This document shows positions 1 through 30,755 of a stretch of DNA of 30,755 bases, piece by piece (the first letter of the stretch is position 1; every line of letters starts with the position of its first letter). Source of the stretch: a virus; IMG/VR virus record IMGVR_UViG_3300032607_000575, positions 1 through 30,755 of that record. One strand, written 5' to 3'. The notes beneath the pieces were generated by a model. That model saw only the letters and a program-made list of their open reading frames with translations, made no database searches and had not been told where the DNA came from. The position numbers and the translations under genes were made by a program.

Positions 1-155
1 ATCCGTTTATAGTTGTTTTATGTACAGCTATAATAATCGTAATAACTGCAATAGTTATAGCCATAGATATTCCAAAGGCTAAAAAAAAAATTGTGGATTC
101 AGAAATCTATGATCATGCCGGATTTATTAAATTTATGGATAAGCATAAACGTTAA
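1..155 (+). CDS. Membrane protein, 5'-truncated at window edge
   Basis: An open frame runs from base 3 to the TAA at 153-155 and has no start inside the window. The visible 50 residues begin with one long hydrophobic segment rich in Ile, Val and Ala (about residues 2-23). A basic patch (KAKKK) and a short polar tail ending HKR follow, as in a single-pass membrane protein with a cytoplasmic C-terminus. If the window is circular, this frame continues in phase from the unfinished gene at 30557-30755. The function is not recognised. Confidence 0.55.
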   Translation, partial: PFIVVLCTAIIIVITAIVIAIDIPKAKKKIVDSEIYDHAGFIKFMDKHKR

Positions 156-378
156 TCAACATATTAAAAAACCTAATAATGAATTAGCAACGGTTTACGC
201 CGAAAATGGAATGCACTTTGTAATGATTAAAGGCGCAATAAAAATTCCAAGCATAGTTAAAACAATTGTTACCGATGATTTTAAAAATGATTATGCAAAA
301 GTTGAAATAACTTTAGATTGCAATATTGTTCAAAATTATTCACAAGCATTAGCAATTTATAAACCTAAAGAGGAATGA
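109..378 (+). CDS. Hypothetical protein, start uncertain
   Basis: This reading frame ends at 378 and overlaps the next gene by 4 bases. The first 47 bases from the ATG at 109 overlap the upstream membrane protein. ATG 115 or a rarer start near 160 is also possible, and the frame remains open upstream to a TTG at 91. The part from about residue 25 onward looks like a small beta-rich protein (VEITLDCNIVQNYSQALAIY). No family is recognised. The tight coupling to the nuclease gene supports it as a real gene. Confidence 0.5.
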   Translation: MIMPDLLNLWISINVNQHIKKPNNELATVYAENGMHFVMIKGAIKIPSIVKTIVTDDFKNDYAKVEITLDCNIVQNYSQALAIYKPKEE

Positions 379-788
379 AAAAAGAAGAACATCACCTGCA
401 AGTGATCCTATGTCAGTATCTTGATTGGAATGGCTATGACTTTTTTAGCATTCCAAATGGTGGGTTAAGACATCCAAGGGTAGGGAGGGCATTGACAGCA
501 GAGGGATTAAGGGCCGGTGCAGCTGATCTGTTTATCGTTTTGGCTAATAATACCCATCATGGCCTGTTCATTGAAGTAAAATTTGCCGATGGTAAGCAAC
601 AGCCAAACCAAAAGAAATTTCAATTAATGGTAGAACATCATGGATATTGCTACAAAATAGTCAGATCATTAGATGATCTAATTGATGTTTTAAGGATTTT
701 TAAATCAGATCCTATCATTGATCTGTATCAAGCCGGATACAGGTCTGGATACATTGATGGTAAGCTACAAGAACAAATATTAAGATGA
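375..788 (+). CDS. VRR-NUC domain endonuclease
   Basis: This 137-residue protein matches the VRR-NUC branch of the PD-(D/E)XK nucleases. Visible motifs are PNGG (27-30), an Arg-rich stretch to AGAADLF with D51, then FIEVK with E67 and K69, followed by GKQ and Q79. These are the expected metal-binding and catalytic residues. Phage VRR-NUC proteins are stand-alone structure-specific or Holliday-junction-type nucleases, often near replication or packaging genes. About 45 residues after the core (from position 95) have no obvious motif. It overlaps its neighbours by 4 bases on each side. The family call is strong; the DNA substrate is inferred. Confidence 0.88.
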   Translation: MKKEEHHLQVILCQYLDWNGYDFFSIPNGGLRHPRVGRALTAEGLRAGAADLFIVLANNTHHGLFIEVKFADGKQQPNQKKFQLMVEHHGYCYKIVRSLDDLIDVLRIFKSDPIIDLYQAGYRSGYIDGKLQEQILR

Positions 789-1021
789 AACCTAATTATC
801 AAGCTGCATGGGATTGGGGCCATCAGTATTTATTATCTAATGAATCTATAGATATTCAACTAACAGGGTGGGAATATGTCACAAATTCTCGAATATTTGT
901 GTCAGTTACTATAAATCGTTTACACAGCCATTGCCCACAGGATAGCAAAATGGCATTTATAAGATTGCAAAAATTTAAAAACCTAATCAATGAGTTACGA
1001 CAAAAAGAAAAACAAAATTAA
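785..1021 (+). CDS. Hypothetical phage protein (78 aa)
   Basis: The gene starts with ATGA overlapping the nuclease stop and its end overlaps the next gene by 32 bases. The protein has a Trp-containing N-terminus (AAWDWGHQYLL), a central beta-like stretch and a Lys/Glu-rich helical C-terminus (LINELRQKEKQN). No catalytic motif, signal peptide or membrane segment is seen and no family is recognised. Its position in a translationally coupled chain supports its being expressed. Confidence 0.6.
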   Translation: MKPNYQAAWDWGHQYLLSNESIDIQLTGWEYVTNSRIFVSVTINRLHSHCPQDSKMAFIRLQKFKNLINELRQKEKQN

Positions 1022-1361
1022 AATTTTAACATATTTTGCATTATGCCAAAATTTGCTTGATTTTATTGATGGTGGATGGATTGGGCATCCGGCTAACAGA
1101 CAGTCTGTTAAATCAGCTACAAACCATTTGATTAAGGAATTGGAAAGGGCAAACAAAACATTATTTCCACCGGAGAAATCAGGTGATGAATTATTACAAG
1201 CATTAGACACATTCCAAAATGCCTGTACAGCCATGGAATCTTTTTTTATTCTGGGAATGGAAATGGATACAATGGATCAAATTCGTAAGGATTCATTAAA
1301 TACCCAGATAAATATTTTGCTAAAATCATACGGTGTAGATTGTTGGCAGAAACCTATGTAA
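990..1361 (+). CDS. Hypothetical phage protein (123 aa)
   Basis: This mostly helical protein is soluble and lacks any recognised motif. The first 10 residues (MSYDKKKNKI) are read from the overlap with the preceding gene. The rest contains LIKELERANKTLF and FFILGMEMDTMDQI, typical of small helical phage proteins. It is the last gene before a terminator-like hairpin (1361-1380), so it probably closes the first operon. An antisense frame of 79 residues over the same bases is a shadow. Confidence 0.65.
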   Translation: MSYDKKKNKIKILTYFALCQNLLDFIDGGWIGHPANRQSVKSATNHLIKELERANKTLFPPEKSGDELLQALDTFQNACTAMESFFILGMEMDTMDQIRKDSLNTQINILLKSYGVDCWQKPM

Positions 1362-1381
1362 AAACTATGGAAATAGTTTTT
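1360..1381 (+). terminator. Rho-independent terminator-like hairpin
   Basis: AAAACTA (1361-1367) pairs with TAGTTTT (1374-1380) around a 6-base loop and the arm runs into a short T tract. It overlaps the stop of the preceding gene and separates it from the DUF3310 operon. The stem is AU-rich, so efficiency may be modest. Confidence 0.5.
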
Positions 1382-1388
1382 ACATTTG
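1381..1388 (+). promoter_or_regulatory. Bacteroidota-type -7 promoter element
   Basis: TACATTTG matches the TAnnTTTG -7 consensus and lies just after a terminator-like hairpin, 63 bases upstream of the DUF3310 gene. No TTG lies 17-23 bases upstream, so the -33 element is not evident. The leader between it and the gene can form a GCTGTT (1393-1398) / AACAGC (1410-1415) hairpin. Confidence 0.45.
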
Positions 1389-1451
1389 TATGGCTGTTGG
1401 GTGAGGAATAACAGCAGGTACAAAAGCACTTATTAACCTAAATCAATAGAA

Positions 1452-1670
1452 ATGAATTATACAGATCAGCCAGATATGGTGAATAAACCACCACATTATC
1501 AGACTATAACAGGGCCACAGCCAATAGATATAATTGAACAGTTTAATTTATCGTTTCATACCGGTAATGCCATTAAATACATTTTAAGGGCAGGTAGGAA
1601 AGGTAGTGAAAGAGAGGATTTAGAAAAAGCAATTTGGTATTTAAGAAGACACATAAATAATAAATTATGA
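1452..1670 (+). CDS. DUF3310 domain protein
   Basis: This 72-residue protein carries the DUF3310 signature: VNKPPHY near residue 10, PIDIIEQ, then FHTGNAIKYILRAGRKG, and EDLEKAIWYLRRHI. In other phages this domain is often annotated nucleotide-kinase-like, but its biochemical role is not settled. It is the first gene of a tightly packed set that leads into the terminase genes. It is preceded by a structured 63-base leader with a TAnnTTTG element, and its stop overlaps the next ATG (ATGA). Confidence 0.9.
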   Translation: MNYTDQPDMVNKPPHYQTITGPQPIDIIEQFNLSFHTGNAIKYILRAGRKGSEREDLEKAIWYLRRHINNKL

Positions 1671-1810
1671 CATATTTCGGAATTAAAACAACAAGGCACA
1701 CCATAGAAGTACTGCCATCAATTCGCATTAATCTGCCTAAAAAGAACAGAAATGATGTAATCATATTTTCATGGATCATGTGGGAATTTGTAATCGGTTA
1801 TGATCGTTAA
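1667..1810 (+). CDS. Small hypothetical protein (47 aa)
   Basis: An ATGA overlap with DUF3310 opens a 47-residue frame (MTYFGIKTTRHTIEV, ending FVIGYDR). It stops at 1808-1810, where the next ATG begins. The C-terminal third is hydrophobic (VIIFSWIMWEFVIG) and could be membrane-associated. No family is recognised. The perfect start/stop interlocking on both sides is the main evidence that it is a gene. Confidence 0.5.
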   Translation: MTYFGIKTTRHTIEVLPSIRINLPKKNRNDVIIFSWIMWEFVIGYDR

Positions 1811-1908
1811 TGGATAGGCTGATCATAGAATCAATCTTTTTTGGTGGCATAATAGTTGCATTTATTATATTTATGATTTACATCATCATAGATGAAAAGA
1901 ATAAATAA
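1810..1908 (+). CDS. Membrane microprotein (32 aa)
   Basis: The ATG at 1810 overlaps the previous stop (TAATG) and its TAA overlaps the next ATG in the same way. The 32-residue product is almost entirely one transmembrane helix (IESIFFGGIIVAFIIFMIYIII) with a charged DEKNK tail. Its role is unknown. It may be a small inner-membrane protein or mainly serve translational coupling to the ParB-like gene. Confidence 0.5.
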   Translation: MDRLIIESIFFGGIIVAFIIFMIYIIIDEKNK

Positions 1909-2411
1909 TGATTGAAGAAGTAAACATTAAGCTAATTATCCCTAATCCATCCAATCCAAGGATTATTAAGGATACCAAATTTGCTAAATTGGTTAAATCT
2001 ATCAAGGATTTTCCCGAAATGTTAGCGCTACGGCCCATTGTTGTAGATCATTACATGGTTGTTCTGGGGGGAAATATGCGATTAAAAGCCTGCATAGAAG
2101 CCGGCATGAAAAGAGTATCAATCATTAGGGCAAATCATTTAACAGCAGATCAGCAAAAGGAGTTTATTATTAAGGATAATGTTGGTTATGGTGAATGGGA
2201 TTGGGATATATTAGCCAATCAATGGGATGAACACTTGTTAAATGATTGGGGTTTAGATGTGCCTGTGTTTGAACCGACATTGGAACCAGAGCCAGAGGAA
2301 TCACCGGTAGAATTATTCTTAATTGAGTTGACATTTAATGATGAAGAATCAAGGCAAAAAGCATATCAAGAATTGATTGAAAAGGGTTATAATGTAAGAT
2401 TAAGCAAATGA
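1908..2411 (+). CDS. ParB/sulfiredoxin-like N-terminal domain protein
   Basis: The 167-residue protein starts with a ParB-type N-terminal domain (about 1-90): NPSNPRIIKD, SIKDFPEMLALRPIVV and the LGGNMRLKACIEAG segment that forms the nucleotide or catalytic pocket in this fold. A conserved FIIKDNVGYGEWDWDILAN segment and DWGLDVP follow. The acidic linker (EPTLEPEPEESP) leads to a small C-terminal region. Such single-domain proteins are common next to terminase genes in Bacteroidota phages. There is no partner ParA and no ParB HTH, so plasmid partitioning is unlikely. A role in DNA processing for packaging is inference. Confidence 0.8.
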   Translation: MIEEVNIKLIIPNPSNPRIIKDTKFAKLVKSIKDFPEMLALRPIVVDHYMVVLGGNMRLKACIEAGMKRVSIIRANHLTADQQKEFIIKDNVGYGEWDWDILANQWDEHLLNDWGLDVPVFEPTLEPEPEESPVELFLIELTFNDEESRQKAYQELIEKGYNVRLSK

Positions 2412-2770
2412 GGAGGCCAAAAGCAACATCAGGGAATAAAAAGCGAATGATCCAAGCATTGGAAAAATCGTTGGGCATCGTTACCACAGCTGCAAAGTTG
2501 GTAGGTATTGAACGCACTACGCATTACCTTTGGATGAATACGGATCCTGTATATAAACAACAGGTAGAGGAAATAAATGATATTGCATTAGATCTGTCAG
2601 AATCAAAGCTACATAGCCAGATTATGAAAGAAAACATAGTGGCAATTATATTTCATTTAAAAACAAAAGGTAAGGGCAGAGGATATGTGGAAAGAACAGA
2701 AATCAAACACGAAACAGGTGTAGAATCATCAATCATAGAATGGACACCGGCAAAGATCGAAAACGAGTAG
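2408..2770 (+). CDS. Terminase small subunit-like DNA-binding protein
   Basis: The 120-residue protein has a basic N-terminus (MRRPKA), then a helix-turn-helix (about 15-45: MIQALEKSLGIVTTAAKLVGIERTTHYLWM in several short helices). Helical oligomerisation segments follow (VEEINDIALDLSESKLHSQI), and then an acidic C-terminus. This layout is that of small terminases that recognise the packaging site. It overlaps the ParB-like gene by 4 bases and the large terminase by 31. The sequence family was not matched precisely, but the position directly before terL makes the call likely. Confidence 0.8.
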   Translation: MRRPKATSGNKKRMIQALEKSLGIVTTAAKLVGIERTTHYLWMNTDPVYKQQVEEINDIALDLSESKLHSQIMKENIVAIIFHLKTKGKGRGYVERTEIKHETGVESSIIEWTPAKIENE

Positions 2771-3924
2771 TACAGGAATGCAATGTACAATTTTACCAAA
2801 CATTAAACAGCAAGGCAAGAATTAAGGTACATCAAGGTGGCACCAGATCCGGTAAAACCTATGCGATTTGTCAATACCTAATCTACAAGCTAACAAGCAG
2901 CACAAAGCCATTAGTAATCAGTATAGTGCGCAAGACATTGCCGGCCATTAAAGGATCAGTGCAAAGGGATTTTATGGAAATTCTTGATAAGTTAGGAATC
3001 TTATTTTTAGGCAATCACAACAAATCCGAAAACACATACACATTTGGCCATCATACAGTGGAGTTTTTATCAGTTGATGAACCACAAAAGATTAGGGGCA
3101 GGAAACGTAATATTTGCTATATCAATGAGGGCAATGAGTTAGATTACGAGGATTACAGGCAGTTATTAATGAGAACAGAGGATGAAATGATTATAGATTT
3201 TAACCCATCTGATCCCATACATTGGATTTATGATCAGGTTATAGATCGTGAGGATTGTGAAACATGGATTACCACATATTTGGATAATAAGTTTTTAGCA
3301 CCGGAATTAGTAGCAGAAATAGAAAGATTAAAGGAAAGGGATCCGGATTATTGGCGAGTGTATGGGGAAGGGAAAAGAGCAGTATTTTCCGAAAGGCAGA
3401 TTTTCCCAAAATGGGAACAGATCCCTAAAGATAATTTTCCGGAGTTTGATGAAATATTCTATGGATTGGATTTTGGTTATGCACAGGATCCTACAGCCAT
3501 TGTGCAGATAGCCAAGGTAAGAAATCGCTTATATCTGCATGAGGTTTGTTACAAAAAGGGCATGACAAACAGGGATATTGCCGAGTTTATTAAGTCCAAT
3601 GGCTATGATCAGGATTTATTTTATTGCGATTCAGCAGAACCAAAATCAATTGAGGAATTAAGGCAGATGGATATATTAGCCAAAGGGGCAATAAAAGGCA
3701 CCGGATCTATAAACGCAGGCATTAGTTTACTAAAGGAATATGATGTCTTTTATAGCTATGAAAGCAAGAATTTACACCATGAATTTCAATTTTATTTTTG
3801 GGAACAGCTTAAAGATGGCACCATTATTAATAAACCAATGGACAAACAAAACCATTTAATGGATGCAATCCGGTATGGGGTGTATTCAAAGTATAAAAAT
3901 AGGAATGATTTTTTTGTGATTTAA
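2740..3924 (+). CDS. terL: Terminase large subunit
   Basis: This 394-residue protein is the packaging motor and nuclease of the PBSX/Terminase_3 type. The N-terminal ATPase has Walker A GGTRSGKT (33-40) and a Walker-B-like ICYINEGN in which E130 is the probable catalytic glutamate, preceded by Asn where Asp is usual. The C-terminal RNase-H-like nuclease has LDFGY with D244, CDSAEP with D297 and HLMDAIRYG with D375 as candidate metal ligands. The length is normal for the family. The start at 2740 overlaps the small terminase frame by 31 bases, which is consistent with coupled translation. Confidence 0.95.
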   Translation: MDTGKDRKRVVQECNVQFYQTLNSKARIKVHQGGTRSGKTYAICQYLIYKLTSSTKPLVISIVRKTLPAIKGSVQRDFMEILDKLGILFLGNHNKSENTYTFGHHTVEFLSVDEPQKIRGRKRNICYINEGNELDYEDYRQLLMRTEDEMIIDFNPSDPIHWIYDQVIDREDCETWITTYLDNKFLAPELVAEIERLKERDPDYWRVYGEGKRAVFSERQIFPKWEQIPKDNFPEFDEIFYGLDFGYAQDPTAIVQIAKVRNRLYLHEVCYKKGMTNRDIAEFIKSNGYDQDLFYCDSAEPKSIEELRQMDILAKGAIKGTGSINAGISLLKEYDVFYSYESKNLHHEFQFYFWEQLKDGTIINKPMDKQNHLMDAIRYGVYSKYKNRNDFFVI

Positions 3925-3929
3925 ATCGT

Positions 3930-3937
3930 TATTTTTG
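3930..3937 (+). promoter_or_regulatory. -7 promoter element upstream of portal gene
   Basis: TATTTTTG fits TAnnTTTG and ends 19 bases before the portal ATG at 3957. It fills most of the only gap between terL and portal. A TTTG lies at 3913-3916 but is too close for the usual -33 spacing. Confidence 0.45.
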
Positions 3938-3956
3938 ACAAAAAAAAGCGCATATC

Positions 3957-5336
3957 ATGGCAGGTATAATAGATACATTTAAACAATCAATCATCAAAGC
4001 ATTAGGCGGAACAGATCCGGCATATAATAAGTTATTGTACCAATGGCTAGGGACATCCATTATCATGCAAGAGGAAAACGATCAGTCGTTTATCATTAAT
4101 GGATACCAAAGAAATGCTACTGTTTATTCTATTATTAACCTGATTACCAAGGCAGCTACCACAATACCATTTCAGATCTATGAAGTAAATAATAAAAATA
4201 CAGCCAAGCAATACAAGGCCATGACATCTGGGATTATGGATGGTGGTGCCATGTATAAAGCTAATGTGTTACGCAAAAGAGCATTTACACAGATCACAGA
4301 TAGTCCATTAGAAGCATTATTAACAAGGCCAAATCCGGAACAATCATTTAGTACTTTTTTACAGGAATTGATTGCATTTGGTAAGCTAACAGGTAACAGA
4401 TACATTTATGGTATTAAGCCATCAAGTGGCCCAAACCAAGGTAAATTTGGTCAGCTGTATGTTTTGCCATCACAATTGGTAGAAATTGTTTCACAGGGTT
4501 TAACAGATCCAATTAGTGGATACAGGATCCGGTACAATGCCACACAGGAAATTAATCCAGAGGACATTTGCCACATTAAAGATTTTAATCCGGATTATAA
4601 CAGCGCAGGATCTAACTTATATGGTCAATCACCTTTGCGCGCAGGTTTAAGGGTATTAACGGCAAACAATGAAGCTGTAACAACAGGTGTAAAATACCTG
4701 CAAAATCAGACATCAAGGGGAATGCTAATTGATAAGGAAGGAACCATAAACCAAGTGCAAGCACAGGCGCTAAAGGACAATTTTAGAAAGCAATATCAAG
4801 GCACAAACAATGCCGGTGATGTGATTGTATCATCAAAGGATTTATCATGGGTAAATTTTGGATTAAGTGCAGCAGATTTATCATTAATTGAGCAGTACAA
4901 TGGCACAGTAAAGGATCTATGTAACATTTACAATATACCGGTGCAATTGCTTAACAATACGGATTCATCTACCTACAATAACATGAAGGAGGCCAAAAAG
5001 GCCATGTATCAAAATGCTGTAATCCCAGAACTAATTAAAATTAGGGATGAGTTAAATAGATGGTTAGTGCCACAATTTGGGGCCAATCTATATTTAGATT
5101 TTGATTTCACGATGATCAGTGAAATGCAAGAGGAAGTGGATAAGTTGGTGGCGCAGCTTGCATCGGCATGGTGGATTACACCTAATGAGAAAAGAGATGC
5201 GATGAATTATGGTAAGGATGAAGTAAATGCCTACATGAATGATTATTTTATCCCAACATCATTAGCGCCACAGAATGTTAGCATAGATGCGTTGGAGAAT
5301 CCAAAGGCATTAGACATTGATTATGATCTAAAATAG
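3957..5336 (+). CDS. Phage portal protein (HK97 family)
   Basis: The 459-residue protein matches the HK97-type portal family. Features are a short N-terminal arm, a core with RNATVYSIINLITKAATTIPFQIYE (split over 50-80), the clip/stem region around RPNPEQSFSTFLQELIAFGKLTGNRYIYG, and HIKDFNP...YGQSPLRAGLRVL near the middle. The later QLLNNTDSSTYNNMKEAKKAMYQNAVIPEL segment is typical of the stem and crown. Portals form the dodecameric DNA gate to which terminase docks. It is followed after 2 bases by the minor head protein, as in SPP1-like and Mu-like gene orders. Confidence 0.94.
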   Translation: MAGIIDTFKQSIIKALGGTDPAYNKLLYQWLGTSIIMQEENDQSFIINGYQRNATVYSIINLITKAATTIPFQIYEVNNKNTAKQYKAMTSGIMDGGAMYKANVLRKRAFTQITDSPLEALLTRPNPEQSFSTFLQELIAFGKLTGNRYIYGIKPSSGPNQGKFGQLYVLPSQLVEIVSQGLTDPISGYRIRYNATQEINPEDICHIKDFNPDYNSAGSNLYGQSPLRAGLRVLTANNEAVTTGVKYLQNQTSRGMLIDKEGTINQVQAQALKDNFRKQYQGTNNAGDVIVSSKDLSWVNFGLSAADLSLIEQYNGTVKDLCNIYNIPVQLLNNTDSSTYNNMKEAKKAMYQNAVIPELIKIRDELNRWLVPQFGANLYLDFDFTMISEMQEEVDKLVAQLASAWWITPNEKRDAMNYGKDEVNAYMNDYFIPTSLAPQNVSIDALENPKALDIDYDLK

Positions 5337-5338
5337 TT

Positions 5339-6910
5339 ATGCTATTATCCAGAGAATATCAGATAAAAGCAGCGAAGGAAAATTACACAGCTAAATTTAG
5401 CGAGCAATTAACCAAGGCCGAAAAATCATCTGTAAGGGATTTTTATAAGTTTTATAATGATCAATATGATCAGGCATCGGCTATGTTTATCAGACAGGGT
5501 GCATTATCAGCCACAGATGTATCAGTATTTTTTAATGATATCGATTTAATCAATATGTACACAGAAATGTACAGTAAGATTGGTTTACATTTTGCGTTGT
5601 GGTACTACAAGAATGTGAATAAATTACTTGAAAAAGCAAGCGATTTAGATAATTTGATGACCATTTGGCAAAAATCATTTGCATTTGTAGGTCAACAAGT
5701 GGGGGCGCAGAGGGTTACATTAGTCAGTGGCACAGCTAAAAACACATTAATTGCAGTTACTCAAAAGCTAATGGCTGATCCTGCATTCATGAACCAAGGG
5801 GAAAAGGTCAAAGCCAAGATGCTTAAAACGCAGTTTAATAAATATAGCACGTATCAAGCTAAAAGATTAGTACGTACAGAGGCCACAAATGCTGCTAATT
5901 ATGCCACTATTGTATCTGCTCAAAGTGTATTTGAGGGTAGTGATCTAATGAAAACATGGCATACATCAATTGATGGTAGAGAAAGAGCAAGCCATGGCCG
6001 AGCCAATGGGCAAACAGTTCCTAATGCCGGTAAATTTACTGTTCAAGGTCAATTCCTTAAATGGGCAGGGGATCCGGCAGGATCAGCAAGTAATGTGATT
6101 AATTGCAGATGTGGTGTTAGTGTATTTCCGAAACCTAATGCCCAGACTACAGGCGAAAACATTACAGACATTGGATTTGGAGTTGCACAGGCACAAGTAC
6201 AAAGCGCCATTACAGAGGCATTAATTACACCGGAGGTTGCCACAACAATTGCAGTGGAGGCGCAACAAGTTAATTTACAATCACAAAAAGAATTAATGAG
6301 GCCAGATAATTGGTATGAAGTTTTAGGGAATAATAAAATAAATGATGATTTTTTAGCTTTATTACCACAAAAAGTGGAATTAATAAAAGCAAATATTCCA
6401 ATATCAGATGCATTAGGAATTCAAGTAAGAATAGGTAAATATGCAAGAAATGGCCAAAGATTAACAAGAACAATTACACATGAATTTGGTCATGTTATTC
6501 ATACTGAAAGATTTTGGTTAACAGAAAATTTTTCAGATCCAATAATTAATCAATATTTTAAAAAGCATCAAAATATGATTGGATTAAATTTAAGAGGTGA
6601 AGAACGAATGATAGCTTTACAAAAATTTAATTTTAAATTAACAACTATTAATGAATCATTATTCCCAGAATTAACAAATAGTCAATTTTTAGGATTAGAT
6701 GGAGATGTTAAAGATTTTTTTGGTGCATTATCTAAAAATAAAGTTGGAAGCGGTCATGATACATCATATTATGTCGGAAATAAAGGTAAATATGAATATG
6801 TGGCTCATGCATTTGAAAATAAATATGCAGGCAATATAGTATTTGAAAAAATATATCCTGAATTCTTTAAAGACTCAATAGAAATGTTAGACTTATTAAT
6901 TAATAGATAA
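5339..6910 (+). CDS. Minor head (MuF/SPP1 gp7) protein fused to putative zinc metallopeptidase toxin domain
   Basis: This 523-residue protein has two parts. The first (to about 265) is a MuF/SPP1 gp7 head-morphogenesis domain: RLVRTEATNAANYA with R179-E181, WHTSIDGRERASHGRANG, FLKWAGDPAGSA and NCRCGV (C256, C258). After a linker, residues about 314-523 hold HEFGH (H381, E382, H385) and later YEYVAHAF, where E486 could be the third zinc ligand, as in a gluzincin-like peptidase. By hand count GC is about 42% over 5701-6300 but about 25% over 6301-6900, so the C-terminal domain seems acquired. Known MuF polymorphic toxins share this layout and are thought to be packaged in the head. Toxicity and substrate are inferred. 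It could instead be a structural or lytic protease. Confidence 0.88.
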   Translation: MLLSREYQIKAAKENYTAKFSEQLTKAEKSSVRDFYKFYNDQYDQASAMFIRQGALSATDVSVFFNDIDLINMYTEMYSKIGLHFALWYYKNVNKLLEKASDLDNLMTIWQKSFAFVGQQVGAQRVTLVSGTAKNTLIAVTQKLMADPAFMNQGEKVKAKMLKTQFNKYSTYQAKRLVRTEATNAANYATIVSAQSVFEGSDLMKTWHTSIDGRERASHGRANGQTVPNAGKFTVQGQFLKWAGDPAGSASNVINCRCGVSVFPKPNAQTTGENITDIGFGVAQAQVQSAITEALITPEVATTIAVEAQQVNLQSQKELMRPDNWYEVLGNNKINDDFLALLPQKVELIKANIPISDALGIQVRIGKYARNGQRLTRTITHEFGHVIHTERFWLTENFSDPIINQYFKKHQNMIGLNLRGEERMIALQKFNFKLTTINESLFPELTNSQFLGLDGDVKDFFGALSKNKVGSGHDTSYYVGNKGKYEYVAHAFENKYAGNIVFEKIYPEFFKDSIEMLDLLINR

Positions 6911-7107
6911 TGGAAGAATTAAATAAATTAATTGATCAGTATGTAAAATTTCATCCGAATGCAACTAATCCATTAGATTGGTTTTGGATTGCAGGGGTTG
7001 AGTATTTGATTGAAAAACTAAAAAATGCAAATGGTAGAGAATTGATTTATGTTTTAGCAAACGAATCAATTTTTGATGGAGGGTATATTTCTTATAAGGA
7101 AAATTAA
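6910..7107 (+). CDS. Orphan 65-aa protein, candidate immunity protein
   Basis: The start codon overlaps the stop of the MuF fusion by one base (TAATG). The protein is small, soluble and helical (MEELNKLIDQYVKF, then DWFWIAGVEYLIEKLKNA, then a short tail). It matches no head protein known to me. Its GC is near 26%, the same as the toxin-like domain and well below the flanking head genes. It is therefore probably part of the same acquired cassette. In MuF toxin loci an immunity gene commonly follows directly, so an antitoxin role is the best guess; nothing in the sequence proves it. Confidence 0.7.
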   Translation: MEELNKLIDQYVKFHPNATNPLDWFWIAGVEYLIEKLKNANGRELIYVLANESIFDGGYISYKEN

Positions 7108-7141
7108 TTTTACCAATCTGTTTTCTAATTAACTATTTAAC

Positions 7142-7149
7142 TAATTTTG
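7142..7149 (+). promoter_or_regulatory. -7 promoter element upstream of prohead protease
   Basis: TAATTTTG is an exact TAnnTTTG match ending 17 bases before the protease ATG at 7167. The surrounding TTTAACTAATTTTGA recurs almost identically before the metallophosphoesterase gene (23735-23750). A clear TTG at -33 is not seen; a T-rich tract at 7121-7124 may substitute. Confidence 0.55.
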
Positions 7150-7166
7150 ACAAAAAGTAAAACGAT

Positions 7167-7847
7167 ATGATTTTCAAACAAACATCCATAGGATTAGAGG
7201 ATATTGATGAATCAAACGGCATTGTTAAAGGCTATGGATCAGTGTTTAATAATATTGATTCAGACAATGACATTATTTTAGCCGGTGCATACACCAAGAC
7301 ATTACAAGAAAACGGTTCAAGGGTGCGTTATTGCAATCAACACCGTATTGATCAGCCATTAGGTAAGTTTACAGAATTGCGTGAGGATGGCAATGGTTTA
7401 TATTTTGTCGCTGAAATTACTATGACAAGAATGGGCCAAGATATTATGTTACTAATGAAAAGTGGGGTAATCAATGAGAATTCTGTAGGCATTATGCCAA
7501 TAGTAAAATCATTTAGACAGGATGGTGTTCGTGAATTAAAAGAATGTAAGTTGTATGAGATTTCATGCGTTACATTAGCAGCAAATCCATTAGCAATGAT
7601 TACAGATGCCAAAGGGTTAATAGATCAGGATTTATTAGGAAAGCGATTTGATATTTTGGCAAAAATGATCAAAAAAGAAAATGTATCTGATGAACTTGGA
7701 TACGCAATTGAAGGTGAATTGATGAAATTGAAATCATTATTTATTGACATTACCACAGTGCCGGTACCAGATACCACATTGCCGGTAGATAAAAGTGAGG
7801 ACATATCAGAAATATTTAATTATTTAAAAACAAGTATAAAAAAATAG
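7167..7847 (+). CDS. HK97-family prohead protease
   Basis: The 226-residue protein belongs to the S78 prohead maturation proteases. Near the N-terminus are GYGSVFNNIDSDNDII (22-37) and QHRIDQPLGK with catalytic candidate H59, then NENSVGI with S106 and the conserved LYEISCVTLAANPLA block near residue 130. The tail (about 150-226) is charged and helical, fitting a scaffold-like or self-cleaved extension. It acts inside the procapsid, trimming the capsid protein encoded 3 bases downstream. The start is supported by the promoter element 17 bases upstream. Confidence 0.93.
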   Translation: MIFKQTSIGLEDIDESNGIVKGYGSVFNNIDSDNDIILAGAYTKTLQENGSRVRYCNQHRIDQPLGKFTELREDGNGLYFVAEITMTRMGQDIMLLMKSGVINENSVGIMPIVKSFRQDGVRELKECKLYEISCVTLAANPLAMITDAKGLIDQDLLGKRFDILAKMIKKENVSDELGYAIEGELMKLKSLFIDITTVPVPDTTLPVDKSEDISEIFNYLKTSIKK

Positions 7848-7850
7848 AAT

Positions 7851-9044
7851 ATGTCAGAGGATATAAAAAAACAATTGGATGAATTAAATTCAGCCATTGA
7901 CTCAAGAATTGAGAAAGCAGAAGGCCAAGCCGTTGCAAGCGCAACAGGAAAGGCTGATGAGTTATTGAAAAGTGAAATCAAGAATTTAGAAACTAAATTT
8001 ACTGAAATTCATTCACGCATTGATGCGCAGGAAATTGCTGCTAAAAAGACAGCAAGTGGCGCTACAGTGAAATCATTTAAGCAAGGTTTGATCGAAGGAA
8101 TCAGCAAAGGTGCTTTAGATGGTATGATTAAAGGCAATAGTCGTTCAGCTGCATTTGAAATTAAAGCAGGTGATATGACAGTAGCTAATAACTTTACAGG
8201 TGAGGTTATTCCTGCTCAATATGTTGCAGGTATTAAGTTTGATCCTACAAGACCGGTTCATGTGCGCCAATTGTTAGCACAGGGATCTACACAATCAGAG
8301 GTAGTGCGGTTTGTTCGTGAAACTGCTTATGATAACGGTGCAGCGCCAATAGCGCAAGGTGCAGCATATCCAGAATCAGATTTTGATTTGACAGCAGAGG
8401 ATGCAAACGTTCGTAAAATCGGTACTTATTTCCGTATTTCTGAAGAAATGTTAGCAGATACAGCGCAGTTGACATCTTATTTGTCAGCTCGTGCGCCAGA
8501 AAAATTGTTAACTGTTGAGGATGCACAATTGCTTTATGGTAATGGATCAGGTCAAAACATTGAAGGTGTTAATACAATTGCTACAGGTTTTGCAGCAGGA
8601 TCATTCGCAGCAGCAGTTCCGGCAGCAAATCAATTTGATGTGTTAACAGTGGCTATTAATCAATTAGCTTTAGTTAATTACACAGCTGATTACATTATGC
8701 TTTCACCAACAGATTTTACTAAAATCTTATTATTGAAAGCCACTACTAATGAGTACTTAAAAGATCAAGTTTATCAAGGTTTAACACCAAATTTCTTGGG
8801 TGTGCCGGTTGTAGTTAATACAGCTGTTACTGCTGGAACTTATTTGGTAGGTAACTTTGCTTTAGGAACTCAAATGTGGGTGCGTGAGAATCTTGCATTA
8901 GAATTTTTCCGTGAGGATGGAATTAACGTGCGTGAAGGATTTGTTACTGTTCGTTTAACAGAGAGAATTGCATTAACTAACTATGCGCCATTAGCATTTG
9001 TTAGTGGTACATTCTCATCTGATATTGCTGCAATTGATGTTTAA
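7851..9044 (+). CDS. Major capsid protein (HK97 fold)
   Basis: The 397-residue protein has the expected HK97 layout. Residues 1-100 are a charged, helical delta domain (KKQLDELNSAIDSRIEKAEG..., ELLKSEIKNLETKF) that the neighbouring protease would remove. The mature shell domain begins near AGDMTVANNFTGEVIPAQY. It includes VRFVRETAYDNGAAPIAQGA, the E-loop-like region, and the C-terminal WVRENLALEFFREDGINVREGFVTVRLTERIAL that is typical of the family. A strong terminator follows the stop, consistent with a highly expressed head transcript. Confidence 0.95.
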   Translation: MSEDIKKQLDELNSAIDSRIEKAEGQAVASATGKADELLKSEIKNLETKFTEIHSRIDAQEIAAKKTASGATVKSFKQGLIEGISKGALDGMIKGNSRSAAFEIKAGDMTVANNFTGEVIPAQYVAGIKFDPTRPVHVRQLLAQGSTQSEVVRFVRETAYDNGAAPIAQGAAYPESDFDLTAEDANVRKIGTYFRISEEMLADTAQLTSYLSARAPEKLLTVEDAQLLYGNGSGQNIEGVNTIATGFAAGSFAAAVPAANQFDVLTVAINQLALVNYTADYIMLSPTDFTKILLLKATTNEYLKDQVYQGLTPNFLGVPVVVNTAVTAGTYLVGNFALGTQMWVRENLALEFFREDGINVREGFVTVRLTERIALTNYAPLAFVSGTFSSDIAAIDV

Positions 9045-9068
9045 TTAATTGTATAATCCAAATAGAAT

Positions 9069-9097
9069 AATGGCACCTGAATTTTGGGTGCCATTTT
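9069..9097 (+). terminator. Strong rho-independent terminator after capsid gene
   Basis: AATGGCACC (9069-9077) pairs with GGTGCCATT (9087-9095) around a 9-base loop and continues into a T-rich stretch. It lies 25 bases after the capsid stop and ahead of the next promoter, so it separates capsid from connector transcription. Confidence 0.85.
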
Positions 9098-9101
9098 CTT
9101 T

Positions 9102-9109
9102 TATATTTG
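9102..9109 (+). promoter_or_regulatory. -7 promoter element for connector operon
   Basis: TATATTTG is an exact TAnnTTTG match directly after the capsid terminator and 18 bases before the ATG at 9128. A TTG at 9084-9086 sits in the terminator loop with a 15-base spacer, slightly short for the -33 box. Confidence 0.6.
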
Positions 9110-9127
9110 TTCAAAAAATAAAACAAT

Positions 9128-9352
9128 ATGGGCAAAATAACAATGCTAAAAAATGTCAATGATGGTATTAACTATTATAAGGCATATGGTATTTTTGATG
9201 TTTCATCCGAGGTTGAAAAAGTGTTTATATCAAAAGGATGGGCCATTAAATCATCCAAGAAAGTTGAAGAAATAGTAGAAGAAGAAATAGAAGAAATAAT
9301 AGATCCGGTTATTGATGAAGAATCTTTAGGGATAGCCGAAAACATAGATTAA
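9128..9352 (+). CDS. Small head-region protein with acidic tail
   Basis: The 74-residue protein begins with a beta-type stretch (MGKITMLKNV), then a helix (SSEVEKVFISKGWAI). It ends in an extremely acidic repeat-like tail (VEEIVEEEIEEIIDPVIDEES). The globular part resembles that of the next gene (KI-hydrophobic-K start, then LEK and a K-I-G-like end), suggesting a tandem duplication. It lies between capsid and connector genes, where decoration or head-completion proteins are often found. The family is not recognised. Confidence 0.65.
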   Translation: MGKITMLKNVNDGINYYKAYGIFDVSSEVEKVFISKGWAIKSSKKVEEIVEEEIEEIIDPVIDEESLGIAENID

Positions 9353-9353
9353 C

Positions 9354-9593
9354 ATGGCACAAATTAAAATTATAAAGACTGTTTTAAATGCAGGCACCAT
9401 GCACATTGCAGGGGAATCCTATTATTTACCAAAGGATCTGGAGAAATATTATTTAGAAAAGAAAATTGGTGTAATGGTTGAGGCAGAAAAAAAAGAAGTA
9501 GTAATGGTCGAAGTAGAAACCAAAGAAGAAAAAATAGTTTACGAAACTAAAGCTATAAACAAAAAGAAAAATGCGCCAAATAAAAATAAATAG
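9354..9593 (+). CDS. Small head-region protein with charged, basic tail
   Basis: The 79-residue protein has an N-terminal mini-domain (MAQIKIIKTVLNAGTMHIAG, YYLPKDLEKYYLEKKIGV), a Glu/Lys-rich middle and a basic end (NKKKNAPNKNK). Its first 45 residues align loosely with the preceding protein, so the two are probably paralogs whose tails differ in charge. Its 3' end overlaps the connector gene by 23 bases. The function is unknown; decoration or assembly roles are guesses from position. Confidence 0.6.
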   Translation: MAQIKIIKTVLNAGTMHIAGESYYLPKDLEKYYLEKKIGVMVEAEKKEVVMVEVETKEEKIVYETKAINKKKNAPNKNK

Positions 9594-10089
9594 CACTACA
9601 GGATCAGAAATAATCACGACAAATGATGTTAAACTATTTGTTAGGATTGATACATCTGCTGATGATGCGCTAATTAGTACTATGATTACAGCCGCAAGAA
9701 TAGCAGCCGAAAATTATATGTCCAGAGATATAGTGGCAAAGACAAGAACCTATTATTTACCTGCGGTAAGATTAGATCTGTTAATTGATGTGCCATTTGG
9801 CCCAATAGCATCAATCCAAAGTGTTACAGGTACCATTGATAATACAGCATTAACATATAATGTATTTGGTTTAGATGATAAGATAGTAGAATTAATCGGT
9901 GAGGCAGTAAATGTCAAGATTAATTACACTACAGCCGGCATGAATGATGGCCTATTAAAGCAGGCATTATTAATGATGGTAAGTACTTATTATGATAATA
10001 GAACTGATTACGTTACAGGAACCATTGTGCAAGATGTACCATCATCAGCACAAAGTATTTTAAATGGACTTAAAGCAATGTTTGTGTAA
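9571..10089 (+). CDS. Head-tail connector protein (gp6-like)
   Basis: The 172-residue protein fits the phage gp6/gp15 connector family. An N-terminal helix bundle carries ITTNDVKLFVRIDTSADDALI, then ITAARIAAENYMSRDI. A beta domain follows (RTYYLPAVRLDLLIDVPFGPI...), and the C-terminal helices contain LKQALLMMVSTYYDNR. These proteins form a ring below the portal. It shares one base with the following head-closure gene, matching the usual connector-stopper order. Confidence 0.88.
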   Translation: MRQIKINSTTGSEIITTNDVKLFVRIDTSADDALISTMITAARIAAENYMSRDIVAKTRTYYLPAVRLDLLIDVPFGPIASIQSVTGTIDNTALTYNVFGLDDKIVELIGEAVNVKINYTTAGMNDGLLKQALLMMVSTYYDNRTDYVTGTIVQDVPSSAQSILNGLKAMFV

Positions 10090-10427
10090 TGGCAGCAAGA
10101 ACAGCAAGTGAACTAAAGCAAAGAATTATAGTTAGCAGATTAACAAAAACTGCTGATGGATATGGTGGGTGGACATCTACCACAGCTGTTATTGGTACAT
10201 TTTGGTGTCAAGTTATGGAAACATCAGGTGATATTTCAGCAAAAAATGGGATCAGATCACTTGAAACAAAAATAGAGATTGCAATTAGAAGGCCAACAGC
10301 TGATCTAATTCAGAATCAGGACATATTACAGGTTGAAGGGAATGCATCCACATACAGGATTAATTCTGGGTACCAAACCATTGAGAATTTTTGGGTTAAA
10401 ATTACAGCTACCAAGATTGAAGGGTAA
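10089..10427 (+). CDS. Head closure protein (SPP1 gp16-like)
   Basis: At 112 residues it has the length and pattern of the Phage_H_T_join family: LKQRIIVSRLTKTADGYGGWTSTTAVIGTFWCQV near the N-terminus, the charged ISAKNGIRSLETKIEIAIR segment, and a final WVKITATKI strand. Head closure proteins act as the stopper between connector and tail. One-base overlaps (TAATG) tie it to both neighbours. Confidence 0.85.
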   Translation: MAARTASELKQRIIVSRLTKTADGYGGWTSTTAVIGTFWCQVMETSGDISAKNGIRSLETKIEIAIRRPTADLIQNQDILQVEGNASTYRINSGYQTIENFWVKITATKIEG

Positions 10428-10879
10428 TGGCTAAAAAGGATGGAATTACTATTAATGAAGGGGATTTAAATTCATTAAAAAAAAAGATCCAACAGTTAGG
10501 CCAATTGGCAGCGCAAGAGCTGTCAAATGAATTAGCTTATACAGCTGCATTTGCAGTGCAAGGCATGAAAGTAGATGTGGTAAAAGATACAGGCAATTTA
10601 ATGCAAAGTATCTTTTTTGAAAGAGTAGGCACAAACAGAGTTAGCATATTTGCCAAGGCACCTTATGCGCCATACGTTGAATTTGGTACAGGTAGAAAGG
10701 TAGATTTAAGCCATTTAAAGGCATTAGGGTTTAATGATAGTTACGCAGCGCAGTTTAAAGGAAAGGGAATTAAAGAAGTAGTACTACCTGCAAGACCATT
10801 TTTCTTTACAAACATTAAAAAGGAATTAAATAAATTAGAAATTAGGTTAGATAATAAAATTAAACAATTGACAAAATAA
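10427..10879 (+). CDS. HK97 gp10-like tail completion protein
   Basis: The 150-residue protein carries the HK97 gp10 hallmarks: VKDTGNLMQSI, then APYAPYVEFGTGRKV, and LPARPFFF before a basic helical C-terminus. Members sit at the head-tail junction and are needed for tail attachment or completion. It overlaps the preceding and following genes by one base each. The start is ATG at 10427 (MAKKDGITIN). Confidence 0.9.
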   Translation: MAKKDGITINEGDLNSLKKKIQQLGQLAAQELSNELAYTAAFAVQGMKVDVVKDTGNLMQSIFFERVGTNRVSIFAKAPYAPYVEFGTGRKVDLSHLKALGFNDSYAAQFKGKGIKEVVLPARPFFFTNIKKELNKLEIRLDNKIKQLTK

Positions 10880-11316
10880 TGTTAGAGGCTATCCAATTTA
10901 TTCGCAAAGCGATTATTACCAGATTAACCGGAACCATTACATTAAATGCTACGGTGTTACCGGTTTTTAACAGGGTGCCAAGCACATCAGTTTACCCATA
11001 CATTTATGTTTATTCAGTCAGTACTAATGAAGCTGATTTTAATCAAACAAGTTTTATTACTGAAACCTTAACAAGAATAGAAGTAGTTACAAGATTTAGT
11101 GGCGATTCTGGGGGAGAACTACAAGCTAATGAAGCAATTTCACAAATTTTACAATTAATTAGAACCAGATCAGCAGGGTATTTTGATTTGTCAGCTGATG
11201 GATTTTCTGTGTTTACCTGCGTAAATGAAGGAACTACCTATTTAACTGATGAGGATACAGATTATACCTATTTTCGTGGCATAGTAGAAATCAGCAATAA
11301 AATTCAACAATTATAA
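10879..11316 (+). CDS. DUF3168-like tail terminator protein
   Basis: The 145-residue protein has the pattern of the DUF3168/gp17-type tail terminators: FIRKAIITRLTGT, YPYIYVYSVST, TETLTRIEVVTRFSG and a closing FRGIVEISNKI. Such proteins cap the tail tube and join it to the head. It completes the connector-stopper-gp10-terminator series and is followed by the lysis genes after 2 bases. Confidence 0.82.
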   Translation: MLEAIQFIRKAIITRLTGTITLNATVLPVFNRVPSTSVYPYIYVYSVSTNEADFNQTSFITETLTRIEVVTRFSGDSGGELQANEAISQILQLIRTRSAGYFDLSADGFSVFTCVNEGTTYLTDEDTDYTYFRGIVEISNKIQQL

Positions 11317-11318
11317 CA

Positions 11319-11612
11319 ATGGAATCAAGGGAAACAATTATAGCATTAATTACATCAGCAGGATCAGCATTTATAGGATGGATAGTAGGTAGAAGAAAAG
11401 AGAATGCCGACATAAGTACAATACAATTGGAAAACTCCCAGAAAGTTATTGATATGTTTACTGCCATGAATGAAAAATTAGAGGCAAAAGTGGATCAATT
11501 AAGCCAAAAGGTGGATGAATTGACTATAGAAATTGAAAGTTTACGTTTAGAAAATCATAATTTAAAGATAGGTAAGGGGCCAAAGGTTATAAAAACAAAA
11601 CCAATAGATTAA
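11319..11612 (+). CDS. Membrane-anchored coiled-coil protein, holin- or i-spanin-like
   Basis: The 97-residue protein has one N-terminal membrane segment (IIALITSAGSAFIGWIVG, about 7-24), then RRKE. A heptad-rich coiled coil follows at about 35-85 (EKLEAKVDQLSQKVDEL, EIESLRLENHNL). Its place directly upstream of the endolysin suggests a lysis role. The topology would suit an inner-membrane spanin or a single-helix holin, and no sequence family confirms either. Its last codons are copied in a 20-base direct repeat just downstream. Confidence 0.65.
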   Translation: MESRETIIALITSAGSAFIGWIVGRRKENADISTIQLENSQKVIDMFTAMNEKLEAKVDQLSQKVDELTIEIESLRLENHNLKIGKGPKVIKTKPID

Positions 11613-11639
11613 GAATAAATTATAAAAACAAAACCAATA
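11587..11639 (+). repeat. Direct repeat of 20 bases, spaced 33 bases
   Basis: The 20 bases at 11587-11606, which encode the VIKTKPI end of the coiled-coil protein, recur exactly at 11620-11639 in the gap before the endolysin start. This looks like a small local duplication. Its second copy supplies the A-rich leader of the endolysin gene. Confidence 0.85.
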
Positions 11640-11641
11640 AA

Positions 11642-12097
11642 GTGAAAATATTAGTTTGCAATCAATTTGGAATAAATCTAATTAAGAAATTTGAAGGATT
11701 TAAAGCAAATCCATACAAATGTCCTGCCGGAGTTAACACAATTGGCTATGGATCTACCTTTTATCCAGATGGAAATAAAGTAAAATTAACAGATCCTGCA
11801 ATCACAGAGGAAAAAGCTACAGAATTATTGATGGATTTACTAAAACCATTCCAAAGATCAGTAGATTCATTCTGTAGGGATGATGTAAACAGCAATCAAT
11901 TTAGTGCGTTGTGTTCATTTTGCTATAATGTAGGGCCAAACAATTTAAAAGGATCTACATTATTAAAAAAGGTAAATAAAGATCCCAATGATTTAACAAT
12001 AAAATATGAATTTTTAAAATGGAATAAATCAGGGGGCAAAACATTAACCGGATTAACCATTAGAAGAATGGCCGAAGCTAAACTATATTTTACATAA
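11642..12097 (+). CDS. Endolysin, phage-type lysozyme (GH24)
   Basis: The 151-residue enzyme would cleave the glycan strands of peptidoglycan. The catalytic block reads KKFEGFKANPYKCPAGVNTIGYGST. E18, C27 and T33 fit the E-8x-D/C-5x-T triad, with Cys in place of Asp as in some P1/R21-like lysozymes. Later NQFSALCSFCYNVGP and the RRMAEAKLY end are typical of GH24. The start is GTG at 11642. There is no obvious signal peptide or SAR helix, so release would need a holin. Confidence 0.92.
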   Translation: MKILVCNQFGINLIKKFEGFKANPYKCPAGVNTIGYGSTFYPDGNKVKLTDPAITEEKATELLMDLLKPFQRSVDSFCRDDVNSNQFSALCSFCYNVGPNNLKGSTLLKKVNKDPNDLTIKYEFLKWNKSGGKTLTGLTIRRMAEAKLYFT

Positions 12098-12124
12098 TAA
12101 TTAACTAATAAAATTTGACAAATT

Positions 12125-12595
12125 ATGGAAAATAAAATAGCCAAATTCGGAAGTTTACCGATTTACTCACTTTTATTTATCATTTTTAGTTTTTCGTGTA
12201 GATCAGTAAAGCAATTACCTATAATCACTAATCAAAAAGATTCAGTGGTGATCACTAAAATAATTACAGAATACAAAGAGTTAAAAGATACCATATTGAT
12301 CATTAATCCATGCGATTCCAATGGCATTTTAAAGCCATTTAGAGAACGTATAAAAGGTCAGCAAGGTGAAGTTACCATAAGTGGTAAAAAAGACAAGCTA
12401 CAGGCAACAATACATTACTATCCTTATATAAATAGCAATGAATATAGAATAGAATATAAATACATAACAAAGACTATTTACAGGGAATCCGAAACCAAAA
12501 AAATAGGATGGATTCAAACATTAATAAATCAGATATTAATTATTCTAATATTGTTAGCTATTGGCCTACAAATTTTTAAACGATTTTTTGCCTAA
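12125..12595 (+). CDS. Candidate unimolecular spanin (lipoprotein with C-terminal membrane helix)
   Basis: The 156-residue protein begins with a hydrophobic signal (YSLLFIIFSFSC) ending at C25, a plausible lipobox cysteine for lipoprotein processing. The middle is beta-rich and soluble (GEVTISGKKDKLQATIHYYPY). Residues about 128-152 form a transmembrane helix (LINQILIILILLAIGLQIF) followed by KRF. An outer-membrane lipid anchor plus an inner-membrane helix is the u-spanin architecture known from phage T1. The gene lies 27 bases after the endolysin, as expected. The residue before Cys is Ser and the -3 residue is not Leu, so processing is not certain. Confidence 0.7.
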   Translation: MENKIAKFGSLPIYSLLFIIFSFSCRSVKQLPIITNQKDSVVITKIITEYKELKDTILIINPCDSNGILKPFRERIKGQQGEVTISGKKDKLQATIHYYPYINSNEYRIEYKYITKTIYRESETKKIGWIQTLINQILIILILLAIGLQIFKRFFA

Positions 12596-12623
12596 ATTGC
12601 ACGAAATATAAAGCGATTTTTAC

Positions 12624-15600
12624 ATGGCTACATTAACCGGACATCTTGTTGCCGATACATATAAGGCATTACTAAAACTTATTGATAATGATATATTAAC
12701 GGCATCAGAAAAACAGATTTCAGATGGTTTTGGTGGTGGATCAAATGTATTTATTGATCAAAATGGATTTTTAAGAGCAGCACAATTTAAGGTAACAGGT
12801 GGCACATCAGCACAATTTTTAAAAGGGAATGGATTATTAGATTCAACAAGCTATTTACCTGCAGGCACTACCACATCATCCATAGCCGAGGGGTCAAATT
12901 TATATTTTACTACAGCCAGAGTTTTAGCCACTACATTAGCCGGATTTGTTGCAATATCAGGAACAGTAACGGCGGCCGATACTGTTTTATCATCAATCGA
13001 AAAAATATGGTATAATATTATCAATGGTGGGGGAGGCGGAGGTGGTGGCTATGTGCCATACATTGGGGCCACACAAGATTTAGATTTAGGCACATTTGGT
13101 TTGATAGGTGATTTTTTACAATTTAATACTACAAATTCTGCCATTCCTGTAGGTGCCGGCACAATGGCATTTAATAACATTGATGGCACAGCAGATATAA
13201 GGCTTAAAGGTGGAAATGTTAATTTACCAATAGGTCAGCAAGAAGTAGTTAGGGTGGTCAATGTAACAGGTGCAAGTTTATTAGGTGCCGATTACCAAGC
13301 TGTTTACATTAGTGGGGCAGTAGGCGAAATACTACAAGTAGATTTAGCTTTGGCAGTAACAGGGGTAACATCAGCCGGCACATTAGGTTTAGTTTCAGAA
13401 ACAATTGCAGATACATTAGAGGGTTTTATTACATCATCTGGATTAGTTAGGGAAATAGATACAACAGGGGATTTGCAAGGTGAAATATGGGCAGATGGTG
13501 ACATACTTTATTTATCACCTACAGTAGCAGGACAAATTACAAACGTACAGCCAACAGCACCAGATCTTACAGTGATTATTGGTTTTGTAGTTTATGCAGA
13601 TGCAATAGATGGTAAAATCTTTGTAAAGGTAAATGGTAACATTAGTGGTGCAGGGGATATAAATTATGTACCAAAATTTGACAGTGCAAACAGTATTATA
13701 AATTCACTTATTTATGATGATGGAACTGATATTGGTATAGCTACAATTTCGCCTACATTTCCTGCTGACAGATCGGGATTAGTTATTAGGGCAAATGGTG
13801 TTAATAGTATTGAAATATTATTACAAAGTTCAATTAATACTGATGCAACAATACAGGGATTAGCAATAGCAAATATTTTTGATGAGGGAGGTGCCATTTA
13901 CCAAAGGGCAAATCAGCATCTGCGCTTTGGAACTAATAATTTAGAACGAATGCGTTTAACCGAAGGTGGATATTTAGCACTTGGTTTAACAGCGCCATCA
14001 AGCATAATTCATGCAAAAGATTCTACATTATACGCAAAAATTATTATTGATAATAATTCATTAACCGGTGGTGGATCATTTAGCGCAAGTCAAGATGGTG
14101 CAGAAACGGCAATCTTTGGTGTTTCGGGTGCATGGGCAACAAATACCACATCTGATGCAGCTGTAGTGGCTACAAGGGCAGGCCAAGGTATATTATTTTA
14201 CACTAATGGATCTACAACAGCAAAAGGTGGGATTAATTCAGTTGGTGATAGTTTTATAGGGCAGTTGCCTGCATATTATGCCGGTGTTACAAACTTTATT
14301 GTTCAAGGGATTGCAGCAGGTTCATTAATTGGAATAACTCATTTTGATGGTACAATTAAAGGAATATTTAGTACCTTAAATTCTGGAGTTAATATTGGAT
14401 CAGATACACCACATCCGGTTATTTTTAGGGCTGATGACATAGAAAGCGCAAGAATAGCAAGTGATGGGAAATGGTTATTTGGTACAATTGTAAACGATAA
14501 TGTTAACATAGTCCAAGTTAACGGATCCATTATTGCCACATCATTAAAGAAATCCGGTGGCATAGCAACAGAGTTTTTAAAAGCTGATGGATCAGTAGAT
14601 AGTAATACTTATTATTTGGCAAGTAATCCGAGTAATTATATTGATTTGACTGCATTATCATCAACGGCATTAGGGTTAACATATACTAATACTACAGGGG
14701 TATTTAGTTTGACAGCAGGGTATATGATACCAACAAGTGTTCAAGCTGGGCAATGGAATACTGCTTATGTAAATACAATTTCAAGTGCTACAGGGCCATT
14801 ATCTATTGCATCAAATGTAATTTCTATAGCTTTAGCAACAGCATCCATCAGTGGATATTTAAGCGCATCAGATTTTAACACATTTAATAATAAAGAAAAT
14901 TTATTAATTTTTAATAGTCCATTAATTAGAACTGTTAATACAATAACAATTAGTCAAGCATCTGGATCAGTTAATGGATATTTAAGTAGCACAGATTGGA
15001 CAACATTTAACAATAAATCCAATACAAATGGAACGGTTACAAGTGTAAGTGGAACCGGAACAGTAAGTGGATTAACACTAACGGGAAACGTTACTACTAC
15101 AGGATCATTAACATTGGGTGGCACATTATCATTAACAAATGGCAATGTTACATCAGCTTTAGGGTTTACACCGGTAACTAATGCCAGAACATTAACAATT
15201 AATGGAATTTCATTTGATTTATCAGCTGATAGATCATGGACAGTTAGTGGCACCATTGGTGGATTAACAACAAATAAAATACCAAAGGCCACAAGTGCAT
15301 CTACATTAGGTGATAGTATTATTAGTGAAAGTTCAACTACTATAACCGTTGCAGGAAGTTTAATTAGTGGTGGCAGTAATAAATTTGCTAAAATAGGTAA
15401 TGAAGCAGGGATATTTACTAATAGTACTTATTTTACAGATTTAGTTTCATTAGATGCCACCGTTTTACTTTCAAGAAGTGATGGTTTATATACAGGTAGT
15501 ATTTTTACTTATGAATCAGCAACAGCTGAAATTTTAGGAATTGTAAGTAATGGCGCAATTAAAATGGTAGTAAATGGAACTGCTAATAGAGGAATGACAT

Positions 15601-16577
15601 TAGGTACTAATGGTGGATTATCAATTGGAACCACAACAGCATCAGCAGCAAATGGGTTATTAGTAGCCGGTGCAGCCACGTTTAGTGGAGATTTAATAGT
15701 AAATGGTACTAATAAAAATATTCAATTAGGATCGACATCATTACCAACAACAAGCGACAATTTAAGACACATATTTGCAGGTGCAAGTGCATTTATTGGT
15801 CAAGATGGGGCAGGGGAAACTAATTTAGGAAATAATATTTATTATAATGTTGGATTTAAAAGAAGGGTAACAGGCTACGCATCCAATATTAGATTTAATG
15901 ATGGAAATATATATTTGCAAACTGCAACAACAGCAGCAGCAAATAGTGCGATAACTTGGACTGATGCTTTTAGCATAACTCTTGCTGGCAACGTAGGGAT
16001 TGGAACGAGTTCGCCAAGTGGAATAAGCACCTATACAACTTTAGATATTAGAGGGGCAACTGGGGGAGGTATCAAAATTGGAGTAACAGGAAGTTCAACT
16101 CCATTTAATTTGCAACAAGCTGGGACAGATGCGTATTTAAATAATGTGGCTAGTGGTTCAATGTATTTTTATAATGGGGATGCATTACGTATGCAAATCA
16201 CCTCTGCTGGAGGTGTAAACATCAACACAACTACAACAGGGTATACCTTAAATGCTATTAGATCGACATCTACACAATTTAATGCTGCTTATAAAGCATC
16301 TGGATCTTTAGTACAAATTATGGCCAGATTTATGGGTGATACAAGTTCAAATTTAGGAATTGCCATTGGATACGCATCAGCAACTTATGGAAGTACATCA
16401 GGTATTTGGGCCACACAAGCAGGAATTTTATTTTTAGGAGTTTTAGATGGCACTACATATAAGTCAAAAATAAGAATTGATACTACAACAGTAGCTATAG
16501 ACATACCAACATCATCAGCCGGATTAGCATCAGGACAGTTATGGAATGATGGTGGAACTGTTAAAATTACCACCTAA
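12624..16577 (+). CDS. Large tail fibre / receptor-binding protein
   Basis: The 1317-residue protein is built of Ser/Thr/Gly/Asn-rich beta modules typical of trimeric tail fibres. After an N-terminal region there is an eight-Gly tract near 135-142 followed by YVPYIGATQDLDLGTFGL. Next comes a fibre module (about 209-345, VVNVTGASLLGADYQAVYISG to IGFVVYADAIDGKIFVKVNG). Two GYLS-x-x-D-x-x-TFNNK repeats lie near residues 745 and 785, then TVTSVSGTGTVSGLTLTG. The C-terminus ends ASGQLWNDGGTVKITT, a common fibre ending. No chaperone domain is evident. It sits unusually between lysis and tail genes. Confidence 0.88.
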   Translation: MATLTGHLVADTYKALLKLIDNDILTASEKQISDGFGGGSNVFIDQNGFLRAAQFKVTGGTSAQFLKGNGLLDSTSYLPAGTTTSSIAEGSNLYFTTARVLATTLAGFVAISGTVTAADTVLSSIEKIWYNIINGGGGGGGGYVPYIGATQDLDLGTFGLIGDFLQFNTTNSAIPVGAGTMAFNNIDGTADIRLKGGNVNLPIGQQEVVRVVNVTGASLLGADYQAVYISGAVGEILQVDLALAVTGVTSAGTLGLVSETIADTLEGFITSSGLVREIDTTGDLQGEIWADGDILYLSPTVAGQITNVQPTAPDLTVIIGFVVYADAIDGKIFVKVNGNISGAGDINYVPKFDSANSIINSLIYDDGTDIGIATISPTFPADRSGLVIRANGVNSIEILLQSSINTDATIQGLAIANIFDEGGAIYQRANQHLRFGTNNLERMRLTEGGYLALGLTAPSSIIHAKDSTLYAKIIIDNNSLTGGGSFSASQDGAETAIFGVSGAWATNTTSDAAVVATRAGQGILFYTNGSTTAKGGINSVGDSFIGQLPAYYAGVTNFIVQGIAAGSLIGITHFDGTIKGIFSTLNSGVNIGSDTPHPVIFRADDIESARIASDGKWLFGTIVNDNVNIVQVNGSIIATSLKKSGGIATEFLKADGSVDSNTYYLASNPSNYIDLTALSSTALGLTYTNTTGVFSLTAGYMIPTSVQAGQWNTAYVNTISSATGPLSIASNVISIALATASISGYLSASDFNTFNNKENLLIFNSPLIRTVNTITISQASGSVNGYLSSTDWTTFNNKSNTNGTVTSVSGTGTVSGLTLTGNVTTTGSLTLGGTLSLTNGNVTSALGFTPVTNARTLTINGISFDLSADRSWTVSGTIGGLTTNKIPKATSASTLGDSIISESSTTITVAGSLISGGSNKFAKIGNEAGIFTNSTYFTDLVSLDATVLLSRSDGLYTGSIFTYESATAEILGIVSNGAIKMVVNGTANRGMTLGTNGGLSIGTTTASAANGLLVAGAATFSGDLIVNGTNKNIQLGSTSLPTTSDNLRHIFAGASAFIGQDGAGETNLGNNIYYNVGFKRRVTGYASNIRFNDGNIYLQTATTAAANSAITWTDAFSITLAGNVGIGTSSPSGISTYTTLDIRGATGGGIKIGVTGSSTPFNLQQAGTDAYLNNVASGSMYFYNGDALRMQITSAGGVNINTTTTGYTLNAIRSTSTQFNAAYKASGSLVQIMARFMGDTSSNLGIAIGYASATYGSTSGIWATQAGILFLGVLDGTTYKSKIRIDTTTVAIDIPTSSAGLASGQLWNDGGTVKITT

Positions 16578-16598
16578 TTTTTGTAATTATATTTTATC

Positions 16599-16606
16599 TA
16601 CCTTTG
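16599..16606 (+). promoter_or_regulatory. -7 promoter element for tail operon
   Basis: TACCTTTG matches TAnnTTTG in the 52-base gap after the fibre gene, 23 bases before the ATG at 16630. A TTTG at 16580-16583 leaves a 15-base spacer, shorter than the usual -33 spacing. Confidence 0.55.
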
Positions 16607-16629
16607 CAATAAATCAAATCAATAAAACA

Positions 16630-17031
16630 ATGAAAAAAAGTTATGCAGAATTATTCATTTTAGTGCATTTTTTAAACAATAATGCAAAAGATGGAAAGAC
16701 AAAAGGACAAAAAAAGTTAGTCCTAATTGCCAAAAAAGTCCAAATTTATTTGGATCAATACAATGAAAAGGCAGAGGAATTGCGTTTAGATGCAGCATCT
16801 GTAGACAAAGATGGCAATCTAATCCTAAATGAAAAGGGTAGTTATTCATTTTCAAAGGATGGTTTAAAGAAATTAAACCAACAAAGTAAGGATCTAAATT
16901 TATCAGAATTTAATTTTGATGAAATCGTGGTAAACAATCCAGAGGGATTAGAAATATATCCTTTTTTGAGTGCATGGGTTATAGGGGTAAAATTTAAAGA
17001 TATAGAAACAATAGATGATGTTGAATTATAG
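16630..17031 (+). CDS. Hypothetical tail-region protein (133 aa)
   Basis: The ATG at 16630 (MKKSYAELFILVHFLNN) is chosen over an in-frame ATG at 16546, which lies inside the fibre gene and ahead of the promoter element. The protein is helical and charged, with KGQKKLVLIAKKVQIYLDQYNEKAEEL near the N-terminus and a mixed C-terminal half (LSAWVIGVKFKDIE). It resembles no family I can name. It is the first gene of the tail operon and overlaps the next by 17 bases. Confidence 0.7.
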   Translation: MKKSYAELFILVHFLNNNAKDGKTKGQKKLVLIAKKVQIYLDQYNEKAEELRLDAASVDKDGNLILNEKGSYSFSKDGLKKLNQQSKDLNLSEFNFDEIVVNNPEGLEIYPFLSAWVIGVKFKDIETIDDVEL

Positions 17032-17401
17032 AACAATTAAAACCACAGATTTAACCTATAATTGGGTGATTAGTCAGATGCAATGTTTTCCAACTTATGA
17101 AGGTGAGAAAGATTTTGTAGTGTATGTACATTGGCGCAGGAATGCGACATTTGAAGAATATGTGGCTGATGTTTACGGATGCCAGACATATAGTCAAAAA
17201 GAAGGTGATACTTACATACCTTATGCAAATCTAACATTTGACATTGTTTGTGGATGGTTAGAAGAATCATTGGATGTGCCGGCATTAGACATCAATTTAG
17301 CCAAGCAAATTGAAGATTTAGTTAATCCACCAATCATTACATTACCATTGCCATGGGAACCGGTACCGGTGCCACCAATAGAAGAAAATGCCATTATATA
17401 A
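17015..17401 (+). CDS. DUF7936-like phage protein
   Basis: The 128-residue protein has VVYVHWRRNATFEEY and EGDTYIPYANLTFDIVCGWL, then NLAKQIEDLVNPP and a Pro-rich LPLPWEPVPVPP end. This order (GDT-aromatic-P-aromatic, a helical GWL segment, IxKQI, then LPW) resembles the DUF7936 group seen in phage tail regions. The assignment is from memory of the pattern and needs a profile search. The Pro-rich tail is encoded where the gene overlaps the first tail-tube gene by 14 bases. Confidence 0.6.
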   Translation: MMLNYRTIKTTDLTYNWVISQMQCFPTYEGEKDFVVYVHWRRNATFEEYVADVYGCQTYSQKEGDTYIPYANLTFDIVCGWLEESLDVPALDINLAKQIEDLVNPPIITLPLPWEPVPVPPIEENAII

Positions 17402-17837
17402 TGGAACTAATGTTGTAATTTATAATAATGATATAGCTTTGGGCCATAGCACTAATGCTGTATTATCAGTTAATTTAGATCTACCAAGCACCACAAATAA
17501 AAATAGTGGTGGATGGGCCGAATGTATAGCAGGTAAAAGATCTGTTACAATGAAGGTGGAAGGGTTAGTGGATTACAGTAATGCAATGAATTTTGAGCAA
17601 TTTGTAGATTTACTAATCACCAGAAAATACACTAAATGGGTATTTCAAACAGCCGGAATGTTTTATTTTGGTGGAGGCTATGTAAATGGTGTAGAAGAAA
17701 TTGCAGAAACTGAAACAGTGGTTAGATATTCACTTGATATTATGATCGATGGTCGTATTTATTGGGAACCGAGATTGCCATGGAATTTGGTTTTTACAAA
17801 TTGGGAAAATATAAATATCAATTGGGAAAATGTGTAA
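17388..17837 (+). CDS. Tail tube protein paralog 1
   Basis: The 149-residue protein resembles TP901-1-type major tail proteins. It shares with the next gene the order NGTN, GHST, LSVNLD, GWAECIAGKRSVTM, EGLVDYS, FEQFVDLL and a late beta strand (SLDIMIDG). Compared with its neighbour it has an extra C-terminal tail (WEPRLPWNLVFTNWENININWENV) with a repeated NWEN. It may be a minor or tube-end subunit, or a variant tube protein. It is expressed from the tail operon, separate from paralog 2. Confidence 0.75.
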   Translation: MPLYNGTNVVIYNNDIALGHSTNAVLSVNLDLPSTTNKNSGGWAECIAGKRSVTMKVEGLVDYSNAMNFEQFVDLLITRKYTKWVFQTAGMFYFGGGYVNGVEEIAETETVVRYSLDIMIDGRIYWEPRLPWNLVFTNWENININWENV

Positions 17838-17859
17838 TATATTTTTCTATTTTTACACA
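17831..17859 (+). promoter_or_regulatory. Inverted repeat enclosing a -7-like element
   Basis: TGTGTAA (17831-17837) and TTACACA (17853-17859) are perfect 7-base inverted copies spaced by 15 bases. TATTTTTA at 17848-17855, one base from TAnnTTTG, lies within and against the right arm. A TTG at 17822-17824 gives a 23-base spacer. A leader of about 30 bases leads to the main tail-tube gene. The repeat could be an operator or an RNA hairpin at the end of paralog 1. Confidence 0.4.
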
Positions 17860-17889
17860 AAAAAAGAGGAATAAAATTTAACAAATAAT

Positions 17890-18300
17890 ATGGCAACAGC
17901 AGGAGTATTCAATGGCACCAATCTGGTTTTAAAGGTTGAAGGCACAGTGGTAGGACATACCACATCATGTACATTATCAGTATCTATGGATGTTGCTGAT
18001 GCTACGACAAAAGATTCAGCAGGTTTTTCTGAAGGAATTGCAGGTTTAAAATCAGGTGAAATTTCATTTGATGGTTTAGTGGATTATTCTGATGCTAATA
18101 ACGCAGAACAATTAATAGATCTATTACTTGCAAGAACTCAATTAACAGCAGTATTTGGCACAGTAGTTTCTGGAGATTCAATTTACACAGCTGATGGATT
18201 TATTTCATCATTAGAGCAGACAGGTGAGATGGAAGCAGCAGTAACATTTAGTGGTACTATTACCATCACAGGTGCTATTGTTAAATCAACAAACGCATAA
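17890..18300 (+). CDS. Major tail tube protein (paralog 2)
   Basis: The 136-residue protein has the tail-tube pattern FNGTNLVLKVEGTVVGHTTSCTLSVSMD, then SEGIAGLKSGEISFDGLVDYSDANNAEQLIDLLLAR. It ends with VTFSGTITITG. It is a little shorter than paralog 1 and lacks the Trp/Asn-rich tail. It has its own probable promoter upstream and a hairpin terminator downstream, as expected for the most abundant tail subunit. The start is ATG at 17890 after an A-rich leader. Confidence 0.85.
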   Translation: MATAGVFNGTNLVLKVEGTVVGHTTSCTLSVSMDVADATTKDSAGFSEGIAGLKSGEISFDGLVDYSDANNAEQLIDLLLARTQLTAVFGTVVSGDSIYTADGFISSLEQTGEMEAAVTFSGTITITGAIVKSTNA

Positions 18301-18321
18301 TTTAGTTTGCACAATATATTA

Positions 18322-18350
18322 ACCCAACATCAGCAATGGTGTTGGGTATT
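18322..18350 (+). terminator. Terminator hairpin after tail-tube gene
   Basis: ACCCAACA (18322-18329) pairs with TGTTGGGT (18340-18347) around a 10-base loop. The following ATTTGAATTT is only moderately T-rich, so partial read-through into the chaperone gene is likely. Confidence 0.65.
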
Positions 18351-18376
18351 TGAATTTAATCTAATCATAAAAACAA

Positions 18377-18769
18377 ATGGAAGTCAACAAACGTAGGGGT
18401 TACTGCCAATTAGATTTGGGGGGCAAAACTCGAACATTACATTTTTCAATGAATTTCTGGGCAGCATTTGAGGAAGCATCAGGATTTAAAATATCCGAAG
18501 TAGATAAGATTTTTGGATCCGGTTTATCCATGGCCACAATGCGTGATATGGTGTATGCCGGTATTATTGCTTATGATCAGGAAAACAATAATGAAATAGA
18601 TTATAATAAATTTTCTGTAGGTGCATGGATGGATGATATAGATCAGGAAGCATTAGGCACAATTATAAATACATTAATGGAATCAAGGGTATTAGGTAAT
18701 GATTTAAATGCCGGAGTGCGTAGGAACGTATCTAAATCCACAAAAAACCCAAAGCAGATAAGCCTCTAA
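18377..18769 (+). CDS. Tail assembly chaperone (G-type)
   Basis: The 130-residue protein includes GYCQLDLGGKTRTLHFSMNFWAAFEEASG, the usual start of tail chaperones. A helical acidic half follows (EIDYNKFSVGAWMDDIDQEALGTI) and then a basic end. Near its 3' end a canonical A AAA AAC slip site (18742-18748) allows -1 frameshifting into the next frame. The short form is the G-like product, expected to coat the tape measure protein during tail assembly. Confidence 0.85.
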   Translation: MEVNKRRGYCQLDLGGKTRTLHFSMNFWAAFEEASGFKISEVDKIFGSGLSMATMRDMVYAGIIAYDQENNNEIDYNKFSVGAWMDDIDQEALGTIINTLMESRVLGNDLNAGVRRNVSKSTKNPKQISL

Positions 18770-19083
18770 CATGGGATGCCATGCTTGATTATTACATTGG
18801 TCAAGCAGGTATTTTACCAGATCATTTTTGGCGCAATACATGGAAGGAAAATGCGTTGTTAGGGGAAAGTTGGTCAATTAAAATGAACCTTTTTTGGGAA
18901 ATGAGTAGATTTGAAAGCGCAATGATTGTGAATTCTACAGCTAAAAAGCGATCACAATTAATCACACCGGATAAGCTATTTCCTTTGCCACAGGATGTGT
19001 ATTTAAATAAGGGTGTACCGAAATCATCACCGGAAGAATTACAAGCATTTATGGAACAAATCAAGAAAAGCCAATCAAAGTAA
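18377..19083 (+). CDS. Tail assembly chaperone fusion (GT-type) by -1 frameshift
   Basis: Slippage at 18742-18748 joins the first 124 residues to the -1 frame. That frame is open from 18748 through PKADKPLTWDAMLDYYIG to the stop at 19081-19083, giving about 235 residues. The downstream part (WDAMLDYYIGQAGILPDHFW, then WKENALLGESW) has the small helical T-domain look seen in other phages. An ATG at 18781 could also start the T part alone, but the open frame upstream of it argues for the fusion. The GT form recruits the tube protein to the chaperone-tape complex. Confidence 0.82.
18742..18748 (+). other. Programmed -1 ribosomal frameshift site
   Basis: The heptamer A AAA AAC is in phase with the zero frame (ACA AAA AAC CCA). 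The -1 frame is the frame of the downstream T region and has no stop between the site and 19081. A weak CATGG/CCATG hairpin lies at 18770-18783, rather far downstream, so stimulation may be by other means. Confidence 0.85.
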
Positions 19084-19098
19084 GGATTGGTTTTTTTT
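19066..19098 (+). terminator. Terminator overlapping end of T-region gene
   Basis: CCAATC (19071-19076) pairs with GATTGG (19085-19090). The stem can extend through AAAAG pairing with the U tract, and eight T follow (19091-19098). The stop codon of the chaperone fusion lies in the loop. Confidence 0.75.
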
Positions 19099-19099
19099 A

Positions 19100-19107
19100 T
19101 AACTTTG
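19100..19107 (+). promoter_or_regulatory. -7 promoter-like element before tape measure
   Basis: TAACTTTG matches TAnnTTTG but ends only 4 bases before the ATG at 19112. Transcripts from it would be leaderless or start inside the gene. The nearest TTG is also too close. It is listed as a weak candidate. Confidence 0.3.
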
Positions 19108-19111
19108 AGGC

Positions 19112-21604
19112 ATGGCAAATACATTAGAAATATTCTTAAACGGTAATTCCAAGGATCTGGAGGATGCGTTAAATTCAGCAGGTAAAAAGTTAACATCATT
19201 TGGCAAACAGATGAAGGATGTAGGGCAATCAATGTCGTTACGTTTATCGGCACCATTGGCCCTATTGGGAGGCGCTGCAATTAAAATGGCTACAGATTTT
19301 AACGAATCTTTAAACAAAGTAGATGTAGCATTTAAAGGATCATCAGCAGAGGTACAAGCATTTGCAAAAAATACCTTAAAATCATTTGGTATTGCCGAGG
19401 GTACAGCATTAGATATGGCTGCATTATTTGGCGATATGGCCACATCAATGGGTTTAAGTACAGCAGAATCAGCTAAATTATCCACATCATTAGTAGGGTT
19501 GGCCGGCGATCTTGCATCATTTAAAAATATGAATATCCAAGAAGTTACGACAGCTTTAAATGGAATATTTACCGGTGAGACAGAATCATTAAAAAGATTG
19601 GGTGTTGTAATGACAGAGGACAATTTGAAATCCTATGCTTTAGCAAATGGTATTAAGAAATTATATTCTGAAATGACACAAGGCGAAAAAGTAATGTTAC
19701 GTTACCAATTTGTAACAGACATGACAGCCAATGCACATGGTGATTTTGAAAGGACAGGTGGAGGCGCAGCCAATCAGATGCGAATGATGCAAGAAGGATT
19801 AAAACAGTTAGGTAATGAATTTGGCCAAGTAATGTTACCAACAGTGGTAAAAGTAATAAAAGGCATAAATAATTACATAGGATCAATATCTGAAACATCT
19901 GATTTTAATAAAAAATTAATTGTAATTATTGGAGGTGTTGCAGCTGCATTAGGGCCATTGCTTTATATTGTTGGATTAGTATCTGAAAAAATGATTTCTG
20001 GATTTTCTGCAGCACAAAAAGTACTTAAATCAATGAGTGCATTTTTAATAGCAAATCCATATTTAGCATTGGCAGCAGCAGTAGCAATATTAGGAACTGC
20101 ATTTGTAACATATACAGGCATTTTAAATTCTACAAAAACAGCAGAGCAAGAAATGTCAGGTGTTAGGGAACAAGCTGTGCAAAATATTGCAAAAGAAAAA
20201 TCAAATCTTGAAAGATTAGTAGCTATTGCCAAAAATGAAAGGGTAAGTAAAGAAGAAAGATTAAAAGCTATAAAAGCAATTAATGCCACATCACCAGAAA
20301 TGTTGGGATTTATTACATTAGAAACAATAAAAACAAATAAGGCAACAGATGCAATATTGCGTTATAATAGTTCATTACTAAAAAAAGCCACACAACAAGC
20401 AGCAATGGCAAGAATTGAACAAATTGCCGCCGATAATTTAGATCTACAAACAGGTAAAACAAATGCCAATTTAAATGCTAATACTTTATTGGGTTATACA
20501 ATGTTTCAACTGACAGGGAACATAAAATATTTAGCAAGTGCAGGTGTAAAATATGTCAAAGGTTTAGATGAACAAATTAAAAAAAATGAGGAATTACAAA
20601 AAGCAATAGCTAAAAGAGCCGGCATAGATTTAGATAAAGTAGATCCAATAAATGAAGAAGTAAAAAAGAAAACTGATCCGGTTGAAGTATCATCAGAGGC
20701 AAAATTTGATTTTGGTGATTTAAGTGGAAAAATTAAAGATTTAAACAAAGAAATTTTTAATGATTTTCAAGATTTTAACAAAATTGTTACATCAGAAATG
20801 GAAGGTGTAGGGAAACAATTGACAGTTAACGCATCGGAAAGAAGTAGGGAATTAGGTAAAATAATAAAAAATTGGTTTAATCATGATATAAATGCAAGCG
20901 AATTTTTTACATCATTACAACAATTATATGGACAGGTTAGTAATATTGCATCACCATTTAGTGTTATTGATCAGCAAATCACTGCAAGTACTACAACAAT
21001 ACAAGAACAGTTGGCAATACAAGCAGAAAATTTTACTATGTATATGCAAGCTATGGACACTTTAAAAAATGCTACACAGCAAGTATTTCAAAGCATAGGA
21101 AATAGCATTGTAAATTCATTTGGATTAGCCAAGACAGGATTGGAAGGATTTTTAGGTGCAATGGCAAGTGTATTAATACAAATGGGGGCCATGGCCATAG
21201 CTGAATCAATATTTGGTAAAAAGAAAGTGGCTACAAATTTTGCTACAGCATCATCTAATGCAGCTGTAGTAGGTACAAATGCAGCAGCAGCAGCAGGGCC
21301 GGCAGGATTAGTCGCATTGGCGCCATTTATTGCAGCTGCAATGGGTGTAGTATCAGGTGCATTTGCAGGAATCAGCGCATTTGCTAAAGGTGGTATTGTT
21401 AGTGGCCCAACAATGGGATTGATGGGTGAGTACATGGGTGCTAAATCCAATCCGGAAGTAATTGCGCCATTATCAAGATTACAAAGTATGATGGATTTTG
21501 GTGGAGGCAATGACATGAATTTGTCTGGGGAGTTTGTAGTAAGGGGATCAGATTTAATTTTAGCATTACAAAGAGCAGAAAAAACACGAAATAGAATCGG
21601 ATAA
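19112..21604 (+). CDS. Tail tape measure protein
   Basis: The 830-residue protein shows the TP901-type tape-measure core: LEDALNSAGKKLTSFGKQMKDVGQ at the N-terminus, and SLRLSAPLALLGG and LGNEFGQVMLPTVVKVIKGI after a long helical stretch. Hydrophobic segments lie near 269-293, 307-335 and 720-770. The C-terminus ends in AKGGIVSGPTMGLMGEYMGAKSNPEVIAPL, a common tape-measure ending. Residue count times 1.5 Å suggests a tail of roughly 120 nm, by analogy with other siphoviruses. Several long antisense frames here are shadows. Confidence 0.93.
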   Translation: MANTLEIFLNGNSKDLEDALNSAGKKLTSFGKQMKDVGQSMSLRLSAPLALLGGAAIKMATDFNESLNKVDVAFKGSSAEVQAFAKNTLKSFGIAEGTALDMAALFGDMATSMGLSTAESAKLSTSLVGLAGDLASFKNMNIQEVTTALNGIFTGETESLKRLGVVMTEDNLKSYALANGIKKLYSEMTQGEKVMLRYQFVTDMTANAHGDFERTGGGAANQMRMMQEGLKQLGNEFGQVMLPTVVKVIKGINNYIGSISETSDFNKKLIVIIGGVAAALGPLLYIVGLVSEKMISGFSAAQKVLKSMSAFLIANPYLALAAAVAILGTAFVTYTGILNSTKTAEQEMSGVREQAVQNIAKEKSNLERLVAIAKNERVSKEERLKAIKAINATSPEMLGFITLETIKTNKATDAILRYNSSLLKKATQQAAMARIEQIAADNLDLQTGKTNANLNANTLLGYTMFQLTGNIKYLASAGVKYVKGLDEQIKKNEELQKAIAKRAGIDLDKVDPINEEVKKKTDPVEVSSEAKFDFGDLSGKIKDLNKEIFNDFQDFNKIVTSEMEGVGKQLTVNASERSRELGKIIKNWFNHDINASEFFTSLQQLYGQVSNIASPFSVIDQQITASTTTIQEQLAIQAENFTMYMQAMDTLKNATQQVFQSIGNSIVNSFGLAKTGLEGFLGAMASVLIQMGAMAIAESIFGKKKVATNFATASSNAAVVGTNAAAAAGPAGLVALAPFIAAAMGVVSGAFAGISAFAKGGIVSGPTMGLMGEYMGAKSNPEVIAPLSRLQSMMDFGGGNDMNLSGEFVVRGSDLILALQRAEKTRNRIG

Positions 21605-21606
21605 TT

Positions 21607-23580
21607 ATGGCATACGGTGTTAAATACAGATTAGAATTTTCAGATATTCAAGGCAATCAGCGCAAAATAGAGATCTTAAAAAAAGATTATGGAGGGGGTA
21701 TTTTACCTATGATCTGCGATGGTGAACCTATGACAATTGAATGGAAAGCAGATGATGATATTTATGAGCCATTAATTGGATCATCAGCAACATTAAATTT
21801 AAAGGTAACTGATACTGTTACTTATGATAATTTCTTTGAATATGATGAAAGGGAATATAAACTAATACTTTATTTTCAAGAATCTGTAGGTGTTTGGTCT
21901 GGGTATTGGGCAGGATTTATCACTAATGATATTTATCAAGAGGCCATTATTACACCACCATACGACATTCAAATAACAGCCATTGATGGATTAGGTCAAT
22001 TAAAAGGATTTAATACATGGATACCGGATAGTTTAACTGATTCCAAAAATACATTTTTGTGGGAGTTTATTTACCAAAATTTAGCACAATTAGGATTGGA
22101 TTTTCAAATATGGATTTCAAATGATATTAGGACAGGAATATCAGCCAATTGGTCTAATATTTATGAAGATTTATTGATTAAAACAAATGCTTTTATTACA
22201 AAAGACAATGATATTTTAGATGCTAAAAAGGTTTTAAGATCTATTTTAATTGCTACCAATTGCAGAATTTTTCAAAGTTATGGCAGATGGACAATTGCAA
22301 ACGCATCATCTTATGGTGATCAAAGGATCATTGAAGGAATACAGGATGGATCATTAGTTGCAGGTGCAATTTTAACAGCCAAGCAGGCATATTTAAATGG
22401 TGGATCAGAGGATATTAAATTTTATGTTTATAATTCAAGTGGCACATACGTTGGAAATACGACATCTAATAATTTAAAAACAATTACAAGCCAATTAATT
22501 CCAAGAAATTCTAATATGGTTAGATCTGTAAAAAGGCCATTAAAGAAATATGAAATGACTGTAGATCTTGAAAATAAACAGTTTTATGCTAATTATAATG
22601 CAGGATTTGAGTTTGATTTGCAGTATTGGACAGCAGGTGGTGGTGTAACATTGACAGTAGGATCAGATTTTTCAGCCAATGGTGCAAATTCAGTTAGTTT
22701 TACTAATGTTTTAACATCTGGAGGGTATACACCAAGCACTGCAATTACCTGTCAAACATTTAATGTTACATCAAATCAGTTGGCATTAAATTTTAATATG
22801 GATGTGGCATTTGATAATTATAATTATGATGGCAGTACTATATTTACTTATATAATTGCCTATTATGTTAGAGGTGGCACAGCAGGTGGTGAGTATTTTA
22901 ATGCTGCCACAAACACATGGGATGTTACAGGTAGTATAATTTGGAATCAAGTAACATTAGAATGTCAATCATTTGAATTTAGAAATATAAATGTTGCATT
23001 ACCAAGCAATGTTATTTACGGTGATTTGTTAGTAGGTGTAGCAATTCCATATTACACAGGATTTGGATTTAATAAAACCTATATTGATAATGTAGGATTA
23101 ATTCAAAATGCCATAGGTGCATCAAGGTTTAAAGCTGTTACATATACCGGTACCTTATATAATAATAATAAAAGTGATTTATTAGAACACGATGGAATTT
23201 ATAATTATAATTCTGATGTAAATGATTTACAAAATGACAGCATTTTATATAATGCTAAATATGGTTTATTTTTTGGCCTAAAAAGGGCGCAAGACACGAC
23301 ACCACAAAAGATGGAACAGATCGTGATCCAACAAAGATTAAACGATTTTAGGGCATATCTTAAAAGTTATGAGGGGGATTTTAGTATAAATGGCAGTGAT
23401 ATTATGCTATCAATGGCTAATAAAGTTTACATAAAATTTGATACATTTACTGAAACAGATTCATGTATTATGGATTCTATGAAATTATCGGTTAAATCAA
23501 ATATTTATAGTATTATTTGCCACATACCGGATAATTATACGGATGTTTCGCATCAGTACAGGGTTATTTTTCAAGTTTAG
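21607..23580 (+). CDS. Large tail-tip / distal tail protein
   Basis: The 657-residue protein starts with YRLEFSDIQGNQRKIEILKKDYGGG, then IYEPLIGSSATLNLKV and WSGYWAGFITNDIYQEAIITPPYDIQITAIDGLGQL. This resembles distal tail or hub proteins that follow tape measure genes in Bacteroidota phages. The middle (about 335-490) is Asn/Thr/Gly-rich and may be a carbohydrate-binding insertion. It ends with a beta-rich IYSIICHIPDNYTDVSHQYRVIFQV. No catalytic motif was seen. The assignment rests on position and on memory of similar proteins. Two terminator-like hairpins follow it. Confidence 0.75.
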   Translation: MAYGVKYRLEFSDIQGNQRKIEILKKDYGGGILPMICDGEPMTIEWKADDDIYEPLIGSSATLNLKVTDTVTYDNFFEYDEREYKLILYFQESVGVWSGYWAGFITNDIYQEAIITPPYDIQITAIDGLGQLKGFNTWIPDSLTDSKNTFLWEFIYQNLAQLGLDFQIWISNDIRTGISANWSNIYEDLLIKTNAFITKDNDILDAKKVLRSILIATNCRIFQSYGRWTIANASSYGDQRIIEGIQDGSLVAGAILTAKQAYLNGGSEDIKFYVYNSSGTYVGNTTSNNLKTITSQLIPRNSNMVRSVKRPLKKYEMTVDLENKQFYANYNAGFEFDLQYWTAGGGVTLTVGSDFSANGANSVSFTNVLTSGGYTPSTAITCQTFNVTSNQLALNFNMDVAFDNYNYDGSTIFTYIIAYYVRGGTAGGEYFNAATNTWDVTGSIIWNQVTLECQSFEFRNINVALPSNVIYGDLLVGVAIPYYTGFGFNKTYIDNVGLIQNAIGASRFKAVTYTGTLYNNNKSDLLEHDGIYNYNSDVNDLQNDSILYNAKYGLFFGLKRAQDTTPQKMEQIVIQQRLNDFRAYLKSYEGDFSINGSDIMLSMANKVYIKFDTFTETDSCIMDSMKLSVKSNIYSIICHIPDNYTDVSHQYRVIFQV

Positions 23581-23626
23581 ATTAGTAGTTTTTTAAATGA
23601 TAGATAGGTTGTGTTTGTGTAAATGG

Positions 23627-23650
23627 CCCGATTTTTAATCGGGTTGTTTA
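23627..23650 (+). terminator. Hairpin downstream of tail operon
   Basis: CCCGATT (23627-23633) pairs with AATCGGG (23637-23643) around a 3-base loop, then TTGTTT. It is a compact terminator about 50 bases after the tail-tip gene stop, the first of two in this gap. Confidence 0.75.
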
Positions 23651-23671
23651 TTGGTTAGGTTGGGATGCAAA

Positions 23672-23702
23672 AAGATCATTAACATTGTTAGTGGTCTTTT
23701 TT
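23672..23702 (+). terminator. Second terminator downstream of tail operon
   Basis: AGATCATTAAC (23673-23683) pairs with GTTAGTGGTCT (23687-23697) using two G-U pairs and a 3-base loop, and ends in a run of T. Together with the hairpin at 23627 it isolates the tail operon from the metallophosphoesterase gene. The 184-base gap 23581-23764 holds these two terminators and a promoter and no gene. Confidence 0.85.
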
Positions 23703-23740
23703 GTTAATTTACAAATGTGATTTCTATTTGTTTATTTAAC

Positions 23741-23748
23741 TAATTTTG
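23741..23748 (+). promoter_or_regulatory. -7 promoter element for metallophosphoesterase
   Basis: TAATTTTG is an exact TAnnTTTG match ending 16 bases before the ATG at 23765. The preceding bases TTTATTTAAC resemble those before the protease promoter. A TTTG at 23727-23730 is too close for a -33 box. Confidence 0.55.
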
Positions 23749-23764
23749 AAAAAAACTAATCTAA

Positions 23765-24763
23765 ATGGGCGCACAAGAAAAATATAATATAATAAAAGAT
23801 CACTATTTTAAATCACATTATAACCTAAAAAATTTTCACGAACAGCATTATCAAGATTACGGTTATAAAAACCCAAAGATGTTAAAAGATGCAATGATAA
23901 TTCAAGGCATAACATTAAAAGCAAAAAATGAATTTATCCAAAACCAAAGCACCAAGCAAACAGCTGAATTTAAAAATTACAATTTAGACAGTTTAGACTA
24001 TTTCGGTATTTCCGAATCTATTGGTAAGGATCATTTACCATTCTATTTGCCAGAGCAATTTAAAAAGGTTGGAATTTTATCAGATATTCATGTGCCATTC
24101 CACCATTTGGAATCATTGGCCTGTGCTATTAGGTATTTAAAGGATCAGCAAATTGATTGTTTGTATCTAAATGGGGACATTTTCGATACCTACAGCCTAT
24201 CATCCTTTATTAAAGATCCCGATTTAAGGGATTTCCCAAGGGAAGTAGATATGTGCAGGGAATTTATGCAAAAAATAAGGGATATTTTTAAGCACATTCC
24301 AATCTATTTTAAGTTAGGAAATCATGAGAACCGGTATGCAAGAATCTTACAAAATCAAGCTGAAGAATTTGCCCAGATCCATGATTTGCAATTTGAAATA
24401 TTTTTCCATTTAGAAAAGTTGGGTTATAACATGGTGCAAGATTGGCAAGGTTGTTACATGGGTGATCTGTTGGTGCTACATGGCCATGAATTATACGGAT
24501 CCGGTGGCGCTAATCCTGCGCAAAATTTAATGAATAAGGTAATGTGCAATGCGCTAATAGGCCATGTACATAAAACAAGTTTTGCCATGAAGAAAACAGG
24601 ATTTAAAGAATCAATTAAAACATACACCACCGGATGTTTGACATATACATCACCTAAATACATGGTGATGGCACAGCATAATCAAGGTTTTGCCATTGTA
24701 GATATTGAAAACGGTAAAAGCAATGTGCATAACATGATAATTAAAGATGGAAAAGTTTTGTAA
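23765..24763 (+). CDS. Calcineurin-like metallophosphoesterase
   Basis: The 332-residue protein carries all five calcineurin-fold metal motifs: SDIH (D107, H109), NGDIFD (D138), GNHE (N186, H187), LHGHE (H239, H241) and GHVH (H267, H269). The first 90 residues, which precede the catalytic domain, are helical, charged and rich in Lys/Gln, and could bind DNA or a partner. Phage members are usually annotated as phosphoesterases acting on nucleic acids or nucleotides; the substrate here is unknown. The gene stands alone between terminators with its own promoter. Confidence 0.92.
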   Translation: MGAQEKYNIIKDHYFKSHYNLKNFHEQHYQDYGYKNPKMLKDAMIIQGITLKAKNEFIQNQSTKQTAEFKNYNLDSLDYFGISESIGKDHLPFYLPEQFKKVGILSDIHVPFHHLESLACAIRYLKDQQIDCLYLNGDIFDTYSLSSFIKDPDLRDFPREVDMCREFMQKIRDIFKHIPIYFKLGNHENRYARILQNQAEEFAQIHDLQFEIFFHLEKLGYNMVQDWQGCYMGDLLVLHGHELYGSGGANPAQNLMNKVMCNALIGHVHKTSFAMKKTGFKESIKTYTTGCLTYTSPKYMVMAQHNQGFAIVDIENGKSNVHNMIIKDGKVL

Positions 24764-24802
24764 ATTTGAATGTTAAGTATGGTTTGAGGGTAAACAAGCA
24801 AA

Positions 24803-24829
24803 AGAGCATCTAATTTTAGGTGCTTTTTT
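24803..24829 (+). terminator. Terminator after metallophosphoesterase
   Basis: AGCATCTAA (24805-24813) pairs with TTAGGTGCT (24816-24824) with one G-U pair. It is flanked by A-rich sequence on the left and a six-T tract on the right, so it may stop transcription in both directions. The 24764-24952 gap holds this, an AT-rich palindrome (24867-24878) and a promoter. Confidence 0.85.
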
Positions 24830-24890
24830 CTTATATTTAAAGTATTCATGGGAAATTATTGATTTATTTTTTAAAAAAGTTTTAAAATGT

Positions 24891-24921
24891 TTTGGAAATA
24901 ATAAATAAGCCTGTACATTTA
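24891..24921 (+). promoter_or_regulatory. Promoter for early/replication region
   Basis: TTTG (24891-24894), a 19-base spacer and TACATTTA (24914-24921) give the Bacteroidota -33/-7 arrangement with one mismatch at the last position of the -7 box. AT-rich tracts including TTTTTTAAAAAA lie just upstream. A start near 24928 would exclude the ATG at 24926 and favour the ATG at 24953. Confidence 0.65.
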
Positions 24922-24952
24922 CATCATGTTTAACAATCAAACCAACAAAAAA

Positions 24953-25174
24953 ATGAATAATTACAGATTAACATTCGACAATGGACAAGTAATTGAGATT
25001 AAAATCGATTTAACAAATCCAACAGCTTACATGAATTTAGAGGCATTTTGTGTAAATTTTATTGAAAAAAATAATTTAAAAGATTGCCATATTTTAAAAC
25101 CAAATGGTAAAATTGGTCGTGTTGCAAAAACAGGAAATCACCATTGGAATCATAATGGATATTCATTTTGTTAA
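24953..25174 (+). CDS. Hypothetical early protein (73 aa)
   Basis: The ATG at 24953 (MNNYRLTFDNGQVIEIKIDL) is preferred over ATG 24926 because the promoter would place the transcript start near 24928. The protein starts with two beta strands, continues with a helix (AYMNLEAFCVNFIEKNN) and ends with a His/Asn-rich HHWNHNGYSFC. Such an ending might bind metal, but no family is recognised. It is followed by a strong terminator, so it is likely a single-gene transcript. Confidence 0.65.
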   Translation: MNNYRLTFDNGQVIEIKIDLTNPTAYMNLEAFCVNFIEKNNLKDCHILKPNGKIGRVAKTGNHHWNHNGYSFC

Positions 25175-25184
25175 CAAAACCCTG

Positions 25185-25212
25185 TGCCATGGCAGATTCC
25201 ATGGCATTTTTT
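25185..25212 (+). terminator. Terminator after first early gene
   Basis: TGCCATGG (25185-25192) pairs with CCATGGCA (25199-25206) around a 6-base loop, followed by TTTTTT. Each arm contains the palindrome CCATGG. This is a strong rho-independent terminator. Confidence 0.88.
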
Positions 25213-25225
25213 AATTTATCAAACC

Positions 25226-25354
25226 ATGAAAAAAATCATTAATTACATCACAGATTTTCACCATCAGGATCCACAGGGATTATATGGTGGAATTGCCATT
25301 TATAGTTTTATTTATGTTTTATTGTTTCACATCCTACCAATTATCAAACCATGA
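25226..25354 (+). CDS. Small membrane protein (42 aa)
   Basis: The frame starts with MKKIINYITDFHHQD and has one hydrophobic segment (GIAIYSFIYVLLFHILPII), ending KP at a TGA that overlaps the next ATG (ATGA). The bases before and after its ATG (ATCAAACCATGAAAAA) are repeated exactly around the next gene's start. Its function is unknown. Confidence 0.55.
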   Translation: MKKIINYITDFHHQDPQGLYGGIAIYSFIYVLLFHILPIIKP

Positions 25355-25548
25355 AAAATGAAGAATCGTTTATTTTGAAAATGAAATTTCGTGATGATGC
25401 CGGATATTATACGGTGATCAGGGAGTTTTACACCTTTAATGAGGCGCAGTCCTTTTTAGACAAAGAGTGGCGCATATTTAGAGGCCGGTTAGTACAGATC
25501 ATGGATATACCGGATCCAATCCAATCTAATCAAATTAATCATGCGTAA
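25351..25548 (+). CDS. Hypothetical protein (65 aa)
   Basis: A small soluble protein with MKNEESFILKMKFRDDAGYYTVIREFYTF, a helix (NEAQSFLDKEWRIF) and a beta strand (GRLVQIMDIPD). It looks like a small alpha/beta domain without active-site motifs. It is translationally coupled to both neighbours (4-base overlap before, 8 after). The family is not recognised. Confidence 0.65.
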   Translation: MKNEESFILKMKFRDDAGYYTVIREFYTFNEAQSFLDKEWRIFRGRLVQIMDIPDPIQSNQINHA

Positions 25549-25735
25549 AGTAAAGCAGTACGAAATCAATCAAATGGTGGCAGATAACTTAAATAAAATG
25601 GGTTATTTGCCACATAGTGCAAGGGAGTTTAAACCGCATAACATCCAGAGTATTATTAGCCGAAAAGTTAATGATCCTGTAATCAGTGCAGAAATAGAAA
25701 AAGTTATTTACATCCTAAACCAAACCAATAAGTAA
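25541..25735 (+). CDS. Hypothetical protein (64 aa)
   Basis: The protein is basic and helical (MRKVKQYEINQMVADNLNKMG, then NIQSIISRKVNDPVISAEIEKVIYIL). The repeated helices and positive charge could suit DNA binding, in line with its place directly before the ERF recombinase, but no helix-turn-helix family is clear. The stop is 1 base from the ERF start. Confidence 0.6.
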   Translation: MRKVKQYEINQMVADNLNKMGYLPHSAREFKPHNIQSIISRKVNDPVISAEIEKVIYILNQTNK

Positions 25736-25736
25736 A

Positions 25737-26312
25737 ATGAATGCAAAAAATGATTTGGCCATTATACAGGCCGAAGTCCAAGCACCAAAGAATAAATTTA
25801 ATTCCTTTGGTAAGTATGCGTACAGGTCAGCTGAAAACATCATAGAAGCTGTTAAGCCGATTATAAATCCCAAGGGATACCATTTGATCCTATCCGATGA
25901 AATGGTGATCATAGGCGAAAGATATTACATCAAAGCCACAGCCACCATCAGCAATGGCGAGCAGTCCTACAGCGCCACATCTTATGCCAGAGAACCAGAG
26001 GAAAAAAAGGGCATGGATTCTGCGCAGATTTCTGGAACGACAGGCAGTTATTCACGAAAGTATGCGTTAAATGGATTATTTGCTTTGGATGATAATAAAG
26101 ATTCTGATGCAACATCTACAGAAACCAAACCTAATGTAGTGGTCGATGAAATTATATTATCTGATGATGAAAAAACCGAATTAATTAATTCACTAAATGC
26201 CTGTACTGAATCAGGCCATGTTAAAGAATTATGGAATAATTTGGATACAAAATATCAAGCAATTAAACAAGTAAGAAAATTAGTAGCTAACCGTTTTAAG
26301 CAATTATCATGA
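25737..26312 (+). CDS. erf: ERF-family single-strand annealing protein
   Basis: The 191-residue protein has the ERF signature. FNSFGKYAYRSAENIIEAVKPI lies near 20-45, then YYIKATATI and AQISGTTGSYSRKYALNGLFALDDNKDSDA in the middle. The C-terminal third is Glu/Lys-rich and probably contacts partners. ERF proteins anneal homologous single strands during phage recombination, and may circularise or repair the genome. It is followed by a coupled hypothetical gene and an SSB, a typical recombination set. Confidence 0.9.
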   Translation: MNAKNDLAIIQAEVQAPKNKFNSFGKYAYRSAENIIEAVKPIINPKGYHLILSDEMVIIGERYYIKATATISNGEQSYSATSYAREPEEKKGMDSAQISGTTGSYSRKYALNGLFALDDNKDSDATSTETKPNVVVDEIILSDDEKTELINSLNACTESGHVKELWNNLDTKYQAIKQVRKLVANRFKQLS

Positions 26313-26776
26313 AAAATGAATTAACATTAAAACCATCCATGATCATAAACATGGATAAGCAAGAAATCATCCATCAGGCGCAAGTTATGGTGGATGAATT
26401 TGATGTATCTTTAAAGGATCCATTAGTACAATTGGCCATCATATCTAAATTTCAGATTCTATTTGAAACGGTGGATAAGGGAATTAAGCAGAAATCAATT
26501 GATGAACTGCACAAATTAGGTGGAAAGCATAATGTACATGGGGTTGAATTTACCATAGCAGAGGTCGGCACATCCTATGATTATACAGCCACAAAAAAAT
26601 GGAATGATTTAGAGGATCAAATTAGTTTACTTAAAAGGCAACAAAAGGAAATAGAAGGATTCTGTAAAGCCATTAGCAATTTTACCACAACAGTGGATCC
26701 GGACACAGGTGAGGCACATGAATTTTATCCGGCATCAAAAAAATCTACAACATCAATTAAAAAAACAGTTAAATAA
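26309..26776 (+). CDS. Hypothetical protein of recombination module (155 aa)
   Basis: The protein is largely helical, with a likely coiled coil near 95-120 (WNDLEDQISLLKRQQKEIEGF) after a central strand (HGVEFTIAEVGTSYDYTAT). The C-terminus is basic. It lies between ERF and SSB with a 4-base overlap before and a 1-base gap after, so a role in recombination or replication is plausible. I do not recognise its family. Confidence 0.7.
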   Translation: MKNELTLKPSMIINMDKQEIIHQAQVMVDEFDVSLKDPLVQLAIISKFQILFETVDKGIKQKSIDELHKLGGKHNVHGVEFTIAEVGTSYDYTATKKWNDLEDQISLLKRQQKEIEGFCKAISNFTTTVDPDTGEAHEFYPASKKSTTSIKKTVK

Positions 26777-26777
26777 C

Positions 26778-27098
26778 ATGGGACAATTAACAAACATTAG
26801 CATCAATCTAAATAAGGTTGATAAGTCAAGATTAACCAAAGATAAAAACGGCAATTCATGGCTAAATTTATCAGGATTTGTGAATGAAATCCCAGATGAT
26901 TATGGTAATAATGGATTTATTACCCAAAGCCAAACTAAAGAGCAAAGGGAAGGTGGTCAAAAGTTGCCTATTTTAGGCAATTTTAAACTGCCAATGGCAA
27001 ATCCTACCAAAGTACATAAAGAAATCAATCCTAAAGTAAATACGGTGCCAACAAAAGCACCACAGCCAATGGATTTAGATGATGATTTACCATTTTAA
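26778..27098 (+). CDS. Single-stranded DNA-binding protein-like
   Basis: The ATG at 26778 is chosen because an in-frame ATG at 26709 lies deep inside the upstream gene. The 106-residue protein has an OB-like start (LTNISINLNKVDKSRL, WLNLSGFVNEIPDDYG) and a Gln/Lys-rich middle. It ends MDLDDDLPF, the acidic partner-binding tip typical of SSB proteins. It is shorter than cellular SSBs. The tail and the neighbouring ERF gene support the call. Confidence 0.82.
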   Translation: MGQLTNISINLNKVDKSRLTKDKNGNSWLNLSGFVNEIPDDYGNNGFITQSQTKEQREGGQKLPILGNFKLPMANPTKVHKEINPKVNTVPTKAPQPMDLDDDLPF

Positions 27099-27102
27099 AC
27101 TA

Positions 27103-27130
27103 TGGCCGGCAGAAATGTTGGCCTTTATTA
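27103..27130 (+). terminator. Hairpin after SSB gene
   Basis: GGCCGGCA (27104-27111) and TGTTGGCC (27116-27123) form an 8-pair stem with two G-U pairs and a GAAA loop, followed by TTTATTATTT. It makes the ATG at 27102 an unlikely start and favours ATG 27138 for the next gene. Confidence 0.75.
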
Positions 27131-27137
27131 TTTAATT

Positions 27138-27401
27138 ATGCGAAAAATAGTAGGTCAATACACGACAAGACATGGCGAATTAAGGGCCATTTATTCGGTA
27201 GCTAATTCAATCTTTAAACATAAGGACATAGAATTGGGAGGTAAATTTGATATTCAATATAAATTAGGTAATAAAGATGCCTATCTGTCTGGAGTGTTAG
27301 AACTTGCCACCGAAGGGAATCGTACATTATTTTTCAAAACAACAGAGGGGAAATCCATAGGAATTCCTATAATGTCAATCGTAAAATACATAAGAAAATG
27401 A
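27138..27401 (+). CDS. Hypothetical protein (87 aa)
   Basis: The ATG at 27138 (MRKIVGQYTTRHGELRAIYS) avoids the terminator hairpin that covers the longer in-frame start. The protein is mostly beta (KFDIQYKLGNKDAYLSGVLELATEGNRTLFFKTTEGK) with a closing IPIMSIVKYIRK. It looks like a small beta-barrel or Tudor/SH3-type fold, and the family is not recognised. Its stop overlaps the next ATG. Confidence 0.65.
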   Translation: MRKIVGQYTTRHGELRAIYSVANSIFKHKDIELGGKFDIQYKLGNKDAYLSGVLELATEGNRTLFFKTTEGKSIGIPIMSIVKYIRK

Positions 27402-27532
27402 GAAAAAATGAATTAGGGTACACCTATTATGAGGTGTTTGCGCACATTGCTAAAGAGTTAGATAAAAATTATTTAAAGCTAAAATATGTCAGCTCTGCAC
27501 AGGATCAAGATAGAAGAAATACGAAATCTTGA
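27398..27532 (+). CDS. Small hypothetical protein (44 aa)
   Basis: An ATGA overlap opens this frame (MRKNELGYTYYEVFAHIAKELDKNYLKL), which is helical and charged at the end (QDQDRRNTKS). Its last 47 bases overlap the next gene. It has no recognisable motif. The coupled start is the main support. Confidence 0.45.
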   Translation: MRKNELGYTYYEVFAHIAKELDKNYLKLKYVSSAQDQDRRNTKS

Positions 27533-27716
27533 ATTAATAGAAGAAATTACGCAGGTCGTTTTGAAATATAAACGAAATGGCATCCTACCAAATGATGCTA
27601 AAATTGAGGAAAAATCGTTATTAATTTACCTTAATAACCGGTATTCAATTTATAATAAATACACAGCGATAAATAATAATAAATACGCACACATTGATGA
27701 TCATTTAGGAATATGA
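27486..27716 (+). CDS. Hypothetical protein (76 aa)
   Basis: The protein starts MSALHRIKIEEIRNLELIEEITQVVLKYKRNG, a helical stretch, and continues LLIYLNNRYSIYNKYTAINNNKYAHIDDHLGI. It is Asn/Tyr-rich near the end. Its start lies inside the preceding small gene and its end overlaps the membrane protein gene by 4 bases. The family is not recognised. Confidence 0.55.
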   Translation: MSALHRIKIEEIRNLELIEEITQVVLKYKRNGILPNDAKIEEKSLLIYLNNRYSIYNKYTAINNNKYAHIDDHLGI

Positions 27717-27898
27717 TATTTAATTTTAATTTTAATCCATTAGTCAAGATTTTGTTAGTGATTACATTCATAGCTGTTTTTTTAAAGCTAACAGGTGTAT
27801 TTAATTATTCATGGTTTGAAGCCATGATCCCTACCTTTGTTTTGGTAGGATGTGAATTCTATATTTTTGTATTAGTATTTTTTTTCCTAAAAAAATGA
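27713..27898 (+). CDS. Small two-helix membrane protein
   Basis: The 61-residue protein has two hydrophobic helices (VKILLVITFIAVFLKLTGVF, then IPTFVLVGCEFYIFVLVFFFL) joined by YSWFEAM. LKLTGV followed by a Trp-bearing turn recalls small phage proteins annotated as transmembrane Fragile-X-F-like. That match is from memory and weak. The gene is coupled to both neighbours by 4-base overlaps. Confidence 0.65.
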   Translation: MIFNFNFNPLVKILLVITFIAVFLKLTGVFNYSWFEAMIPTFVLVGCEFYIFVLVFFFLKK

Positions 27899-28164
27899 AA
27901 ACATTTCAGCAGTACCATCAAGATCATCCAGAGATCTATGAAGTTTATAAAAACATTGCCTATGAATATATCCAGAGGGGCAAAATTAAAATGGGCAGCA
28001 AATCCATTATTGAGGAAATCCGGTGGCATAAGTTGGTAAAAACCAATGAATACTTTAAGGTCAGCAATAATTACACAGCTTATTACGCAAGAAAATTTGT
28101 TAATGAGCATCCACATTATGCAGGCATTTTTAACTTTAAGCCATTGCGATCATCGAATAAATAG
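27895..28164 (+). CDS. Conserved-looking phage protein (89 aa)
   Basis: This protein carries a pattern I have seen in many phage hypothetical proteins: P-E-I-Y near the start, a helix (YKNIAYEYIQRGKIKMG), then IIEEIRWH, EYFKVSNNYTAYYARKF and HPHYAGIF. The role of this group is unknown. It is the last gene before the structured leader RNA at about 28179, and the promoter -7 box begins right after its stop. Confidence 0.75.
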   Translation: MKTFQQYHQDHPEIYEVYKNIAYEYIQRGKIKMGSKSIIEEIRWHKLVKTNEYFKVSNNYTAYYARKFVNEHPHYAGIFNFKPLRSSNK

Positions 28165-28172
28165 TATATTTG
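28144..28172 (+). promoter_or_regulatory. Promoter with near-ideal spacing
   Basis: TTG (28144-28146), an 18-base spacer and TATATTTG (28165-28172) fit the Bacteroidota -33/-7 consensus. The predicted start is near 28179, at the left edge of a structured segment. Confidence 0.7.
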
Positions 28173-28178
28173 CAAAAT

Positions 28179-28271
28179 TAGCGATCTCACAACATAGCTA
28201 CAAACGGTCTTAAAGGCCATCATTATTGAACCCAAGGTGAGATCTGGGGGATTTAATTGATGGTCTTTTTT
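28179..28271 (+). ncRNA. Structured leader or small RNA
   Basis: The segment can form GATCTCAC (28183-28190) with GTGAGATC (28237-28244), an 8-base perfect pairing. AAAGGCCATCA (28212-28222) can pair with TGATGGTCTTT (28258-28268), which leads into a six-T tract. The two pairings interleave, so they make a pseudoknot or compete as terminator and anti-terminator. A small GGTC/GGCC hairpin (28206-28218) is a third option. It could be a stand-alone RNA of about 90 bases or an attenuator for the next gene. Confidence 0.6.
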
Positions 28272-28274
28272 ATT

Positions 28275-29009
28275 ATGAAGAAAATAAGAATTAAAAACAG
28301 GTATGGAACGGTTCCAAATGCGCTATTAAACAGCGATCAAATATCGTTTAAAGCCAAGGGAATCTATGCTTATATTCAATCAAAACCGGATGATTGGGAT
28401 TTTTCTGTGGAACGAATTTCAAGCCAAGTAAAGGAAGGAAAACCAAGCATTGCAGCTGCACTAAAAGAGTTAGAAAATGCAGGTTATTTGACACGAATCC
28501 GGTACCAAGCAGAGTTTGGATATTGGGTATCAGAGTATGTATTGCATGAATTTCCTATAAAGGAATCCCTACATACAGGAATTCCTATGAAGGAAAATCC
28601 TATAGCAGGAAAACCATCAAATATTAGTAAGAAAGATTTAAGTAATAAAGAGTATATATATAATAATATAAGTAAGAAAGATAAGGACATTAATCAAATT
28701 TTATCTAATAGAGATCTGATTTTTGAAAAATGGTTTGACTATAAAAGAGAAAAAAAACAATCTTATAAACCCATTGGAAAGCAGGCATTAATTAAGCAAT
28801 GGGAATGGGCCACAGATGATCAAATTGATCAAGCCATTGATTATTCAATATCAAATAATTGGAACGGAATTTTTGCAAAAAAAGAAGAAATTAGTAATAT
28901 TAAAGGCAAGCATCAAACCAATTTAGAAAACATAGAATTAGCAAAACAACAAATCCTTAAACAACATGAAAACGGAACTTATAAAAATCCATTTGCCATC
29001 GGTGATTAA
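28275..29009 (+). CDS. Winged-helix replication protein (replisome organizer-like)
   Basis: The ATG at 28275 is chosen because the in-frame ATG at 28257 lies inside the terminator-like stem. The 244-residue protein has an N-terminal winged helix (about 1-90): VPNALLNSDQISFKAKGIYAYIQSKPDDWDFSVERISS, then SIAAALKELENAGYLTRIRY. A Lys/Asn linker leads to a C-terminal helical domain (LIFEKWFDYKREKKQSYKPIGKQALIKQWEW...NNWNGIF). This architecture is seen in phage replication initiators of the DnaD/replisome-organizer kind. The family assignment is approximate. Confidence 0.75.
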   Translation: MKKIRIKNRYGTVPNALLNSDQISFKAKGIYAYIQSKPDDWDFSVERISSQVKEGKPSIAAALKELENAGYLTRIRYQAEFGYWVSEYVLHEFPIKESLHTGIPMKENPIAGKPSNISKKDLSNKEYIYNNISKKDKDINQILSNRDLIFEKWFDYKREKKQSYKPIGKQALIKQWEWATDDQIDQAIDYSISNNWNGIFAKKEEISNIKGKHQTNLENIELAKQQILKQHENGTYKNPFAIGD

Positions 29010-29703
29010 TATCACTAATCTGCAAAACAAAATAGTACAAGCACAGGCATCTACAAAATTAATGCTAATGCTACCAAGCCAAAAAACAGAACTTGCATCA
29101 CAGATCTGGGCCATTGCAAAAATGAAATTATCATTAAGATCAGAGAACCAAAATGAAGACATGGCGCAAATAGTAATTTTAACTGATGATCTGGAGTTGT
29201 TTGGAAATCTAACCAAAGATGAAATTATGATCGGTTTGAAAATGGGGTTAAACGGTGAATTTTTAAATAAGGATCAGCAGGTATTTTTTAATTCATCCAA
29301 TTTTGTGCAATGGATTCGGAAATACATAGAACGTAAACAGCTAGAATTAGCAGAGCTTGCAAAGTTGCCAAAAATGGAAACTATTAAACCGGTACCATCA
29401 GATCAAGAATTAAAAATGATGGCCATCAATAATGCGAATGATCATGCAGATTTAATGGTTAAAATGGGCAAAGATTTTAAATGGATTGCCGGTGGATTAT
29501 ATCAGCTTTATGATGATTTGGTAAAATTTGGTCTTTATGAATGTCCAGAATCGGATAAAAATCGTATTAAATCGAAGAATTATGTACCATCTTTAAGCAA
29601 AATAGAACTTGAAGCGCTACATAAAAGTGCTTATTATCAAGAATTTATCCAATCTATGGTAAACATGGATGTTAGATTTGATCAAAATGGTCAATTATTT
29701 TAA
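28966..29703 (+). CDS. Replication-module protein (245 aa), unknown family
   Basis: The start overlaps the previous gene by 44 bases. The protein is helical, with WAIAKMKLSLRSENQNEDMAQIVILTDDLELFG, then DEIMIGLKMGLNGEFLNKDQQVFFNSSNFVQWIRKYIERKQ, and a less conserved C-terminal half (NHADLMVKMG, LYQLYDDLVKFGLYE). No Walker motif is seen, so it is not a DnaC-type ATPase. Its placement directly after the winged-helix gene suggests a replication accessory role such as helicase loading; this is inference. Confidence 0.7.
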   Translation: MKTELIKIHLPSVINITNLQNKIVQAQASTKLMLMLPSQKTELASQIWAIAKMKLSLRSENQNEDMAQIVILTDDLELFGNLTKDEIMIGLKMGLNGEFLNKDQQVFFNSSNFVQWIRKYIERKQLELAELAKLPKMETIKPVPSDQELKMMAINNANDHADLMVKMGKDFKWIAGGLYQLYDDLVKFGLYECPESDKNRIKSKNYVPSLSKIELEALHKSAYYQEFIQSMVNMDVRFDQNGQLF

Positions 29704-29719
29704 ACTAAAAACCTAATTA

Positions 29720-29911
29720 ATGAAAAAAGTTATCAGCATTATTGCCATTACAGGCATTATTTATTTTTTATATCCTCAAAATGAACCGGTTAAAGCATTA
29801 AATTTCAAACCAAATAGAGATTTTGGGATCATTACTCAAGAGGACATTTACATCGATAACATGGAAAAGGGCAAATACACAAAACATGGTAGGTTAATTA
29901 CTAAAGACTAA
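29720..29911 (+). CDS. Small membrane-anchored or secreted protein (63 aa)
   Basis: The protein starts MKKVISIIAITGIIYFLY, a basic end followed by one hydrophobic helix, as in an uncleaved signal anchor. The remaining 40 residues are polar (NRDFGIITQEDIYIDNMEKGKYTKHGR). No cysteine lipobox is present. The function is unknown. Confidence 0.6.
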   Translation: MKKVISIIAITGIIYFLYPQNEPVKALNFKPNRDFGIITQEDIYIDNMEKGKYTKHGRLITKD

Positions 29912-29915
29912 AATT

Positions 29916-30080
29916 ATGAAAATCACGGCAACAAAGGTTAAAACAATATTAGTCGAAAAGTACGGATGGGGAAATATGGAAAAATTGGATAAACCTATTT
30001 ATAATGAATTAATTAAAGATACCATGAAAGTAATTAATGAAATTTTAGTTTCACAAGGTCAAAAACAATTTATAAAATAA
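29916..30080 (+). CDS. Small hypothetical protein (54 aa)
   Basis: This short frame (MKITATKVKTILVEKYGWGNMEKLDK, then YNELIKDTMKVINEILVSQGQKQFIK) begins 4 bases after the previous stop. It is helical and basic and has no recognised family. The spacing and coherent composition suggest a real gene. Confidence 0.5.
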   Translation: MKITATKVKTILVEKYGWGNMEKLDKPIYNELIKDTMKVINEILVSQGQKQFIK

Positions 30081-30092
30081 TCTAAACAGAGT

Positions 30093-30116
30093 GGTAATTC
30101 GGAAAATCCGAATACC
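30093..30116 (+). repeat. Intergenic hairpin
   Basis: GGTA plus TTCGGA (30093-30103, with an A bulge) pairs with TCCGAA plus TACC (30107-30116) around an AAA loop. There is no T tract after it, so it is not a typical terminator. It may stabilise an RNA end or mark a processing site in the 61-base gap 30081-30141. Confidence 0.55.
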
Positions 30117-30141
30117 CAAAACAATTTAAACGCATAAAACA

Positions 30142-30330
30142 ATGAAAAAGTATTATTATAAACTTCCATTTTGGTTTAAACTATGGTGGGCAAAACAATT
30201 TATTTATATGTTTAGGGGATTTGGTTCAACATTTAATAATGATATAGTTCTATATAATGAGTTAAGTTTATGGATTGAAACTAATGGTAAACCTACAACA
30301 AGTTTAAAAGGTTGGAAATATATAATTTAA
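30142..30330 (+). CDS. Small hypothetical protein (62 aa)
   Basis: The protein is aromatic and basic at the N-terminus (MKKYYYKLPFWFKLWWAKQFIYMFRGFG) and polar later (NGKPTTSLKGWKYII). The first half could lie on a membrane surface but lacks a clean transmembrane helix. No family is recognised. Confidence 0.5.
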   Translation: MKKYYYKLPFWFKLWWAKQFIYMFRGFGSTFNNDIVLYNELSLWIETNGKPTTSLKGWKYII

Positions 30331-30342
30331 ACCAATAAGACA

Positions 30343-30549
30343 ATGACACCAAAAGAAAAAGCAGAAGAATTGGTACATAGATTTGATATAATGCAAACTT
30401 ATATTAAAGAATTTACTTTTGAAGATGCCAAACAATGTGCATCAATTGCAGTAGATGAGATAAAAGAATTTATGTCTCTTATGGTTCATAGTAAACAAGC
30501 TTATGATTATTGGGATGAAGTTAAAACAGAAATATATAATTTAAACTAA
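30343..30549 (+). CDS. Small helical phage protein, paralog 1
   Basis: The 68-residue protein reads MTPKEKAEELVHRFDIM, then EDAKQCASIAVDEIKEFM and YDYWDEVKTEIYNLN. This MTPKEKAEELV...AKQCA..AVDEI...YW.EVK pattern is common in small proteins of Bacteroidota phages, with no known role. The next gene is a divergent copy, and even the leader (AATAAGACAATGACACCA) is the same. Confidence 0.75.
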   Translation: MTPKEKAEELVHRFDIMQTYIKEFTFEDAKQCASIAVDEIKEFMSLMVHSKQAYDYWDEVKTEIYNLN

Positions 30550-30556
30550 TAAGACA

Positions 30557-30755
30557 ATGACACCAGAATCAAAAGCACTACAATTATTAGACCGATTTAC
30601 ATTTTATTTTACAAATGATTTAGATCAGGCTAAAGAAGCTGCGCTAATGTGCGTATACCAAATCATAGATTATTTAATTGATCAAGAAATAAATTATGAG
30701 TATTGGCAAGACGTAAGAATGATTTTATTTTATATGGGTACAGTTGAATTGGAAG
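30557..30755 (+). CDS. Small helical phage protein, paralog 2 (runs off window)
   Basis: The frame begins MTPESKALQLLDRF, then LDQAKEAALMCVYQIIDYLI and YEYWQDVRMILFY, and is still open at the window end. It aligns with the gene before it over about 60 residues. Paralog 1 stops shortly after its YWDEVK motif, but this one continues with MGTVELE. If the window is circular, the frame continues in phase into the membrane segment at base 3 and stops at 155, giving a fusion of this domain with a transmembrane tail. Confidence 0.65.
   Translation, partial: MTPESKALQLLDRFTFYFTNDLDQAKEAALMCVYQIIDYLIDQEINYEYWQDVRMILFYMGTVELE

Follow-up and report, generated by a model that had tools for sequence, protein, structure and literature searches.

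The DNA analysed here, a 30,755-base virus record referred to as the window, carries genes for a terminase, a major head protein, an Erf-like annealing protein and a winged-helix replication initiator, and between the stop codon of the phrog_13625 gene and the initiator ATG (28275) it encodes what comparative sequence evidence decisively identifies as a real, structured RNA. The RNA consists of two hairpins, H1 and H2, the second ending in a U tract, and the loops of the two hairpins match each other by strict Watson-Crick pairing across relatives (the kiss; Table 1). We propose that this self-complementary leader RNA regulates the passage of transcription into the replication-initiator operon, with presumed termination at H2, tuning by the kiss and possibly feedback in trans, and we consider the chances of this proposal to be even. 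A preliminary description, made from the letters of the window, had placed a promoter-driven structured RNA with interleaved pairings and a terminator-like end before a replication gene; the promoter, the fold and the relatives agree with that placement, and the sequence elements lie within 1-2 nt of where they had been reported.

Table 1. Positions of the leader RNA, its parts and the adjoining genes in the window
Feature	Position	Strand	Details	Basis
Upstream gene, family phrog_13625 (unknown function)	27895-28164	+		constant left neighbour of swapped cassette
-33-like TTG	28144-28146	+	18 nt 5′ of -7 box	sequence
-7 box TATATTTG	28165-28172	+	Bacteroidota sigma-A promoter, consensus TAnnTTTG	sequence
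Predicted RNA, start site to U-tract end	28177-28271	+	~95 nt	promoter geometry, U tract
Hairpin H1	28179-28200	+	TAGC 28179-28182, 14-nt loop, GCTA 28197-28200	fold, covariation
H1 loop segment, kiss 5′ partner	28183-28190	+	GATCTCAC	covariation
H1-H2 linker	28201-28211	+	11 nt	sequence; rough geometry
Hairpin H2, terminator-like	28212-28268	+		fold, covariation
H2 basal stem	28212-28222 with 28258-28268	+	AAAGGCCATCA with TGATGGTCTTT	fold, covariation
H2 apical (inner) stem	28231-28234 with 28245-28248	+	CCCA/TGGG	fold, covariation
Inner H2 loop segment, kiss 3′ partner	28237-28244	+	GTGAGATC	covariation
U6 tract of putative intrinsic terminator	28266-28271	+	T6 in DNA	sequence; U tract retained in relatives
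Winged-helix replication initiator gene	28275-29009	+	HTH_36; phrog_428/4221 replication initiation protein	

The -7 box of the window is also the commonest form among relatives. As the flavobacterial sigma-A -7 box, TAnnTTTG, occupies -12 to -5 (PMC9723704), transcription would start at about 28177 and yield an RNA of ~95 nt; the promoter of the preliminary description thus stands, with its start site moved from about 28179. A covariance model built from relatives (R1) spans 28176-28269 in the window. H2 and U6 have the make-up of an intrinsic terminator, a G+C-containing stem followed by a U tract. The simple terminator scanner, which has a loop limit of 8 nt, reported only a small hairpin at 28206-28218 there and not H2, and promoters of this Bacteroidota type are outside the range of the sigma-70 promoter scan. 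A further terminator-like hairpin, GGCCGGCAGAAATGTTGGCC with T-rich DNA after it, is found at a gene boundary at 27104-27123.

Folding of the window sequence predicted both H1 and H2, and the nested fold was moderately unusual (z -2.1). An 8-nt loop match as seen occurred in ~3% of shuffles (p ~0.03). The GATCTCAC 8-mer was present in the 30.7-kb window at the two kiss sites only, with 0.33 occurrences expected, and the lack of any other copy argues for mutual pairing rather than for a separate target in this phage. A single sequence leaves the loop match only mildly surprising, and the window is insufficient as proof. The two pairings had been described as competing, a choice between terminator and anti-terminator being one of the outcomes considered. 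They are indeed interleaved; they are not plain alternatives, since GATCTCAC/GTGAGATC joins two loops and both stems can coexist with it. The interleaved pairing is a contact between loops and no classical anti-terminator stem. The window has only one alternative hairpin, GGTCTTAAAGGCC (28206-28218); as it is missing from relatives, a conserved anti-terminator stem was rejected.

Searches with the initiator and the upstream gene returned ~240 loci, many of them sharing contigs. The RNA was almost unchanged in near-identical phages, and more distant phages kept the same layout in other letters. Two classes, A (that of the window) and B, were parsed with the register set by the stems only and not by the kiss, which makes the loop match an independent check; the basal H2 arm of class A was registered afterwards. 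Covariation in homologs, on which the preliminary description had let its reading depend, proved strong. Among 18 distinct class A scaffolds, 99.5% of the cells of 24 pairs were paired, with changes on both sides in 18 of the 24, and in slid controls the paired fraction dropped to 31-48%. The 8-bp kiss helix was paired completely (100%) in 18/18 sequences while taking seven different forms, with no one-sided change, no G-U pair and 6 of 8 pairs changed on both sides; its covariation score was 0.534, against 0.158 for shuffled and at most 0.095 for slid alignments. The loop pairs are GATCTCAC/GTGAGATC, GTTCTCAC/GTGAGAAC, CTTCTCAC/GTGAGAAG, CTCCTTAC/GTAAGGAG, CTCTCGAC/GTCGAGAG, CTCACTAC/GTAGTGAG and TCTCTCAC/GTGAGAGA. 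All five H1 stem pairs likewise showed both-side changes in relatives, the stems including GATAC/GTATC, ATCGC/GCGAT, GGCAC/GTGCC and GGTGT/ACACC.

Class B (18 scaffolds) has unrelated-looking sequence and the layout of class A; its H1 is in two parts, the loop GGGTnnnAGT has 10 nt, and the kiss uses all 8 nt of the H2 loop. Five kiss cores were found (GTGAGAG, GTAGGAG, GTCGGAG, GTCAGAG and GTGGTAG); pairing was 98% overall and 95% in the kiss, in which 4 of 8 pairs were double-changed. In the class A and B alignments one of the two kiss strands always starts with GU and its partner ends with AC; class A has the purine-rich kiss strand in H2, class B in H1. A match of at least 7 nt between loop and upstream sequence was found in 68 of 71 distinct terminator-bearing regions; the figure for control terminators was 10 of 59, and the top ones of these are further elements of the same layout.

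Inverted repeats next to an initiator gene could also be protein-binding sites or an origin structure of the initiator, acting as DNA, and the class A kiss helix and H1 stem, free of G-U pairs, would suit such a role. A U-G pair is, however, retained in H2 in 15 of the 18 class A sequences, which fits a + strand RNA only. Together with the promoter and U tract on that same strand it points to RNA and not DNA structure, and the RNA stays in place while the initiator family changes (see below); we regard a DNA feature as highly improbable.

The layout recurs in further sequence families. Both kiss segments lie wholly or mostly within predicted hairpin loops in classes A, B, C and E and in L363, and mostly so in class D; in L104/L105 the segments AUGCGG and CCGCAU are each exactly the 6-nt loop. 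A hairpin-loop/terminator-loop arrangement with a 9-nt match, the kiss mostly in loops, was also seen one gene ahead of another replication initiator in L351 (1655-1780) and L357 (1690-1815). Two tandem RNAs in L367 (77-225 and 849-985) follow sigma-70-like promoters and precede a phage regulator gene and an unassigned short gene. In each of them two segments are complementary to the terminator's loop region. When relatives of this pair were sought, only L367 itself was returned; the pair may extend the architecture to phages outside Bacteroidota. Upstream of the initiator gene in L349, L350 and L353, interleaved complementarity reaches into a terminator hairpin with the partners not both in loops, and these elements may be relatives or different attenuators.

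The position of the RNA was compared in 88 class A and B loci, collected using known loop sequences. An ATG follows the end of the U tract after 3-19 nt (median 10; 3 nt in the window), which leaves no room for another promoter, so the initiator mRNA must read through H2. Such proximity would also suit control of translation, in which the kiss opens or closes the ribosome landing zone as in the IncI-alpha repZ pseudoknot, a precedent of this kind (PMC8383071): H2 ends ~8-25 nt before the start codon, within that zone. This reading is nevertheless unlikely, as the U tract right after H2, which translation control does not need, is kept in classes A, B and others.

Four types of gene follow the RNA, namely winged-helix (HTH_36, phrog_428), Lin1244-type (phrog_2562) and phrog_270 initiators and a phrog_6251 replisome organizer. 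Where a methyltransferase, an HNH endonuclease or an unknown gene came first, an initiator was next at 10/10 loci checked; in the cases checked the initiator thus lay directly 3′ of the RNA or one gene later. Phages were also compared in pairs whose upstream DNA is mostly 95-100% identical (78-95% for the most distant of them): the two sequences become unrelated at the 5′ end of the RNA, with RNA and initiator changing together. In one such pair, the window and L022, both of class A, the RNAs themselves are still ~72% alike. As RNA and initiator are swapped together and the initiator family varies, the RNA belongs to the replication module and not to one family, and by this sequence comparison it marks the replication-initiator operon generally. 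The preliminary description had linked the RNA to the winged-helix replication gene; its location before that gene holds, and a specific tie does not, at least four initiator families following the RNA. Because other families replace the winged-helix initiator, the idea of a regulator dedicated to that protein was rejected. The element is missing in front of some homologous initiator genes of distant phages. Distant homologs of the neighbouring genes also occur in cultured Polaribacter, Bacteroides and Alistipes phages, where the annotated genes overlap or are so closely spaced that the RNA would not fit between them. In the relatives (L022-L060, L208-L287) as in the window, the gene to the left of the swapped replication cassette is always one of the small-protein family phrog_13625, and distant homologs of this family occur in Mycobacterium, Acinetobacter and cyanophage genomes.

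An attenuator and a free small RNA, both raised in the preliminary description, are each possible from the sequence. A free small RNA would act through its own stable fold, as a kissing complex or dimer, for example by binding a host protein, and its location would reflect operon order only. The compact promoter-to-terminator unit, the strong U tracts and the drift of the kiss sequences with pairing kept, as expected of a purely structural contact, are what such an RNA would look like. It is harder to reconcile with an initiator mRNA that has to cross the hairpin, with the joint exchange of RNA and operon, and with a downstream region that stays a replication-initiator operon although the initiator family changes, and we think it rather unlikely.

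In the leader attenuator that we prefer, H2 would be an intrinsic terminator and the loop-loop contact would set how frequently it terminates. In cis the kiss probably competes with closing of the H2 base, which would favour read-through, because the class A linker looks too short for a fully closed H1-kiss-H2 stack: in the window the stack needs ~98 angstroms and the linker spans at most ~72 (a rough estimate for an 8-bp kiss with the hairpins end to end). In other closed class A and D cases the linker covers 0.56-0.80 of the needed span, and the longer linker of class B could reach. The terminated short RNA would carry both loops and, by analogy, could pair in trans with new leaders as phage genome copies rise, occupying a loop. 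In a leader paired in this way the terminator would be released and the initiator turned down, giving a copy-dependent negative feedback with its specificity in the loop sequence.

Class A and B phages carry one RNA copy per contig. Covariance models found no copy in 395 Bacteroidota genomes: class A gave no matches, and the class B matches that were read resemble ordinary terminators. Matches of the class A consensus in bacterial genomes were random, and a DNA search of GenBank phages gave chance matches only. A tyrosine integrase (PF00589) was absent from 20 related records, some of them possibly incomplete, and the control was positive in 14/14 genomes. The phages are probably lytic, and their host is apparently a member of the Bacteroidota, judging only from the promoter type and the absence of Shine-Dalgarno sequences. 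These results bear on a trans-acting immunity or incompatibility RNA, whose loop type would decide which co-infecting phages silence each other's initiator, much like P4 CI. At least seven class A and five class B loop sequences, some differing between phages with near-identical upstream DNA, are in keeping with this, and P4 offers the precedent of a leader-encoded RNA that stops a replication operon (PMC4825925). Without an integrase or genome copies prophage immunity is unlikely, however, which leaves co-infection alone, and the loop diversity is in keeping with compensatory drift as well; such an RNA seems improbable.

We further put forward, as a tentative suggestion, that the leader attenuator represents an undescribed phage leader architecture with at least six sequence-unrelated forms, in which a 5′ loop kisses the loop of a pre-initiator terminator and many natural loop specificities make up a one-strand sensor of copy number or co-infection in lytic phages. 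Control of replication initiators by kissing hairpins is classical for plasmids; in a widespread group of uncultured phages, the regulator and its target appear to share a single strand of ~95 nt, and the contact seems to have branched into many sequences that exclude one another. Should the RNA function as proposed, it would reveal how early replication is metered in phages that lack lysogeny; it would also offer same-strand attenuators that are naturally orthogonal to each other, and could serve as a marker when replication operons are sought in uncultured phages.

In line with the earlier suggestion of an undescribed riboregulator, Rfam 15 (including Flavo-1, Bacteroidales-1 and c4) gave no match at the gathering score across the whole window, only chance matches around the element (E 0.4-7.8) and none at E ≤ 1 in nine related loci. 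No description of this RNA was found in the literature searched, a partial, open-licence set that does not prove novelty. As proposed, the RNA would work like P4 CI RNA and plasmid rep leaders, and it fits the full definition of none of them. P4 CI RNA is encoded in the leader of a replication operon, is complementary to parts of its own leader and brings about premature transcription termination (PMC4825925). The present RNA shares with this satellite phage immunity leader (seqA/seqB/seqC) the location in the leader of a replication operon and the complementarity to its own leader, here within one short RNA instead of separate flanking sites. P4 CI, processed from the leader, is active in lysogens, and the two sites it pairs with lie outside its own sequence; here a single short RNA supplies both loops, the second of them in an intrinsic-terminator-like hairpin, and the 20 related records gave no integrase. 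The c4 antisense RNA (RF01695), recorded from Proteobacteria and phages (Weinberg et al., PMC2864571), and the IsrK/anrP leader likewise combine a phage leader, internal complementarity and control of a downstream phage gene, the last being predicted here; they differ in architecture, and the present RNA has no Rfam match.

Among plasmids, long-range pairing in the IncI-alpha/IncB repZ leader controls expression of the initiator mRNA (PMC8383071). The repZ pseudoknot works at the level of translation, and an antisense RNA counters it. No U-tract terminator hairpin is known as the second partner in the repZ leader. The rep mRNAs of pT181 and pIP501 are controlled by terminator formation, in pT181 via hairpin kissing (PMC8383071, PMC3753616). 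There an antisense transcript of the opposite strand serves as the partner, whereas both partners here lie on one strand, so that complementarity must be kept by double changes; the mutual loop match would make a counter-transcript unnecessary.
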